Origin: Psychrobacter frigidicola
GTDB lineage: Bacteria; Pseudomonadota; Gammaproteobacteria; Pseudomonadales; Moraxellaceae
Direction: 5' to 3'
Length of the DNA stretch: 64,000 nt
NCBI RefSeq assembly: GCF_007997305.1
Contig: NZ_VORZ01000001.1
Span: forward strand, 496,001 to 560,000
This document shows positions 1-64,000 of the stretch, piece by piece. The notes under the pieces are model-generated. The model had not been told where the DNA came from. It worked only from the letters and a program-made list of their open reading frames with translations, and did not search any database. Both the position numbers and the translations under genes were made by a program. Within the stretch, counting starts at the first letter, position 1; each line of letters opens with the position of its first letter.

Positions 1-501
1 CTTAAATTTACGTGGCAAAAAGGCAAACTCAGGATGAAAAGTTGACCACTGACGAATAATCTCGCAATAAGGACGCGGATCCGCAATCTCGCTTTGATGA
101 ATGCCTGCATACGGGTCGGTAGTAGTATTACGAATACAGTTGCCTGACGTTTGAATGGCGTGCATCTGTACCGTGGCAAGCTCCGCCAAGATATCAGGCA
201 CGTCTTCTAGTTTCGGCCAGTTCAGCTGAATATTGGTACGCGTGGTGAAATGCCCGTAGCCTTTATCATATTTGCGCGTGATTTCAGCCAATTTGCGCAA
301 CTGATAGCTGGCAAGTAGGCCGTAAGGAATGGCGATACGCAGCATAGGCGCATAACGCTGGATATAAAGTCCATTCTGCAAACGCAGCGGCAAAAACTGC
401 TCTTCTGGCAGTGAGCCATCCAAAAATCGCTCAGTCTGGTCGCGAAATTGGGCAACCCGTTCCTCAACCAAGGCTTGGTCGGCATAGTTATATTGATACA
501 T
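1..501 (-). CDS. cysI: Nitrite/sulfite reductase hemoprotein, N-terminal part (cut by window edge)
   Basis: The gene starts with ATG at 501-499 and runs off the left edge, so only about 167 N-terminal residues are visible. The product begins MYQYNYADQALVEERVAQF and contains NGLYIQRYAPMLRIAIPYGL and ATVQMHAIQTSGNCIRN. These are typical of the Pseudomonas-type assimilatory sulfite reductase hemoprotein, the ferredoxin-like substrate-binding half of the nitrite/sulfite reductase family. The family reduces sulfite to sulfide using siroheme and a 4Fe-4S cluster; the cluster cysteines lie outside the window. It is divergent from sat at 967, which catalyses the first step of sulfate assimilation, so a shared role in cysteine synthesis is likely. 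A nitrite reductase of the same superfamily is less likely given this neighbourhood. Confidence 0.85.
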   Translation of the reverse strand, partial: MYQYNYADQALVEERVAQFRDQTERFLDGSLPEEQFLPLRLQNGLYIQRYAPMLRIAIPYGLLASYQLRKLAEITRKYDKGYGHFTTRTNIQLNWPKLEDVPDILAELATVQMHAIQTSGNCIRNTTTDPYAGIHQSEIADPRPYCEIIRQWSTFHPEFAFLPRKFK

Positions 502-966
502 GACGTACTCTCAATTTTGTTTTCAAACGTAAAGGATATCAAAAAGTGCGCTAAGTCAGTGCAATAAATCAAGGCAAAGAGCGGCGGAAAAGGTGGTTTG
601 CTAGGTAGTGGCACCAAAAAAAGTGGTTAGTTGCGTCTCAAAAAATAGGCTTAAGACAACTTAGCTTCACATCATATAAGCTGGCGTCTCAAAATATAAA
701 TTCCTTTAAGTCATATCCATAGTAAAACACTGCATAAATTTTCATAACGAAAGTTAGGTAGCCTATGGGCATCCCAAATTAAAATTGCGGCATGACTTAA
801 TGACGAGACTTCATTTACAACTTGGTAAAGATTACTCGACTCCGTTGTTCGCAGGCTCTCAAAGTCGCTCGTTTATCTTTGTCAAATCGCTCACTTAACC
901 TATCTAGTCGATACTATTTTCTATATTTTATTCAACTCTCCTTTATATAAGGTTTTAAATATCAAT
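502..966. other. Divergent intergenic region between cysI and sat
   Basis: No convincing gene is present in these 465 bases. They must hold the divergent promoters of the sulfite reductase and sat genes. Two copies of the 11-base word GCGTCTCAAAA, each followed by an AT-rich trinucleotide, start at 633 and 684, 51 bases apart (about five helical turns). They could be a paired regulator site, but that is only a guess. I could not pick a clear sigma-70 promoter. Confidence 0.4.
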
Positions 967-2238
967 ATGACCCAGTCTATAGCAGCCGAAACCACCGCCA
1001 CCTCTAATTCCCAATCTAATTTAGTGCCACCGCATGGCAGCAGTGAGCTAAAGCCATTATTGTTAACTGGTGATGCGCGCAAGCAAGCCCTTAAACTTGC
1101 CAGCACTTTGCCACAAATTACCCTAAGCTCACGTGAGCGCGGTGATTTAATTATGCTGGGCATTGGTGGTTTCACCCCACTTGATGGCTTTATGAATCAA
1201 GCCGATTGGCAAGGGGTGGTGGATGATATGCGTTTGCAAACTGGCGCCAATGCGGGCTTGTTTTGGCCGATACCGATTACTTTGTCTGCACCAAAAACGA
1301 CTGCTGATAGCTTAAACCAAGGTGATAAAGTCGCTTTGATCGCGGAAAACGGCGAAATAATGGGCGTGTTGACGGTAGAGGAAACCTATACCATCGATAA
1401 AGAACATGAGTGCCAGCAAGTCTTTACCACGACTGATAGTGAGCATCCGGGTGTGCAGCAAGTACAGAGCCAAGATGAGGTTAATATTGCCGGTCGTGTT
1501 GAGGTGTTAAGCGAAGGCGAATTCCCAACGCTTTATCCTGACACTTATAAAACCCCTGAGCAAACCCGCCAAATACTAGCGGATAAAGGCTGGAAAACGA
1601 TTGCTGCCTTTCAGACCCGAAACCCCATGCACCGCTCACATGAATATTTAGCTAAAATTGCGATTGAGATTTGTGATGGCGTCTTGGTACATTCATTGTT
1701 AGGTGCGCTTAAACCAGGTGATATCCCAGCTGAAGTGCGTCAAGAAGCCATTAAAGCTTTGATTGATAATTACTTTAAACAAGACACGGTCATTCAGGCA
1801 GGCTATCCGCTTGATATGCGTTACGCGGGCCCACGTGAAGCGTTACTACATGCCTTATTCCGCCAAAACTATGGCTGTAGCCACCTAATCGTTGGCCGTG
1901 ATCACGCTGGAGTTGGCGATTATTATGGCGCGTTTGATGCGCAAACCATTTTTGAGAAAATCGAAAAAGATGATTTATTGACTCAACCGTTAAAGATAGA
2001 TTGGACATTTTGGTGTAATGCGTGCGAGGCGATGGCTTCCAGCAAAACTTGCCCGCATGATGCCAGCCAACATGTCAAAGTATCGGGCACTAAGTTACGT
2101 AAAGCATTATCAGAAGATGAAGAGGTACCAGACAACTTTAGCCGTCCAGAGGTGTTGGATATTTTACGCAGCTACTATGCCAACATTGCTATCGATGAAC
2201 GCGCTGAAGTTAAATTAGTAGGGGCGTCTGCGGTATAA
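967..2238 (+). CDS. sat: Sulfate adenylyltransferase (ATP sulfurylase), Sat type
   Basis: This 423-residue protein converts sulfate and ATP into adenosine 5'-phosphosulfate and pyrophosphate, the first step of assimilatory sulfate reduction. It is the single-subunit Sat/Met3-type enzyme, not the CysDN heterodimer. The catalytic motif [11 protein letters not shown] lies near residue 217 and a second nucleotide-binding motif, GRDHAG, near residue 311. The length fits bacterial Sat without an APS kinase domain. It is divergent from the sulfite reductase gene and is followed directly by a strong terminator, so it appears to be transcribed alone. The start at 967 is the first ATG in frame and gives an extended low-complexity Ala/Thr/Ser N-terminus; a start some residues downstream cannot be excluded. 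Confidence 0.95.
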
Positions 2239-2276
2239 ACTAAACTCCTTACTGAATAGAACAGGCAATAGAAAAA

Positions 2277-2308
2277 GGTGTCAGATTTATCATCTGACAT
2301 CTTTTTTG
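2277..2308 (+). terminator. Rho-independent terminator of sat
   Basis: A 10-bp stem (arms 2277-2286 and 2292-2301, one G-U pair) with a 5-base loop is followed by a run of seven T, 39 bases after the sat stop codon. Confidence 0.9.
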
Positions 2309-2401
2309 TTCTCTAGAATTAGCTATTAAGACTTTTAGCTTAGTTTTGATTAACTTAGTTTTGTGATAAGCTTTTAAACAAAAGTATTTTTAGTTGCGTT
2401 T

Positions 2402-2965
2402 TTAGCTAAAGTTTAAGTTACCAGTAATCTTTTGATAGTTACCGGCAAGCGTCGCCCCACCTGAACAAAAATAATTAAGCGCATATTTATCTTGGCTGTC
2501 AATAGTCAAGACACCCTCTTTAAACTGCAAGAACATCACACTACCGTTAGCGATGGTCTGAAAAATAACGCCATGCGCGCTATCCTGACCCATCAGCGTC
2601 GCCTTGCCATCAAAGCGACAACTGGGCTTTTTGATATCGCTACGCGCGCGTACTTTAATATCAATCTCGGCATCACCAAACGGACGCACCATCACGCCCA
2701 CCCAGTCATACCCTTGCGCGCGCTGATTATAGTCGCTCGGGGCATAGCCGTCAGTAGCATAATCACCGACCACAGTTTTTACAGCTGGCGTGAGTACTGT
2801 TAGCGGCTGAATTACCGAGGTCGGTAAGGTTGTATCGGCAGCGCTAGTTGAGCTACTGGGCGTCACGGTCTGACAACCCGTCAACAGCAGAAAGGCACTG
2901 GCGATCGTCGCAGAAGACAAAAATACGCGTTGTTGCCAGAGTTTGTACCTACAGAATGTGGACAT
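2402..2965 (-). CDS. Putative lipoprotein of unknown function
   Basis: This 187-residue protein has a type II signal peptide: a positively charged start, a hydrophobic stretch at residues 16-29 and the lipobox LLTGC with Cys31 as the predicted lipidated residue. A Ser/Thr/Pro-rich linker follows, then a compact domain of about 130 residues with a few cysteines and many beta-prone segments (for example DWVGVMVRPFGDAEIDIKVRARS). I do not recognise the domain. It is convergent with sat and has its own upstream region. The flanking sulfur genes do not by themselves tie it to sulfur metabolism. Confidence 0.75.
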   Translation of the reverse strand: MSTFCRYKLWQQRVFLSSATIASAFLLLTGCQTVTPSSSTSAADTTLPTSVIQPLTVLTPAVKTVVGDYATDGYAPSDYNQRAQGYDWVGVMVRPFGDAEIDIKVRARSDIKKPSCRFDGKATLMGQDSAHGVIFQTIANGSVMFLQFKEGVLTIDSQDKYALNYFCSGGATLAGNYQKITGNLNFS

Positions 2966-3350
2966 AGAAGCGCCTTAACAGGAATAAGGAGATGGGGCTT
3001 AGGAATAAAGACGCTAATAGCCATAGGTGAGTCATTAAACAGAGGCGCAGCGTCACGCTAGAGTATACCAAAATATGTCGCCTAACCTATACGTTATCAA
3101 GCTTATCAGCTTATCGCATAACCAGTTAGCAATCTTGAATAATAAAGAATACCTAATAAAGTCACTTATGCCAAGTTAATAACTTGATAAGCGCTTTTGT
3201 CACTAAGCCTGCGCGCAACAAGCTGATAGCATAACCCCATCAAGTCATAACAGCATCTGTGGTACGAATGGCATGATAAAAAACGTTGAATAATTCTGAC
3301 TCACTAATAATCCAATTTGACCTGTTCCTTAAACTTTATAGAGAACTGTT
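2966..3350. other. Intergenic region upstream of the first sulfate-binding protein gene
   Basis: There is no ORF of note in these 385 bases. They separate the divergent lipoprotein gene from the first sbp paralog and contain the palindrome annotated at 3165-3191. Promoters were not identified with confidence. Confidence 0.4.
3165..3191. promoter_or_regulatory. Long palindrome upstream of sulfate-binding protein gene
   Basis: An interrupted palindrome: outer arms CTTAT / ATAAG and inner arms CAAGTTA / TAACTTG around a single central A. It lies about 160 bases upstream of the first sulfate-binding protein start. The size and symmetry suit a dimeric repressor or activator site, and no T-run follows, so it is not a normal terminator. 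Which protein binds it is unknown; a sulfur regulator such as CysB is only a positional guess. Confidence 0.4.
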
Positions 3351-4466
3351 ATGCCTAGCATCACGCCAATTATTACAAACAACCAAGCTAATAAAGTTAT
3401 CCCCCGTGTGCCGCGTACCTTAATTGCTGGTAGCGCTATTAGTGCCATCATGATGCTCAGTGCCTGTAGCCCTACCAATGCCGATCAAAATGAGGGCGCG
3501 AAAAGCCCTAGCAAAGATGTCAGCTTACTGAACGTCTCTTACGATGTGTCCCGCGATTTTTACAAAGAATACAACCCTTTATTTAGCAGCGCTTATCAAG
3601 TTCAGTATCCTGATAGCACCGTCGATATTAAGCAATCTCATGGCGGTGCCAGTAAGCAGGCGCTATCCGTTGCCAATGGTTTGCAGGCAGATGTAGTGAC
3701 ATTAAACCAAGAAAGCGACATGAATATGCTGGTCAAAAAAGGGCTGGTCAAAACTGATTGGCGCACGGCTTTTCCTGATAATGCTGTCCCTTATACCACC
3801 ACCATGATATTACTGGTTCGTAAAGGCAATCCAAAGCAGATCAAAGATTGGCAGGATTTAGCACGTGCTGATGTCGAAGTTATTATGCCCAATCCTAAAA
3901 CCAGCGGCACCGCACGCTATGCTTTTTTGGGTGCTTATGGCGCAGGACTGCATCAATTTAAAGAGCCGGTCAATCAGCCGCAAAAAACTGATGACTTTAT
4001 AAAAAAAGTGCTCTCCAATGTCGTCACTTATGACAATGGTGCGCGCGCCGCAACGACCAGCTTTACCCAGCGTGGTCTTGGCGACGTACTGGTCACTACA
4101 GAAAATGAGGCGCATTTGGTCGCCACTCAGCATGCCAAAGGACAAGTTGAGGTGGTTTATCCCAGCTACTCCATTACCATCCATAACCCAGTAGCAGTGG
4201 TCAGCTCAGTGACTGACAAAAAAGGCTCCACGGAGGCAGCAACGGCTTATCTTAAAGCGCTTTGGGACAAACCTGCGCAAGAGCTGATGGCGCAGATGTA
4301 CCTGCGACCCAGCAATAAAGAGGTATTGGCTGCGCATGCAGGCACGCTAAAAGATATTCAAACCTTTGAGCCCGTCGACGTTTTTGGAGATTGGAACAAT
4401 ATCATGGCCACCTTTTTTGTTGACGGCGCTCTGTTTGATAAGCTTGCCGTAAAACCTAAAAAATAA
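3351..4466 (+). CDS. Sulfate ABC transporter substrate-binding protein, paralog 1
   Basis: This 371-residue protein belongs to the sulfate/thiosulfate-binding family (Sbp/CysP), which delivers sulfate to the CysTWA transporter. Family hallmarks are LLNVSYDVSRDFYKEYN, QSHGGASKQALSVANGLQADV and a C-terminal YLRPSNKEV. The N-terminus ends in MMLSAC with Cys39 in a lipobox-like setting, so the protein may be membrane-anchored, unlike the free periplasmic Sbp of enterobacteria. A second paralog follows at 4679, separated by a large inverted repeat. The two share most motifs but differ at many positions, so this is an old duplication. Paralog 1 could prefer a related oxyanion, which the sequence alone cannot show. 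Confidence 0.92.
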   Translation: MPSITPIITNNQANKVIPRVPRTLIAGSAISAIMMLSACSPTNADQNEGAKSPSKDVSLLNVSYDVSRDFYKEYNPLFSSAYQVQYPDSTVDIKQSHGGASKQALSVANGLQADVVTLNQESDMNMLVKKGLVKTDWRTAFPDNAVPYTTTMILLVRKGNPKQIKDWQDLARADVEVIMPNPKTSGTARYAFLGAYGAGLHQFKEPVNQPQKTDDFIKKVLSNVVTYDNGARAATTSFTQRGLGDVLVTTENEAHLVATQHAKGQVEVVYPSYSITIHNPVAVVSSVTDKKGSTEAATAYLKALWDKPAQELMAQMYLRPSNKEVLAAHAGTLKDIQTFEPVDVFGDWNNIMATFFVDGALFDKLAVKPKK

Positions 4467-4506
4467 GTAAAGTATTTGCCTTTATCTATAATCACAAAGC
4501 CACAAA

Positions 4507-4593
4507 GCCAAAAATGGAATAAACAATTAATGAATAAATAACGTGGTAGAAGCAGTCATGCCACCACCATATTCTTGCTTATTCCATTTTGGC
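4507..4593. repeat. Large imperfect inverted repeat between the two sulfate-binding protein genes
   Basis: Left arm 4507-4526 and right arm 4575-4593 are complementary over about 19 bases with one bulge; the core arms are AAAATGGAATAA and TTATTCCATTTT. The 48-base interior contains further complementary GTGGT / ACCAC segments, so the RNA could form one long hairpin. No T-run follows. It may act as an mRNA 3'-end stabiliser or attenuator, or be a small palindromic repeat. Confidence 0.6.
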
Positions 4594-4678
4594 AATAATA
4601 TACGCATATTCGTCATTAAAGATAATAAGCTGTCACTGTTAGCATACCTGCATGACAACACCTACTTTTGAGGCAGCT

Positions 4679-5803
4679 ATGACATCTTACGCAGCAGGAA
4701 AACCACTCGGCAAAACCGCCAGCCCTTACAACAACAAAGCACTTAACGTCTTAAGTATTGCAGGCGTTGCCATGACTTTGGGACTTGCAGGCTGTAGCAA
4801 TAGTGAGCAAGCAGATACCAAGGCGACAGCCGACGGCACACCTGCGACAACAGAGAGTCAAAATATCGAGTTGCTAAACGTCTCTTATGATGTGGCGCGC
4901 GATTTTTACAAAGACTATAACCCTTTGTTCGTTGAGCATTACAAAGCCGAAAACCCCAACAGTAATGTGACTGTCAATCAATCTCATGGCGGCTCAAGCA
5001 AACAAGCCTTATCGATTGCTAATGGTCTGCAAGCCGATGTCGCCACCATGAATCAAGGCTCAGATATCGAGCTGCTTGAGAAAAAAGGTTTGGTTGCAAG
5101 CGATTGGGAAGGGCAGTTTCCTGATAATGCCGTCCCTTTTACCAGTACTATCGTATTTTTGGTGCGTAAAGACAATCCTAAGGGCATCAACGATTGGGCA
5201 GATTTAACGAAGCCTGGGCTTGAGATTGTGTTGGCCAATCCAAAATCTACCGGTAATGGTCGCTATGCCTTTTTAGGCGCTTATGGTTATGGTCTGCATG
5301 CCTTCAATAATGATGAAACTGCGACTAAAACCTACGTAAAAGATATGCTCAAAAACGTCAAAGTCTATGAGAATGGTGGCCGTGCGGCAACGACGACCTT
5401 TGTCCAGCGCGGTATCGGTGATGTGCTGGTAACGTTTGAAAATGAAGCCAATCTTGCCGTGACTCAATTTGGCGCTGGTAAAGTAGACATCGTTTATCCT
5501 AAATATTCTATCAAGTCAGAAAGTCCGGTTGCTATTGTGAAAGCTGTGACGGATAAAAAAGGCAGCACCGCGGCAGCAAAAGCTTATCTTGATTACTTAT
5601 GGAGCGAGCCTGCGCAACAGTTGGCGGCTGACCTCTACTTACGTCCTAGCGTGAAAAGCGTCCTTGATAAAAATGGCGATAAATTGCCATCCATTGACAC
5701 TTTCCGTCCGAATGACACCTTTGGTTCATGGGATGACATCATGGGTAAATTCTTTAGCGATGGCGGGGTGTTTGATCAATTGGCCGTTAATGCGCCGCAG
5801 TAA
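4679..5803 (+). CDS. Sulfate ABC transporter substrate-binding protein, paralog 2
   Basis: Second Sbp/CysP-family protein, 374 residues from the chosen start. An upstream in-frame ATG at 4652 exists, but ATG 4679 has a good ribosome binding site (GAGG at 4670-4673, five bases before it). Family motifs LLNVSYDVARDFYKDYN and QSHGGSSKQALSIANGLQADV are present, as is a C-terminal YLRPSVKSV. The N-terminus contains MTLGLAGCS, a lipobox with Cys39 counted from this start, so lipid anchoring is predicted. It lies directly upstream of cysT, cysW and cysA, so it is the most likely partner of this transporter. The 235-base gap to cysT holds a hairpin that could reduce read-through. Confidence 0.93.
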   Translation: MTSYAAGKPLGKTASPYNNKALNVLSIAGVAMTLGLAGCSNSEQADTKATADGTPATTESQNIELLNVSYDVARDFYKDYNPLFVEHYKAENPNSNVTVNQSHGGSSKQALSIANGLQADVATMNQGSDIELLEKKGLVASDWEGQFPDNAVPFTSTIVFLVRKDNPKGINDWADLTKPGLEIVLANPKSTGNGRYAFLGAYGYGLHAFNNDETATKTYVKDMLKNVKVYENGGRAATTTFVQRGIGDVLVTFENEANLAVTQFGAGKVDIVYPKYSIKSESPVAIVKAVTDKKGSTAAAKAYLDYLWSEPAQQLAADLYLRPSVKSVLDKNGDKLPSIDTFRPNDTFGSWDDIMGKFFSDGGVFDQLAVNAPQ

Positions 5804-5856
5804 GTCGTTATATTGGCACAATTCTTTCAAATAACATCAGATTAAACAACGCGTTC

Positions 5857-5889
5857 ATAAGGACATGGCTTACCGCGCTATGTCCTTAT
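5857..5889 (+). terminator. Hairpin after second sulfate-binding protein gene (possible attenuating terminator)
   Basis: A perfect 10-bp stem (ATAAGGACAT with its complement ATGTCCTTAT) lies 54 bases after the stop codon. The downstream sequence is T-rich but has no clean T-run, so partial termination or mRNA-end protection is more likely than full termination before cysT. Confidence 0.5.
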
Positions 5890-6038
5890 TTCCTTTATAA
5901 CCTTAGCACGATATTTTAAAACAGCCTCAAAACACTACCTTAACAAAGCACGCAAAAAAGCACGTAAAAAACAATCACACCTTTAATATGACATGGGCTT
6001 GATGACAAGTGCCATCAGATAGGCAATAGGACATCACT

Positions 6039-6920
6039 ATGAGTGCAACTAATTCTCATGCCAGTACACCTAACAAAAAGGGCTGGATGACCCGCATGCG
6101 CCAGCGCAATGTGCTGCCAGGCTTTGGTCTGAGCATGGGCATCACTGTCTTTAGCCTATCGTTATTGGTGGTATTGCCGTTTGCGATGATGGCGTATACC
6201 ACAACGCAGATGGGTTGGACGGGCTTTTGGGAAACCATTAATCAGCCACAGGTTGCCGCTGCTATTAAGCTGAGCTTGTGGATGTCGTTTTTAGCGATGT
6301 TAACCAACATGGTATTTGGTACTTTGGTGGCCTGGGTATTGGTGCGTTATGAATTTTGGGGTAAATCCTTAATTAATGCCTTAGTCGATTTGCCCTTTGC
6401 GCTGCCAACTGCGGTGACGGGTATCTCCCTTGCTACTTTATATGCACCGAATGGTCTCATCGGGCAGTGGTTTGAAAAAATCGGTATACAAGTTGCTTTT
6501 ACGCCTATTGGGATTTGGCTGGCGCTGGTCGTGGTCAGTTTTCCATTTATTGTGCGGGCAGTACAGCCCGTATTAGCAGAGCTATCCGTTGAGTTTGAAG
6601 AGGCGGCGGCGGTATTGGGTGCCAATCGCTTCACCACGTTTACCAAGGTTATTTTGCCCGAGCTACTGCCGGCATTACTTATGGGCGCCGGTATGATGTT
6701 TGCGCGGGCGACAGGCGAGTATGGCTCAGTGATTTTTATCGCGGGTAACATTCCGATGGAGTCTGAGATTTTGCCCATTATTATTATTAGTAAGCTTGAG
6801 CAATTTGATATCCAAGGCGCCTCCGCCGTGGCATTGTTTATGCTGCTGATATCCTTTGTGATTTTATTAACCATTAATATCGTACAGTGGAAACTGTCGC
6901 GCCGCGTAGGAGCACGCTAA
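6039..6920 (+). CDS. cysT: Sulfate/thiosulfate ABC transporter permease CysT (CysU)
   Basis: This 293-residue inner-membrane protein is one of the two permease subunits of the sulfate importer. It has the six hydrophobic segments of the CysT family and the cytoplasmic EAA loop (EFEEAAAVLGANRFTTFTKV, near residues 185-204) that contacts the ATPase. DLPFALPTAVTGISLATLYA is typical of CysT. An AGGA ribosome binding site precedes the ATG by eight bases. It is separated from cysW by a single base, which implies translational coupling. The cysTWA order with a nearby sbp matches Pseudomonas and other gammaproteobacteria. Confidence 0.95.
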   Translation: MSATNSHASTPNKKGWMTRMRQRNVLPGFGLSMGITVFSLSLLVVLPFAMMAYTTTQMGWTGFWETINQPQVAAAIKLSLWMSFLAMLTNMVFGTLVAWVLVRYEFWGKSLINALVDLPFALPTAVTGISLATLYAPNGLIGQWFEKIGIQVAFTPIGIWLALVVVSFPFIVRAVQPVLAELSVEFEEAAAVLGANRFTTFTKVILPELLPALLMGAGMMFARATGEYGSVIFIAGNIPMESEILPIIIISKLEQFDIQGASAVALFMLLISFVILLTINIVQWKLSRRVGAR

Positions 6921-6921
6921 G

Positions 6922-7869
6922 ATGCAAATAGCCAATAGCTATGACTACCAAAGCAACCCTGCGACTAAAGACACGCCGTGGATAAGACGTATTTTTATTA
7001 CCATTGCCGTCTTGTTTATGATTGTTATGTTGGTTTTTCCACTGCTTGCTGTATTTTATGAAGCCTTTAAAAATGGTTGGCAGCTGTATATTGCCTCCCT
7101 CGTCGAGCCTGAAGCGCAGCAAGCCATTAAGCTGACCTTACTGACTGCCGCTATCGTATTGCCGATTAATATGGTGATGGGTATCGCAATTGCTTGGCTT
7201 GTGACCCGTTATCATTTCAAAGGGAAGCAGCTGGTCACTACCTTACTTGATTTGCCGTTTTCGGTATCGCCGGTGGTCGCAGGCTTAATGTTTATCTTGT
7301 TGTTTGGTCTTAATTCTCCCATTGGCGGCTGGCTTGAGGGGATGGGGTTTCAAGTTATTTTTGCTGTTCCTGGCATCGTGTTGGCCACGTTATTTGTGAC
7401 TTTCCCCTTTGTTGCTCGTGAGTTGATACCTTTAATGCAAACTCAAGGTGATTCTGAGGAGCAAGCGGCATTGACACTTGGTGCTAGTGGTTGGCAGACC
7501 TTTTGGCATGTGACTTTACCTAATATCAAATGGGCATTGCTGTATGGTTTGATTTTGACCAATGCGCGGGCAATGGGAGAGTTTGGGGCGGTAAGTGTGG
7601 TCTCTGGGCATATTCGCGGTGAAACCAACACCATGCCACTATTGGTTGAGATTGCTTATAATGACTATAACTTTACGGCCGCTTTTGCGTTATCGAGCTT
7701 ACTTGCTGCCTTGGCTCTGGTCACACTGCTGGTACAACAAGTAATGACTAAGCTACAAGATCGTAAGTTTGCTAAATCTGAGCGTCTGGTGAGTGCGCCC
7801 CAGCTACCGGTTAGCGCCAACGCAACGGTGATGAGTACTGCTGATAATGAGTCTGACAGTACTAAATAA
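6922..7869 (+). CDS. cysW: Sulfate/thiosulfate ABC transporter permease CysW
   Basis: This 315-residue protein is the second permease of the sulfate importer and pairs with CysT. It has six predicted membrane segments, the CysW-typical LDLPFSVSPVVAGLMFILLFG and an EAA loop (SEEQAALTLGASGWQTFWHV, near residues 178-197). The start codon follows the cysT stop by one base, with an AGGAG site inside the end of cysT. The last 40 residues after the final membrane segment form a Ser/Ala/Asp-rich cytoplasmic tail that looks dispensable. A 67-base gap separates it from cysA. Confidence 0.95.
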   Translation: MQIANSYDYQSNPATKDTPWIRRIFITIAVLFMIVMLVFPLLAVFYEAFKNGWQLYIASLVEPEAQQAIKLTLLTAAIVLPINMVMGIAIAWLVTRYHFKGKQLVTTLLDLPFSVSPVVAGLMFILLFGLNSPIGGWLEGMGFQVIFAVPGIVLATLFVTFPFVARELIPLMQTQGDSEEQAALTLGASGWQTFWHVTLPNIKWALLYGLILTNARAMGEFGAVSVVSGHIRGETNTMPLLVEIAYNDYNFTAAFALSSLLAALALVTLLVQQVMTKLQDRKFAKSERLVSAPQLPVSANATVMSTADNESDSTK

Positions 7870-7936
7870 GTGATTAAAGATACTGCTAAAAATAATCGGC
7901 CATAATAAGACAAAAGACATTATAAGAGACACCACT

Positions 7937-8659
7937 ATGAGCATCGAGATTAGACACGTTAATAAAAAATTTGGTGATTTTACTGCCCTAAATGATATCA
8001 ACATCACCGTACCTACTGGTAAGCTGACCACCTTACTTGGCCCCTCAGGTTGTGGCAAAACAACGTTGCTACGTATTATTGCGGGGCTTGAGTATGCAGA
8101 CTCAGGGCAGGTATTGTTTGATGAGATTGATGTAACTAATACGCCAGTACAAAAACGCCATATCGGCTTTATGTTTCAGCACTATGCGTTGTTCCGTCAT
8201 AAAAATATCGCCGATAATGTGGCATTTGGGCTGACCTTATTACCAAAAAAAGAACGTCCAAGTAAAGCGGATATTAATAAACGGGTGGCAGAGCTATTAG
8301 AGTTGGTGCAATTACCGCAACTGGCCAATGCTTATCCGCATCAATTGTCAGGTGGTCAGCGTCAGCGGATTGCGCTGGCACGTGCCTTAGCAGTAAAGCC
8401 TAAGTTATTATTACTCGATGAGCCGTTTGGGGCGCTGGATGCCAAAGTACGTAAAGAGTTACGTACGTGGCTAAAAGAGATCCATCATGAGCTGGGTATC
8501 ACAAGCATTATGGTCACCCATGACCAAGAAGAAGCCCGCGCCGTATCCGATGAGATTGTGGTCATGAACCATGGCCGTGTCGAACAAGTAGGGACATCAG
8601 AAGCCCTGATAAACCGGCCAGCCAACGCTTTTGTCAGCGATTTTTTGGACTTAGTATAG
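7937..8659 (+). CDS. cysA: Sulfate/thiosulfate ABC transporter ATP-binding protein CysA, short form
   Basis: This 240-residue ATPase energises sulfate uptake through CysT and CysW. It has Walker [10 protein letters not shown] (residues 35-43), signature [15 protein letters not shown], Walker [13 protein letters not shown] and the switch histidine in MVTHDQEEA, so the nucleotide-binding domain is complete. It stops right after FVSDFLDLV. The enterobacterial CysA has roughly another 120 residues of regulatory TOBE-like domain, which is missing here. A terminator begins 32 bases after the stop codon and no continuation is seen in other frames, so this appears to be a natural short form and not a sequencing break. 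Confidence 0.93.
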
Positions 8660-8690
8660 TTTTACTTTAACTGTAAGTTGAATCAATAGA

Positions 8691-8718
8691 AAAGACCTAT
8701 ACGTACAGGTCTTTTTTT
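8691..8718 (+). terminator. Rho-independent terminator of the cys transport operon
   Basis: An 8-bp perfect stem (AAAGACCT / AGGTCTTT) with an 8-base loop, followed by a T-run, 32 bases after cysA. Confidence 0.9.
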
Positions 8719-9133
8719 GTGTCCCATATTTTATACCACATAGAAATATGCTATGAGCGAGCCCAGTTTATGGCTATCCATTTGCTTGGTTGGCGTCTGT
8801 TACGTGGTCTCTAAAACATTTTACCTCATACAGGTAAGATATTTGCTACTACCACTTTTTATCCTAAAATTGATAGGTATCACATGGGAGGCTGGCTTAG
8901 CTAATAAATATTATAAAAAGTTATTGTAAATGGTAATAATTATCGTTATTATAATAACCACTCAGCCAAACGTTGTAAGATATTGATTGCTAAGTAGGTT
9001 TATTTAAAGCGTTATTTAACCCAGTCTAATAATTAGCTTCATTTTTAGTGACACAACGATTGAGCTCATTAACCGATAACATTACCTTAGTAGTAAAACT
9101 AGTAATAGTAGCCTTAACGGTAGGAGCCAGCAC
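8719..9133. other. Intergenic region upstream of bfd
   Basis: No gene is supported in these 415 bases. They contain the Fur-box-like site at 8931-8945 and a short palindrome around 8823-8836. They are probably the control region of bfd. Confidence 0.45.
8931..8945. promoter_or_regulatory. Candidate Fur box upstream of bfd
   Basis: TGGTAATAATTATCG matches the 7-1-7 Fur recognition pattern TGATAAT-N-ATTATCA at 13 of 15 positions. It lies about 190 bases upstream of bfd, a gene that is Fur-controlled in several gammaproteobacteria. The match is by eye, and the distance is larger than usual unless the transcript has a long leader. Confidence 0.6.
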
Positions 9134-9325
9134 ATGTACGTATGTATCTGCAATAACGTGAAAGATAAGCAAATCCAAGCAGCGATTGCCTCTGGTGTTG
9201 ATACCCTTGATGGTTTAAAAGATACGCTCGACGTTGCTACTTGCTGTGGTTGTTGTGAGCCGATGGTCAATGACTATCTACATGAGTATCATGCCAAGCT
9301 TGATGTATTGGCTTTCGCAGTCTAA
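9134..9325 (+). CDS. bfd: Bacterioferritin-associated ferredoxin
   Basis: This 63-residue [2Fe-2S] protein donates electrons to the haem of bacterioferritin so that stored ferric iron is reduced and released. Four cluster cysteines are placed as in the family: CxC at residues 4 and 6, and CxxC at 38 and 41 within a CCGCC stretch. The length matches E. coli Bfd. A GGAG-type ribosome binding site (TAGGAG) precedes the ATG. Two bacterioferritin genes follow on the same strand, and a candidate Fur box lies upstream. This is the expected mobilisation partner for the haem-binding Bfr subunit. Confidence 0.93.
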   Translation: MYVCICNNVKDKQIQAAIASGVDTLDGLKDTLDVATCCGCCEPMVNDYLHEYHAKLDVLAFAV

Positions 9326-9377
9326 GACTGACTCTCTACTATATCTGTATGAGAGATTTAGCAAACCTATCACAATA

Positions 9378-9416
9378 GCCTTACCTTTTACATTAAGTAA
9401 GGCGTCCTCTTTTTTC
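9378..9416 (+). terminator. Probable terminator after bfd
   Basis: A 7-bp stem (GCCTTAC / GTAAGGC) is followed, after six bases, by a run of six T. It is weaker than the other terminators here because the T-run is not adjacent to the stem. Confidence 0.55.
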
Positions 9417-9691
9417 TGAACTTTCCTATCTAAGTTTATTCAAAATCATTCTAGCTAACTATGGTTATCAATTAGCACCTTATTCTTAGTTCCTAACATT
9501 ACAAGCCATATTTTGCCTATGTGTTACACTATCTGTCTAAAGTTATAAGACACTTTGTGGTGTCTGATTTTTACTAATTGGTCTTACCAACCAGTTTGCC
9601 CCTAGTATCATTATTATTAGCATTGTTGTTATTAGCTTTAAGTTAACCGTGATGATAATAGGGTAATCTGAAGAATAGAGGAGTACACGTT
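9417..9691. other. AT-rich intergenic region before the bacterioferritin pair
   Basis: No gene is seen. This probably carries the promoter of the two bfr genes. I could not find a second clear Fur box or a confident sigma-70 promoter. Confidence 0.3.
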
Positions 9692-10180
9692 ATGATAGGC
9701 AGCCAAAAAGTTATTGATTATTTAAACTTCTTACTTGGTGGTGAGCTGGCCGCTCGTGACCAGTATTTCATTCATTCTGAGATGTATGCTGAATGGTATT
9801 ATGGCAGGTTGTATGACCGTATTAGCCATGAAATGCAGGATGAAACCTTGCACGCACAGGACATTATCCGCCGTATTTTGATGCTTGGCGGCAGGCCAAA
9901 CATGAGTGTCAATGATATTCATATTGGAAGTACTGTCCCTGAGATGTTGCAGCTCGATCTTGATCTTGAATATGAGGTAAGACAGCATCTTAAAGACGGT
10001 ATTGCCATATGTGAAGAAGAGCACGACTATGTCACTCGCGAGATGCTCGTGGTTCAGCTAAGAGACACTGAAGAAGATCATGCGCATTGGCTTGAGCAGC
10101 AGCTGCGTCTTATTGAGATGATCGGTCTACCGAATTACCTACAAAGCCAGATGGCTGAAGTACCGCCCAATCTTGTCTAA
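9692..10180 (+). CDS. Bacterioferritin subunit with ferroxidase centre but no haem-ligand Met52
   Basis: This 162-residue four-helix-bundle subunit forms part of the 24-mer iron-storage shell. Compared with E. coli Bfr, the dinuclear ferroxidase ligands are all present: Glu18, Glu51, His54, Glu93 (E. coli 94), Glu127 and His130. The axial haem ligand Met52 is replaced by Thr52, so this subunit should oxidise iron but not bind inter-subunit haem. The next gene shows the opposite pattern. Such two-subunit bacterioferritins are known in Neisseria, Pseudomonas and Magnetospirillum. A GAGG ribosome binding site precedes the ATG. The 68-base gap to the second gene suggests one transcript. Confidence 0.93.
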   Translation: MIGSQKVIDYLNFLLGGELAARDQYFIHSEMYAEWYYGRLYDRISHEMQDETLHAQDIIRRILMLGGRPNMSVNDIHIGSTVPEMLQLDLDLEYEVRQHLKDGIAICEEEHDYVTREMLVVQLRDTEEDHAHWLEQQLRLIEMIGLPNYLQSQMAEVPPNLV

Positions 10181-10248
10181 TTGTCTAAGACAGTAGCGGT
10201 ATAAAATCAGTCATATGAGCATAAAGGTAATAAACAGGGAGAGAAAGT

Positions 10249-10731
10249 ATGAAAGGTGATAAAGACGTTATTCGTGCGCTAAATAAGGTGCTTGGTCAGT
10301 CATTAATTGCGATCAATCAGTATTTTTTGCATGCACGCATCGCACGGTATTGGGGGCTTGAGTTACTTAATGACTCACTATACCATCAGTCTATTGCAGA
10401 GATGAAGTGGTCTGACGATCTCATTGAGCGCATTTTATTGTTAGAAGGTCTACCAAACTTACAGGATTTGGGTAAAGTTCTGGTTGGTGAAGATGTACCC
10501 GAGATTATTGACAGTAACCTGCGCTTAGAGAAGCAAAAGTTCGCTATCATTACAGAGGCCATCACCTTATGTGAAGAGCGTCATGATTACGTATCGCGCC
10601 AGCTGTTGGTAACACTCAAAGATGGTAACGAAGAGTATGAAGACTGGTTAGAGACTCAAGAAGACCTTATTAAAGAAGTTGGAATACAGAATTATATCCA
10701 GTCACAGATGGGTGATGATAAAGCGCCTTAA
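10249..10731 (+). CDS. bfr: Bacterioferritin subunit with haem-ligand Met52 but degenerate ferroxidase centre
   Basis: This 160-residue bacterioferritin begins MKGDKDVIRALNKVLG, close to the E. coli start. It keeps Met52, the haem ligand, and Glu51 and Glu94. Four ferroxidase ligands are changed: Glu18 to Ser, His54 to Trp, Glu127 to Asn and His130 to Tyr. It should therefore bind haem and receive electrons from Bfd but not oxidise iron by itself. With the preceding subunit it probably forms mixed 24-mers. An AGGGAGA ribosome binding site precedes the start. A very strong terminator follows. Confidence 0.94.
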   Translation: MKGDKDVIRALNKVLGQSLIAINQYFLHARIARYWGLELLNDSLYHQSIAEMKWSDDLIERILLLEGLPNLQDLGKVLVGEDVPEIIDSNLRLEKQKFAIITEAITLCEERHDYVSRQLLVTLKDGNEEYEDWLETQEDLIKEVGIQNYIQSQMGDDKAP

Positions 10732-10769
10732 TGCTTAAACAACCTATAGCGGTAGTTTAAGTTAAACTT

Positions 10770-10818
10770 GCCAGCATGCTCTCTTTTCTATTATAAAGGA
10801 GAGCATGCTGGCTTTTTT
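10770..10818 (+). terminator. Strong rho-independent terminator after the bfr pair
   Basis: A perfect 14-bp stem (arms 10770-10783 and 10799-10812) followed by six T. It also separates the bfr genes from the convergent MFS gene. Confidence 0.95.
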
Positions 10819-10873
10819 GGGTCTAAATTTTGGCTGAGCTTGCCGTTTGGGTTCCCAGTTCAGTATCGTATAT

Positions 10874-12250
10874 TTAATACAATCCGCGACCATCTTCTGG
10901 CTGTAAGCGCAAGAAATATAACCCTGAAAGAATCGTCATTCCGCCCAGTATCCAGTAGGTAATATGAAAGGCCGTTAACGTATCTATTTGCAAACGCTCG
11001 CGCAATAAATTAAGTAATGCAGCACCAAAAGCAATACCAAAGGTAATCGCTAATTGCTGATTGACCGCCATCAGACTGTTGCCGCTACTGGTTTCTGTCC
11101 CTTGTAAATCGCCAATCGTAATGGTGTTCATAGCGCTAAACTGCATCGAATTACAAGCGCCCATCAAGGTTAAAATAGGGATAAACCACGGCCAATGTGT
11201 CGGATCATTGAACTGCGCTAGAACGATAATTAAGACTCCTAATAAAAAGGTGTTATAGACCAGAACGGTACGATAGCTATAGCGCTGAATCAGCTTGCTG
11301 ACAAAAGGCTTAACACTTATTGCACCGACTGCAATAGGGGCTAGCAGCCAACCTGCCTGCGAGGGTGAGTATTTAAAGACCACTTGTAATAACAGCGGCA
11401 GTAAAAATGGTACGGCACTGATACCTAAGCGGGTAAAGAAGTTACCTGTAATCCCAATACGAAAGGTACGAATGCTAAATAGGCTCAAGGGAAATATGGC
11501 CGCTGGTCGACGTTTAGCATGCCAAATATAAGCCCCTATTAAGACAGTCGCTACTAGCGCAAGCACCAAACCATATACTCCACGTCCAGTTTGTGAGCCA
11601 AACTCAACTGCTAGCGTAAAGCCGCAAGCAGCAATAGCAAATAAGAAGAAACCCCGCCAATCTAAGCGTTTGGTATCTTCAAATAATGCGGGAACTAGTT
11701 TCTTACCCAGCATAAAGCCGACTACTCCCATCGGAATGTTAATTAAAAATATCCAGTGCCAGCTGGCGTACTGTACGATATAGCCGCCAAGTAACGGCCC
11801 TACTAAAGGGGCGATCAATGCTGGAATTACCGCAAAATTCATGACAGTTAGTAGCTGATTGCGCGGATAGGACTTGACCAAAATCAAGCGCGCAACGGGC
11901 GTCATCATCGCGCCACCAATACCTTGCACAATACGCGAGCCAATCAAAAAATCTAAATTAGTTGAGGCGGCACATAAGATGGAGCCAATACAAAAAATGA
12001 TAATCGCCGTTAAGAATACGCGCCGCGTGCCATATTTATCTGCCAAAAAGCCGCTAATCGGAATAAAGATAGCCAAAGTCAACGCATAGCTGATAACTGC
12101 CCACTGCATTTTTAGCGGTGACTCTCCCAATGCTTGTGCCATTTGCGGTAATGCCGTATTTAAAATGGTGGCATCCAAAATCTGCATAAACAGCGCCACT
12201 GCCAACACATAGGGTAGATATTTGCTTTGTACTGCTGTTAGCGTCACCAT
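10874..12250 (-). CDS. MFS multidrug efflux transporter, DHA2 (EmrB/QacA, MdtD-like) family
   Basis: This 458-residue inner-membrane protein is a proton-coupled major facilitator. The first membrane helix holds LDATILNTALP (residues 25-35), the DHA2-family motif. Motif A, GFLADKYGTRRV, lies at residues 67-78. GSRIVQGIGGAMMTPVARLI and GPLLGGYIVQYASWHWIFLI are typical of the drug:H+ antiporter group. Its length is closest to MdtD. The substrate cannot be inferred. It stands alone on the minus strand, convergent with the bfr genes, and no regulator is adjacent. No strong ribosome binding site was seen ahead of the ATG at 12250. Confidence 0.88.
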   Translation of the reverse strand: MVTLTAVQSKYLPYVLAVALFMQILDATILNTALPQMAQALGESPLKMQWAVISYALTLAIFIPISGFLADKYGTRRVFLTAIIIFCIGSILCAASTNLDFLIGSRIVQGIGGAMMTPVARLILVKSYPRNQLLTVMNFAVIPALIAPLVGPLLGGYIVQYASWHWIFLINIPMGVVGFMLGKKLVPALFEDTKRLDWRGFFLFAIAACGFTLAVEFGSQTGRGVYGLVLALVATVLIGAYIWHAKRRPAAIFPLSLFSIRTFRIGITGNFFTRLGISAVPFLLPLLLQVVFKYSPSQAGWLLAPIAVGAISVKPFVSKLIQRYSYRTVLVYNTFLLGVLIIVLAQFNDPTHWPWFIPILTLMGACNSMQFSAMNTITIGDLQGTETSSGNSLMAVNQQLAITFGIAFGAALLNLLRERLQIDTLTAFHITYWILGGMTILSGLYFLRLQPEDGRGLY

Positions 12251-12451
12251 ACGACTGTCACCAAAATTTTAATCTATTTATCATAGCGTCTTTAATTATG
12301 AAGCACGCCTTACCATGCCCGTAGTATAAGAATAACTTTCAGGTAATAAAAGATAAGCAAGGTAACGATGCAAACGTATGGTTTGAAAGCAACGATTTAA
12401 ACAACAGCTACATTAATTACAGGAGAGGCCTGTATAGGCAGGCAAGCCCTC

Positions 12452-12511
12452 GTTATAGTAGGAAACGTCTGTGTTTACTATAACCATTTAATATAAGTGT
12501 TTCACTTATAT
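12452..12511. promoter_or_regulatory. Two perfect palindromes in front of the YghU-type GST gene
   Basis: First element: GTTATAGTA (12452-12460) and TACTATAAC (12476-12484), perfect 9-base arms around 15 bases. Second: ATATAAGTG (12491-12499) and CACTTATAT (12503-12511), perfect 9-base arms around TTT. They end 41 bases before the start codon at 12553. Neither is followed by a T-run. They look like repressor or activator operators overlapping the promoter, but the regulator is unknown. Confidence 0.5.
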
Positions 12512-12552
12512 TCCTACTCAAAATAAAGTTCATTAATAATTAAGGATATTCC

Positions 12553-13419
12553 ATGAGTAATACTAATAAAAATAATACCACTAACGTGCAGGACGCTGAC
12601 TACACCCCTCCTAAAGTGTGGACAAACGATAAAGAAAATGGTGGCAAGTTTGCTAGCACTAATCGCCCAACGGCTGGTGCGCGTCACAAGCAAACCCTAC
12701 CGATAGGAGAGGCGCCGCTACAACTGTACTCACTGAATACTCCAAATGGGGTTAAGGTCAATATCCTGTTAGAAGAGCTGGCTGAGATTGGCGTCAAAGG
12801 CGCTGAATACGATGCCTACCAAGTAGATATTTCTGCGGGTGACCAATTTGGCTCAGATTTTGTCGCCATTAACCCCAACTCAAAAATTCCAGCGCTCGTT
12901 GATTACTCTGCTGTAAAAGATGCCAATAAAAAGGATGGCGAAGCTGTCGAAATTTTTGAGTCTGGGGCTATTTTATTATACTTAGCAGAAAAATTTGGCA
13001 AGTTTGTGCCCATGATGCAACAAGGGCAAGCGCGCGCTGAGTGTCTGTCTTGGGTTATGTGGCAAGTGGGTAGTACACCTTTCTTAGGTGGCGGCTTTGG
13101 ACACTTTTATGCCTATGCTCCTGAGCCAATGGAATATCCGATTAATCGCTATACTATGGAGACCAAGCGTCAGCTCGATGTGCTTGATATACACCTAAAA
13201 AATAGTGAATACATGTGTGGTAATAATGAAGCAGACTATAATATCGCGGATATTATTATTTGGGCATGGTATGGCCAGCTGGTATTAGGTAAGTTATACG
13301 ATGCGGCTGAATTTCTGCAAGTTGACGGCTATAAAAACGTCCAACGCTGGGCACAAAAAATAGCGGAGCGTCCTGCAGTAAAACGTGCGGTAAATTTGTC
13401 ATTAAAACCAATTGGTTAG
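12553..13419 (+). CDS. yghU: Glutathione S-transferase family disulfide-bond oxidoreductase, YghU type
   Basis: This 288-residue protein aligns along most of its length with E. coli YghU, a Nu-class GST with glutathionyl disulfide reductase activity. Shared features are the N-terminal extension YTPPKVWTNDKENGGKFA, LYSLNTPNGVKVNILLEEL at the start of the thioredoxin-like fold, NPNSKIPALVD, and FLGGGFGHFYAYAP in the helical domain. The C-terminal tail is shorter than in E. coli, ending at RPAVKRAVNLSLKPIG. It is cytosolic and monocistronic, with an AAGGA ribosome binding site. Two palindromes upstream suggest dedicated control, perhaps by oxidative stress. Confidence 0.92.
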   Translation: MSNTNKNNTTNVQDADYTPPKVWTNDKENGGKFASTNRPTAGARHKQTLPIGEAPLQLYSLNTPNGVKVNILLEELAEIGVKGAEYDAYQVDISAGDQFGSDFVAINPNSKIPALVDYSAVKDANKKDGEAVEIFESGAILLYLAEKFGKFVPMMQQGQARAECLSWVMWQVGSTPFLGGGFGHFYAYAPEPMEYPINRYTMETKRQLDVLDIHLKNSEYMCGNNEADYNIADIIIWAWYGQLVLGKLYDAAEFLQVDGYKNVQRWAQKIAERPAVKRAVNLSLKPIG

Positions 13420-13481
13420 TTTGGGTTTAGCAGGTGAGTTAGTATGAACTGTCTGTTACTAATAAAAATTTGAATACCAAT

Positions 13482-13511
13482 AAGGCTGATAAGTAATCAC
13501 TTATCGGCCTT
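13482..13511 (+). terminator. Hairpin after the YghU-type gene
   Basis: A 13-bp stem with one G-U pair and a 4-base loop, 62 bases after the stop codon. The following sequence has only three T in a row, so termination may be partial. The rest of 13420-13740 shows no gene. Confidence 0.55.
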
Positions 13512-13740
13512 AACTTTGGTCAGCAATTATGTTTGAGAGGTTATTTTTAAAAGACATTTGCTTGTATATTTACACAGTGATACATTAGTACAACAGTCAG
13601 AAACATCGGTAGGTTAAGATACGACGTGAAAACAGATTTTCGCGGTCTATGGTTTTAATAGTTTTACTATTAATCATTTTGTTTTCAACGGATTGTTTTT
13701 GGACCCTTACTTTTATAATAATAACTAAGATGACCTGTCT

Positions 13741-14823
13741 ATGGTAAAGAATAAAATGTTGTTTTCGGTATTGGCTGCCATGAGTGCGGGCTTAGTTAGT
13801 CCTATGAGCATGGCAGCAGCACCCGCTGAGTTTATCCACCAAGATTGGCAAGTGGTCTGTGACAACACGCGCACGTGCCGGCTGGCAGGCTATCAAGCTG
13901 AGAATAATAGTGATTTTCCAGTATCTGTATTATTGATTCGCCGTGCTGGTGTCAATGCTGGCGTGTCTGGAAAGGTCAAACTTGGCGGCGCTAAAGACAG
14001 CTCATCTAAAGCCTTATTGCAGTTAGGTAGTCGTCACCGTATCTCATTGTTTATCAATGATAAAGACTTAGGCGAGACCAAAGCATTTTCAACCGTGACC
14101 GGCGATGCTGATTTTACGCCTGCTCAAGTTACGGCGCTGCTTGAGGCATTAACCAAGTCTAGCAAGATTGAGCTGGTACTCCGTAATTCACGCTGGCAGT
14201 TGTCTGATAAAGGGGCAACTGCAGTGATGCTAAAGGCCGATGAGGCACAAGGGCGCGTAGGAACCACAAGCGCTTTTATTAGTGCCGATAGTGCTAATAA
14301 ATATAATAGCAGTGTGTTAGCACCTAAACCCACCCCGCAGCTGCGCTTGGTGACCCCAAACCCCAAAGCCCGCTCTAACACTGATAAAAAGTTCAGCATG
14401 AAGTCCTCACAATTATCAGCCTTGATGCAAGGCACTATAAAAGAGGTGAGTAACGACTGCCCAAGCTTAGGGGATAGTTCGCCATGGCGTGTCAGTCGTC
14501 TAAATAGTACGCAGCTGTTGGTGCAGCACAATTGCTGGTCAGGTGCTTACAATGCTGGCACTGGCGCTTGGGTGATGAAAGATAGCAAACCTTATAACCC
14601 TATATTGGTTACCACCAGTGCGACAGACTATGATAACGGCAAAATAAGTTCGGTACAAAAAGGCCGCGGTATCGGTGATTGCTTGAGTAAGACATATTGG
14701 ATATGGACAGGAACAAGCTTTGCGAAAAGTCATGAAAGTACGACAGGGTTATGCCGTATGGTAGAGGCGGGTGGAGCCTGGCAATTACCCACTTATGTCA
14801 CAGAAGTTAAAACACTGCGCTAA
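13741..14823 (+). CDS. DUF1176 domain-containing exported protein
   Basis: This 360-residue protein has a Sec signal peptide (MVKNKMLFSVLAAMSAGLVS, cleaved near AMAAAPA around residues 24-28). The mature part begins FIHQDWQVVCDNTRTCRLAGYQ and continues with a conserved arrangement of Cys and Trp residues, matching the DUF1176 family of gammaproteobacterial periplasmic proteins. The function of the family is not established; invasion-associated-locus-B-like folds have been suggested for the N-terminal half. It stands alone between the YghU and helicase genes. No strong ribosome binding site is visible. Confidence 0.8.
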   Translation: MVKNKMLFSVLAAMSAGLVSPMSMAAAPAEFIHQDWQVVCDNTRTCRLAGYQAENNSDFPVSVLLIRRAGVNAGVSGKVKLGGAKDSSSKALLQLGSRHRISLFINDKDLGETKAFSTVTGDADFTPAQVTALLEALTKSSKIELVLRNSRWQLSDKGATAVMLKADEAQGRVGTTSAFISADSANKYNSSVLAPKPTPQLRLVTPNPKARSNTDKKFSMKSSQLSALMQGTIKEVSNDCPSLGDSSPWRVSRLNSTQLLVQHNCWSGAYNAGTGAWVMKDSKPYNPILVTTSATDYDNGKISSVQKGRGIGDCLSKTYWIWTGTSFAKSHESTTGLCRMVEAGGAWQLPTYVTEVKTLR

Positions 14824-14889
14824 GAGTGGTTAACATAAAAAAGGTTTTTAAAACAAATTAAAAAATAAATACAGTTGGCATATTTACTG

Positions 14890-14898
14890 TGCTATACT
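14890..14898 (+). promoter_or_regulatory. Extended -10 promoter of the DEAD-box helicase gene
   Basis: TGCTATACT fits the extended -10 pattern TGnTATAAT with one mismatch. A TTGGCA lies only 12 bases upstream, too close to act as a normal -35, so the extended -10 is the better explanation. Transcription would start near 14905. Confidence 0.5.
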
Positions 14899-14904
14899 GC
14901 GTCG

Positions 14905-15287
14905 CCACGTTAGCATAGACTGACGTGAATTATGAGATTGATAACATCGCCTGCGATTTTGGGTCTAGGATGACCATGAGTAATTGTTGCCGATGATTTT
15001 GTGTGATTAAATAATCCTATTATTTAATACTCATATCTTATCTACCAGTGCCGTATTTAACGGGCTAGATTGATTGTTGTTAGGTTTACGTGCTTTAGAC
15101 AAAGTAATGATAATCCGTTTATAACAAACAAAGATGAGACTCTCGGCATTACCACCAAAATACGTCAGACAGCATGCAAGCTTACTATTTATCGATATTT
15201 CGATAAACAAGCTGCGTGATGAACGGTTATCAGTGGTATGCATCAAGCTTGTTGAATTTACAGCAGCTTATACTACCAAGGATAATC
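14905..15287 (+). other. Long structured 5' leader of the DEAD-box helicase mRNA
   Basis: About 380 bases separate the candidate promoter from the start codon and contain no convincing gene. Two clear hairpins are visible: TTAAATAAT / ATTATTTAA at 15007-15027 and a long one at 15179-15213 with TTTATCGA / TCGATAAA as its core. Long leaders are known for cold-shock and autoregulated RNA-helicase mRNAs; a similar role here is inferred. Confidence 0.5.
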
Positions 15288-16937
15288 ATGACTGACATCT
15301 TATCTGCAATCGCAGCTGAAAACGGCATCATCGAAAACACCGACACCCCAAATACTGCTACTAGTAATGAAGCGGCTACTACTACTACTGACGACGATCA
15401 AGTGACCTTTACTGATCTTAACATTGCCAAGCCAATCCTTACCGCGCTTGAACGCAGTGGCTATACCCACCCAACACCTATTCAAGCACAAGCGATTCCT
15501 TTTGCTTTAGCGGGTCGCGATCTTTTGTTATCAGCGCAAACCGGTAGTGGTAAAACGGCTGCATTCGTTATTCCATTATTAGACCGTTTAAGCCGTGCGA
15601 CTAGCTTCGATAAATATACCAAAGCCCTTATCTTAACGCCAACGCGTGAACTTGCTCAGCAAGTACATGACAGCGTGCGTACCTATTCTAAAGACATGCG
15701 TGGTTTGTTCTGCGTACCACTGGTTGGCGGCGCACCGTACAATGGTCAGATTACGGCTTTGAAAAAAGGCGTACAAGTTATTGTCGCAACCCCTGGCCGT
15801 CTACTTGATCATATTAATGCTGGCCGTGTTGATTTATCACAGCTCGAAGTATTGGTACTTGATGAAGCAGATCGTATGCTAGATATGGGTTTTGCTGATG
15901 ACATCAGTGATATCTTACGAGCAGCACCGAGTGATCGTCAAACCATCATGTGTTCTGCAACTTGGGATGGTCCTGTTGGCAAAATTGCAGCCAGCTTTAC
16001 TAAGAATCCTGAGCGCGTTGCTATTAAAGTAGAATCAGCACATATTGACGAAAAAGTGTACTACTGTGATGACTTTGATCATAAAAACAGATTGCTTGAC
16101 AAAATCGTTTGCCAAAAAGATATGGAACAAGTGATCATTTTTGCAGCAACTAAGCGTAGCACTGAAAAATTAGCAAAATCTCTACAAGAAGAGGGTCATA
16201 AAGCCAGCTTCTTACATGGTGATTTGCCACAAAGCAAGCGTAACCGTATCGTTCAAGACCTACGCAATGGTAAATGCAAAATTTTGGTAGCGACTGACGT
16301 TGCTGCACGTGGTCTTGATGTACCAGCGCTATCACATGTCATTAACTATGACCTACCGCGCCAAACTGAAGATTACGTGCATCGTATTGGACGTTGTGGT
16401 CGTGCCGGCCGTACTGGTGTAGCCATCAGCTTATGTAGCATGGATGATCGTCCACAGTTAAACGCGATTAACCGTTATTTAGATCGTAAAATGGAAGTTT
16501 GTGTCATCGAAGGCATGGAACCTAAAAAGACTTATGTTCCAAGCGAAAATAAAGGCAATGGCCGTGGGCGTGGTCGCTCAGGCGGCGGTAACGGTCAAGG
16601 CCGTGGTCGCTCAGCTGGTGGTTATCAGGGCAAGCCTAGTAATCAACGTGGTCGTCCATCAGGCGATAGCAGCACTGGCACTGGTCAACGCGCAAGCAAT
16701 GACAGCGGTTATCAAGGTAAGCCACGTGATTCATCTGGCAAGCCAAGTGAGCGTTCAGGTGGCAAGCCGTATCAAGGCAAGCGCACTGGTGCTCCTAGCC
16801 GTGGTGATGGCACAAGCGCACCACGCGGTGATCGCGCAGCAACGGGTCGCGGCCAAGGTCGTCCTACTGGCCGTTCAGGTTCAGGTAATAGCCAAGGCGG
16901 CCGCCCAACTGGCGGTAACCGTAACAAAAACTCGTAA
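15288..16937 (+). CDS. DEAD-box ATP-dependent RNA helicase with Arg/Gly-rich tail (RhlE/DeaD type)
   Basis: From the ATG at 15288 (AAGGA at 15278-15282, five bases before it) the protein has 549 residues; an in-frame ATG at 15216 has no ribosome binding site. Helicase motifs are complete: Q motif in YTHPTPIQ, motif I AQTGSGKT (residues 83-90), DEAD (192-195), SAT (223-225), ARGLD and HRIGRCGRAGR. From about residue 422 the tail is a low-complexity Arg-Gly-Gln-Ser region with repeated GRG and YQGKP units, which usually binds RNA without sequence preference. Likely roles are ribosome assembly and mRNA unwinding at low temperature. The long leader supports autoregulation or cold control. Confidence 0.92.
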   Translation: MTDILSAIAAENGIIENTDTPNTATSNEAATTTTDDDQVTFTDLNIAKPILTALERSGYTHPTPIQAQAIPFALAGRDLLLSAQTGSGKTAAFVIPLLDRLSRATSFDKYTKALILTPTRELAQQVHDSVRTYSKDMRGLFCVPLVGGAPYNGQITALKKGVQVIVATPGRLLDHINAGRVDLSQLEVLVLDEADRMLDMGFADDISDILRAAPSDRQTIMCSATWDGPVGKIAASFTKNPERVAIKVESAHIDEKVYYCDDFDHKNRLLDKIVCQKDMEQVIIFAATKRSTEKLAKSLQEEGHKASFLHGDLPQSKRNRIVQDLRNGKCKILVATDVAARGLDVPALSHVINYDLPRQTEDYVHRIGRCGRAGRTGVAISLCSMDDRPQLNAINRYLDRKMEVCVIEGMEPKKTYVPSENKGNGRGRGRSGGGNGQGRGRSAGGYQGKPSNQRGRPSGDSSTGTGQRASNDSGYQGKPRDSSGKPSERSGGKPYQGKRTGAPSRGDGTSAPRGDRAATGRGQGRPTGRSGSGNSQGGRPTGGNRNKNS

Positions 16938-17005
16938 TAAGCGAATCTTTAGCAGCTAGGCTAATTTTAGCCAGTCCAATCGCTAACAATGAGTTCTAAA
17001 TAAAG

Positions 17006-17036
17006 AAAAGCCAGATACTTGCTATCTGGCTTTTTT
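17006..17036 (+). terminator. Rho-independent terminator of the helicase gene
   Basis: A perfect 10-bp stem (AAGCCAGATA / TATCTGGCTT) with a 5-base loop, running into a T-run. Confidence 0.92.
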
Positions 17037-17210
17037 GTGCTTGCATGGTTTTTTTGTAAAATCTTCGTTTATTCCCTTTAAATAAATTCCTATGAGAACT
17101 CTCTCGTTTATATATGACACTTCAAACAAGCTAAATCGCTGCTTGCGCTAGTTTTGACCTTTGTCTATACTGGCAAATTTTTATTATCTGCTGTAACTTG
17201 GAGCCATTTG

Positions 17211-18455
17211 ATGCCCGCTATTTCCCATTTAGCCATTGATAGTTTACCGGTAGCGTTTGGTATTATTATGGCCATTATTGGCTTAGTGTTTTATACCCAA
17301 GGACTACCGGGTAAGTTCTGGCGACGCTTTTATGCGGTGCTCCCAGGTATTGTATTGTGCTGTTTTATACCAGCAACGCTCAATAGTCTTGGCGTGTTTG
17401 CTGAGGGTGTTGGCTCACAGATATACGGCTTCACAGCTACTTATCTGCTACCAGCAAGCTTGCTATTAATGACTTTGTCGATGGATGTGCCAAAGATACT
17501 CGGCTTAGGCTGGAAAGCAATCGCGATGTTTTTAGCAGCAAGTGTCGCTATTATTATCAGCGGACCAATTAGCTTAGGACTGGCTAAATGGGTATCTCCA
17601 GAGATGTTCACCGACGATACACTATGGCGTGGATTTTCAGCGGTAGCAGGAAGTTGGATAGGCGGGGCCGCTAACCAAGCGGCTATGAAAGAGCTGTTTG
17701 GGGTCAGTGACGACTTGTTTGGGATGATGATATTGGTTGATACTACTAATGCATCATTATGGCTGCTGGCAATTTTAGTCATGGCAAAACACAGTGCTAA
17801 GATTGACCGCTGGCTCAAAGCAGATACTAGCAGTATCGATAAAGTCATCGCTGCTGTTGAGAGTTATGAGCGTGACCATGCACGTCCGGCAACTTTAAAT
17901 GATTTGATGGTGATGTTTGGGCTGTGCTTTGCCATGGTTGGGTTAGCACATTTTGCTGGCGGACAAATTGCTAGATTTTTTGCGCCCTATGATTGGGCAG
18001 TGCAATATAGCTTCGCCAGTTCCTTCTTTTGGATGGTGGTAATTATCACCTTACTAGGGGTAGGTTTCTCGTTCACTAAAATTCGACGGCTGGATCATGT
18101 TGGCGCGTCTAAAATTGGTACCGTCTTTATCTTTGTATTGATTGCGGCTATTGGTATGCAGATTAATTTAGCAGGTATCGTCTCCCAGTGGAGGCTACTA
18201 TTAATCGGCTTTGTATGGATGATTATCCACATAATTATTATATTTATCGTCGCTAGAATCATTCGGGCACCATTTTTCTTCTTAGCTGTCGGCTCCAATG
18301 CCAATACGGGCGGTGCATCGTCAGCACCGATTGTTGCCACCGCTTTTCACCCATCGCTCGCGCCAGTTGGGGTGTTTTTAGGTATCTTAGGTTATGCAAT
18401 GGGTACAGTAGGGGGTTATATCAGTACTCAATTGATGCGATTGGTAGTGACATAA
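17211..18455 (+). CDS. DUF819 family membrane protein
   Basis: The start at 17211 is chosen because GGAG at 17200-17203 is well placed, giving 414 residues; an in-frame ATG at 17154 lacks such a site. The protein has about ten hydrophobic helices. It shows DUF819 (YjcL-like) features such as GSWIGGAANQAAMKELFGV and the C-terminal SNANTGGASSAPIVATAFHP, which resemble the re-entrant loops of secondary transporters. The substrate is unknown. It lies alone, followed by the degraded fragment at 18514. Confidence 0.85.
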   Translation: MPAISHLAIDSLPVAFGIIMAIIGLVFYTQGLPGKFWRRFYAVLPGIVLCCFIPATLNSLGVFAEGVGSQIYGFTATYLLPASLLLMTLSMDVPKILGLGWKAIAMFLAASVAIIISGPISLGLAKWVSPEMFTDDTLWRGFSAVAGSWIGGAANQAAMKELFGVSDDLFGMMILVDTTNASLWLLAILVMAKHSAKIDRWLKADTSSIDKVIAAVESYERDHARPATLNDLMVMFGLCFAMVGLAHFAGGQIARFFAPYDWAVQYSFASSFFWMVVIITLLGVGFSFTKIRRLDHVGASKIGTVFIFVLIAAIGMQINLAGIVSQWRLLLIGFVWMIIHIIIIFIVARIIRAPFFFLAVGSNANTGGASSAPIVATAFHPSLAPVGVFLGILGYAMGTVGGYISTQLMRLVVT

Positions 18456-18513
18456 GTATAGTTTAAAACTTAAGTCTCATAATAAAAGCTCAGCCACAAA
18501 AGCTTTATAATGA

Positions 18514-18680
18514 GGGTTATGGAAGTTCTATATCGGTGGTTACCAGCCTGCGCAAAAGTGGCTAAAAGACCGCCGTGAGCGCATGCTAGATCACAATGGC
18601 ATTAAACACTACATGAATATTATTGCTGCGCTAAGCCTGACGCACACGATTATGCAGTAGATTGACGCGATAGTTATACT
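18514..18680 (+). pseudogene. C-terminal remnant of a type ISP/IIG-like restriction-modification enzyme
   Basis: In one frame, opening after a stop at 18511-18513, the sequence reads GLWKFYIGGYQPAQKWLKDR and continues RERMLDHNGIKHYMNII, then AALSLTHTIMQ before a TAG, followed by IDAI. The GGYQPAQKWLKDR...HY..II.AL..T..IM.EID pattern is the usual C-terminal end of large DNA methylase/helicase restriction enzymes. The final Glu codon appears as TAG. There is no start codon and nothing else of the gene upstream, so this is a relic about 55 codons long. The recognition is from memory of the family, without a database search. Confidence 0.6.
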
Positions 18681-18743
18681 CTAAATCTTCGATAGTTAAC
18701 CCTTACTTTACAATCAATAATATGGAGTAATAATAACAGGCAA

Positions 18744-18775
18744 GGGCAGTGCATTATACAAACGATGCACTGCCC
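18744..18775. terminator. GC-rich hairpin, possible terminator of the minus-strand lipoprotein gene
   Basis: Perfect 11-bp arms GGGCAGTGCAT / ATGCACTGCCC with a 10-base loop, 31 bases beyond the lipoprotein stop codon. Neither strand has a clean T-run, so the role as terminator is uncertain. Confidence 0.5.
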
Positions 18776-18806
18776 ATCTTTGATGTTTTACGAGACAGTT
18801 ACAGCC

Positions 18807-19469
18807 TTAAACCGTCCACTGGTCATTAATAATAGCAATGAGATAACGTTTTCCCTGATAGTCATCGAATACCATTCGCACGCCACGCCAGTCCACACCG
18901 TCGTACTTGTCACTACCTTTATAATAAAAATCAACCACGTCTGACTTAGGGTAGGCCTCATTAACGTTATTAATCATATTTCCGCGAGCTTCAAAGGTAT
19001 TGACCGTGATACGTGCGTTATTATAATTTTTACTATCGATCCAAGTGTCTAAATACTCCGGTAGTGGCACGACAAATGTTTCGCCAACACCATCTAGCTC
19101 GCCCCACGTAAAACGTACTTTTGATTCTTTAAGATATTGAGCGAACTGTGCACGACTAAATAATTTATCTTTGTCTAGATGTACATACGCATACATCGAA
19201 AAGCGGACACCACGGGTCGGATGAATGTCATTAATGATGCTAGCATAGTCTTTATTGGCCAGTGCACTCTGAATATGTAACGCTTGCTGGGTAAGAGATT
19301 GCTGAAAGGCTTGTGGGTTGGTTTGATTGGGTGAGTTGCTGCTTTGGGCGTTATGTTGAGTATTTGGTACAACAGGAATAGTAGCGACTGGAGATTGACA
19401 ACCTGTTGCCGTAAGTAGGAGTGCTAAACAGCTACCAGTAGCTAATTTGTAATAAAATGGCATTTTCAT
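18807..19469 (-). CDS. Putative lipoprotein of unknown function
   Basis: This 220-residue protein has a type II signal peptide with lipobox LTATGC and Cys24 as predicted lipid site. A Ser/Asn/Gln-rich linker follows to about residue 60. The remaining domain contains the phrases IINDIHPTRGVRFSMYAYVH, FTWGELDGVGETFVVPLPEY and DWRGVRMVFDDYQGKRYLIA. I recall similar proteins in Moraxellaceae and other gammaproteobacteria annotated only as hypothetical lipoproteins. It stands alone and is divergent from the small secreted protein at 19692. Confidence 0.75.
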   Translation of the reverse strand: MKMPFYYKLATGSCLALLLTATGCQSPVATIPVVPNTQHNAQSSNSPNQTNPQAFQQSLTQQALHIQSALANKDYASIINDIHPTRGVRFSMYAYVHLDKDKLFSRAQFAQYLKESKVRFTWGELDGVGETFVVPLPEYLDTWIDSKNYNNARITVNTFEARGNMINNVNEAYPKSDVVDFYYKGSDKYDGVDWRGVRMVFDDYQGKRYLIAIINDQWTV

Positions 19470-19691
19470 AATATTATCCTTAACGCAGCAATATCAGAAT
19501 CAATATAGATTGAATGATACTAAATAATATAGTAAGAATAAGTTAGCAAAATTAATGACAAATCTGTGTTAATTGTTGTTTTAGCCGTTGAACCTAACGA
19601 ATACAATGAAGCAGAAAATTGTTGTCATAGATATGGTGTAATAAGGAATGCCAATCACGAAATCATCGCTTTAGAGCTTATAGAGAACGCA

Positions 19692-20168
19692 ATGCAAAAA
19701 TTAAAATTATCTACGCTGGTCCTATTAGTAGGAATCGCGACTGCGACTACTGCCATTGCTAATCCAGCAGAGGACATGCAGACACAGGCTGCTATGACAG
19801 TGGCTACTATTGAAAAAATGTATCAGCAAGATGCGAGCAATCAAGGACAGGATTATCCGGTGACGCTGGAGCAATACGGCAATCAAGAGCTACAGGCAGC
19901 AATGCAACTGGAACGAGAGTATTTTGATAGAGAGCAGATGTCCTGTCATATTGGTTACGATGTATTATGGGATGCTCAAGATCCTGACTATGGGCAAGAC
20001 AAGCGAATCTCAATGACGAAGCAAGGCTTGGTTAAGGTCAGCTTAGCGCAAGGCAGTGATATTTATTATAAGTTATCGTGCGATGATTCTGAGTGTAGCG
20101 TGGCAGATGTTATTGTGGATGACGATGGCACTTCTTTACGAGAGTATTTGATTGAAGCTTGTCGTTAG
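19692..20168 (+). CDS. Small secreted protein of unknown function
   Basis: The reading frame is open from 19566, but the ATG at 19692 begins a clear signal peptide, MQKLKLSTLVLLVGIATATT, cleaved near AIANPAE, so this start is preferred (158 residues). The mature protein is acidic (many Asp, Glu and Gln) and has four cysteines (SCHIG, LSCDDSECSV, EACR at the very end), which could form two disulfides in the periplasm. I do not recognise a family. It is divergent from the lipoprotein gene at 19469. Confidence 0.65.
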   Translation: MQKLKLSTLVLLVGIATATTAIANPAEDMQTQAAMTVATIEKMYQQDASNQGQDYPVTLEQYGNQELQAAMQLEREYFDREQMSCHIGYDVLWDAQDPDYGQDKRISMTKQGLVKVSLAQGSDIYYKLSCDDSECSVADVIVDDDGTSLREYLIEACR

Positions 20169-20754
20169 CTAAAGTTTGTTTGCAGCATATTGGGACCAAA
20201 GGAATGTATTGATATTAACTCATAGTGATTTCTATAGCCGTTAGTATGTTTTCGCATAATGTATATTATGTTAAATAGAATGTATTATATTCTATTATGA
20301 GTAACTATCCCCAAGCCGTAGCCGAATCTCGTATACCTACGCATAAGATTAAAGTTGTAGTAATTGATAATTAAATGCGACTACATACACTACTAATCAG
20401 CTAAAAACATTTTGTTAGACACCTATAGTTATAGTTACCCATTAAGGTTATATAACTTTAAGATTATGATCTCAAAAAACTTCTTGATAGCTCTATCTAC
20501 ATTGCTGACTCCTTTGTCGGCATGCTTAGTTAATTGTTATATTGAAATTTTTAACAGTGATTAGTCTTTTTCTATACAGAATGAGTCCTACTAATGCATC
20601 CTGCCACACCCCTACTCTATTAAAATTAATAATATATATGATCGTCTCTACTACCGGCACCTAACTATGGTAAATAATCGATATAATTTCTTTAGGCGTC
20701 GAGTTTTGATTAGCGAAACAAAATATTGCTATCAATAAAAGTATTGTAAAAATT
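20169..20754. other. AT-rich non-coding region flanking the insertion sequence
   Basis: No gene of useful length is present in these 586 bases. Two small palindromes are visible: CATAAT-GTAT-ATTATG (20255-20270) and AATAGAAT / ATTCTATT (20274-20296). A 25-codon ORF from 20298 lacks a ribosome binding site. The low GC suggests decayed or foreign DNA. Confidence 0.4.
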
Positions 20755-20756
20755 TA

Positions 20757-21614
20757 GGGTCTGTTGAACATTCATAATTTAAGCCAGATAAAGGCACAAG
20801 CTAGCGCCACCGTATTCTCATAACTTTGCTTAAGCTTATCAAATCTGGTGGCCACTGCTCGGAACCGTTTTAAGTGAGCGAATGCATTCTCAACTAAGTG
20901 ACGGACTTTGTACAAGTCCCAGTCTATATGGTTGTTATCTGATTTCTTATTCTGCTTTCTAGGGATATTATCACAGCTCCCTGCTTGTTTAATATGCTCT
21001 CTTAGCGCATCAGAGTCATAGCCTTTATCAGCACACACTATATCTGTTTCGCTTAAATCTATCTTATCAACTAAGTCTGGTGCTACCTTCACATCGTGAG
21101 TGGTGCCATCTGATAAGATAAAGCTAATCGGGTTACCATGAGCATCCACCACTAAGTGAATCTTAGTAGCACGACCCGCTACACTTTTACTGATAGCTTG
21201 TGCCTTTTCATTACCACCACTACTGTGCTGATGCGCTTTGATATGAGTCCCATCTATAAACACCCATTCAAGGTCTGCATCTTTGATTAACAAAGCAAAC
21301 AGTTGAATTAACTTATTGCTGCGAAACCAACGCTGGTAGGCTTTGTAGACCGTATTAGGCTTGCCAAAGTGAGTTGGCAGATCACGCCAAGGACAGCCAA
21401 CACGCATACGATACAGCACACCTTCAACCGTATTCCTAAGATTTCCTTTGTCATAGATATTACGTTCTAGTAATATGGGTCTTAGTCTTGTCCAATGTTC
21501 ATCTTTGAGCATAGTGCGAGGCATAGCAAACGAAGTCTTTTTTGTGTGAGAACTTAAAGATTAATAGTTTGCTATTTTTTTGCCACTAATTTGTCGCCAA
21601 TGTTCAACACGCCC
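20757..21614 (-). mobile_element. Complete IS5-family insertion sequence
   Basis: The 858-bp element has imperfect terminal inverted repeats: GGGTCTGTTGAACATT at the left end and, read inward from the right end, GGGCGTGTTGAACATT (two mismatches in 16). A TA dinucleotide flanks both ends (20755-20756 and 21615-21616), consistent with a 2-bp target duplication as in the IS427-like branch of IS5. It carries one intact transposase gene. It sits about 280 bases before the Csu-like pilus operon. Confidence 0.88.
20772..21524 (-). CDS. IS5-family transposase
   Basis: This 250-residue DDE transposase appears intact. The catalytic residues are recognisable in EWVFIDGTHIKAHQ (first Asp), DIVCADKGYDSDALR (second Asp) and VENAFAHLKRFRAVATRFDK (Glu, with the Y/R..K/R..E-like context). 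The N-terminal domain has RPILLERNIYDKGNLRNTVE and MRVGCPWRDLPTHFGKPNTV, typical of the IS5 group DUF4096 region. A single uninterrupted frame is used, with no programmed frameshift. The element's inverted repeats lie 15 bases beyond the stop and about 90 bases beyond the start. Confidence 0.93.
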   Translation of the reverse strand: MPRTMLKDEHWTRLRPILLERNIYDKGNLRNTVEGVLYRMRVGCPWRDLPTHFGKPNTVYKAYQRWFRSNKLIQLFALLIKDADLEWVFIDGTHIKAHQHSSGGNEKAQAISKSVAGRATKIHLVVDAHGNPISFILSDGTTHDVKVAPDLVDKIDLSETDIVCADKGYDSDALREHIKQAGSCDNIPRKQNKKSDNNHIDWDLYKVRHLVENAFAHLKRFRAVATRFDKLKQSYENTVALACAFIWLKL

Positions 21615-21616
21615 TA

Positions 21617-21894
21617 ATATAATAAATTAAGATTTTAAAAGGAATATAGAATAGTAATCAATCACTTAGCGTGCAATGGCCTACATGATATGTTACAATA
21701 AGTTAAGAAACATTAAAGATGGCTTACAGTTTGTAAGTGCAATAATGAGGTGGTCTCAGGTAAGTACCTTATACCAGTGGATTACCAAAATACGTGATTT
21801 TTGTTATTTAGCAAGGTAGAGGTCAATGATCAATTTGATATTGTCCTTTATGACACCGAAACACTAAGAAATTTATACTCACTGGAGAATTACC
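21617..21894. other. Region between the IS element and the pilus operon
   Basis: These 278 bases contain no gene and presumably the promoter of the pilus operon, unless transcription comes from the insertion sequence. A GGAG ribosome binding site (CTGGAGAATTACC) precedes the first pilus gene. Confidence 0.4.
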
Positions 21895-22398
21895 ATGACA
21901 TTTAATAAAAACCTACTGACTGCTACATTGCTTACCTTTGGTGGATTCGCCGCTATGTCTGGTGCGAATGCTGCAGTTGAAGATACTTTTGGTATCACAC
22001 TAGCAGTTGAAACTGCATGTAATATCGCTACAGGCGCTACTGCTGATATTGATCTCGGTACGGTTAACGATGGTAGTATAAAAACTGCAACTACTTCTAT
22101 TGAGGTATTATGCAGTTTAGGGACTCCTTACCAGCTTGCACTGACACCAAGCAGTGACAGCGACGTTGGTATTGGCGCTTTGCAAGTGGCAGGCGCAGGG
22201 ACAAGTATTGATTATCAGCTAACCCAAACAGTTGGCAGTGCGGTTTGGGGCAATATCGTCGGTACAAATACATTAGACGAAATTGGTGATGGCGTACTTG
22301 CTGGCGAATCTCATAGTGTAACAGCTACAACCACTAGTGCTACCGACGTTGCCCCTGGTGCCTATACTGACACTGTTACTGTTAATTTAACTTTCTAG
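21895..22398 (+). CDS. Csu-type major pilin subunit (spore coat protein U domain)
   Basis: This 167-residue exported protein has a signal peptide ending AMSGANA|AVED near residue 26. The mature part is a single spore-coat-U (SCPU) domain, the fold of archaic chaperone-usher pilins such as Acinetobacter CsuA/B. Two cysteines, in ETACNIA and EVLCSLG, would form the conserved disulfide. The protein ends in a donor-like beta strand, YTDTVTVNLTF. It is the first gene of a four-gene operon and is separated from the chaperone by five bases. It is probably the polymerising shaft subunit. Confidence 0.88.
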   Translation: MTFNKNLLTATLLTFGGFAAMSGANAAVEDTFGITLAVETACNIATGATADIDLGTVNDGSIKTATTSIEVLCSLGTPYQLALTPSSDSDVGIGALQVAGAGTSIDYQLTQTVGSAVWGNIVGTNTLDEIGDGVLAGESHSVTATTTSATDVAPGAYTDTVTVNLTF

Positions 22399-22403
22399 TA
22401 CTC

Positions 22404-23165
22404 ATGTTAAATATTTGGTTACGCCGTGTTGCTAGACCTGCGCTTGTCTCAGCCTTGCTACTGTCATCTAGTTTGGCAGTAGCAAGCGGGCTGCAGGTCT
22501 CTCCCACCTCATTGAGCCTGCAGGCTCGAGAGAGTGCTAGTGGTCTGACTCTTAGTAATTCTGGTAACGATATGATACGCGCGCAGGTGCGGGTGTATCA
22601 GTGGTTACAGGACGAAAAAGGCGACCAGATCACTCCCTCACGAGGATTATTGGCCAGCCCGCCAATGATTGAGCTAAAACCGGGTGAAAAACAACTCATC
22701 CGAATTATCCGTGCTAAGGCTCCGCCGCAAGGCAGTGGCGCTGTAGAAGACGCTTACCGGGTTTTGGTTAATGAGCTACCTATCAAACCTGCCAATCAAA
22801 CAACAGGCTTACAATTTGCGTTGAGTTACTCTTTACCGGTTTTTGTGCAGCCCGTTGGGGTCGCTAAGACTAGCCCGCAGCTGCAGTGGAGTACCCATTT
22901 GCAACCAGATAGCAAAGAGATAAAACTCCGCGTCAGCAATACTGGTAATGGTCATGCCCAATTGGCTGGGTTGAGCTTTGTAAATACTGCGGGTGATAAT
23001 ACAAATATTAATCCGGGGCTGCTGGGCTATGTGTTACCTGGTGCTACCATGAACTGGACGCTGAAAATATCGCCTTCTGCATTAACGACCGGTGGTAAAT
23101 TCAAGGTTATGCTCAATGGAACTCAGACGACGCCAAACGTCACGATGGACACTGCCACTCGCTAA
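22404..23165 (+). CDS. Csu-type periplasmic pilus chaperone
   Basis: This 253-residue protein has a signal peptide ending SLAVASG near residue 28 and an immunoglobulin-like PapD fold. LQVSPTSLSLQ and GLTLSNSGNDMIRAQVRVYQW form the first domain, and LKPGEKQLIRIIRAKAPP is the conserved G1-like region. It should escort pilin subunits to the usher. Its 3' end overlaps the usher gene by 50 bases, which implies coupled translation. Confidence 0.9.
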   Translation: MLNIWLRRVARPALVSALLLSSSLAVASGLQVSPTSLSLQARESASGLTLSNSGNDMIRAQVRVYQWLQDEKGDQITPSRGLLASPPMIELKPGEKQLIRIIRAKAPPQGSGAVEDAYRVLVNELPIKPANQTTGLQFALSYSLPVFVQPVGVAKTSPQLQWSTHLQPDSKEIKLRVSNTGNGHAQLAGLSFVNTAGDNTNINPGLLGYVLPGATMNWTLKISPSALTTGGKFKVMLNGTQTTPNVTMDTATR

Positions 23166-25599
23166 AGTAGTTCTTCTACAGTGCGTGGCGGTATCCGCCA
23201 GCCACGCCGTAGAGCTGAATGACATTGCTCTTACAAATCAGGCTCCTACTCCAGACAGTGACAGTGTCGATAATGAACTGTCTCAGCTTAACCTAGACAG
23301 CTACAACCCTGACGACGATGAAGCTGGCCTTGACTTGTATCTGGACGCCACTCTTAATGGCGCCAGTGCAGGCTTGGTACACTTCTACTTCCGTGACGAT
23401 CAACTCTGGGCAAGTGTTGCTATTCTGCAACAGCTTGGCTTTATAATACCGCCTGATAGCCCTGAACCCATACCGCTCACTAGCCTACCTGATCTCAAGA
23501 TTGATTATGACGCACGGCGGCAAACCGTGAGCCTTATCGCACCCCTAAGTATACTCAAGCTGGATTCCACGATACTTAATACTCGCACTAATAAGCGCCC
23601 GCAACCCACCGCCTCTCCTGGTATGTTATTAAATTACAACCTCTATGGTAACCAAAATCAGAATAGCGCTAAAAATCTAAGCGCTTATACCGAACTGCGC
23701 GCGTTTAATGCTCTCGGCGTCATAAGCTCCACCGCTTTAACCACCGCCAATCGCCCTGCTGATAGCGACAGTAATAGCAGTAACTGGAATAGTCGTACCG
23801 TACGTCTGGATACCAGCTGGAGCAAATCATTCCCCGATAAGCTAATTACGGTTCGTGCAGGTGACATCCTCACAGGTGCGCTGTCATGGACGCGATCTAC
23901 GCGTTTAGGCGGGCTACAGATTGGCACCAACTTTGATTTGCAACCCTATAGGTCAACCACTCCACTACCATCATTTTTTGGCTCAGCCACGTTGCCTTCG
24001 GCGGTAGAGCTGTATGTGAACGGTCTTAAGCAATATAGCGGCAATGTACCCGCAGGGCCATTTGAGCTTAATACCGCGCCGAGCTTCAGTGGTGCAGGTA
24101 ATGCCCAGCTGGTGGTGACTGATGCACTAGGTCAGAGCACAACGCTGAATTTTTCTTTATATGACGCCCATCGTTTACTACAGCCGGGGCTTTCTGACTG
24201 GTCACTAGAGCTCGGTGCTGTGCGTGAAAATTACGGCAACCATTCCTTTGATTATGGCAGCAATATTGTTGCCAGTGGCACTTGGCGTTATGGGGTGAGC
24301 GACCGCTTTACCGCAGAGACCCATGCCGAAGTGACTAATGGTCTTAACAATGCAGGGGTCGGTGGTACGTGGATATTGGGCAGTGCAGGCGGCATTCTGT
24401 TCGTATCATTAGCAGGTAGTAAAAGCCAAGATCAAGTCGGTATGCAATACAGTACCAGCTACTCATGGAATAACCGCCGCTTTAATATTCGTGCCAGTGC
24501 CTTGGGCAGCAGTAGAGATTACCGTGACGTGGGCACGCAGTACGGCTCTGCTCCCGCTCGCCGAAGTGAGCAGATCTCAACCGGTTATAGTACGCAGTCT
24601 TTTGGCCGGTTTGGGGTAAGTTATAATCAAGTGGCGCAGGCACAGCAAGAGACCAGCCAATTTGCCAGTGCCTATTGGTCTAAGTCCTTTGGTCGCAGAT
24701 TAAGCCTTAGTGCCAACTACAATCACGATATCAATAACTCCGCTAATAACAGCGCCTCTCTTAGCGCATCCTTATCGCTGGATCGTAATATTTCGCTGAG
24801 CAGTAGTCTTCAGCACGCCAATGAGCGCAACGTCTTTGCAACTGATGTATCAAAATCTGCACCAAGTGCCGGTGGCTTTGGGTGGCGGGCGCAAGCGCGG
24901 CACAGCCTAGGTAACAGCGCGAATAACAAGGACAGCACGGGTGGCCTTGCCGAACTGAATTACCTCGGTCGCTACGGCCAAGCACAGGCAGGTATCAGAG
25001 GTAATGATGGTAATTACGCAAGCTATGCCAGTGCCAGAGGGGCACTGGTCAAAATGGGCGGCGGACTTTTTGCCGCGCGTCAAATCAATAGTGGTTTTGC
25101 CGTGGTCTCCACAGGTGGCATCGCTAATGTGCCCGTCCTACTGCAAAACACAGCTATTGGTACAACCAATAGCCGTGGCTTATTACTAGTATCACCACTA
25201 AATGCCTATCAAGACAACAAAATCGGCATCGACCCCCTGGAGTTGCCCGCTGATCTGCGTATTGATAAGGTGAGCATTGAGGCCACCCCTACTGACCGCG
25301 CGGGTATCCTCGTCGCTTTTGGTATCACACCGGTGCGCTCGGCATCTGTTATCCTATTAGACCACGATAATCAACCGCTACCACTTGGCAGTCAGGTACG
25401 CCAGCTCACCAATAAAGACGTGCCATCGACCGTTGTTGGTTTTGATGGTGAGGTATATCTGGACACGCTTGATGCGCACAATGTGCTGGAGGTGACCATG
25501 CCCTCTGATGAGGTTTGCACAGTTAGCTTTGACTATTCCAAGCAGGGTGATGAGATTCCGCTTATCGGACCGTTTATCTGTCAGGAGACAAAAAAATGA
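23116..25599 (+). CDS. Csu-type outer-membrane usher
   Basis: An in-frame GTG at 23092 is possible, but ATG 23116 has AAGG at 23103-23106 at suitable spacing, giving 827 residues. A signal peptide ends near VSASHA. FimD/PapC-family features include LYLDATLNGASAGLVHFYF at the N-terminal domain, RLGGLQIGTNFDLQPY, a plug-domain-like ELYVNGLKQYSGNVPAGPFE, and a C-terminal GFDGEVYLDTL. The final segment contains two cysteines (DEVCTVSFDY, GPFICQ) typical of ushers. It forms the outer-membrane pore through which subunits are secreted and assembled. The stop codon overlaps the next start (ATGA). Confidence 0.92.
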   Translation: MELRRRQTSRWTLPLAKVVLLQCVAVSASHAVELNDIALTNQAPTPDSDSVDNELSQLNLDSYNPDDDEAGLDLYLDATLNGASAGLVHFYFRDDQLWASVAILQQLGFIIPPDSPEPIPLTSLPDLKIDYDARRQTVSLIAPLSILKLDSTILNTRTNKRPQPTASPGMLLNYNLYGNQNQNSAKNLSAYTELRAFNALGVISSTALTTANRPADSDSNSSNWNSRTVRLDTSWSKSFPDKLITVRAGDILTGALSWTRSTRLGGLQIGTNFDLQPYRSTTPLPSFFGSATLPSAVELYVNGLKQYSGNVPAGPFELNTAPSFSGAGNAQLVVTDALGQSTTLNFSLYDAHRLLQPGLSDWSLELGAVRENYGNHSFDYGSNIVASGTWRYGVSDRFTAETHAEVTNGLNNAGVGGTWILGSAGGILFVSLAGSKSQDQVGMQYSTSYSWNNRRFNIRASALGSSRDYRDVGTQYGSAPARRSEQISTGYSTQSFGRFGVSYNQVAQAQQETSQFASAYWSKSFGRRLSLSANYNHDINNSANNSASLSASLSLDRNISLSSSLQHANERNVFATDVSKSAPSAGGFGWRAQARHSLGNSANNKDSTGGLAELNYLGRYGQAQAGIRGNDGNYASYASARGALVKMGGGLFAARQINSGFAVVSTGGIANVPVLLQNTAIGTTNSRGLLLVSPLNAYQDNKIGIDPLELPADLRIDKVSIEATPTDRAGILVAFGITPVRSASVILLDHDNQPLPLGSQVRQLTNKDVPSTVVGFDGEVYLDTLDAHNVLEVTMPSDEVCTVSFDYSKQGDEIPLIGPFICQETKK

Positions 25600-26642
25600 T
25601 AAAACTATTTGACATGACAGTATTTCATTACGGCTATCGCCTATTATTGCTTCCTATTATTTTCTGCATTGCGCTATGGTTAACGCCCACTAACGCACAG
25701 GCAATTCTCAATGTGACTTGTACAGCAAACATGAGTAATGTTAACCTCGGCTCTATTATTCCTGAAAACTCTGAAAGCGCCAATATTACTGGTACCTTGA
25801 GCTATAGCTGTGATAATGCAGGTGATACTGCTGGATACATATCTGTTTGCCTCGCAGCCAATGGCGGCGCCGATGATCCCGATGGTATTTCTCCACGTAA
25901 GATGATATCTCCATCTGGTAAAGATGAGTTGGAGTTTAATATGAGGTTGTCGTCGTCGAATGGCGAAATTTGGGGAGACCGCGATGAGGGCGGAAATGAA
26001 TACAGCTCAGAACCAATCTATATTCTCGCCGGTCAAAAAAATGTTACGGGTCAAGAGACTATCTTTATTTCTCTGATATCAGGAAAAAGAAATAGACAGG
26101 CTACACAAGGTATCCACACCAACAAGCTCACCGGTAAAAATACAGCATTGACAGTATATACGAGCACTGTACCATTTAAAGATGGTTGCTTGGGAATAGC
26201 TCAAGGAAAAACTCGATTCCCCTTTATCGTACAAGCCACTGTCACTGCCGGCTGTTTTATCAGTGCTACCTCTGACATTAACTTAGGCAGTTATTCAGCG
26301 GGCGCAACTAATATCGCTGGTAGCAATAATGCGGTCAGTGTCACCTGCCAAAAAGATGTTTCTTATAATATAGGATTATCACCTTCCAACGGTAATAAAT
26401 ATGGTGCAGGCGTGATGACCAGTAAGATTAGTAATCCGGACAGAATTCCCTATCAACTACAATCTGATGCAAGTGGGAAAGTTTGGGGTAACGACGGTAC
26501 CACTTATGCGACTTTAACTAATGGCGTAACGGGCAAAGGGAACGGAGACGCTCAAGCACACACTGTTTATGTTACCGTACCGAGTGCAGACGTCAGACCT
26601 GACAGCTACTCTGATATAGTGACTATCAGCGTGAATTATTGA
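25596..26642 (+). CDS. Csu-type pilus tip subunit/adhesin with two SCPU domains
   Basis: The ATG overlaps the usher stop codon, and AGGAG lies upstream. The 348-residue protein has a signal peptide ending near NAQA (residue 35). Two spore-coat-U domains follow: residues about 38-195 (with CTANMSNVNLGS) and about 210-348 (AGCFISATSDINLGSYSAG to DIVTISVNY). This two-domain arrangement matches the CsuE tip adhesin of Acinetobacter, which mediates attachment to abiotic surfaces. The N-terminal domain would be the adhesive one. No clear terminator follows, only a weak hairpin at 26662-26690. Confidence 0.85.
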   Translation: MIKLFDMTVFHYGYRLLLLPIIFCIALWLTPTNAQAILNVTCTANMSNVNLGSIIPENSESANITGTLSYSCDNAGDTAGYISVCLAANGGADDPDGISPRKMISPSGKDELEFNMRLSSSNGEIWGDRDEGGNEYSSEPIYILAGQKNVTGQETIFISLISGKRNRQATQGIHTNKLTGKNTALTVYTSTVPFKDGCLGIAQGKTRFPFIVQATVTAGCFISATSDINLGSYSAGATNIAGSNNAVSVTCQKDVSYNIGLSPSNGNKYGAGVMTSKISNPDRIPYQLQSDASGKVWGNDGTTYATLTNGVTGKGNGDAQAHTVYVTVPSADVRPDSYSDIVTISVNY

Positions 26643-26761
26643 CAGCCTCGCCCTTATTATTGACTTAAACTTTCGTTGAGACTTTAAGTCATCTAGCGAC
26701 GCACCAGCAATGGTTTAACACCTACACCTACTACAGCTACCAAACTTTAGGAGGTTTATTC

Positions 26762-27700
26762 TTATAGAGAATCTTGAGTCTCGCGATACAAGGTATTCTG
26801 CGCCTCTTCCCTAAAATCTTCGTAGGTAATATTTGAGTCAGTAACTGCTTTGCTATTTGGCGATGTGGTCGATTCCTTGGGCTCTGCTGCGCGCTCGGCT
26901 ACTACCGTGTTCTGATTACTTATGGGCGTGTTATCTGAGCCGGTAGCTATTTTTGGTTCTTGAGACGGTATTGGTGCGGCCTCTGCTAAAGATTGAGTGG
27001 CCGTTTTTTGGCTTGCAGTTTCAGTCGCTGGTTGTGCTGTAGCCACCACTTGCGTGTTTGGTAGTGTCGTCTCAGAATTATTGGCCATTAGGCCATCTGT
27101 GAAGACAGATAGTAATCCCGTCTTATTAAGTAAGAAAATAATACTTACGCTCAATAATAATCCGCATACCACGCCAATAGTGAGCATCTTAATACTGCTG
27201 ACTTGCCGGCCTCTTATAGCTCTAGATTCTTTAGCCTTTGACACATTTTTTGTAAGCTGACTATCAATACTTACGTCGACATCAGTGGTCTCGTCACTAT
27301 ATTCAATAGCTGCATCATGATTCTTGTACTCATCGCTACTATTACGATTATCAATTAAATCAACATTTAAGCTATCTTCTGCACTTAATTGTTCTTCAAT
27401 AGTGGCATTTTCATCCTGAGGTACTGTTAAGTATTGCTTGTTATTGGCGTCATTTTGCTCGCTAAAGTCAGAAAAAAAACGTAATTCTTCTTCACTTAAT
27501 GGCTCGTATAATGAGGACTTACTGAAGCCATCATCCCCTCCACCATCAAGTTGCTCTACACGAGTTAAAAAACGCTCATAAATATCACTGGTACGTTTGG
27601 GTTTACTGGCTCTTGTATCGTTAGCGGCAAATGTATCAGTCTGATTATCGTCATTATGGTTATCTGAATCATTCATAGTATAGTAAGTTAATTCCGCCAT
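26762..27700 (-). CDS. Single-pass membrane protein of unknown function with acidic and low-complexity arms
   Basis: This 312-residue protein has a strongly acidic N-terminal half (residues 1-150, rich in Asp, Glu and Asn), a short basic patch KAKESRAIRGRQ just before one membrane helix at about 171-192, and a Ser/Thr/Ala/Gln-rich C-terminal half. The positive-inside rule places the N-terminus in the cytoplasm and the C-terminus outside. No conserved domain is recognised, though the layout resembles divisome- or envelope-associated proteins with disordered arms. An alternative start at Met9 is possible. It lies alone between the pilus operon and the LysR gene. Confidence 0.6.
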   Translation of the reverse strand: MAELTYYTMNDSDNHNDDNQTDTFAANDTRASKPKRTSDIYERFLTRVEQLDGGGDDGFSKSSLYEPLSEEELRFFSDFSEQNDANNKQYLTVPQDENATIEEQLSAEDSLNVDLIDNRNSSDEYKNHDAAIEYSDETTDVDVSIDSQLTKNVSKAKESRAIRGRQVSSIKMLTIGVVCGLLLSVSIIFLLNKTGLLSVFTDGLMANNSETTLPNTQVVATAQPATETASQKTATQSLAEAAPIPSQEPKIATGSDNTPISNQNTVVAERAAEPKESTTSPNSKAVTDSNITYEDFREEAQNTLYRETQDSL

Positions 27701-27910
27701 TAATATTTAAGTGACTGCTGACATTACGTTAGCATGCTTTGCTAAAATGTAACAGTGTTCGGCAGGCACAATATAATAGCCTAGCCGACTCCCTTCAAGC
27801 ACAATTTGTATTTTTACCCAATCATCAATTATATATGAGCAAAAATCATGCCAGTTGTATAGGTAAGATGATAGACCACAATAAAAAACGCGTACCAAGG
27901 ATAGTGCCCT

Positions 27911-28906
27911 ATGGATTTAAAGCAGCTCAATGCCTTTATTGCTATTGCTGAGTTACAGAGCTTTAGTGCAGCGGCAAAAACAACAGGCTTGTCACAGCCT
28001 AGTTTAAGCCGGCAGCTGAAACAGTTGGAGACTGAGATTGGCGTGGTATTGGTTGATAGGTATCACCGTCCGCTACAACTGACTGAGGCGGGTCAGTTTT
28101 TTTATGATAAAGTTAGCGCGGTGCTAACAGAGCTTAAAACAGTTATCAGTATGACTCAACGTTTATCAATGCCGAGTACTGCCCTCAATATCGGCTTTGT
28201 TCCGTCGGTACTATATGGCTTGTTACCGGAAGTCATTGCCACTTTAAAGCACAATAATTCTAATTCTGGTCGTAGTACTAACTCTAGCACTGACATTGAG
28301 GTCAATCTAAAAGATATTAGCTCTTATCAGCAGATTGAAGCCCTTAAAACTGGGGAGATTGATGTGGGCTTTAGTCGTTTTGCGCATCAAGATGCTTGGA
28401 TACAGCAAATACTCTTACGTCATGAGCGCTATGTTGTGGCATTGCCAAAGGCGCACCCCCTTGCTGATGTTAACGAACAGCGGCTGATTAATTTAGCAAA
28501 TAGCCGCTTGATTTTGTATCATCAAACGCATCTGCCCGCGTTACAACCAGATACGGTTGGCCAGAACAATACGTTCAGTTTAGCGCAATCGGTTACGGAG
28601 CCTTTATTGCATTTATTTGCGCAGCACAACATCACCCCATTAATGACTACTAAAGTCAGTGATTTACAAGTGGCGCTGGGCTTAGTTGCCGCGGGCGAAG
28701 GCATTACGCTTGTTCCTGCCAGCCTACAAACGGTACGTACCGAGCAGATTAGTTATCAGCGTCTGATTCATGAAAATGTCACCTCCCCTATTTATCTGCA
28801 TACTCTTAAAGACTTTATTCATCCAAAAATCCCTGATTTGCTGAATGCTATTTATCAAGTGTATGAACGACGCGGTATTACTTATCGTCGGCAACAGTTT
28901 GTTTAA
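27911..28906 (+). CDS. LysR family transcriptional regulator
   Basis: This 331-residue protein has the LysR N-terminal winged helix-turn-helix (MDLKQLNAFIAIAELQSFSA, with GLSQPSLSRQLKQLETEIG at about 27-45) and a substrate-binding-like effector domain from about residue 90. The length is slightly above the usual 300 because of an Asn/Ser-rich insertion near residues 116-130. An AAGGA ribosome binding site lies nine bases before the ATG. Its target is not evident: the next gene on the same strand is a transporter, followed by the methylcitrate genes, and LysR proteins often control an adjacent divergent gene. Confidence 0.9.
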   Translation: MDLKQLNAFIAIAELQSFSAAAKTTGLSQPSLSRQLKQLETEIGVVLVDRYHRPLQLTEAGQFFYDKVSAVLTELKTVISMTQRLSMPSTALNIGFVPSVLYGLLPEVIATLKHNNSNSGRSTNSSTDIEVNLKDISSYQQIEALKTGEIDVGFSRFAHQDAWIQQILLRHERYVVALPKAHPLADVNEQRLINLANSRLILYHQTHLPALQPDTVGQNNTFSLAQSVTEPLLHLFAQHNITPLMTTKVSDLQVALGLVAAGEGITLVPASLQTVRTEQISYQRLIHENVTSPIYLHTLKDFIHPKIPDLLNAIYQVYERRGITYRRQQFV

Positions 28907-29223
28907 TAATTAGGCTGCCCAAGACGTAATTTGACGCTTACTCCTTAGACCAGTGTTTTATTATTGGTGTTATCAAAATTTAATGTTGTATTGTGAATCT
29001 TAATTACTTATATGAGGTTGCTTATTAAGCGAAGCTAGAAAGTAAATTTGACTCTTAACCTTCTATTGGCATTTGCAATAAAAATAATCATTATCGCGAA
29101 TTGAATAAGGTATGTTACAGTCATCGGCTATTTTTCAGCATCCCTAGACGTTGCTGTACTGGTAACTGGCAGCGCACCACAGGTCAAGTGGTGAGTGACT
29201 GCTTTAACTATTTTGAGGTACTC
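28907..29223. other. Intergenic region between LysR and the NRAMP-like gene
   Basis: Nothing gene-like is present except an in-frame extension of the NRAMP-like ORF back to 29101 without a ribosome binding site. It probably holds the transporter promoter. Confidence 0.3.
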
Positions 29224-30495
29224 ATGACCGCACAACGAATCGATAACTCTGAAAGCACTGCGGCCCAAGAAGGCTTCAGTTGGCGCATCTTTGGCCCCGG
29301 AATCTTAATGGCAACTGCAGCTATCGGTGGCTCACACCTAATTTCATCGACGCAAGCTGGCGCGTTATATGGCTGGCAGTTGGCTATTATGATTATTTTA
29401 GCCAACGTCTTTAAATATCCGTTTTTTCGTTTCGGTACGGATTATGTCTACGATACTGGCGAGAGTCTAATTGCCGGTTACGCCAAACGCTCTAAAGCCT
29501 ATCTTTGGGTATATTTTATTCTATCTGTCTTATCGGCAGTGATTAGTACCGGTGCAGTGTCGTTGATTGCTGCCGTAATTTTAGGCTTTATGCTGCCCGC
29601 CTCTATCGGACTGTCAACTATTACGCTGGCATTGATAGTCACTGGAGTCTGTTGGGTATTTCTGATAGCTGGTCATTACAAGCTGCTCGATGGGTTGACG
29701 AAGTGGATTATGATTGCGCTGACTACCGCGACCGTTGCTGCAGTAGTGATTGCTGCCGGTAAACCTACGGTTATGACGGTGGACTTTGTTGCGGCTTCCC
29801 CTTGGAATTTAGCCACTTTGGGTTTCATTGTGGCGCTAATGGGCTGGATGCCCGCACCACTTGAGTTTGCTGCGATTACTTCGATGTGGACGTCAGCAAA
29901 AAGAAAGACCGACAATACGACCAAGCGTCAAGGTCTGCTCGATTTTAATGTAGGTTATTCAATATCTGCTATTTTGGCTTTATTCTTTCTAGCCTTAGGT
30001 GTGTTTGTACAGTATGGTTCAGGCCAAGAGATTCAAATCGCGGGTGGCGCTTATATTGACCAGCTCATCAGCATGTATACCAACACCATTGGCGAATGGT
30101 CAAGACTGCTGGTCGCCTTCGTGGCCTTTATGTGTATGTTTGGCACCACGATTACTTGTGCGGACGGTTATGGCCGTGCCAACGCTGAGTGCTGGCGCTT
30201 ACTTAAAGGTCAAGACGAGATTAATAAAAAACAAATCGCCTTTTGGACGACTTATGCCATTGGTGGCGGTCTCGTGATTATCAGCTTCTTTGCTGGACAA
30301 TTGGGCTCTATGCTTAAGTTTGCGATGATATCCGCTTTTGTCTCTGCGCCTATCTTTGGTTGGTTGAACTACTCGCTCGTAAAAAACCATCAAAAGCTTT
30401 CCCCAGGTATGAATGCGCTATCGATTGCTGGCTTGATATTTCTAGGCGGCTTTGCTTTATTGTTCCTAGCCAATCTTGCCGGCCTATTTGGCTAA
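29224..30495 (+). CDS. NRAMP-family transporter lacking the DPGN and MPH metal-binding motifs
   Basis: ATG 29224 is chosen because GAGG (29215-29218) is five bases upstream, giving 423 residues. The protein has about eleven membrane helices and the NRAMP start pattern GPGILMATAAIGGSHLISST followed by QAGA. In true NRAMP proteins the first helix carries DPGN; here it is GGSH. The sixth helix has GWMPAPLEF in place of the MPH motif. This places it in a divergent branch whose substrate (Mg, another metal or not a metal) is unknown. It stands alone with its own terminator, downstream of a LysR gene. Confidence 0.85.
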   Translation: MTAQRIDNSESTAAQEGFSWRIFGPGILMATAAIGGSHLISSTQAGALYGWQLAIMIILANVFKYPFFRFGTDYVYDTGESLIAGYAKRSKAYLWVYFILSVLSAVISTGAVSLIAAVILGFMLPASIGLSTITLALIVTGVCWVFLIAGHYKLLDGLTKWIMIALTTATVAAVVIAAGKPTVMTVDFVAASPWNLATLGFIVALMGWMPAPLEFAAITSMWTSAKRKTDNTTKRQGLLDFNVGYSISAILALFFLALGVFVQYGSGQEIQIAGGAYIDQLISMYTNTIGEWSRLLVAFVAFMCMFGTTITCADGYGRANAECWRLLKGQDEINKKQIAFWTTYAIGGGLVIISFFAGQLGSMLKFAMISAFVSAPIFGWLNYSLVKNHQKLSPGMNALSIAGLIFLGGFALLFLANLAGLFG

Positions 30496-30538
30496 GTGTT
30501 TACTCAAAATAAAAAACTTTAATAACACCTATCACTAT

Positions 30539-30572
30539 AAACCTCCCTTAGCTTAGCTATCGGAGGTTTTTT
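30539..30572 (+). terminator. Rho-independent terminator of the NRAMP-like gene
   Basis: An 8-bp stem AAACCTCC / GGAGGTTT with a 15-base loop that can pair further inside, followed by a T-run. Confidence 0.88.
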
Positions 30573-30852
30573 ATTAGCTGTACCTATAAATAGGCTTAAG
30601 TGTAACTAAAAATGTCAAAGGAGCTATCTTAGAGCTGTTTGGTTTTACCAATATGAATAATAGATAGAACAAAACTACGAATTATGGATAATACTATTCA
30701 TTATATGAATGAGTTTAGAGTAAGTAATTAGTAAAGTTAGTATTACTAATCTATAAGAACTATTATGGCTTTGCTATCAATGATAATTGCGTGTACTTTA
30801 AGATAATACTTATCAAATTAATAATTTACATATTAGGCATAAGGATTATCGC
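30573..30852. other. Promoter region of the methylcitrate genes
   Basis: These 280 bases contain no gene. A small palindrome, GATAATACTTATC (30802-30814), lies about 40 bases before prpB. An AAGGA ribosome binding site precedes the prpB ATG. Confidence 0.4.
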
Positions 30853-31752
30853 ATGACCATGACATCAGGATCAGCTGGCGCTCGCTTTCGCAGTGCAATC
30901 AAACAAAAAAACGATAATAAGCAACCCTTACAAATCGTTGGCGCTATCAATGCCTATACCGCAATGATGGCAACGCAAGCTGGTCATCAAGCCTTATATC
31001 TTTCTGGTGCTGGCGTGGCAAATGCCTCGTTTGGTCTGCCAGACCTTGGCATGACCAGCCTTGATAATGTCTTAGAAGATGCCCGCCGTATTACCGATGC
31101 CGTTGATACACCATTATTGGTTGATATCGATACTGGCTTTGGTGGCGCGTTTAATATTGCTCAAACCATCCGTAAAATGGAAAAAGCCGGTGTTGCTGCC
31201 GTACATATTGAAGACCAAGTCGCGCAAAAGCGTTGCGGTCATCGCCCAAATAAAGAAATCGTTAGTATCTCTGAGATGGTAGATCGCCTAAAAGCGGCTC
31301 TTGATGCCAAAGTTGATAGCGACTTTGTGGTCATGGCACGTACCGATGCACTCTCTGTTGAAGGTCTCGATGCGGCGGTTGAGCGTGCGGTTGCTTTTCA
31401 GGAAGCTGGCGCAGATATGATTTTTGCTGAAGCCTTAACCGATATCGAGATGTATCGTAAATTTACTGATGTGCTTGATATCCCCGTACTCGCGAACATG
31501 ACTGAATTCGGTCAGACTGACCTTTATAGTACTGAGCAGCTGCAGGGGGTGGGTGTCGATATGGTGCTTTATCCATTATCCGCATTCCGTGCGATGAATA
31601 AAGCCGCGCTCAATGTTTATCAACATATTTTACAAGATGGCACCCAAGAAAAAGTTGTTGATACCATGCAAACCCGCATGGAGCTCTATGATTTCTTGAA
31701 CTATCACGAGTTTGAGCAGACGCTAGATAAGCTGTTTGCTGATAACAAATAA
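30853..31752 (+). CDS. prpB: Methylisocitrate lyase PrpB
   Basis: This 299-residue cytosolic enzyme cleaves 2-methylisocitrate into pyruvate and succinate, the last step of the methylcitrate cycle for propionate use. It belongs to the isocitrate lyase/PEP mutase superfamily: metal-binding DIDTGFG at residues 91-97 and the catalytic KRCGH loop at 126-130, as in E. coli Prp[17 protein letters not shown] is nearly invariant in the family. It is the first gene of the prpB-prpC-acnD set; the 151-base gap to prpC has no terminator. Confidence 0.96.
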
Positions 31753-31903
31753 AGCCCTATTTACAACAGTCGTTCAAGTACAGCATTAAAGCTTAAAGCG
31801 TTGGCTTTGTCATAGATGACTACAAACAGCGCTTTATTTAAAAACCATCAATACCGTGCAACACTTCTTATCTAACCAAAGCTACCAACAAAAGGAATTC
31901 ATC

Positions 31904-33031
31904 ATGGCAGGACAAAAGGAACTTTCAGGCGCAGGTCTACGCGGTCAAGTCGCTGGCAAGACGGCTTTATCTACCGTTGGCAAATCAGGCTCAGGTCTGA
32001 CTTACCGTGGTTATGATGTATCAGAGCTGGCAGACAAATGCATTTTTGAAGAAGTGGCGTATATGTTGCTATACGGCAACTTGCCTACCCAAAGCGAGCT
32101 TGATGCTTATCAAACCAAACTTAAAGGTTTACGTGGTTTACCACAGCCGCTAAAAGAAGTGCTTGAGCGCATCCCTGCTGAAGCGCATCCGATGGACGTA
32201 TTGCGTACTGGTTGCTCTATGCTCGGCAACCTTGAGACCGAAATGAGTTTCGATGAAGAAAATGACCAAGCGGATCGTATGCTTGCGGCATTCCCATCAA
32301 TCATTAACTATTGGTATCGCTTTACACATGATAACGTGCGTATCGAAACCGAAACTGATGATGAAACTATCGGTGGACACTTCTTGCATCTGCTAAAAGG
32401 CGAAAAACCAAACGAGCTGCATACCAAAGTTATGAACGTATCGCTTATTCTTTATGCCGAGCATGAGTTCAACGCCTCAACCTTTACTGCGCGTGTTTGT
32501 GCCTCTACGCTATCTGATATCCATTCTTGTATCACTGGTGCGATTGGCTCATTACGCGGTCATTTGCATGGCGGTGCGAACGAAGCAGCGATGGATATGA
32601 TTGAAGGCTTTAGCTCTCCTGATGAAGCTGAAAAAGAAATGATGGCGATGCTGGCTCGTAAAGATAAAATCATGGGCTTTGGTCATGCGATCTATAGCGA
32701 ATCTGACCCACGTAACATCGTGATCAAAGGTTGGGCTGAAAAACTGGCTGCTGACGTTGGCGATGATGTACTTTACCCAGTATCAGTACGCTGTGAAGAA
32801 GTCATGTGGCGCGAAAAGAAACTGTTCTGTAATGCAGACTTTTTCCATGCGTCAGCTTATCACTTCATGGGTATTCCGACTAAGCTGTTCACGCCAATCT
32901 TTGTATGTTCACGTCTGACAGGTTGGGCGGCTCACGTATTCGAGCAACGTGCTAACAACCGTATCATTCGCCCAAGCGCGGAATATACGGGTGAAGAATT
33001 GCGTTCAGTACCAGAGATAAGTGCGCGTTAA
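31904..33031 (+). CDS. prpC: 2-Methylcitrate synthase PrpC
   Basis: The start at 31904 has AAGGA at 31892-31896 and is preferred over the in-frame ATG at 31856; the product is 375 residues. It condenses propionyl-CoA with oxaloacetate to make 2-methylcitrate. It is a citrate-synthase-family enzyme with the catalytic histidines in GHLHGGANEAAM and GFGHAIYSESDPR, and the catalytic Asp in the NADFFHAS region. The short length and GLRGQVAGKTALSTVGKSGS start distinguish PrpC from the respiratory citrate synthase. It follows prpB on the same strand. Confidence 0.94.
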   Translation: MAGQKELSGAGLRGQVAGKTALSTVGKSGSGLTYRGYDVSELADKCIFEEVAYMLLYGNLPTQSELDAYQTKLKGLRGLPQPLKEVLERIPAEAHPMDVLRTGCSMLGNLETEMSFDEENDQADRMLAAFPSIINYWYRFTHDNVRIETETDDETIGGHFLHLLKGEKPNELHTKVMNVSLILYAEHEFNASTFTARVCASTLSDIHSCITGAIGSLRGHLHGGANEAAMDMIEGFSSPDEAEKEMMAMLARKDKIMGFGHAIYSESDPRNIVIKGWAEKLAADVGDDVLYPVSVRCEEVMWREKKLFCNADFFHASAYHFMGIPTKLFTPIFVCSRLTGWAAHVFEQRANNRIIRPSAEYTGEELRSVPEISAR

Positions 33032-33063
33032 TTTTTTTAATACGGATAAAGTTACAGGTAATC

Positions 33064-33386
33064 ATGACCAAAGATCATAGGCTCTTGCCAAAAAAACATC
33101 GAAGTGGCGTGATGTTGCAGGTGAGCTGGCAGGAAGTGTGCTCAATGAAGCACTTCTTCCCCTCATTGCTACATTACCTTTCGTCGCTATTGCTTGGATA
33201 TGGATAGTGTGGGGGTCAGTTTGGCTTGTGTTACCTGTAATATTTCTGATAGCTATATTTTTAATTTGGCTATTTAAAAAACTTAAAGGTACTCAACTAA
33301 GTCTTGTAGGGTGCGTTCTACACCTGATTGTTTATTTACATCAAAAGTTATCCAGTTCATTTAGCAAAACTTGCCCGCATGATTAA
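33064..33386 (+). pseudogene. Small membrane protein gene, apparently frameshifted at an A7 tract
   Basis: An ATG at 33064 with AGG upstream starts MTKDHRLLPKK and then meets AAAAAAA at 33090-33096. A one-base slip there would join it to the neighbouring frame, TSKWRDVAGELAGSVLNEAL and onward. That frame otherwise has no ATG and only a GTG at 33138. The continued product has two hydrophobic helices (LLPLIATLPFVAIAWIWIVW and SVWLVLPVIFLIAIFLIWLF) and a basic KKLKG end. Read this way it is a protein of about 105 residues between prpC and acnD. I do not recognise the family. The frameshift could be genuine or a homopolymer sequencing error. Confidence 0.5.
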
Positions 33387-33473
33387 AAAAATAGTAATGC
33401 TGATAGTTTTGCTAAGTGAACTCCTATTTCTATGTAACCCACATTCCAACCAGCCAATAGCCAAAGGTGACTC

Positions 33474-36131
33474 ATGGACAACGCCCTAGTACAGCCAATG
33501 AATGAACAATTCAAAAAACCACTGCCCGATACCGACCTATATTACTTTGATACCCGCGAAGCAGTCGAGAATATCGAAGCTGGCGCGTATGACAAACTAC
33601 CGTTTTGCTCAAAAGTATTATGTGAAAACTTGGTGCGTCGTTGTCCACCGGAAGACTTAACGGCGGCGTTAGAGCAGCATATCTATGGCAAACAAGATTT
33701 AGATTTTCCTTGGTACCCTGCCCGTGTCGTTTGTCATGATATCTTAGGTCAAACAGCCTTTGTTGACTTGGCTGGTCTACGTGATGCCATAGCTGAACAA
33801 GGTGGCGACCCCTCAAAAGTAAACCCCATTGTCCCTACCCAATTAATCGTTGACCATTCCTTAGCTGTTGAACATGCCGGCTTTGAAGAAAACGCTTTTG
33901 AGAAAAACCGTGCCATTGAAGAGCGCCGAAATGATGACCGTTTTCACTTTATCAATTGGTGCCAATACGCCTTTGATAACGTCAACGTCGTACCCCCCGG
34001 TAACGGCATCATGCATCAAATTAACTTAGAGAAAATGTCACCGGTTGTACAAGTAGCAAAAGGTAAAGACGGCTATAAAGTTGCTTTTGCTGATACCTTA
34101 GTCGGTACAGACAGCCATACGCCAATGGTTGATGCCCTAGGGGTTATCTCTATCGGTGTTGGTGGTTTAGAAGCTGAAAGCGTGATGTTGGGCAATCCTT
34201 CATATATGCGCTTACCGGATTTTGTTGGTGTAAAATTAAGTGGCAAATTACAAGAAGGGATTACTGGTACTGACTTAGTATTGGCAATGACTGAATTCTT
34301 GCGTGATGCAGGCGTAGTTTCTACCTATATTGAATTCTTTGGTGAAGGTGCGCGCAATCTAACCGTTGGCGACCGTGCCTCTATCTCTAATATGACCCCT
34401 GAATATGGCGCTACGGCAGCGATGTTCTATATCGATGAGCAAACCATTGATTATCTGCGCCTAACCGGTCGTAGCGAAGCCCAGATTAAATTAGTCGAGC
34501 AGTATGCTAAGCAAACTGGCCTATGGGCTGATGGCATGGAAACTGCCGTCTATGATCGCGTACTTGAATTTGACTTGTCAGCTGTTGTCCGTAACATGGC
34601 AGGTCCTTCACGTCCACATGCCCGCGTATCAACCACTGACTTGGTTGCTAAAGGTATTGCTCACGCTCCTGAAGATAAATTACCAGAACCAAAAGACGGC
34701 ATGATGCCAGATGGTGCAGTGATTATCGCAGCGATTACCAGCTGTACTAACACTTCAAACCCACGCAATATGGTTGCAGCGGGCTTGGTTGCCCGTAATG
34801 CCAATGCAAAAGGGCTATTACGTAAACCTTGGGTAAAAACATCATTAGCCCCAGGTTCTAAAACGGTAAAAATGTACCTAGAAGAAGCGGGTTTGTTGTC
34901 TGAGCTACAAGAAATTGGCTTTGATGTGGTTGGCTTTGCTTGTACCACTTGTAATGGTATGAGTGGCGCGCTAGATCCTGATATCGAAAAAGAAATCATC
35001 GATAATGATTTATTTACCACTGCAGTGTTATCCGGTAACCGTAACTTTGATGGTCGTATCCATCCGTATGCCAAGCAAGCATTCTTAGCATCACCACCAT
35101 TGGTTATCGCTTATGCTATCGCGGGTAACATTCGTTTTGATATTGAAAAAGATTCATTAGGCCAAGACCAAGATGGCAATGAAGTCTATCTAAAAGATAT
35201 TTGGTTTGATGACGAAGAAGTCGATGCAATAGTCGCCAAAGCGGTGAAACCTGAACAATTCAACGCCGTCTATATCCCAATGTTTGATGAAGCCAAAAAA
35301 GATACGGGTAAAGCATTAAGCCCACTCTATAACTGGCGTGATCAAACCACTTATATCCGTCGCCCACCCTATTGGGAAGGTAAAATGGCAGCGATGAATA
35401 AGCTGACTGGTATGCGTCCATTAGCGGTATTGGGCGATAACATTACTACCGACCATTTATCCCCGTCGAACGCTATTTTGGGTGATTCAGCCGCTGGTGA
35501 ATACCTTGATACGATGGGCTTGCCGTCTGAGGACTATAACTCATATGCCACTCATCGTGGTGATCACTTAACCGCTCAGCGTGCGACATTCGCCAATCCT
35601 AAGCTATTGAACGAGATGGTACGTGACGAGCAAGGTGAAGTTATCCAAGGCTCGCTGGCTCGCGTTGAACCCGAAGGTCAAGTCATGCGTATGTGGGAAG
35701 CGATTGAAACCTATATGAACCGCGAGCAACCCCTTATCATTATCGCAGGTGACGGCTATGGTCAAGGCTCAAGCCGTGACTGGGCTGCCAAAGGTGTACG
35801 TTTAGCGGGTGTTGAAGTAGTGGTTGCTGAAGATTTTGAGCGTATCCATCGTCAAAACTTAGTCGGTATGGGAGCGCTACCTTTGCAGTTTGAAAAAGGC
35901 GTTACGCGCAATACGCTTAATATCGACGGTACGGAAGTATTTGATGTCACCGGTGAAGTCTCTGCTGGCGGGTTGATGACTTTAGTGATTAACCGTACGG
36001 ATGGCAGCAAAACGGAAGTGCCTATCATCTGCCGCTTAGATACTGCTGATGAAGTAAAAATGTATCATGCGGGCGGAATGCTGCAGCGCTTTGCCAAAGA
36101 GTTTATCGATGGTACGCTAGATATTGCTTAA
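33474..36131 (+). CDS. acnD: 2-Methylcitrate dehydratase, Fe-S-dependent, AcnD
   Basis: This 885-residue aconitase-family enzyme dehydrates 2-methylcitrate to a 2-methylaconitate isomer in the methylcitrate cycle. The 4Fe-4S ligands are visible in AAITSCTNTSNP and FACTTCNGMSGALD. The swivelling C-terminal domain contains GDGYGQGSSRDWAAKGVRL. Its gene partner, prpF, follows downstream, which distinguishes AcnD from the housekeeping AcnA. AcnD needs PrpF to isomerise its product before rehydration. A terminator lies between acnD and prpF. Confidence 0.95.
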   Translation: MDNALVQPMNEQFKKPLPDTDLYYFDTREAVENIEAGAYDKLPFCSKVLCENLVRRCPPEDLTAALEQHIYGKQDLDFPWYPARVVCHDILGQTAFVDLAGLRDAIAEQGGDPSKVNPIVPTQLIVDHSLAVEHAGFEENAFEKNRAIEERRNDDRFHFINWCQYAFDNVNVVPPGNGIMHQINLEKMSPVVQVAKGKDGYKVAFADTLVGTDSHTPMVDALGVISIGVGGLEAESVMLGNPSYMRLPDFVGVKLSGKLQEGITGTDLVLAMTEFLRDAGVVSTYIEFFGEGARNLTVGDRASISNMTPEYGATAAMFYIDEQTIDYLRLTGRSEAQIKLVEQYAKQTGLWADGMETAVYDRVLEFDLSAVVRNMAGPSRPHARVSTTDLVAKGIAHAPEDKLPEPKDGMMPDGAVIIAAITSCTNTSNPRNMVAAGLVARNANAKGLLRKPWVKTSLAPGSKTVKMYLEEAGLLSELQEIGFDVVGFACTTCNGMSGALDPDIEKEIIDNDLFTTAVLSGNRNFDGRIHPYAKQAFLASPPLVIAYAIAGNIRFDIEKDSLGQDQDGNEVYLKDIWFDDEEVDAIVAKAVKPEQFNAVYIPMFDEAKKDTGKALSPLYNWRDQTTYIRRPPYWEGKMAAMNKLTGMRPLAVLGDNITTDHLSPSNAILGDSAAGEYLDTMGLPSEDYNSYATHRGDHLTAQRATFANPKLLNEMVRDEQGEVIQGSLARVEPEGQVMRMWEAIETYMNREQPLIIIAGDGYGQGSSRDWAAKGVRLAGVEVVVAEDFERIHRQNLVGMGALPLQFEKGVTRNTLNIDGTEVFDVTGEVSAGGLMTLVINRTDGSKTEVPIICRLDTADEVKMYHAGGMLQRFAKEFIDGTLDIA

Positions 36132-36172
36132 AACGTCACAAAGATAATTAATAAAAAAGATAATTAATAAAT

Positions 36173-36220
36173 AAAAGAGCCGATGGTATATAGAGTGTCT
36201 ATATGGCATCGGCTCTTTTT
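36173..36220 (+). terminator. Strong rho-independent terminator between acnD and prpF
   Basis: Perfect 13-bp arms (36173-36185 and 36207-36219); the interior can pair further through TATAGA / TCTATA. A T-run follows. prpF therefore probably has its own promoter or depends on read-through. Confidence 0.92.
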
Positions 36221-36280
36221 CTACTTTAGTTATAAAGTTTCAATATCTACATGTCAATCTTATAAAAAGGAATTCTCATA

Positions 36281-37522
36281 ATGACTAAACCAAAACCAAC
36301 TTTCGCCCCGCAAATCTCCTTACCCGCCACCTATATGCGCGGTGGTACTTCAAAAGGCACGTTCTTTAAATTATCCGACTTACCAGAGCGTTGCCAAGTT
36401 GCAGGACAAGCACGTGACAATTTCTTATTACGAGTCGTTGGAAGCCCCGACCCTTATGGTAAGCAAATAGACGGCTTAGGTAATGGTAGCTCTAGCACGT
36501 CAAAGACGGTTATCTTATCTGAAGCTAAACAAGCAGACCATGATGTAAATTACCTGTTTGGCCAAGTCAATATCGCCAAACCTATGATCGATTGGGCGGG
36601 TAACTGCGGTAACTTAACCGCAGCAGTTGGCGCTTGTGCCATTAATATGGGCTTAGTTGATGCGCAAAAAGTAGCTGACAGTGCCACTAGCGGTATCTGT
36701 GAAGTACGTATTTGGCAGCAGAATATCAGCAAAACCATTATTGCGCATGTGCCTGTTTATCAAGACGCTCAAGGCGAACTACAAGTGCAAGAAACGGGCG
36801 ATTTTGAACTCGACGGCGTAACTTTCCCAGCGGCTGAGGTGAAAATTGAATTTATCGATCCGGTTGACTCCTCCAGTGCTATGTTCCCTACTGGCAATTT
36901 AATTGATGATTTTGAGGTATCCGGTTGTGGCTTACAGACTGATAGCATCAAAGCAACCTTTATTAGTGCCGGTATCCCAACCATCTTTTTAAATGCAAAA
37001 GACTTAGGCTTTACCGGTACGGAACTGCAAGGTGACATTAACAGCGATAGCGAAACCTTATCAAAGCTTGAAAAAATCCGTGCCAAAGGTGGTGTGGCGA
37101 TGGGGCTTTTTAAAGACGAGTCTGATGCGCAAACCAGTCAGCATATGCCAAAACTGGCATGGGTAGCACCGGCAGCAAGCTATACCGCATCGAGTGGTAG
37201 CAAAGTATCTGTGGATGATATAGATTTAGTCGTGCGCGCTATGAGTATGGGACAGTTGCATCATGCTATGATGGGCACAGCAGCAGTTGCGATTGCCGCT
37301 GCAGCGACGACGCAAGGTACGTTAGTTAATACTGTTTCTCAAAAGCAAGCAGGTGGCGGTGAGCTTAACGAGGTGCGTTTTGGTCATCCCTCAGGCACAC
37401 TATTAGTTGGTGGTAAAACTGAACAAGTCGATGGACGCTGGCAAGCCAAAAAGGTATCGATGAGTCGCTCAGCGCGTCGTATAATGGTCGGTGAAGTTTT
37501 CGTCCCAGCGGATGCTTTTTAA
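36281..37522 (+). CDS. prpF: 2-Methylaconitate isomerase PrpF
   Basis: This 413-residue enzyme of the PrpF/diaminopimelate-epimerase-like fold isomerises the AcnD product so that it can be hydrated to methylisocitrate. Conserved segments are TYMRGGTSKGTFF near the start, DGLGNGSSSTSKTVIL, and WAGNCGNLTAAVGACA with the catalytic-site cysteine. The C-terminal GEVFVP end is also typical. An AAGGA ribosome binding site lies upstream. A perfect terminator follows the gene. Confidence 0.95.
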   Translation: MTKPKPTFAPQISLPATYMRGGTSKGTFFKLSDLPERCQVAGQARDNFLLRVVGSPDPYGKQIDGLGNGSSSTSKTVILSEAKQADHDVNYLFGQVNIAKPMIDWAGNCGNLTAAVGACAINMGLVDAQKVADSATSGICEVRIWQQNISKTIIAHVPVYQDAQGELQVQETGDFELDGVTFPAAEVKIEFIDPVDSSSAMFPTGNLIDDFEVSGCGLQTDSIKATFISAGIPTIFLNAKDLGFTGTELQGDINSDSETLSKLEKIRAKGGVAMGLFKDESDAQTSQHMPKLAWVAPAASYTASSGSKVSVDDIDLVVRAMSMGQLHHAMMGTAAVAIAAAATTQGTLVNTVSQKQAGGGELNEVRFGHPSGTLLVGGKTEQVDGRWQAKKVSMSRSARRIMVGEVFVPADAF

Positions 37523-37541
37523 ATCTAGTACCAAACTCAAG

Positions 37542-37576
37542 AAAAATGGACTGCCTATATGCAGTCCATTTTTTAT
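37542..37576 (+). terminator. Rho-independent terminator of prpF
   Basis: Perfect 13-bp stem (AAAAATGGACTGC / GCAGTCCATTTTT) with a 6-base loop and T-rich tail. Confidence 0.93.
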
Positions 37577-37732
37577 TTATAAAAGTAAGATTAGCTTTTG
37601 TGAATGGTATTATTCAATATTAGCAAGCAGCCACTGTATTTTGAGATAAAAGTGCAGGATAATACTATAATTAATAATTTTCTCTTTATTGACTCTGATT
37701 TTTGCCATTAACATTAAGACCAAAACCCTAGT

Positions 37733-39613
37733 ATGCCAAAACCATCTAAGCTATCCAAACCGCCCCGCGTGTTATCAGACAATCCTTTTCTTAATACTGC
37801 GCCGATTGAAAAGACCGAACGGCGCGCGCTGCTGTGGAATATCCTCAAAAAACTAGCCGTATTTGCCGCGCCTTATAAAACCTTAATCATTGCTACCCTG
37901 ATTTTAACGGTGCTCGGCTCCTTTACTGCACAGGTTAATGCCTTTGTACTGCGCTATACTGTCGATACTTTAACTGAGATTGCAGCCCTTGCCGACCCTT
38001 GGCAGGCAGGTTGGCGCATGCTCGGTATTATTAGCGCTATTCTTTTGACCAAAGAAATATTATCGATATTTATCTCTTTTGGCCAGCGCTACTTTGGTGA
38101 AAAAATTCGTATCAATCTCTCTCGGGATTTATCGCAGCGTATTATCGAGCGTATTTTGACTTATCGTATGGCGTTTTATACGGATAGTAAGAACGATAGC
38201 GGTAAGTTGCAGACCCGTATTGATTATGGCGTCAGCAGTCTGACCAGCTTAGTGCAAAACTTTTTTATCGATATGTTGCCGCTGTTTGCTAGTGCTATTG
38301 TATCGCTGATTATTATGTTTTCGACTAACTTTTGGATTGGTCTAGTCGGCCTTATCATCATACCGATTTACTTTTTCATCAGTCAAAGACAAGCGCGACG
38401 CCTGCAAGGTTTTCGTCGGCAGATGCGCGGCTTTAGAGAGGCCAAAAGCGGCCTCGTGATCTCGCTTATTAATTCAGTAAGTGTGGTCAAATCATTCGTC
38501 CGTGAGTCGATTGAAGCGGATAAGCATTTAAAGATTCAAAAAGAGATGACTGAAAATCAGCTACGCATTCGCAGTATTGGCTTTATTTATGATGCGGTAA
38601 AAACCTTTATTGAGCAGATCGGCATCGTGGTTATCATCGTACTAACGGCCTACTTTGTATTAAAAGGTGAGATGACAATCGGCATGGTTTTGTTTCATGT
38701 GTTACTGTTTCAAAACGTCGCCGCCCCTATTCGCCAATTACACCGTATCTATGATCAAATTAATAACGCTTTGACCTATGCTGAAGGCTTTTTTGAGATT
38801 TTAGAAGATGACGCGCAAGTTGAAAACATAGACGGTATCAGTAGCGCAAATCTACAAGGCCATATCGAGCTTAAAAATGTAGACTTTACTTATCCGAACG
38901 GCACAAAAGCTTTAGAAGACGTCAGCTTTACTATCAAGCCTAATCGTATAACTGCGTTGGTCGGCCTCTCTGGCGCTGGCAAGAGCACGATTATCAGTTT
39001 ATTAGTAAAATTCTATCAGCCAGACTCAGGTACGATATGTTTAGATGGTCACGACCTACAAGATTGCGATACCCATGAATTGCGCCAGCGTATTGGACTC
39101 GTGCTACAAAGCAATCATATTTTCTCAGGGACGATCAGTGAAAATATCCGCTATGGGGATATGTATGCCAGTGATGATGATATTATTATTGCTGCCAAAA
39201 AAGCCTCTATTCACGAGCAAATTTTGGCTCTACCTAATGGCTACGAGAGCGAGGCAAAATCGTTATCAGGCGGTCAGCAGCAGCGTATTGCTTTGGCACG
39301 AATGTTTTTAAAAGATCCGCCGATTGTGTTTTTGGACGAACCGACCGCAAGCCTGGATGCGATTGCCAGTCAGCAGATTAAAAAAAGCCTTGATCTCATT
39401 AAAAAAGACCGCACGGTGATTATCGTCTCACACAATATTGCCCAAATTATTGATGCTGATGATTTAGTCGTGATAGAAAACGGCCGCGTGGTTGAGACGG
39501 GCACGCATGAAGAGCTGTATGCGCAACATGGCAAGTATTTTGAGATATTTAACGCCATGTCCGATAGTTTAAACTTAGATAAAATCAGCCAAACCTTATC
39601 TATCAACTCTTAA
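37733..39613 (+). CDS. ABC exporter, fused membrane and ATP-binding domains (MsbA/MDR-like)
   Basis: This 626-residue half-transporter has an N-terminal domain with about six membrane helices (residues 40-340) and a C-terminal ATPase. The ATPase has Walker A GLSGAGKST, signature LSGGQQQRIALARMF, Walker B PIVFLDEPTASLDA and switch histidine in IIVSHN. It should act as a homodimer exporting a lipid, peptide or drug; the substrate is unknown. It lies downstream of the prpF terminator and upstream of two acetyltransferase genes on the same strand, with no clear functional link. No strong ribosome binding site was seen. Confidence 0.9.
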   Translation: MPKPSKLSKPPRVLSDNPFLNTAPIEKTERRALLWNILKKLAVFAAPYKTLIIATLILTVLGSFTAQVNAFVLRYTVDTLTEIAALADPWQAGWRMLGIISAILLTKEILSIFISFGQRYFGEKIRINLSRDLSQRIIERILTYRMAFYTDSKNDSGKLQTRIDYGVSSLTSLVQNFFIDMLPLFASAIVSLIIMFSTNFWIGLVGLIIIPIYFFISQRQARRLQGFRRQMRGFREAKSGLVISLINSVSVVKSFVRESIEADKHLKIQKEMTENQLRIRSIGFIYDAVKTFIEQIGIVVIIVLTAYFVLKGEMTIGMVLFHVLLFQNVAAPIRQLHRIYDQINNALTYAEGFFEILEDDAQVENIDGISSANLQGHIELKNVDFTYPNGTKALEDVSFTIKPNRITALVGLSGAGKSTIISLLVKFYQPDSGTICLDGHDLQDCDTHELRQRIGLVLQSNHIFSGTISENIRYGDMYASDDDIIIAAKKASIHEQILALPNGYESEAKSLSGGQQQRIALARMFLKDPPIVFLDEPTASLDAIASQQIKKSLDLIKKDRTVIIVSHNIAQIIDADDLVVIENGRVVETGTHEELYAQHGKYFEIFNAMSDSLNLDKISQTLSINS

Positions 39614-39736
39614 AGGGTTAATGAGCGCTTAAAAGGGGTTGAGATGTGTAAATATAGTTGCAATCCATTTACTATGCCCTATCTAATCACTATCAATTTA
39701 TCTAATTCCTATTAAGTCGCTAAAAGCTGTCTAACT

Positions 39737-40336
39737 ATGACCTGTGAATTTTCTTTAAAAACGTTCGATGAGCTGACCTCCGTTGATCTTTATCATATTT
39801 TAAAAGCGCGCTCGCAAGTATTTGTGGTCGAGCAAAACTGCGCTTATCAAGATATTGATGAAGTGGATTTTGATTGTCTGCATTTGGTCGCTCATAAAAA
39901 TGAGAAACTTATTGGGTACTGCCGAATCATTGCGCCTAAATTTAATACAGTTAAGTCTAAGCCGTACAATTCAGCGAACGCTTCAGGGGTCATGCCGGCA
40001 ATTGGCAGAGTGTTGGTATTGCCAGAGTATCGCGGTAGCGGCTTAGCACGCCAAATTATGACGCAAGCCATTAAATATTGCCGTAAACAATATGGTAAAA
40101 AGCCCATTGCCATCTCAGCACAAACTTATTTAATCCGTTTCTACGAATCGCTCGGGTTTGTCCCTAATAGTGAGTTTTATCTGGAGGATGGTCTTGAACA
40201 TGTCGATATGATTTTGCATCTACGCAAAAAAGTTAAAGCAACCTCTCCCCGCTCAGGTTCAGCAAAAATTCTAACGAATCTACTTATAGTACTTGTTCTG
40301 TTGTTTATCGCCGGCTTGGCTTATTTAACGCTATAA
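39737..40336 (+). CDS. ElaA-like GNAT acetyltransferase with C-terminal membrane helix
   Basis: This 199-residue protein has a GNAT acetyltransferase domain of the ElaA group (residues about 1-155): LKARSQVFVVEQNCAYQDID, IGRVLVLPEYRGSGLARQIM for acetyl-CoA binding, and YLIRFYESLGFVP. Unusually, after a basic Ser/Arg linker, residues about 176-199 form a single hydrophobic helix (LLIVLVLLFIAGLAYL) at the very C-terminus, so it may be tail-anchored in the inner membrane. The next gene is a close relative without this helix. The acetyl acceptor is unknown. Confidence 0.85.
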   Translation: MTCEFSLKTFDELTSVDLYHILKARSQVFVVEQNCAYQDIDEVDFDCLHLVAHKNEKLIGYCRIIAPKFNTVKSKPYNSANASGVMPAIGRVLVLPEYRGSGLARQIMTQAIKYCRKQYGKKPIAISAQTYLIRFYESLGFVPNSEFYLEDGLEHVDMILHLRKKVKATSPRSGSAKILTNLLIVLVLLFIAGLAYLTL

Positions 40337-40429
40337 CGGGGTTTACTAAACATTGTTTTTACTGAGATGCTTTGTAGGCAGAATGGAATAACAGACGCAA
40401 CCCCATAAAATATAGGGAAAATTCAACAC

Positions 40430-40993
40430 ATGTCCTTCAAAACAATGCCAAGTACGACCACACAGAATAAAAAATCTGTCTCTTTGTCAGCATCAGCACT
40501 ACCATTAGTATCAGTTGCCTGGCAACTAACGAGTTTCGCTGAGCTGAGCCCCTATCAAATCTATACCATCATTCAAGCACGCGAACAGGTTTTTGTAAAA
40601 GACCAGCACTGCATTTATATCGATGCCGATGGCCTTGATTTTGAAGCGATGCATTTATCAGCCTATAACGACGATGCTAATACCAATACTGATAATAATG
40701 ACAATCCTCAGCTACTGGCCTATTGCCGGATACTGGTGCCAAGTACGGCACAAGGCTATCCGCGTATCGGTCGGGTATTGGTATTGGCTGATTATCGTGG
40801 TCATGGGCTGGCACGTGAGCTGATGATACAAGCTATTGAGTATTGTCATAACCAATTTCCCAAGCAGCCCATTCATATATCAGCCCAGACTTATTTGATA
40901 GAATTTTATCAATCATTGGGGTTTGTCTGCGAAGGCGACGTTTATAGTGAGGAAGGTATTGAGCATATGCATATGGTTTTACCAGCCCCTTAA
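40430..40993 (+). CDS. ElaA-like GNAT acetyltransferase, second copy
   Basis: This 187-residue protein is a paralog of the preceding gene. It shares IIQAREQVFVKDQHCIYIDA, IGRVLVLADYRGHGLARELM and YLIEFYQSLGFVCEG. It has an extra Asp/Asn-rich loop (near residues 84-96) and no C-terminal membrane helix. The first 25 residues are Ser/Thr-rich, and a start at the ATG five codons on is possible. The tandem arrangement suggests local duplication followed by divergence. Confidence 0.87.
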   Translation: MSFKTMPSTTTQNKKSVSLSASALPLVSVAWQLTSFAELSPYQIYTIIQAREQVFVKDQHCIYIDADGLDFEAMHLSAYNDDANTNTDNNDNPQLLAYCRILVPSTAQGYPRIGRVLVLADYRGHGLARELMIQAIEYCHNQFPKQPIHISAQTYLIEFYQSLGFVCEGDVYSEEGIEHMHMVLPAP

Positions 40994-41115
40994 ACGTAAA
41001 GTATTTACGCAATCTTCTTTTAAACCCTTGTTTTACACTATGTCACTATCGTTTCATATTGAGTATGCTACTTTTAATTATGCTAATCCTAATTAAGTTA
41101 CTTTTTATAAATTAA

Positions 41116-41137
41116 TGATAATTAATATGCATTATCA
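41116..41137. promoter_or_regulatory. Palindrome upstream of prpD
   Basis: TGATAAT (41116-41122) and ATTATCA (41131-41137) are perfect inverted arms separated by eight bases, 24 bases before the prpD start. The half-sites equal those of a Fur box, but the spacing is eight bases where Fur boxes have one, so assignment to Fur is doubtful. Confidence 0.4.
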
Positions 41138-41161
41138 ATACTCAAGGATGAGGAGACGATT

Positions 41162-42679
41162 ATGTCTAGTGTAGATAGAGTCACCGTAGAGAGCAACGTG
41201 CGTCCAGAATATGATACAGAAATTCAAAAAATCGCTGATTATGTTCTCGATTATTCTATAGATAAGGATTCTGAAAATAGTGAAGATGCTTGGAATACGG
41301 CACGTTATTGTTTAATGGACACCCTGGGCTGTGGTCTACTGGCGTTACGCTTTCCCGAATGTACCAAGCATTTAGGCCCAACCTGTGCTGATCAAATTAC
41401 TCTAAACGGTGCGCGCGTTCCTGGCACTTCCTATCGTCTTGATCCCATCAAAGCGGCCTTTGATATTGGCGCTATGGTACGCTGGCTTGACTATAATGAC
41501 ACGTGGCTGGCGGCAGAATGGGGACATCCGTCTGATAACTTGGGCGGTATTTTAGCCGTAGCCGACTATATCAGTCAGCAAAACATCAGCCAAGGCTATG
41601 CGCCACTCATTATGAAAGATGTGTTAGAGGCCATGATTATGGCACACGAAATCCAAGGGGTAATCGCGCTTGAGAACTCCTTTAACCGTGTCGGTCTCGA
41701 TCATGTGTTTTTAGTTAAACTGGCATCAACTGCCGTCGTTGCTAAGCTATATGACCTACCACGTGAACGTATTATGGCTGCCATCTCGCAAGCGATCGTC
41801 GATGGACAAGCGCTGCGTACTTATCGGCACGCACCCAATGCTGGTAGCCGAAAATCATGGGCGGCAGGCGATGCCACCAGTCGTGCAGTACGCTTGGTAG
41901 ATATTACCCGCCGTGGGGAGATGGGCATACCGGGGGCGCTAACGGCACCGCAGTGGGGGTTTTATGATGTGCTCTTCAGCCATACCAATGCAGATCTAGC
42001 CACTAAACCTGAGAATGAAAGACAATTTACCTTTCAGCGTGAGTTTGGCAGCTATGTGATGGAAAATATCTTATTTAAGCTCAGTTTTCCAGCAGAGTTC
42101 CATGCACAGACCGCATGTGAAGCAGCCGTTATTCTGCATCCCCGTATTGAAGACAATATTGATAACATCGAAAAAATTGTGATTAATACTCATGAATCAG
42201 CGATTCGTATTATCTCAAAAGAAGGCACCCTGGACAATCCTGCTGATCGCGACCACTGTTTGCAATATATGGTGGCTGTACCGTTGTTAACGGGTGATTT
42301 AATGGCTGAGAATTACGAAGATGACTATCACGCTCAGCATCATATCTTTATTGATGGGTTACGGCGCAAAATGGTAGTAGAAGAAGATCCGCACTATTCA
42401 AAAGACTACCATGACCCAGACAAGCGCTCGATTGCCAATGCCATTCAGATATTCTTTAAAGATGGCACCAGCACTGATAAAGTGGCAGTCGAATACCCTA
42501 TCGGACATAAACGTCGACGCGCGGAAGGCATTCCGGTATTAGAAGCTAAGTTTCAGGCCAGTCTCGCCACTCGGTTTATTAGCAGTCGCTGTGATGAAAT
42601 TGTTGCACTGTGTAATGACCAAGACCAATTAGAACAAACACCCGTCAATGAATTTATGGCGCTGTTTGTCACTAATTAG
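41162..42679 (+). CDS. prpD: 2-Methylcitrate dehydratase PrpD (MmgE/PrpD family)
   Basis: This 505-residue cytosolic enzyme dehydrates 2-methylcitrate and does not need an Fe-S cluster in the characterised enterobacterial enzyme. MmgE/PrpD-family landmarks are WNTARYCLMDTLGCGLLALR, MVRWLDYNDTWLAAEWGHPSDNLGG and YRHAPNAGSRKSWAAGDATSR, and a C-terminal YPIGHKRRRAEG. A GGATGAGGAG site precedes the ATG. It is 3.6 kb from prpF and separately transcribed. Its presence together with AcnD and PrpF gives the cell two routes for the same step. Confidence 0.95.
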   Translation: MSSVDRVTVESNVRPEYDTEIQKIADYVLDYSIDKDSENSEDAWNTARYCLMDTLGCGLLALRFPECTKHLGPTCADQITLNGARVPGTSYRLDPIKAAFDIGAMVRWLDYNDTWLAAEWGHPSDNLGGILAVADYISQQNISQGYAPLIMKDVLEAMIMAHEIQGVIALENSFNRVGLDHVFLVKLASTAVVAKLYDLPRERIMAAISQAIVDGQALRTYRHAPNAGSRKSWAAGDATSRAVRLVDITRRGEMGIPGALTAPQWGFYDVLFSHTNADLATKPENERQFTFQREFGSYVMENILFKLSFPAEFHAQTACEAAVILHPRIEDNIDNIEKIVINTHESAIRIISKEGTLDNPADRDHCLQYMVAVPLLTGDLMAENYEDDYHAQHHIFIDGLRRKMVVEEDPHYSKDYHDPDKRSIANAIQIFFKDGTSTDKVAVEYPIGHKRRRAEGIPVLEAKFQASLATRFISSRCDEIVALCNDQDQLEQTPVNEFMALFVTN

Positions 42680-42718
42680 CTGATTAATTACATCTTTAAA
42701 ATAACTTAAATTGATACT

Positions 42719-42749
42719 GTCAATAACGTGGGTTTACCACGGTATTGAC
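42719..42749. repeat. Hairpin at the convergent ends of prpD and the SDR gene
   Basis: GTCAATA-A-CGTGG pairs with CCACG-G-TATTGAC around a 5-base loop (12 pairs, one mismatch). It includes the stop codon of the minus-strand SDR gene. No T-run follows on either strand, so it may only stabilise mRNA ends. Confidence 0.55.
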
Positions 42750-43504
42750 TCCCCTGCCCAATCAACAAAGCTGCCGCTGTCTGTCGCACTTAGGCCTACC
42801 AATACTTCAAGCAAGCATTCTGCGCTATAGGCTGGTGTAAATAGATGACCTTCAGTCACATTCGCTTGAAAGGGTGCAGACAGTTGTGTATTCACAGTAC
42901 CTGGCTGCATCACCACCACGCAAACATCTTTAAGCGCCCGTGCCCACTCAATGCTTAAGTTTTTCATACCCATATTGAGGGCAGCCTTGCTCATACGGTA
43001 ACTGTACCAGCCACCCACTTGGTTATCACTAATACTACCTACCCGTGCTGATATCGTTGCAAAAATTGCTGGTTGCTCATTACTGCGTTCAGCCTTAGCC
43101 AGTAACGGCTTGATATGCTTTGCAATCAGAAGACCAGCCAGGGCATTGATTTGCATATTTTGTAGAAAGAAATCCGTACCAACTTGTCTGAGCGCTTTTT
43201 CAGGTTGTGCCGTTTCGGTATGCAATAGCCCTACGCAGTTAATGACCCAATCAAGGTGCGCGCTATGCTGCTTTATAATATCAGCACCCTGCTCAATACT
43301 GTCCTCGTCGCTGACATCCATTTGCAACCAATGCAAATTGTCCGCCTCAAAGTCAGGCACACTTCTATGATAGGTAGCAAAAACGCGAATATCGCTTTGC
43401 TCATTAGCGGTTGCAGTCACCAACTGTCTAACCATGGCTTGACCGATGCCGCCAGTACCGCCGATAATCAGATAGGTTTTGTTGTTCACACTGTTATTCG
43501 TCAT
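42734..43504 (-). CDS. SDR family NAD(P)-dependent oxidoreductase
   Basis: This 256-residue Rossmann-fold enzyme has the nucleotide-binding GGTGGIG at residues 15-21, an NCVG variant of the NNAG motif (VINCVGLLH), a catalytic Ser in ISARVGS and the YxxxK pair in YSYRMSK. It resembles CsgA-like short-chain dehydrogenases; the substrate is unknown. AAGGAG lies well placed before the ATG (read on the minus strand). It is convergent with prpD. Confidence 0.9.
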   Translation of the reverse strand: MTNNSVNNKTYLIIGGTGGIGQAMVRQLVTATANEQSDIRVFATYHRSVPDFEADNLHWLQMDVSDEDSIEQGADIIKQHSAHLDWVINCVGLLHTETAQPEKALRQVGTDFFLQNMQINALAGLLIAKHIKPLLAKAERSNEQPAIFATISARVGSISDNQVGGWYSYRMSKAALNMGMKNLSIEWARALKDVCVVVMQPGTVNTQLSAPFQANVTEGHLFTPAYSAECLLEVLVGLSATDSGSFVDWAGESIPW

Positions 43505-43669
43505 ACTGACTCCTTGTCGTAGTTCTTAAGTTCAATAATTGATATCAAATACAGTATTTTTCATTAATTTAGTATGGCTACTTTTCTGAATACTTACCAA
43601 TTTATATTGTTGCAGCATTCGCTGATTTATCCTATTTTTTTAATCTGACTCTACTTTATTTTCGATAGA

Positions 43670-43693
43670 GAAAAGCCGCCTCATTGGGCGGCT
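43670..43693 (-). terminator. Rho-independent terminator of the NCS2 permease gene
   Basis: On the minus strand a 7-bp GC-rich stem (AGCCGCC / GGCGGCT) is followed by TTTTCTC, about 55 bases after the permease stop codon. Confidence 0.8.
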
Positions 43694-43746
43694 AATACAT
43701 CAAAAGCAAGTCTTTAGATTACCCTATATAAGGATAAGGAACATCG

Positions 43747-45234
43747 TTAATGTGCAGCTGGTTTTTCTACTTCTACCACTGGAACTTCATTGTGGTCTAC
43801 GTCAAACAACTTACCTTCAGTAAAGTAATCGCCTTCAGTCAAATCTAAGATAACTACAGGGCGTACTGAACGGTCTTCAGTACCAGCAGCGAACACAGAC
43901 TGATTCTCTGAGTTACCCGTTTTAAGATGGTTAAATAACAAGTTCAGTAGAATAGCCATAATCGCAGCAGAGCTGATACCTGAATGGAAAATAGTGGCGA
44001 ACCAATCTGGGAACTGATCATAAAATGCAGGAGCCGCAATCGGTAACATACCAAAGCCGATAGAGGTCGCAACAATGATAAGGTTCATGTTGTTGGTGTA
44101 GCTAACTTGCGCCAAGGTGCGGATACCACTGGCTGCTACGGTACCAAACAGTACTATACCCGCGCCGCCAAGCACTGCAGTAGGAACGGCAGCAATAACG
44201 CGACCCATAACAGGCATCAAGCCTAGAACAACTAAGATGATACCGGCGTAAGCGACTACAAAACGGCTTTTAACACCGGTTACAGCAACCAAACCAACGT
44301 TTTGCGCAAAGGCACTTTGAGTGAAAGAGCCAAACATAGGAGCGATGATACTCGCCGCCATATCAGCACGTAGACCATCACCTAAGCGTTTTGAATCGAT
44401 GTCGGTACCAATAATATCGCCAACAGCTAAAATATCCGCTGAGGTTTCTACTAAAATAACCAGCACTACAATGAACATAGAAATAATGGCGGCAAGCTCA
44501 AAGGTCGGCGCACCAAAATGGAATGGGCTAGGAAAGGCGAAGATAGATCCGGTCATAACGCCAGCGAAACTGACAAGGCCGAATGCCCAAGCGGCAATTG
44601 TGCCGATGACAATAGCAAGCAAAATGGATAAGCGACTAATAGCAGCATTACCAAGTTTACTTAGTAGTAATACGATTAACAAGGTAAAGCCGGCCAAACC
44701 AATATTGGTCACGCTACCGAAGTCAGGTGCACTTCTATTGCCACCCATTGCCCAACCTGCGGCCACTGGCATCAAGGTTAAGCCAATAGTGGTGATGACC
44801 GTACCTGTGACGAGCGGTGGAAAGAACCTAATAATCTTAGAGAAAAAGGGCGTTATTAGAAATCCGAGAATAGACGCTGCAATGACGGCACCAAATACAG
44901 AAGGTAGTCCGCCTCCTGAAGTCACAATCGCGACGACGGTCGCCACACTCGCAAAAGACACCCCTTGTACTAATGGCAGCTGAGAACCAAAGAACGGGAC
45001 ACCGATGGTCTGCAGCAAGGTCGCTAGGCCACCAATAAATAAAGACGCTGCAATCAATAAGCCGATTTCAGAAGGTCCCAGTCCAGCGGCCTGACCGACG
45101 ATCAATGGAACGGCAATAATGCCACCATACATCGTAAGTACGTGTTGAAAGCCATAAGCAATATTAGCGCCAACGCCCAAGTTTTCATCTTCTGGTCGCT
45201 CGAACGTTGGATTAGAGGTGGATTTAATATCCAT
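43747..45234 (-). CDS. NCS2-family nucleobase:cation symporter (xanthine/urate permease)
   Basis: The longest frame starts at 45255, but Met8 at 45234 is preferred because GGGAG precedes it, giving 495 residues. The protein has about 14 hydrophobic helices and the NCS2 signature QSAFAQNVGLVAVTGVKSR, with the helix-8 Glu in LVETSADILAVGDI. The pattern is closer to xanthine/uric-acid permeases than to uracil permease UraA. It probably imports a purine by proton symport. The hpt-like gene at 54591 could use salvaged purines, but the two are far apart. Confidence 0.88.
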   Translation of the reverse strand: MDIKSTSNPTFERPEDENLGVGANIAYGFQHVLTMYGGIIAVPLIVGQAAGLGPSEIGLLIAASLFIGGLATLLQTIGVPFFGSQLPLVQGVSFASVATVVAIVTSGGGLPSVFGAVIAASILGFLITPFFSKIIRFFPPLVTGTVITTIGLTLMPVAAGWAMGGNRSAPDFGSVTNIGLAGFTLLIVLLLSKLGNAAISRLSILLAIVIGTIAAWAFGLVSFAGVMTGSIFAFPSPFHFGAPTFELAAIISMFIVVLVILVETSADILAVGDIIGTDIDSKRLGDGLRADMAASIIAPMFGSFTQSAFAQNVGLVAVTGVKSRFVVAYAGIILVVLGLMPVMGRVIAAVPTAVLGGAGIVLFGTVAASGIRTLAQVSYTNNMNLIIVATSIGFGMLPIAAPAFYDQFPDWFATIFHSGISSAAIMAILLNLLFNHLKTGNSENQSVFAAGTEDRSVRPVVILDLTEGDYFTEGKLFDVDHNEVPVVEVEKPAAH

Positions 45235-45268
45235 AGATAGGTGTGCTCCCTGCATGTTGTATTGTTAA

Positions 45269-45286
45269 TGTATCCTAACTGATACA
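45269..45286. promoter_or_regulatory. Palindrome upstream of the NCS2 permease
   Basis: TGTATC-N6-GATACA, perfect 6-base arms, lies 35 bases before the permease start. It is a plausible operator; the regulator is unknown. Confidence 0.4.
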
Positions 45287-45844
45287 CTTTGAATGATTTA
45301 GAACGATAGTAATCTAAAGTAACTTAAGTTTTACAATGACTGAGCCTATAGTTGTTGAATGAGAATGGTTTATTCACCATTTTCACTCTATCTACTAATG
45401 GTCTGTCCCTACTAAACATGTAAAAAGAAGCAGATGCCTCTTTTTTCTAAATTTTTTAAACATTATGTTAGCTATATTCACGATTAGATCATGCTTTCGC
45501 ACTTATCTTATATTTCTTCGTAACTGAACAATTTCGTGAATTGAGGGTTAGCAGATGCAGGTGCATCAAAACCGTTTACTGCTATCATAATTAGTGTTTA
45601 ATTAACAAGTTTTGACTTAACGAATGACTAATTATTTATTACTGTGCTTGTTTTAGTTATGCTGCGAAGCTGTTAACTTACTTTTAGGATAGCGTGTATT
45701 GATAATAACTGCCAGCGATTTTTTGACCATTTGGTCAGTTTTTAGGATAACCTATTAATTTATAACGACTTAATCTTAAAAAAACAACATTTATACTCCC
45801 GAATATAGCTGTATTATATAACATGTTCAGCATTATCCTTAAGC
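45287..45844. other. Long divergent intergenic region
   Basis: No gene is supported in these 558 AT-rich bases. A palindrome at 45723-45738 is annotated separately. The region must hold promoters for the NCS2 gene and the DUF2868 gene. Confidence 0.4.
45723..45738. promoter_or_regulatory. Palindrome TTGACCATTTGGTCAG upstream of the DUF2868 gene
   Basis: TGACCA and TGGTCA are perfect inverted arms separated by TT, about 107 bases before the DUF2868 start. The form resembles TetR- or FadR-type operators. Confidence 0.4.
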
Positions 45845-47320
45845 ATGACCTTGTTTTTATTGAATTGCTCACTCATTTATCTTTTTTTATTTCACACTTT
45901 TTATACGGATGCATCGACCGCTATGTTATCTCCACAAGACCAACTGACTGAGTTGGTACGTACGCTTGAGAGCGAGCATCATATCTTTGCTACCGATCCG
46001 CTACTGGTCACTGAAAAGCTACAAGCAGAAGCCGGTACGCCACTCCAAAAGCTGCACAGGCGAGCATCGCGTATTGATAGCACTGGCGCGCTGGCACGCG
46101 TATTGGGCAAGATTGATGGTCGCATCAAAGGCATTATGACAGTGATGAGTGTCGTATGGTGTGTGTCAGGGTTTTTAGGGCTATTCACTTTACTACAGGC
46201 CAATGTGGTTAATTTCTTTTATGTGCTCGTCTGCCTGCTTGGTTTCCATACTATCATGTTGATAGGCTGGCTAGTATTAACAGTGATTAACCAAGGTAAG
46301 CAGTCTTCAAACTGGTTTGCAAGTTTTGTTAGTCCCAACCGTTTAATTCGCGGTAAAGATGATATCACCCAAGCGGCGGTTAGGCTGTATGAAGAACAAC
46401 TTCAACATAGCGGCATGCGCTGGTACCTGGGACGATTTAGTCATCAGCTGTGGCTTGCGACTTTAACTGGCATGTTGTTTGCTATTATATTCTTATTAAT
46501 TGTGCGTCAATATAGCTTTAGTTGGGAGTCGACACTGCTATCGGATGAGGCGCTGATTAGCCTCACCCACGTTTTAGGGTGGCTGCCCAGCATAGTAGGT
46601 TTTGATGTACCTGATAATGCCGCGATTGTACAGAGCCGCTTAGTCACTGATGCCCTGCCCCTATCCGTTGCTCGGCAGTGGGCAGGCTTGTTAATTGGTA
46701 GCCTACTGATGTATGGCATTGTGCCGCGGGCGATAGCGTGGGCGTTTTGTGCGCTGATGTTCCGCCGTAAAAAGATGCGCCTTGACATTAAATGGCCTTA
46801 TTATCAGAAAATCATTAACTTTTGGCAGCGGCAAGTGATTGATGCCGACGACTTTACCGAAGTCGCTGCGCCAATCGCACCAAAAGCTACGGTTAGTGCT
46901 GGCAAAAAGCTAGTTGCTTTACTTGAATACCCTACTGATAATGACCAGTGGTGGCAGGCCGGTTTTGATGACAGTAATAATGATGAGGTGGAAGATTTTG
47001 GTATCGTTGATGATCGTGACGATGTGGCACGCTTAACGGCATATCTTATGCAACATCCGGTTCAGGTATTGCTTGGTATTCATAGTCAAGCGCTTCCTGA
47101 TCGTGGCACGCTACGTAAGCTTGATCAAATCGCTAACTATGCCAAACACGGTCTTATTGTGCAACTACTAAGCCAAGAGAATAACGACCGCCCTACTCCC
47201 AATATTTCTAATACGCCACAACAAACTGTCCGCCACCAGCAATGGCAAACGGCGCTTGCTGCACGGAAAATCGGCTTGGTAGACAATACTGTGAATAACA
47301 AGTCGCTTGTTAATAAATAA
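45845..47320 (+). CDS. DUF2868 domain-containing membrane protein
   Basis: This 491-residue protein carries four to five membrane helices between residues about 95 and 310 and a soluble C-terminal part. The HRRASRIDSTGALARVLGKI segment before the first helix pair fits the DUF2868 family. In other gammaproteobacteria DUF2868 genes sit next to DUF3482 GTPase genes, as here (48520). The C-terminal third contains LLGIHSQALPDRGTLRKLDQ, which looks soluble and cytosolic. Function is unknown. The first 26 residues (hydrophobic) may not be translated; Met27 is an alternative start, though neither start has a good ribosome binding site. Confidence 0.8.
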   Translation: MTLFLLNCSLIYLFLFHTFYTDASTAMLSPQDQLTELVRTLESEHHIFATDPLLVTEKLQAEAGTPLQKLHRRASRIDSTGALARVLGKIDGRIKGIMTVMSVVWCVSGFLGLFTLLQANVVNFFYVLVCLLGFHTIMLIGWLVLTVINQGKQSSNWFASFVSPNRLIRGKDDITQAAVRLYEEQLQHSGMRWYLGRFSHQLWLATLTGMLFAIIFLLIVRQYSFSWESTLLSDEALISLTHVLGWLPSIVGFDVPDNAAIVQSRLVTDALPLSVARQWAGLLIGSLLMYGIVPRAIAWAFCALMFRRKKMRLDIKWPYYQKIINFWQRQVIDADDFTEVAAPIAPKATVSAGKKLVALLEYPTDNDQWWQAGFDDSNNDEVEDFGIVDDRDDVARLTAYLMQHPVQVLLGIHSQALPDRGTLRKLDQIANYAKHGLIVQLLSQENNDRPTPNISNTPQQTVRHQQWQTALAARKIGLVDNTVNNKSLVNK

Positions 47321-47476
47321 CTTTTTAAATCGATTCAACTATTATTTGTTATTTAGAACATAATAAATGCTGTCAAATGACGCCCACGGCCACAACAAAG
47401 GCTGATTTTTTAAGGGTTTAGTCTTATATTAGAATAACAGTGAAGACTCACAACGGCAAACAAGTGGCGGTATGAT

Positions 47477-48471
47477 GTGGCAGCGACAGATGATAGTAGT
47501 CATAATAGTAGCCTAATCAATTTAGGTCAGTATGGTCAGACTTTAGAAGGTTATAAAGACGCTGTGAATCACAGTATATTGGCCATTGCTCCTGAATCAT
47601 GGCAGCCGCTACTGACCAGTATTCTACCCACTCACTGGCAGGAGTGGTTATTACCGTTAATGGGCGCACCATTTTTTCTACTTTTTTTAGCAGAGTGGTT
47701 TTATCAGTCTAAACGCGGACGCGGTGCTGCTTTTAGCTGGAAACGAGCGATGACTAACTTTAGCTTGGGCGGCTCTTATTTAAGCTTTGAACTGGTGATT
47801 CAAGCCCTGATCGTCCTCCCTATTTGCTTATGGTTATATCAATATAGTCTGTTTACTATTGACGTGACTTGGCTGACAGCAATACCGATATTTATTGCCG
47901 TCGAGTTCTGCTATTACTGGTTCCACCGCAGCTCGCATTGGGTCAATTGGTTTTGGTCAGCACATGTACTGCATCACTCTGACGATCAGATGAATCTATC
48001 GACTGCCATGCGCCAAAGTTTGCTGTATTCCCTCACTGGCTGGTGGTTATTCTTCGTTCCGCTCCGCTTATGCTACTTGGCGTGCATCCGGTTTGGGTGT
48101 TCTTCTTTTACGCCCTTGATTTAATTTATCAGTTTTTTATTCATACTGAAACCGTCGGTAAATTTCCCAAATGGGTGGAGTATGTCTTTGACACACCTTC
48201 GAATCACCGTGCCCATCATGGGACTAATAACGACTATATCGACCAGAACTATGGCGGGATGCTCATCATTTTTGATCGCTGGTTTGGTACTTATGTGGAA
48301 GAAGATGCCGTCAATAACCCTGTAACTTATGGTGCGGTTGGTGAGACCAGTACCGATAATGTGTTTGGCTTGATATTTTCAGTGTTTTACCGGATGTGGC
48401 AACGATTTTTTCGTGCTAAAGGATTAAAAAACAAGCTAAAAGTGCTATTTAGTCCACCAAGCGCGGTATAG
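47477..48471 (+). pseudogene. Fatty acid hydroxylase/sterol desaturase family gene, frameshifted by a 5-bp duplication
   Basis: The first part (GTG at 47477) encodes HRSSHWVN and HVLHHSDDQMN, two of the histidine clusters of the membrane di-iron hydroxylases. The second part, in another frame, encodes LLGVHPVWVFFFYALDLIYQ, FFIHTE and the third cluster NHRAHHGTN. The join lies at CCGCTCCGCT (48059-48068), a perfect tandem copy of CCGCT. Removing one copy restores VPLMLLGVHP and one frame of about 330 codons. All catalytic histidines are otherwise present, so the event looks recent. The gene lies between DUF2868 and DUF3482 and would have made an integral membrane oxidase of unknown substrate. 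Confidence 0.85.
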
Positions 48472-48519
48472 TATTCTAATTTATCTTAACTTTTACTATA
48501 AATAATATAAGACCCTATT

Positions 48520-50073
48520 ATGAACCATGATAATAATAAAAATATGGATACCGTCGCCTTAAATAAAGAGAATAGCAGAGCTCAAATACCAATAGCATTG
48601 GATATAACGCCAAAGTCTGCCCGAGAAAAAACGACAATTGGTAGTGGGGAGCCGTTAAAACTGGCGGTGGTTGGCCACACCAATACGGGTAAGACCTCAA
48701 TTCTGCGTACCTTGCTGCGTGATGTGTATTTTGGTGAGGTCAAGAACGAAGCCGCCACTACCCGCCATGTTGAGCGCGCTCAGTTGACTGACAGTCTGAC
48801 TGGTGATGTCTTGGTATCTCTATATGACACCCCTGGCCTTGAGGATGCCTCTGGATTGATGGATTGGCTGGAAGATAATACCGCCAGTCGACGCGATGGT
48901 ATTGAGCGTTTACAGCAGTTTTTAGCCGCTGACATTGCATCTGGAGCAACAGGTTCTGATGCTGTAAGTGGAGATGAAGACTATAGCCAAGAAGCGAAAG
49001 TTATCCGACAGCTGCTGGCAAGTGATATGGCAATCTATGTCATTGATGCGCGTGAGCCCGTTCTGGGCAAGTATAAAGATGAATTGGCTATTTTGTCTTG
49101 GGCGGCCATTCCAGTTATGCCAGTATTTAATTTTACGGATAGCCAAGATGCCAATATTGACGCGTGGCAGACTATGCTGGCACGGCGTAACTTACATATC
49201 TCGACACGTTTTGATTCGGTCGCGTTTGAATTCACAGACGAGATGCGGCTATGGCAAAATCTTGCTACGATGCTGACCCACGCAGAAATGCTTGAACAAC
49301 TCATGCAACGCCGAACTGAGGATTGGGCGCAGTTATATGATGAGGCCAATATTATCATTGCGGACTTTTTATTGAATGTTGCCGCTTTTGTACGTGAAAT
49401 TAACGATGATGATGACCCAATGCCTATATTGCAACAGATGCAAGAAGCAGTGCGTCAAAGTGAGCGGGCCATGCAACACAAGTTATTAAATTCGTATAAG
49501 TTCTATGATAACGCCGTAGCCGCAACCCCACTGGAACTACAAGCTTACCAGCAAGACCCTTTTGATCCTGAGTTGCTCAAGAGTTACGGTATTCGTACGA
49601 CCTCTGGCGCGGCAGCTGGCGCGTTATTAGGACTGGGTATTGATGTAGCGGCGTTAGGCACGACTTTAGGGCTGGGCGCTGCTCTCGGCGGTATCGCTGG
49701 TGGGTTATTATCTAATACTGGCAGCATCGCAGATAAGCTAACTGGGGTGAAGCGTTTATATATTGATCCGGCTACTTTAACCTTACTGGCTACGCGGGCG
49801 ATAGACTTACTTATGGCGTTACGTCATCGTGGACACGCCGCTACCGATGCGACCCAAATGCTATATAGCGGTGAGATTGATGAGCATTCGGGCCATATGG
49901 ACGATGATGTCAATCTTGTTACCCCATGGCTAACCCATAAGTTGCCAAGTGAGCTTAAAAAAGCCCGTGGTAAGCCGCAATGGTCATCACTAAGTAGCGG
50001 GAAGTCTGAACAAGCACAAAGCTTGCGTATCGATGCGGCATGGTCATTATCGAGAAGACTTGAACGAGCATAA
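48520..50073 (+). CDS. DUF3482 domain-containing GTPase
   Basis: This 517-residue protein begins with a small-GTPase domain: G1 GHTNTGKTS at residues 52-60, a candidate switch I AATTRHVER and G3 DTPGLED. G4 is less clear, with NFTD in place of NKxD. A DUF3482 region follows. Near residues 365-400 there is an Ala/Gly/Leu-rich stretch (SGAAAGALLGLGIDVAALGT), a glycine-zipper-like segment that may insert in membranes. DUF2868 membrane proteins commonly neighbour this family, so the two probably act together at the inner membrane. Cellular role unknown. Confidence 0.88.
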   Translation: MNHDNNKNMDTVALNKENSRAQIPIALDITPKSAREKTTIGSGEPLKLAVVGHTNTGKTSILRTLLRDVYFGEVKNEAATTRHVERAQLTDSLTGDVLVSLYDTPGLEDASGLMDWLEDNTASRRDGIERLQQFLAADIASGATGSDAVSGDEDYSQEAKVIRQLLASDMAIYVIDAREPVLGKYKDELAILSWAAIPVMPVFNFTDSQDANIDAWQTMLARRNLHISTRFDSVAFEFTDEMRLWQNLATMLTHAEMLEQLMQRRTEDWAQLYDEANIIIADFLLNVAAFVREINDDDDPMPILQQMQEAVRQSERAMQHKLLNSYKFYDNAVAATPLELQAYQQDPFDPELLKSYGIRTTSGAAAGALLGLGIDVAALGTTLGLGAALGGIAGGLLSNTGSIADKLTGVKRLYIDPATLTLLATRAIDLLMALRHRGHAATDATQMLYSGEIDEHSGHMDDDVNLVTPWLTHKLPSELKKARGKPQWSSLSSGKSEQAQSLRIDAAWSLSRRLERA

Positions 50074-50115
50074 ATTAGTGAGCTAAGACTGTTAATAAGT
50101 TATTTCTTTAATTTG

Positions 50116-51123
50116 TTAGATCAATAATACACTTAATGCCTCAGTGCCGCGCACGTCTGTTTGTTGCAGATAGATAGGATATACCGGATAGTTTTTGAAT
50201 TGTTCTTCGATATCATCTACTAATTGCTGTTGTCTATCAGCACGCTGTTGCCAAAACTCGTCTGCTTGTATAGGTGTAATCAGCTGATTAACTACGATTG
50301 CCGCTGGCGTGAGGTTTGTTTCTTCTAACTGCTCAATAGCGCGCTTGGTTTCAGCCAGTGGCAGCACATCTGCAGTCATTACCAGCACAATTGCGGTTTG
50401 CTCGCGGTCGTGAAGCAGCATTCCTGCCTGACGAAACAATGCCTTACGCTTCTCTAATACCGTTACTGCCTGTTCCCAGCGGTCAGATTTTTGCTTGGCA
50501 AATGGATTTGGTACGTCATTTTTATTATTTGCACGACTACTGGTATCCAAGTGAGTGGCAACTGAGCGCAACTTGGCTTGTCTTCTCTGCTGAGCCAACA
50601 GTCCGTCCGTCCATGCCCCCATCATCTCCGGCAATACCAACAATCGTAAAGTATGTCCTGTTGGGGCCGTATCAAAAATAATATGATCGTAGCCTGCCCC
50701 AGCGGCGGCAACCAAATGCTGACACATCGACTCGAGCATGGCGGCTTCTTGTGCCCCTGGTGCTGACTTTGACAGGCGCAGATGCTCGCGAATTTTGGGC
50801 ATCATATCGGGATTAGCATAGCCTTTAATCGTGCGCTCAACTTGTGCAAAGTGCGCATCGACTATGACATCAGGATTCAACTCAATAGCATCAAGGTAAG
50901 GCGTGATAGCCGTTTTTTCATTACTCAAGCGTACGTTTAATACATCACCTAAGCTATGTGCAGGATCAGTGGAAATAATGAGTGTCTTTTTCTGCTGGCG
51001 AGCATAATAGCTGGCAAGTGCCGCTGCGGTCGTAGTCTTCCCCACGCCGCCTTTACCACCAACAAATATAATGGGCTGCACAGATAGTTGTGTTACTAGC
51101 GCGCTTAAAGGTTGTAATGCCAT
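50116..51123 (-). CDS. ArsA/Get3-family ATPase
   Basis: Met at 51123 is preferred (GAG upstream, no overlap with the neighbouring gene) over the longer frame from 51192; the product is 335 residues. It has the deviant Walker A GKGGVGKTT (residues 23-31), the switch I pattern STDPAHSLGDVL and the A-loop-like TAPTGHTLRLLVLPE. This is the ArsA/Get3 (TRC40) ATPase superfamily. No arsenic-resistance genes are nearby. The adjacent cory-CC-star gene is a known genomic partner of such ATPases, so a role in handling membrane or client proteins is more likely than arsenite export; this is inference. Confidence 0.9.
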   Translation of the reverse strand: MALQPLSALVTQLSVQPIIFVGGKGGVGKTTTAAALASYYARQQKKTLIISTDPAHSLGDVLNVRLSNEKTAITPYLDAIELNPDVIVDAHFAQVERTIKGYANPDMMPKIREHLRLSKSAPGAQEAAMLESMCQHLVAAAGAGYDHIIFDTAPTGHTLRLLVLPEMMGAWTDGLLAQQRRQAKLRSVATHLDTSSRANNKNDVPNPFAKQKSDRWEQAVTVLEKRKALFRQAGMLLHDREQTAIVLVMTADVLPLAETKRAIEQLEETNLTPAAIVVNQLITPIQADEFWQQRADRQQQLVDDIEEQFKNYPVYPIYLQQTDVRGTEALSVLLI

Positions 51124-51169
51124 ATTTTTGATCTCAATTATTATTTTACTATCAGTTACTACTACTATA

Positions 51170-51517
51170 TTAGCAGCAACCCACATGATCAAAAGGACAT
51201 CTATCCATGCCCATACGGGTGTGCCATTCGTGAAAGTTTTCTAAGAATAAAGGCTGCAATTCAAGCGTATAGAAGCTGGCTGGATTATCGATTCCTAAGC
51301 TTTCAGCGAACATTAGTAGCATGAAAAAATCTTCTTCATCACGAGCTGCGCGTGCCATCGTTTGTCGATACGGGGCATGATAGAACTCATTGAGTCCTTC
51401 TAAAAACCGCTGCCACCATGATACGTTGTCTTCTACTTGTCTATTAGACATAGCTGGCAAGCTATCTATTTGTTCTGAATGCTCTTTTAGAATTTTATTA
51501 TTATCTTTGTTTCTCAT
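51170..51517 (-). CDS. cory-CC-star protein
   Basis: This 115-residue protein ends exactly with Gly-Cys-Cys before the stop codon. Its core, GLNEFYHAPYRQTMARAARDEE followed by DFFMLLMFAESLGIDNPAS, matches the small family named cory-CC-star, which is found beside ArsA-family ATPase genes. The C-terminal CPFDHVGCC has three cysteines that could bind a metal or be modified. The ATPase gene begins 46 bases downstream, so the two are co-transcribed. Function is not known. Confidence 0.82.
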   Translation of the reverse strand: MRNKDNNKILKEHSEQIDSLPAMSNRQVEDNVSWWQRFLEGLNEFYHAPYRQTMARAARDEEDFFMLLMFAESLGIDNPASFYTLELQPLFLENFHEWHTRMGMDRCPFDHVGCC

Positions 51518-51594
51518 AGCCTACCTCATCTTGCTGATAATGACGGACTTTAAAATATATTGTTGTCTAAAATATAACACGTCTAGCGCACAAT

Positions 51595-51624
51595 ATAAAA
51601 AACGCCAGCAAGTGCCGGCGTTTT
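51595..51624 (-). terminator. Rho-independent terminator of cstA
   Basis: On the minus strand AAAACGCC / GGCGTTTT forms an 8-bp stem followed by a T-rich tail, 29 bases beyond the cstA stop. The sequence could act in both directions. Confidence 0.8.
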
Positions 51625-51652
51625 ATTTTTAAAGTATGATTACTGCTGAGCT

Positions 51653-53332
51653 TTACGCCTGATTCTTACCTTTATGAGCTGACCATTCACGGCGCAATAC
51701 AGACAGACTCTCGAAGGTCACCAAAATGGTAGCAATCAAAATAATAATATCCATAATAATAAGTAGCCAATTGCCATCAACGTAGAAGGTTTTAAGTTGT
51801 AGTAATAACGCCAATACCGTCATAACTAGTAAGAAAGACAAAGGCGCTAAGGTATACCATACTGGCTTGCCTTTACGCAATAAAATGACCGTCACAATCA
51901 TTAAAGTTAATGCTGCCATTAACTGGTTAGTAGTACCAAATAACGGCCAAATAATCATGCCGCCTTCTCCATCGATACCACCTGCACCAAATGCTAATAG
52001 TAAACATGTTCCTACTGCTAAGAAGGTTGCTACTGTGCCTTTGGTCAATACTGGAATATTATAAAACTCCCCAAACTCTTGGAAAATATAACGTTGTAAA
52101 CGCACGCCAGTATCCATCGTTGTGCCTGCGAACAGCGCTGCCATAACGGTCAGCATGGTTTGTGATAATACCATGTCAATACCAACACCAGCATTCAGTA
52201 TCGTTGCGCCGCCATCAATAAACGCGCCTATCGAGCCATCACCGAATTTTTGATAGACTGCTTGCCAATCACCAAGGGAGGCAAAACCTGCAGTTGCCGC
52301 AAGGATAGCGCCTAACGCTAGCATTCCTTCACCAAGGGCACCAAAATAACCGACAAAACGCGCATCTTCTTCTTTATCAATTTGCTTAGAAGTCGTTCCC
52401 GTTGCCACTAAACCGTGAAACCCTGAAATCGCACCACAAGCAATGGTCACGAATAATAATGGCATAATTGAGGGTGTGCCGATTGGCAAGTCCCTATTAA
52501 TTGCTGGAGCTACAATATCGGGTGTAGCAATAAAAATAGCCGCATATAATAAAATCAGTCCAACGAATAGTTGCAAGCCGTTAATATAATCACGTGGCTG
52601 TAGCAGCATCCATACGGGTAATAAAGACGCAATTGCAGCGTAAATAAATAGAACAATAATCCAAATTGCAGTATCTGGCAGCCCTAACACCGTCTCAGGT
52701 AAGACCACTGGGAACATAGGCCCAAGGTAGATAAGTCCGTATAAGGCCACTACGCCAATTATCGATACCCAAAGTAAACTCATTTTATAGCGATAGATAC
52801 ATTGACCAATAATGAAGGCAACGACTAAAGCGCCCCACACAGGTAATACAGCTGAAGGTGTTTTAATAAGCATATTAGCGATGGCAACACCAAATACAGC
52901 GTTGACCATTAATAGTAACAAAAAGATAACCACCATCATTAGGCTGCGAACCCGTGAGCCCATCACTGTACCAGCAATAGAGCCGATAGACTGTCCTCTA
53001 TTACGCATACTGGCCCAAATAGCGGACATATCATGAATGCCTGCCATAAAGATAGTACCAAAAACCACCCAAATAACAGCGGGTAGCCAACCCCAGATGA
53101 CCGCAATAGCAGGCCCAATAATTGGCGCAGCGCCTGCAACTGAGGTGAAGTGATGACCCCATAATACAAATTTATTGGTTGGTACATAATCCACCCCATC
53201 TTTCATCGTATGCGCAGGCGTGGGTCGGCTATTATCTAATGCTAAAATTTTGGTTGCTATAAACTTTGAATAAAAAATATAACCGCAGAACATTGCGGCG
53301 ACGCCAACTAATAATACAATGGCACTGTTCAT
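51653..53332 (-). CDS. cstA: Carbon starvation protein A family transporter (CstA/BtsT)
   Basis: This 559-residue membrane protein has about 15 hydrophobic helices. CstA-family features are HHFTSVAGAAPIIGPAIAVIWGW, FGTIFMAGIHDM, SGFHGLVATGTTSKQ and GTTNQLMAALTL. Characterised members (BtsT, CstA) import pyruvate, and older work links the family to peptide uptake. This is the shorter form, without the extra C-terminal region of E. coli CstA. GGAGAGG precedes the ATG. It is followed by a terminator before the cory-CC-star gene. Confidence 0.92.
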   Translation of the reverse strand: MNSAIVLLVGVAAMFCGYIFYSKFIATKILALDNSRPTPAHTMKDGVDYVPTNKFVLWGHHFTSVAGAAPIIGPAIAVIWGWLPAVIWVVFGTIFMAGIHDMSAIWASMRNRGQSIGSIAGTVMGSRVRSLMMVVIFLLLLMVNAVFGVAIANMLIKTPSAVLPVWGALVVAFIIGQCIYRYKMSLLWVSIIGVVALYGLIYLGPMFPVVLPETVLGLPDTAIWIIVLFIYAAIASLLPVWMLLQPRDYINGLQLFVGLILLYAAIFIATPDIVAPAINRDLPIGTPSIMPLLFVTIACGAISGFHGLVATGTTSKQIDKEEDARFVGYFGALGEGMLALGAILAATAGFASLGDWQAVYQKFGDGSIGAFIDGGATILNAGVGIDMVLSQTMLTVMAALFAGTTMDTGVRLQRYIFQEFGEFYNIPVLTKGTVATFLAVGTCLLLAFGAGGIDGEGGMIIWPLFGTTNQLMAALTLMIVTVILLRKGKPVWYTLAPLSFLLVMTVLALLLQLKTFYVDGNWLLIIMDIIILIATILVTFESLSVLRREWSAHKGKNQA

Positions 53333-53810
53333 CTTGCCTCTCCTTAAATATCTTAAGAGCGATAAAAATATATCGCTTTTTGTCTTTTATACCAAAATAA
53401 ATACTGGCAGGATGATTAGATTTAGATCTTTAACGTTTCTCTTTTTTAAACACAGATTTATAGCGTTATTATCGTTACGCGCAAGCTTTTACGATTCAAA
53501 CCTTACCATTGTGATAGATTAGAATACTAAGAAAGCTCATACCTTCTCTGTGTGGAGGTGAATAACAATAATTATGGATAGCAGGTTTTCCGTAAAATAC
53601 AAACTAATACTACCAACAGTAAATGTTTCAACAATCCTTTCTAATTGTAAACGATTTGACATAAAATGTAACGTTTGATGTCAGAGTTCCTTTAAACTAC
53701 TGTTAGAATTAAAATAACGATAAATTAGAAAAGCAGTGTGTTCTTACTACTTCTCTTCCCGATATTATTCTGCACACTCATAAATAAATTATAGAAATAA
53801 AGGTAGCATA
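53333..53810. other. Divergent intergenic region between cstA and the 53811 gene
   Basis: No gene in 478 bases. It should contain the divergent promoters. TGACAT and ATGTCA form a loose inverted pair near 53657-53684; I could not assign a regulator or a confident CRP site. Confidence 0.35.
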
Positions 53811-54479
53811 ATGACGCATTATTTTGGTTTTTTACCCTCCGATGAACTAAGCGATATGATCGCTGAAGCAGAACGTATTATTGAATCGAATGAGCAAGTA
53901 GACTATTACCCCTATCGCAACAAGCTTACGCAACAAATTGCTCGTGAACTGCTCGATAACTTACTAGTCAGTCTTATTGATGTGATTCCGAACGCGGAAC
54001 GGCAAGCATCCATGCGTAAGATTGTAGGTACCATTGAGCGCGCTACAGAGACGCTCTTAAACATATTACTTGGTAAAGATAAAAACGAAGATATTATGCC
54101 CAGTTTTAATTTCTTAAAAAACGAAAGTATGTTTATAGATAATGAAGGAATGCGTCGCGTTGGTTTTGCACTATCTAAAGAGTCAGCTCAAACAATTACT
54201 GAAGGCTTTGCGGCAATGACGCCTGATACTGTTGATAAAGTTAAATTCAAAACTGCGCTTGAAACTATGACCGAAGATGCGTTAACGCATTTTATGAGCC
54301 GATTCACTGAAACGCTTAAGCTTGGGATGATTAAACGCAAATCCGTGCCAGTGGCTAAAGCTGCTATTGATAAGGGAATGAGTATGGCGCTTAATAAGCT
54401 ATTACCACAACTTCCTGATGATGGCTTAAATCGTTTAGCACGTTTTTATCGTCCTTTTCTTATAGATATGGCCGATTAG
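53811..54479 (+). CDS. Conserved hypothetical protein, alpha-helical
   Basis: This 222-residue cytosolic-looking protein has no signal peptide or membrane helix. Its composition suggests an all-alpha fold, for example SDELSDMIAEAERIIESNEQ and QIARELLDNLLVSLIDVIPN. I do not recognise the family; similar-sized hypothetical proteins seem common in Moraxellaceae. An AAAGG ribosome binding site precedes the ATG. The next gene on the same strand, 112 bases away, is a purine phosphoribosyltransferase; a functional link is not evident. Confidence 0.75.
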   Translation: MTHYFGFLPSDELSDMIAEAERIIESNEQVDYYPYRNKLTQQIARELLDNLLVSLIDVIPNAERQASMRKIVGTIERATETLLNILLGKDKNEDIMPSFNFLKNESMFIDNEGMRRVGFALSKESAQTITEGFAAMTPDTVDKVKFKTALETMTEDALTHFMSRFTETLKLGMIKRKSVPVAKAAIDKGMSMALNKLLPQLPDDGLNRLARFYRPFLIDMAD

Positions 54480-54590
54480 CAAAGACTGTTCACTGCAGAG
54501 ATTTATTTTTGTTCCAAAGGTACGTTATATTGGGCAAAACCAGTAAAACTTGATAGAATAATCAGCACTTTTTACCGAAGGCGCAACCCC

Positions 54591-55154
54591 ATGACTCAAA
54601 TCAGCAATCAAGAAATTGAACAAACCCTGCGTAACTCAGAGTGCCTTATTAGTAGTACTGAAGTGGCCGCTGCTTATGAGCGCCTTGCTGCCCAGCTTAA
54701 TCTACATTATGTTGGGCTAAACCCGATTGTTATGGTCGTGATGAACGGTGGTCTTATTCCAGCGGGTCAACTACTTACCCATCTTACCTTCTACCATCGC
54801 ATGCATTATATTCATGCTTCGCGCTACCGTGACAATCAAGGTACCAACGAGCTTGATTGGAAGTTTAAGCCTGACGTTAATCTTGCAGGCGAGCACATAT
54901 TACTGATTGATGATATTTTTGATGAAGGTATTACCCTAAAAACTATTGTAGAAGAGCTGGGTAAAGAGAATCCTTTGTCTATTGAAACTTGTGTTTTACT
55001 TAACAAGCAACATGACCGTAAAGTAGAAGGCTTCGATGTTGACTTCGTTGGTCTTGATGTTGCTGATCGTTATGTCTATGGTTGTGGCATGGACTTTCAT
55101 GGTTACTTGCGTCATCTACCAGGTATTTATGCTATTAAAGAAGATAAAATGTAA
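54591..55154 (+). CDS. Hypoxanthine-guanine phosphoribosyltransferase
   Basis: This 187-residue type I phosphoribosyltransferase has the PRPP-binding loop ILLIDDIFDEGITLKTI and the N-terminal MVVMNGGLIPAGQLL. LLNKQHDRKV and FVGLDVADRYVYGCGMDF complete the HGPRT pattern, with the last segment forming part of the purine-binding site. It salvages hypoxanthine and guanine to IMP and GMP. GAAGG lies before the ATG. A bidirectional terminator follows. Confidence 0.9.
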   Translation: MTQISNQEIEQTLRNSECLISSTEVAAAYERLAAQLNLHYVGLNPIVMVVMNGGLIPAGQLLTHLTFYHRMHYIHASRYRDNQGTNELDWKFKPDVNLAGEHILLIDDIFDEGITLKTIVEELGKENPLSIETCVLLNKQHDRKVEGFDVDFVGLDVADRYVYGCGMDFHGYLRHLPGIYAIKEDKM

Positions 55155-55183
55155 TTCGCATTCTTTGTTAGTAAGATATATTT

Positions 55184-55211
55184 AAAAAAGCACCTAATGG
55201 GTGCTTTTTTT
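55184..55211. terminator. Bidirectional rho-independent terminator
   Basis: AAAAAAGCACC / GGTGCTTTTTT, a perfect 11-bp stem with a 5-base loop and T-run on both strands, between the convergent phosphoribosyltransferase gene and the mepB-like gene. Confidence 0.93.
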
Positions 55212-55225
55212 GATTGAAAATAATT

Positions 55226-55759
55226 TTATTGAGCATATAGCGCTAGTATTTTATCTATAGGTATCGTACTTACATGACTAATTTTAAAAAAATAGTCCAA
55301 TTGCCATAGTTGAGTTTGTATTGCTGTTTTATTAGTTGGCTTATCCCAGCTTGGATAGACTCTCATACCCATTTTTCCTGTGGTTATATGTGACTTGAGG
55401 ATATCTTTGTTAATAAGAATATCCTTTGGAAAAACAAACTATCCAAATTTAAGCTCTTTATTAAAAACGGCAATGACTAATAAATCTGGCGCATTGTCGA
55501 TACGATAAGGTTGATTGATAGTGTCAGTATCTTTCTCCCAAAAAGTAACGAACTGCCCTATTTTAGTTGGCGTTGTCTTTGACACTCTAAAACGAACAGT
55601 CCGTGTTATCAGCCTATCAGCCAGCTTAAAATTTAGTGTAAATCTACCCGCCGCATAATCAGCATTCTGCTGTTCTTTTATAACGCAACTTATTGTCATC
55701 TGATTAGCCATATAGATAATATTATTAACTTTATTTAAAACTGTTTTGAAATTCTGCAT
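55226..55759 (-). pseudogene. MepB family protein gene interrupted by one in-frame amber codon
   Basis: The first open part (55759 to 55442) encodes DYAAGRFTLNF and TTPTKIGQFVTFWEKD, typical of MepB, and stops at a TAG (55441-55439) right after LKFG. Reading on in the same frame gives FVFPKDILINKDILKS, KMGMRVYPSWDKPT and about 30 more residues to a TAA at 55228-55226. In the family the interrupted position is Gln (FGQFVFPK), so a single CAG-to-TAG change explains the break. The full product would be about 177 residues, close to the family size. The MepB function is not established. A start at the internal Met17 is also possible. Confidence 0.8.
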
Positions 55760-55831
55760 TTATGCTTCTGCTTTTTTAGCATTTTAATTGTTTATGGAAA
55801 ATAATTTCAAGTGACTTTCTGTTTAGTATCT

Positions 55832-58159
55832 CTAATTAAATTTAGAGAATTGCAGTGCTAGCCCAGTTTGGCGCACCGTTGGCGTTGACAGTGCGTAAGT
55901 AAATGCAGAGGCAGTACTAAAAATAGAAACCCGTTTTTTGGCGCGTGTAACTGCAGTATAAATAAGCTCTTTACTGAGTAATCTTGTATTTTGATCATCA
56001 AAGCTAATGGCTATATGTTCAAATTCTGAGCCTTGTGACTTGTGAATAGTCATTGCATAAGCGGTTGCGGTGGTTTCATCGCTGAGCATATTAACAGAGA
56101 TTCCTTGAGCTTTATTCTCAAAAAATACTTGTAAGCGCCCTCTATCTGTCTGTAGACAGATGCCGATATCACCGTTAAATAAACCTAGCTCGTAATTGTT
56201 TTGTAATATCATTACTGGACGCCCGTGGTACCAAGGTGATTTAGATAAGGGCAGCTTAAGCTGATTTTTATGCTGTTCACTGAGGTAGTTATTAATATAA
56301 TGGTCGCCATGTTGTCCGTAATGCCCTGCTGTGAGTACTTTAAAAGTATTAAGCGATATCATAAGTTCTTTATAGTTCTTAATGTGCTCAAGCGCTGGTA
56401 TGGATTTTTCCTTTGTTGTTTTTTTTAGTATTTTTTTTGTTCTTTCAAAATATCTATTATAATCACTTAGGCTATTTAATGTTAATTTGTTACTAGTACT
56501 AGGAATATCTGACGCAGTATTAAATGCCTGATAAAAACTTAAAGCTTCATCATCTCGCAGCAATTCCCAAACAGCAGGCAGATCTGTATCGTTTTGATTG
56601 ATAAGTCGAGCCAGCTTGCCTATGCCCGACTCTGCACTAAAGCGACGACTTACCTCTAAACGTTGATGCACATCTTGTAGTGCAGGAATGCGGCATAAAT
56701 CAGCCAACACGGCACCTGCATCCACTGCAGCCAACTGATTGGCATCACCCAATAAGATGAGCCGCGCATTGGGCTTTATCGCACTAACCAAATAGTTTGC
56801 TAGCTCTACTCCCAGCATTGAGGCTTCATCAACAATAACAATGTCTTCGCTCAATGGATTATCAGCGTTATAACGTGGTTGCCCGCCGCGCCCGATACCC
56901 AGCAAGCGGTGAATTGTTTTAGCTTCAGGCAATTGCATAGTAACGCCTGCTTGTTGCAGTGCATCTTGTAGCGACTCTTGCATACGCTGAGCCGCTTTAC
57001 CAGTAGGCGCTGCAAGTGCGAGATTCGTCTTACTAACGCTGTCCCCTATTACGTCTTCAGCTTGTGCTTGCTGTAAAGCTATAACGAGTTGCGCAACGGT
57101 AAAGGTTTTTCCTGTGCCCGGCCCTCCAGTAATGATACTAAAGGCCGAGTTATTAGCCATATGAATGGCATCTTGCTGCTCAGTGTTTAAGAGTGGGTTG
57201 AGAGTGATAGGCAATTTGTTAACCGTTTGGTTTTTAATACGCATAATGTGGCGCGCAAGAGCATATTCTGCTTGCCATGTACGGTGTAGCCATATAGTTA
57301 CTGTTAAGTTGTCATCTACTGATAACTCACTTTGTAAGTTTTTCTCTTCTTGAAAAGTTATGGGGCTATCAATATTTTTGCTATTGTTTTTAGCCTTACT
57401 GAATAGCGGGTTTTTTTCTAATAGTGTGATAAATTTACTTAGGCTATTTTTTTGTAGATTAAGCGTTTCACTTTGGGGATGATTGCCAGCTATTAAGAAG
57501 TTATAAAGCTGTCTACAAGTGACATAACGCTGCTCTAATATCTGCTTTTCATAAATAGGTAATGAGGACTGTAATAATGCCGCTTGCCATAACTCTTTAT
57601 TCTCTAGTATTTCGATACCAGTCGTCATCGTCGCTGCCAAAATACCCTCAGCTTGGATAACTAGCGGTTGTAACAATGGCTGTAATAACTGTAGTTGCCA
57701 TGTCGATAAGTTGGCATTGTCATCCTGCAGCCCATTACTAAGCGCAAAGCTGTCAGCATTACTATTGAAATTATTATCAGTATCACTATCCGCAACAACT
57801 TCCAAAACCAGTACGGTATGCCCCTCTTCTAAACGTTGTACGAGTATTTCAAACACAGCTTCAAACAACCAGTTTTCGGTATCGCTACCTTCATTAGTAG
57901 TAACTGGGCTCGGTTGCAACTGGGCTTGATAGGCGGTCTGCGTCTGCTTACGACGCTCTAACAGATAGCGGCTGATGGTGGTAGCCCAGCTATTATTAAT
58001 GGTGCTATCGACTTTACTTTGAGTGTTACTCTTTACATCATTTCTCGCCAGCAGTTGTGCCGGTTTAACTTTTGTAGCAGTGATTACGTCTTTGCCTACG
58101 TTTTCAGCAGCAACTGGATTGGTTATTGGTTTTATATTCTTATTTATAGAACTATTCAT
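55832..58159 (-). CDS. recD: Exodeoxyribonuclease V subunit alpha (RecD)
   Basis: This 775-residue protein is the fast 5'-3' helicase of the RecBCD complex, which processes double-strand DNA ends. It has superfamily 1B motifs: Walker A IITGGPGTGKTFT near residue 345, IVDEASMLG (motif II), LLGDANQLAAVDAGAVLADL and the C-terminal TVHKSQGSEF-like AMTIHKSQGSEFEH. It is longer than E. coli RecD (about 608), mainly through an extended, Ser/Asn/Asp-rich N-terminal region. It is the last gene of a recC-recB-recD set; the 93-base gap to recB holds nothing notable. Confidence 0.95.
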   Translation of the reverse strand: MNSSINKNIKPITNPVAAENVGKDVITATKVKPAQLLARNDVKSNTQSKVDSTINNSWATTISRYLLERRKQTQTAYQAQLQPSPVTTNEGSDTENWLFEAVFEILVQRLEEGHTVLVLEVVADSDTDNNFNSNADSFALSNGLQDDNANLSTWQLQLLQPLLQPLVIQAEGILAATMTTGIEILENKELWQAALLQSSLPIYEKQILEQRYVTCRQLYNFLIAGNHPQSETLNLQKNSLSKFITLLEKNPLFSKAKNNSKNIDSPITFQEEKNLQSELSVDDNLTVTIWLHRTWQAEYALARHIMRIKNQTVNKLPITLNPLLNTEQQDAIHMANNSAFSIITGGPGTGKTFTVAQLVIALQQAQAEDVIGDSVSKTNLALAAPTGKAAQRMQESLQDALQQAGVTMQLPEAKTIHRLLGIGRGGQPRYNADNPLSEDIVIVDEASMLGVELANYLVSAIKPNARLILLGDANQLAAVDAGAVLADLCRIPALQDVHQRLEVSRRFSAESGIGKLARLINQNDTDLPAVWELLRDDEALSFYQAFNTASDIPSTSNKLTLNSLSDYNRYFERTKKILKKTTKEKSIPALEHIKNYKELMISLNTFKVLTAGHYGQHGDHYINNYLSEQHKNQLKLPLSKSPWYHGRPVMILQNNYELGLFNGDIGICLQTDRGRLQVFFENKAQGISVNMLSDETTATAYAMTIHKSQGSEFEHIAISFDDQNTRLLSKELIYTAVTRAKKRVSIFSTASAFTYALSTPTVRQTGLALQFSKFN

Positions 58160-58252
58160 AATGTACCCATTAATTATTTTATAACTTATCTTTTATATTT
58201 AGCAGCTCACACGTATTGCCATAGCGGTTGTTAGGTGATGGCGAATTAGCAA

Positions 58253-61200
58253 TTATGGAGTTGGTTTGCCAAACAACTTATCTAAGGCGTCTACCAATGC
58301 AAAAGGGATTTGCCATTGAATACGTCCGTAATTATGCAGTCCTTGTGAATCAATACCACGTAAAAACACATATTCCACTGCTCCCAGATATTGAGTCTCG
58401 TTACCTTCGTAATTTTGCAAGCGCAAGCGTAAAAAACGATGTAAAGCCACTTGATAGATAGCAGCTTGTAACCAATAACCTGCTTTATTCATAGCGGCAC
58501 TTAGACTTTCATTGTTATAATTACTTAGGCTATTTCCTAAATAGTTACTTTTATAATCCACTACATAGTACTTGCCAGCATATTCATAAACTAAGTCAAT
58601 CTCACCGCGCAAATAGCGATAGATATAATCAGAATACTGAGAGGTAAGCTGAATATGTTTTTCGGGCTCATCAGGCAGATGTTCTGTAAAGGCATCGTTA
58701 ATACCTTCCGGTGTAAAACCAGCAGCCAACCCCATATTAAAGCCCAGCTCAGCAATACGCTGTTTGGGCACTAACGCTTGTAATGGCTGACCAGATGCGA
58801 GCAATGGTGCAGCCAACACATCAGCGACCCAAGCTATCAGATCGTCATGAGCAACGGCTAACGACGCATTATCTGCTATTGACTCAATAGATTCACCCGT
58901 AATTGCTAACTCTCTTTCTAAGTCTGACGTACTTTGTGGTTGCAGGCGCTCTTGATACTCCGCACTAGTATAGCTAAGTGGCAACTGATACTGGCGGATA
59001 CCTTGGTCTATGATGGCCGTCCATTTATCTTTATTATTAAAATCTATCTTCTCAAAAACTTGGTGCAAAAAAGTGCCAGCATTGGCCCCTTTAACAAAGC
59101 GAAAACGAATGTCGTCTGCTGTTATTATACTGCCATTACCACCATCGTTTTGATCAGCGCTAGAGGAGTTATTTTCTGACACTATTATACTGTCAGTTAT
59201 GTCTAGCTCGTCCTCTATACCATCATCAAAAATAGCGAGGGCTTGGCTTTGCTCGCTTAACTGCCGCGATAACGCAGTAAAGCTGGTTTTCGCCCACCCT
59301 TTAAAATAACTGTGTTGTAGCTGATCATAAGCCTGTTGGTAATCAATACGAATAATAGGGTTTGGGGTCGCTTTTGCTGATAAATGCGTAGCGCGTGCGT
59401 CTTGTTTATTAGTAGTAATAACCGCTTCGGCTGCGGTCTCAATGGTTTGATATTCTACCCAGCCAATTTGGTCTTGTAATCGTTCCGGCAGCGTAAAGGC
59501 TTTATCCTTATTATCACCATCTAGCCATTTCAAAATCGGTTTACGTTCGGCTCCTGCGCTACTATAAACATCGCTCAGCACTATATACAGCTGCTCACTG
59601 GCACGAGTGAAGGCCACATAAGCAAGGCGTCGCAATTCTTCATAGTTTTCAGTGGTTTCAAATTGGGCACAGTAATCCAATGATAACTCGCCTTTTGCAG
59701 ACTTACTATGTGGCTGACCCGCACTGGCAGATAAACGTCGTTCTGTTCGTTCATTATCAATATCATGGTCATATAAATATAAGTTATGTTTGTTACGGCT
59801 ACCCGCTTTAGGACTAGCACCATCCATACCCACGACATAAACGACTGGAAACTCTAAACCTTTTGACTTATGGATGGTCATCAGTTGCACGCCTGATTCG
59901 GTCGGTAATGGCTGCTGTTTCGCCCACTCTGGTGTGTGCTTGCTGTTCATGTTTTTTTTGTACCATGCCAATAACTCATGCTCACCGATGTGCATCCCAT
60001 GCTGCGCTAAAATGTCTAACAAGTGTCGTAAGTCCATTAGGTATCGTGCGCCATCTTCTAAGCCTGCAAGACCGACCCAAAGGCTTTGACCTTGCTTCCC
60101 CTCTTTTGGTGTGGCCATCGGGTTATATGCCAACACATAATGTAATGCCGATAAGATGCCCCCATGTTGCCAATGGTTGGCCGCTGTCTTTAGATAAGTC
60201 TGAAAATCATGATAACGTTGTTTGAGTTCTACAGGTTCAGAGTCAGGATTTTGTACTTCTGTATTGTTAACATCAGCATCAACACTTAGCATCAGTGCTT
60301 GTACCTCATCGAGGCTTAACTGATAAAGATGACTGGTTAACACCCGATTGATAATATCACGTCGATATGGGCGTAGCATGGCTTCTAATAATGCGACCAA
60401 ATCAGCAGCGATAACGGTATCGAAAACATTGGTCTCTGCGGTCTCAAGCGTTGGCACACCAAGCTTAGTCAGCATGTCCTCAACTTGCTTTAACTCTTGC
60501 TTTCTACGTCCTAACACCCCGATGTCGCTTGGTTTTAACGGACGTCCCTCTATGGTTTGTTGACTGGCTAATAAGGCGGCGATATGCAACGCTGTCAGCT
60601 CACAAGCATTATATTTTGCTTCTTTATTGTAAGGCAGATGAATCACGCTAACAGGACTGTCCGGTAATATAGCAACTACATCAGATGACGCCATACCTTG
60701 TTCAATTACAGGCTGCTGCCATGACACACGCGTATTAGTATTGGCAGCGGTGATATGCTGATAATAAATACTTTTACCTAATTGCGCCAATTGATCAGCG
60801 CTTTGCGAAGCTGAGGTATCGTTAGTAATCATATCTTCAGCATTAATAGTCGGGTTCGAGCGGCCAAACCAATGATTTAACGCGGTAATCAAGCGCTCGT
60901 TTGAACGGCGATTGACATCAAGGCTCATCATATTTTTATTATCAAAGTGTGCTTTCATCGCGTTATAGTTGGCCACATCACCGCCACGGAAACCATAAAT
61001 CGCCTGTTTTGGATCACCGACCAATAGTAAAAAGCTACGACTGGCTTCTTTAGCATCTTTATGGTCTTGATTGATATAAATACGCTCAATCATGCGTGCC
61101 TGCTCGCCATTGATATCTTGCGACTCATCAATCAATGCAACAGGGTAATGATGGCGAATATAACGTGCCAGCCGCTCACCTTGCTTACCAGATAGCGCTT

Positions 61201-62647
61201 GGTTTAACCGTACCATTTGCAGCGCAAAAGTCGTCTCGCGTCTGGCTTCTAGTATCGCTGGTAATTTATCTCGTACGGTAAGCGCAATATTGCGGTTAAG
61301 AATCTCAATCAGTGAATCAAGATAACGTTCAATATGTTCGGCATAATCATGCAGCGCTTTTAACGCCTGTATGCTTTCAAGATTGATAAAAGCTAAGCGC
61401 TCGGCTTCTTTACCTTTATTAAAACCTTTACCGCCCTCCTCTTTACTCAAAAAAGCATGGGGCAAAGCATCATAAAACTTTTGGGCTTCGGTATCTAAAT
61501 GCTCAAAAAAAGTCATATCATACTGCTGAATAGCACTTTGGATACTGATTATCCTATCAGCTTTCGTACCAAGGCTAGCATTACCTGTAAAGCCTTGAGC
61601 CTTACGATAGTCCTTATCAAAATACGGCTCAACATCCTTTAAGTCGCAATTTTTAAAACGTGCCAACGCCTGCTGATATCCCTCAAAATCAATAGCGTCG
61701 CCCAATTCAACAGTTTCAATAGGCGTTGAGATAAATTGAAGGGATTTTTGCGCGACAGACAGATGATCAGCAGGCGCTGTTAAGCGATTAGTATGCTGTA
61801 ATAGCGCATAAATCTCTGGTTGCTGATGATACATCTGGCTGTGGAACGCGCGTACTTTATCGTGAATGATACTTTCAATGACAATTTGCTCATGGTCACT
61901 GATTTGCATCCCTTGCTGATAACCAGTCTCGGCACTGTATTCAGACAGCCACTTTTGTGACAGGCTGTCTAACGTTCCCACAAACAACTTATCTAAGGTT
62001 GTGAGCACTAAGGCGGTGCGCCTGATGGCCTCAATGAAAGGATAGCGTTCAGTATTGTCGAGCAGGTAGGTCAACAAATGACTATTAATAGGGTCAGTCA
62101 TTAAATCTGCATACCCTGCTAGCGACGCTTGCCGCTCTAACCATACCTCTCTTGCCTGTCGCTGCTCTGGACTAACTTTTATAGAAGATTTTACCTCGTC
62201 GTCGATTTTATGGCTGGCAGATATCAACGTTTTCTTATGTTGCTTAGCGCTGTTACCTATCAGTTGCGGATAAAGAATATCATGGGTTTCAGGGTTAGCT
62301 TGTAGCTTGTTAAGCCATTGCAATAATTGATAAAAATCAACCAGCCGCGCATGGATACGTTCGCGCATCTCAGCGGCAGCGGCGCGGGTAAAAGTAGTGG
62401 CAATAATATGCTCAGGAGCGCGTTTTGCCTCAATCAATAAGCGCAACACAATACCAGTCAGCGTCCATGTTTTACCGGTACCTGCTGATGCTTCTATCAG
62501 ATACTTACCATTTAGCGGCACTCGTACGGCTGGTAATTTTTGAGGCGGTTGCTGATTGTGGGTATGGGGCCTCGATGTCGTCTCAACAGCTTCAGAGTGA
62601 TGAGTGTTATTGTTTTCGTTATTATTGTTAGGCATAGTTTGAAACAT
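58253..62647 (-). CDS. recB: Exodeoxyribonuclease V subunit beta (RecB)
   Basis: This 1464-residue protein carries a UvrD-like 3'-5' helicase and the nuclease of RecBCD. Walker A is ASAGTGKT (residues 53-60), motif II is in LIDESQDINGEQ, and LLVGDPKQAIYGFRGGDV is motif III. The nuclease domain near the C-terminus has LRGEIDLVYEY and VVDYKSN (about residue 1362), matching the catalytic Asp, Asp and Lys of RecB. It is clearly longer than E. coli RecB (1180), with extra Asn/Ser/Gln-rich stretches at the N-terminus and between helicase and nuclease. The N-terminal start is uncertain (Met1 or Met5). Confidence 0.96.
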   Translation of the reverse strand: MFQTMPNNNNENNNTHHSEAVETTSRPHTHNQQPPQKLPAVRVPLNGKYLIEASAGTGKTWTLTGIVLRLLIEAKRAPEHIIATTFTRAAAAEMRERIHARLVDFYQLLQWLNKLQANPETHDILYPQLIGNSAKQHKKTLISASHKIDDEVKSSIKVSPEQRQAREVWLERQASLAGYADLMTDPINSHLLTYLLDNTERYPFIEAIRRTALVLTTLDKLFVGTLDSLSQKWLSEYSAETGYQQGMQISDHEQIVIESIIHDKVRAFHSQMYHQQPEIYALLQHTNRLTAPADHLSVAQKSLQFISTPIETVELGDAIDFEGYQQALARFKNCDLKDVEPYFDKDYRKAQGFTGNASLGTKADRIISIQSAIQQYDMTFFEHLDTEAQKFYDALPHAFLSKEEGGKGFNKGKEAERLAFINLESIQALKALHDYAEHIERYLDSLIEILNRNIALTVRDKLPAILEARRETTFALQMVRLNQALSGKQGERLARYIRHHYPVALIDESQDINGEQARMIERIYINQDHKDAKEASRSFLLLVGDPKQAIYGFRGGDVANYNAMKAHFDNKNMMSLDVNRRSNERLITALNHWFGRSNPTINAEDMITNDTSASQSADQLAQLGKSIYYQHITAANTNTRVSWQQPVIEQGMASSDVVAILPDSPVSVIHLPYNKEAKYNACELTALHIAALLASQQTIEGRPLKPSDIGVLGRRKQELKQVEDMLTKLGVPTLETAETNVFDTVIAADLVALLEAMLRPYRRDIINRVLTSHLYQLSLDEVQALMLSVDADVNNTEVQNPDSEPVELKQRYHDFQTYLKTAANHWQHGGILSALHYVLAYNPMATPKEGKQGQSLWVGLAGLEDGARYLMDLRHLLDILAQHGMHIGEHELLAWYKKNMNSKHTPEWAKQQPLPTESGVQLMTIHKSKGLEFPVVYVVGMDGASPKAGSRNKHNLYLYDHDIDNERTERRLSASAGQPHSKSAKGELSLDYCAQFETTENYEELRRLAYVAFTRASEQLYIVLSDVYSSAGAERKPILKWLDGDNKDKAFTLPERLQDQIGWVEYQTIETAAEAVITTNKQDARATHLSAKATPNPIIRIDYQQAYDQLQHSYFKGWAKTSFTALSRQLSEQSQALAIFDDGIEDELDITDSIIVSENNSSSADQNDGGNGSIITADDIRFRFVKGANAGTFLHQVFEKIDFNNKDKWTAIIDQGIRQYQLPLSYTSAEYQERLQPQSTSDLERELAITGESIESIADNASLAVAHDDLIAWVADVLAAPLLASGQPLQALVPKQRIAELGFNMGLAAGFTPEGINDAFTEHLPDEPEKHIQLTSQYSDYIYRYLRGEIDLVYEYAGKYYVVDYKSNYLGNSLSNYNNESLSAAMNKAGYWLQAAIYQVALHRFLRLRLQNYEGNETQYLGAVEYVFLRGIDSQGLHNYGRIQWQIPFALVDALDKLFGKPTP

Positions 62648-62754
62648 AAAAGGTCACTTGTTCTTGGTATTCATAGTAATAGTCTGGTAATAGCATCGCC
62701 ACTTAATCAGTTATCAAACTACACAGCTATAGCGTTCATTATCCTTAAAGGCCA

Positions 62755-64000
62755 TCATGGACACGGCTTCAAAGCGTCATTCATAGCGCCAAATAACAAA
62801 GGTGCTAATATGGGCAGCGCATTAGTCAAAGCGGTAAAAGCGTCTTGTTTTTGTAATATATATTGCCATAGCTCATGCTGCGAGCAGGTGTCATAAACCC
62901 TATCATTGTTATAGCCTGACCATAACCAGTTCTCAAAATCACTACGTTTAAGCTGATAAATACTGTCTTTACCTTGAGCAACATTTACTTTATCAAGGTA
63001 AGTAATCGCATACACTGGTAACACTGTGATTACCGTACTAGCAGCAATCTGAGCAAAGCGTACCCATTTCAATAGCTCGGCTAACGCGACTTTATAAGTA
63101 ATAGGCGCAAGCTCAAAAATAGTTTTACCTTTGTATTTTGTGTGCTCTTCACTAGACTTATTAAAACGCCAGATACTTCTGCCATCATTATTAGCGACTT
63201 GCTCCTCAGTAGTACGCCGCGCCACTTGCCAAAAGACGTGTGCCAACCAAAAGCGTAATAGATGCTGGGTGCGGGCGCTATTAGGCAAAATATTGATCCA
63301 TAACTTAGCTGATGTCTCTGCTGACAGCGCTGATGGCGAACCGATATCTATTGGAACGATACCTTTAATATTTAATTGACCTTGAGCATTCATTTCAGGC
63401 GCGTGAACGCGAATCATTTTTTCGGCACACGGAGTCAGTAACGTGAAGCACTGCTCGGTGGCTTGCATATCGATATTGGTATTATGAGAAGGCTTAACGT
63501 CAATGCCCATCTTTAATAACTGTTCAGCAAACTCACGGTATTGCTCAGTGATTTTAAGTTGTTGATAGTTTAGAGTCGATTGACGTGCGACACCAGCTGG
63601 CATGACAGGGTCGTATAATAAACGACTCAGTTGCTGCGCCTGTTTATTGTCGCTCTCAATATCATTAGAGCCCGTATGATTAGAGTCAGTAGCAGTATTG
63701 CCATGCATGTCACTGAGCAACTGCGCATTGATGGTATACGCATCTAAGCTTGATAAGGATAACGGCTCTTGATATACAGTATCTTCCGCTGGTAATACAA
63801 TATGCACTTGCTGCTTTTTTAGGAAGTGCTTTGCCGGATGACGAACTTGTAGATATAAATATTGCATATCAACGTGGGTAACGTCGAAGGCTTGGCCAGT
63901 ATCGGCTCTACTATCCTCATTACAAACTCCATTATCTGGGTGAATACGGCGAGCAATGGTGGCATAGTCCGCTTTAGACGGTAAATTCACTTTAATAGGA
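62755..64000 (-). CDS. recC: Exodeoxyribonuclease V subunit gamma (RecC), C-terminal part (cut by window edge)
   Basis: The frame is open to the right window edge, so only about 415 C-terminal residues are visible. QYLYLQVRHPAKHFLKKQQV, PLSLSSLDAYTINAQLL and DPVMPAGVARQSTLNYQQL match the C-terminal region of RecC, the subunit that recognises Chi sites. The position directly upstream of recB supports this. A GTG at 63990 is only an internal codon. The 107 bases to recB contain no terminator. Confidence 0.9.
   Translation of the reverse strand, partial: PIKVNLPSKADYATIARRIHPDNGVCNEDSRADTGQAFDVTHVDMQYLYLQVRHPAKHFLKKQQVHIVLPAEDTVYQEPLSLSSLDAYTINAQLLSDMHGNTATDSNHTGSNDIESDNKQAQQLSRLLYDPVMPAGVARQSTLNYQQLKITEQYREFAEQLLKMGIDVKPSHNTNIDMQATEQCFTLLTPCAEKMIRVHAPEMNAQGQLNIKGIVPIDIGSPSALSAETSAKLWINILPNSARTQHLLRFWLAHVFWQVARRTTEEQVANNDGRSIWRFNKSSEEHTKYKGKTIFELAPITYKVALAELLKWVRFAQIAASTVITVLPVYAITYLDKVNVAQGKDSIYQLKRSDFENWLWSGYNNDRVYDTCSQHELWQYILQKQDAFTALTNALPILAPLLFGAMNDALKPCP

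Follow-up and report, generated by a model that had tools for sequence, protein, structure and literature searches.

The closest solved case to the gene pair described here is the bacterioferritin (Bfr) of Acinetobacter baumannii (PDB 9BTS), in which Ftn dimers carry the ferroxidase sites and haem-containing Bfr dimers carry none (PMC13136788, PMC12120770). Our pair resembles it in several respects: it comes from the same family, Moraxellaceae, and consists of an FtnA-type haem-free ferroxidase subunit and a Met52 subunit devoid of the site, with Bfd as a partner. The residues at the dead site differ, being H18, Q51, H54, V94, E127 and Y130 in A. baumannii Bfr (PMC13136788) and S18, E51, W54, E94, N127 and Y130 in our Met52 subunit. 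That paper calls three of the six A. baumannii ligands conserved; only two of the residues it lists match.

In Pseudomonas aeruginosa, Bfd binds only dimers of the haem-binding BfrB (PMC8945002, section 3.5). BfrB keeps all six ferroxidase ligands (PMC12120770), so that, unlike in our pair, only the haem function is split there. SoBfr12 of Shewanella oneidensis (PDB 9IIG) contains 12 + 12 subunits and no heterodimers, and its division of labour has been shown by mutagenesis (PMC12120770). Like our pair, it stems from a tandem operon of a haem-free and a haem-binding subunit, each present as homodimers; the gene order is the reverse of that in Psychrobacter, and SoBfr2 has lost fewer ligands than our Met52 subunit, having Asp51 and Val94 (PMC12120770). 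Magnetospirillum gryphiswaldense has the operon in the same order as ours, with Bfr1 as the ferroxidase and Bfr2 as the haem subunit, a division likewise demonstrated by mutagenesis; Bfr1 assembles poorly alone, and the ligand losses of Bfr2 (E18Q, H54A and H131M, as introduced in a mutant) are different from those found here (PMC6529640). A likeness to vertebrate H/L ferritin, where one chain oxidises and the other does not, has also been drawn (PMC6529640, PMC12120770). PDB entry 9h1u holds a heterooligomeric bacterioferritin with three chain kinds (8, 12 and 4 copies), the third of which is very divergent, with 28% identity to our Met52 subunit. The vertebrate L chain belongs to a different family from bacterioferritin and is not known to bind axial-Met haem.

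We analysed a stretch of 64,000 nucleotides from Psychrobacter frigidicola (contig NZ_VORZ01000001.1, positions 496,001 to 560,000), referred to as the window, which contains two adjacent bacterioferritin genes, here called alpha and beta. An earlier note on this DNA had named Neisseria, Pseudomonas and Magnetospirillum as precedents for the pair. Magnetospirillum is indeed a true split (PMC6529640), whereas the haem subunit of the Pseudomonas-like family f19 keeps all six ligands in seven of eight genomes read; the Neisseria precedent is available to us at second hand, through citing papers. A. baumannii, from the same family, is the better precedent. The kind is thus already known, with a direct precedent in Moraxellaceae, and the pair is a clear but ordinary new example. 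No title on a Psychrobacter or Moraxella pair was among the literature matches listed, from a search whose coverage leaves out most subscription journals, and no test of any Psychrobacter protein of this kind was found.

The gene pair and the residues of its subunits

The first gene of the locus, bfd (9134..9325, forward strand, as are all features given here), encodes a bacterioferritin-associated [2Fe-2S] ferredoxin of 63 aa with Cys4, 6, 38 and 41, and its product matches the Bfd chains 6e6r and 4e6k of the PDB at E about 1e-5. Its residues 37-41 (9242-9256) read CCGCC, compared with QCGKC in P. aeruginosa Bfd, which gives two extra cysteines; by pattern match, the motif occurs in 63 of 77 upstream Bfd copies of the Moraxellaceae tandem group. 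A weak terminator-like hairpin lies between bfd and alpha (9548..9565), from which the two are likely separate transcription units; the consensus scan that detected it found two sites, versus 0.9 expected in shuffles. In the 130 nt upstream of alpha, no regulatory motif was apparent by eye. Alpha (9692..10180) encodes a haem-free, ferroxidase-bearing subunit of FtnA type with 162 aa. It is followed by a spacer of 68 nt (10181..10248) in which the same scan found no terminator-like site and which contains, as judged by eye, a stretch resembling a ribosome-binding site, AGGGAGAG, ahead of beta. Beta (10249..10731) encodes a haem-binding (Met52), ferroxidase-dead subunit of 160 aa, and a strong rho-independent terminator of 18 pairs and then T6 lies 3' of it (10770..10812, consensus scan).

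Both proteins belong to the bacterioferritin family, with TIGR00754 scores of 149.4 bits for alpha and 199.4 bits for beta above the NCBIfam cut-off of 125.55, and they are 39% identical to each other. P0001 has no hits in NCBIfam other than TIGR00754 and, weakly, a DpsA model. Against a Bfr profile, four Ftn-type rows reach 13-27 bits. Among 80 named relatives of beta, the best 20 all come from Psychrobacter and are 80-92% identical to it. The idea that the genome (2.85 Mb) encodes another Bfr with full function was considered and rejected because the PF00210 matches there are the pair and two Dps-like proteins; the profile of the E. coli FtnA-type non-haem ferritin, NF007638, has no match in this genome.

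In the di-iron site of Bfr, E18 and H54 bind iron 1, E94 and H130 bind iron 2, and E51 and E127 are the bridges (PMC13136788). Alpha has E18, E51, H54, E93, E127 and H130, and Thr at position 52. Compared with beta, it carries two compensating one-residue indels, a deletion near 72-76 and an insertion in helix D before E127; hence the fourth ligand is residue 93 of the alpha protein, the equivalent of E94. Its haem pocket has R22 and D23 at the positions that are I22 and N23 in the Met52 subunits; Arg22 and Asp23 form salt bridges in P. aeruginosa FtnA (PMC12120770, section 2.6). Beta retains the axial haem ligand Met52, which alpha lacks, and only two of the six ligands, E51 and E94. Based on the ligand assignment in Bfr (PMC13136788), beta has neither terminal ligand of iron 1 (S18, W54), and it also lacks a bridge (N127) and one of the two residues that bind iron 2 (Y130). 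Taken together, the two subunits thus have a complete di-iron site, through alpha, and Met52, through beta.

AlphaFold2 monomer models, built with alignments of 40, reached a mean pLDDT of 94.5 for alpha and 94.5 for beta, and both predicted models have the five-helix fold of Bfr subunits (Z 26.3 and 27.6 to solved chains of the family). Judged by first and last aligned residues only, the alpha model superimposes on P. aeruginosa FtnA 3r2h with residues 1..154 on 1..154 (Z 26.3, rmsd 0.6) and the beta model on P. aeruginosa BfrB 4tob with 1..156 on 1..156 (Z 27.6, rmsd 0.7). The possibility that the ligands are shifted yet present was rejected on these alignments, the sole shift being E93 of alpha for E94. 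Predicted helix D has 32 residues in alpha (113-144) and 31 in beta (114-144), which fits the one-residue insertion.

For alpha, the fold search also returned Shewanella SoBfr1 9iig_A (Z 26.0), A. baumannii Ftn 9bts_a (Z 25.9) and many Met52 Bfrs at Z 25-26, tied or nearly tied with each other and with FtnA. Its nearest kin are set by sequence and not by fold: P. aeruginosa FtnA (3r2h/9bxp; about 60% identity) and A. baumannii Ftn score 203-207 bits, with Ftn at 203, versus 163 for SoBfr1, which is of the other haem-free subtype that keeps a residue near 75. The best solved relative of beta is BfrB, with Shewanella SoBfr2 9iig_M (Z 27.5) tied by structure and other Bfrs, among them A. baumannii 9bts_A (Z 26.8), also tied. 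No E. coli-type FtnA is named among the 50 rows listed in either fold search, which counts neither for nor against a resemblance.

Conservation and the proposed division of labour

The tandem pair is present in 59 of 60 Psychrobacter genomes searched. In the remaining one, G034, alpha stands alone, and its downstream end is 84 bases from the contig end. Writing the residues at positions 18, 51, 54, 94, 127 and 130 as a string, alpha has T52 with EEHEEH in 60/60 Psychrobacter entries read (20 + 40 from two sets that may overlap), and beta reads SEWENY in 57 and TEWENY in two of the 59 pairs. A haem-free subunit with a complete site thus accompanies a Met52 subunit with an incomplete one in 59/59 Psychrobacter pairs read, which excludes chance for the ligand pattern. 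The same tandem split is found in Moraxella (5/5) and in the genera coded g10 (7/7 read, two with SEWENH) and g7 (6/6, AEWESH). Upstream of the pair, bfd is co-directional in 77 of 79 genomes of this tandem group; for one of the two misses only 908 bases of upstream sequence were at hand. The alpha-beta spacer measures 9-129 nt in 76/77 tandem-group genomes and 403 nt in G078.

Elsewhere in the Moraxellaceae the arrangement varies. A match to the Bfr family was obtained in 52 of 61 genomes. The nine with no bacterioferritin match include G105 of g10; the other seven g10 genomes have the pair. In the Acinetobacter-like genera g15 and g9 the genes lie dispersed, in contrast to the tandem genes of Psychrobacter, and the Met52 subunit has decayed differently in 12/12 genomes read, its ligands being HQHVEY or QQHAEY in nine of them; the g15 alpha scores 310 bits over 154 residues with A. 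baumannii Ftn 9bts_a. The genomes read from genera g2, g5, g12 and g13 contain just one Met52 Bfr, with five or six ligands, and so do three of four in g11; the fourth (G069) combines an intact Met52 subunit with an alpha encoded elsewhere, in a dispersed layout.

Among 66 distinct beta sequences from Psychrobacter, Moraxella, g7 and g10, W54 is invariant, and the haem-pocket residues I22, N23, F26 and I49 are kept in all. We take E81 and E85 to be Bfd-docking positions, from the titles of PDB entries of BfrB mutants; L68, P69, N70 and Q72 have been named as such for P. aeruginosa (PMC12261321). All six are present in 66/66 betas. In the 68 distinct alpha sequences from the same genera, position 68 is mostly T or K (Arg in the alpha of the window), Q72 occurs in 10/68, E is absent from the four commonest residues at 81 and there is no residue at 76; P69 (68/68) and often E85 (51/68) are shared with beta. 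Since the set of six is kept in beta and not in alpha, the docking surface for Bfd would lie on the haem subunit only. R22 and D23 are found in 68/68 alphas.

Very probably, the two subunits build a heteropolymeric 24-mer, with alpha as the iron-oxidising component and beta as the haem carrier that accepts electrons from Bfd. The residues, conservation, gene layout, predicted fold and kinship that underlie this reading were computed here; co-assembly, homodimer pairing and the routes of iron and electrons are taken over from solved relatives. The alpha and beta genes would form an operon, and alpha-alpha and beta-beta homodimers would co-assemble into the cage. The di-iron sites of alpha (E18, E51, H54, E93, E127, H130) would oxidise Fe2+, which would be stored as mineral. 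Haem would bind only between two beta chains, through two Met52, and Bfd from the neighbouring gene would dock on the beta-beta dimers, so that electrons arriving via haem could reduce the core, with Fe2+ being released. The di-iron site of beta would be dead, with the invariant Trp at the His position, and the haem pocket of alpha would be altered at R22/D23, the salt-bridge positions of P. aeruginosa FtnA.

The earlier note had read alpha as having all six ferroxidase ligands and Thr for Met52, and beta as keeping Met52 with Ser18, Trp54, Asn127 and Tyr130 at ferroxidase positions; both the coordinates and the residues are borne out. Its view that each subunit has lost one function is backed by residues, conservation, models and solved relatives. 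It had further proposed that a working store needs both subunits, which is likely for haem- and Bfd-driven release; on loading, the solved relatives disagree. Recombinant P. aeruginosa FtnA alone forms 24-mers with a mineral core (PMC8945002), while the haem-free Bfr1 alone fails to load iron in Magnetospirillum (PMC6529640) and in Shewanella (PMC12120770).

Given this behaviour of P. aeruginosa FtnA, alpha may also form homopolymers. In the extreme case, the genes would specify two separate homopolymers, alpha as a plain iron store and beta as a haem protein with another role. The Magnetospirillum haem subunit does form cages alone (PMC6529640), in line with such an arrangement, as is the FtnA core. 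Yet mixed protein occurs in A. baumannii, P. aeruginosa, Shewanella and Magnetospirillum (papers cited above), the tandem genes are closely spaced and co-retained across the genus, and beta alone would bind haem and Bfd and oxidise no iron, which makes separate homopolymers quite unlikely. A variant of the heteropolymer explanation, overlapping with it in probability, deserves more weight although it is still doubtful: a facultative heteropolymer, in which alpha loads and stores alone when beta is scarce, the composition varies with oxygen or iron, and both subunits are needed only for Bfd-driven release. Consistent with it, alpha is of the FtnA lineage and nearest in sequence to P. aeruginosa FtnA and A. 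baumannii Ftn, and the composition of P. aeruginosa Bfr varies with O2 (PMC8945002). The P. aeruginosa-like genes, however, lie apart, as in its close relative G417, and could be tuned separately, whereas in Psychrobacter they are tandem, and the scan of the 68 nt that divide them here gave no terminator-like site.

Within the mixed cage that we favour, beta need not be devoid of metal binding. E51 and E94 are kept in 66/66 distinct sequences while positions 18, 54, 127 and 130 have changed, and their retention could reflect a residual single-metal role. That these two residues make up another working metal site, such as one for a single iron or for nucleation, is improbable: in other lineages with an alpha partner the lost sets differ, as the Acinetobacter-like subunits (HQHVEY) have lost 51 and 94 and the Marinomonas one (EKNEQQ) has lost 51, which looks like decay, and Trp54 occupies a metal-ligand position.

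Two lineages of bacterioferritin subunits

We surveyed 458 Bfr-like ORFs from 308 loci; the counts of ORF rows include repeated genomes. From D113 to W133 there are 22 residues in 187/187 haem-free rows and 21 in 268 of 271 Met52 rows. The three deviating Met52 rows are one truncated sequence and two with 22 residues that fall in the haem-free lineage (G226, G352). The six ligands are kept in all haem-free rows, except for one that is cut before residue 18. The two unusual rows come from genus g111 (G226, locus L250; G352, locus L252), where a subunit of the haem-free lineage has Met52 as well as six ferroxidase ligands and its Met52 partner reads SAEENR. This loading subunit may have regained or kept haem binding.

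For the trees, 195 rows of 140 aa or more were chosen to represent each combination of family, genus, type and ligand set once, and 171 of them entered a quick tree. A tree of 86 rows was computed with ligand, haem-pocket and Bfd-interface columns removed and five long-branch rows excluded by name. In the latter, a single branch (100/99; each of the 200 bootstrap trees was examined, and bootstraps had not settled) separates the haem-free from the Met52 subunits, and the quick tree has the same branch with an SH-aLRT of 98. The alpha of the window falls in the FtnA-type subclade in both trees. A member of the FtnA lineage is thus encoded in a tandem pair, so that gene arrangement does not mark origin. 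In terms of a published typing of hetero-bacterioferritins (PMC12120770), the pair has the tandem genes of the TD type and, at a distance of 68 nt, not the dispersed genes of the DSD type, yet alpha is of the DSD-type FtnA lineage.

Tandem duplication has been proposed for tandem pairs (PMC12120770), and the two genes are adjacent and homologous, so a recent local duplication with one function lost per copy had to be weighed. It is highly improbable here. The 100/99 branch separates the alphas of the Moraxella-Psychrobacter group from its betas, and all 187 haem-free rows share the one-residue insertion in helix D. Forcing alpha and beta together costs 72.9 log units, and a duplication within this group is rejected at AU p = 0.015. 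A single clade of tandem-type haem-free (with a residue near 75) and ferroxidase-lost Met52 subunits, that is, one older duplication common to tandem-type pairs, is rejected no more than marginally (AU p = 0.0476); both test groups were named after the free tree had been seen.

With ferritins as an outgroup (NF007638 matches below the cut-off of that family), the sampled Met52 subunits form one group (100/100, bootstraps not settled). The data do not reject a rooting that joins FtnA-type subunits with Ftn (p = 0.352, and p = 0.85 on a quick tree of lower quality), and they do not reject one haem-free clade either (p = 0.362). As both rootings fit, the Met52 grouping stands and the order of states does not follow from it.

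With slightly less than even confidence, we propose that the hetero-bacterioferritins of Pseudomonadota derive from one old split, between a haem-free lineage with the helix-D insertion and a Met52 lineage, and not from repeated tandem duplications, with layout secondary and site decay in Met52 subunits that coexist with alpha acting as a ratchet. Under an old split, both gene order and tandem or dispersed layout would be secondary, the FtnA-type alphas of Moraxellaceae being tandem in Psychrobacter and Moraxella or dispersed in Acinetobacter-like genera. The routes of decay would also differ by lineage, through Trp54 in the Psychrobacter group and through Gln51/Val94 in Acinetobacter.

Ferroxidase loss and the haem-free partner

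We define loss as two or more ferroxidase ligands gone in the Met52 subunit and count it per genome. The first partner count excludes proteins below 120 aa, genomes in which no Met52 subunit was read and named loci with no alpha in the stretch. Loss occurs in 155 of 178 genomes with alpha and, among 150 genomes for which the searches yielded no alpha, in one. The latter figure combines 0/56 in a first set and 1/94 in a second one of 98 genomes, read from 100 further stretches, in which G280, G198 (two frames) and G270 (cut) were set aside and G291 had already been counted; G540 was left out. Where alpha is tandem, loss is seen in 142/145 genomes, 77 of the 142 being from Psychrobacter, Moraxella, g7 or g10, and where it is dispersed, in 13/33. 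Counted by genus label, with named and coded labels apart, the figures are 51/54 for tandem and 3/16 for dispersed, g62 showing both states. Changes of one ligand (E127T, once E127A) were found in 2 of 33 genomes with a dispersed alpha and 18 of 150 with none found. Ferroxidase loss in the Met52 subunit thus hardly occurs outside the genomes that have an alpha partner. The ligands lost differ between lineages. On the tree used for an independent-pairs test, loss amounts to three changes, and the test had two pairs on supported branches and hence no power; with so few independent events, the association is descriptive.

The exception, G422 (L415, family f221), has a Met52 Bfr with K18, Q51, Y54, E94, A127 and H130 (KQYEAH); no haem-free partner was found, the only other PF00210 match in this genome being a Dps-like protein. 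Single Met52 Bfrs often have Thr at Glu127 (EEHETH, 24 ORF rows). This string was read at L061, L062, L069 and other Oxalobacteraceae loci and in genera g2, g40, g253 and others; five alpha-less genomes of the first set have it, and 12 more of the second. Further instances accompany a dispersed alpha (G519, G537), and G352 holds it in an additional copy. In G545 (L292), a member of the Pseudomonas-like family f19 with dispersed genes, the Met52 subunit reads EADEQH, possibly a recent ferroxidase loss, while the other seven f19 genomes read keep six ligands. A haem-free and a Met52-type subunit adjoin in G280 (1.4 Mb; L335, L417, L420), both with short or broken frames, and possibly represent a decaying pair.

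The pair extends the A. baumannii arrangement to a branch of Moraxellaceae with tandem genes, in which the functions are separated residue by residue. The comparison with other genomes suggests that the published scheme which assigns hetero-bacterioferritins to two origins by gene arrangement (PMC12120770) needs revision. If the ratchet holds true, decay of the Met52 site once alpha is present would commit the cell to a cage of two parts; G422, whose site has decayed although no alpha was found, indicates that the rule is not absolute. The comparison also offers a test case for how two-part protein complexes turn obligatory.
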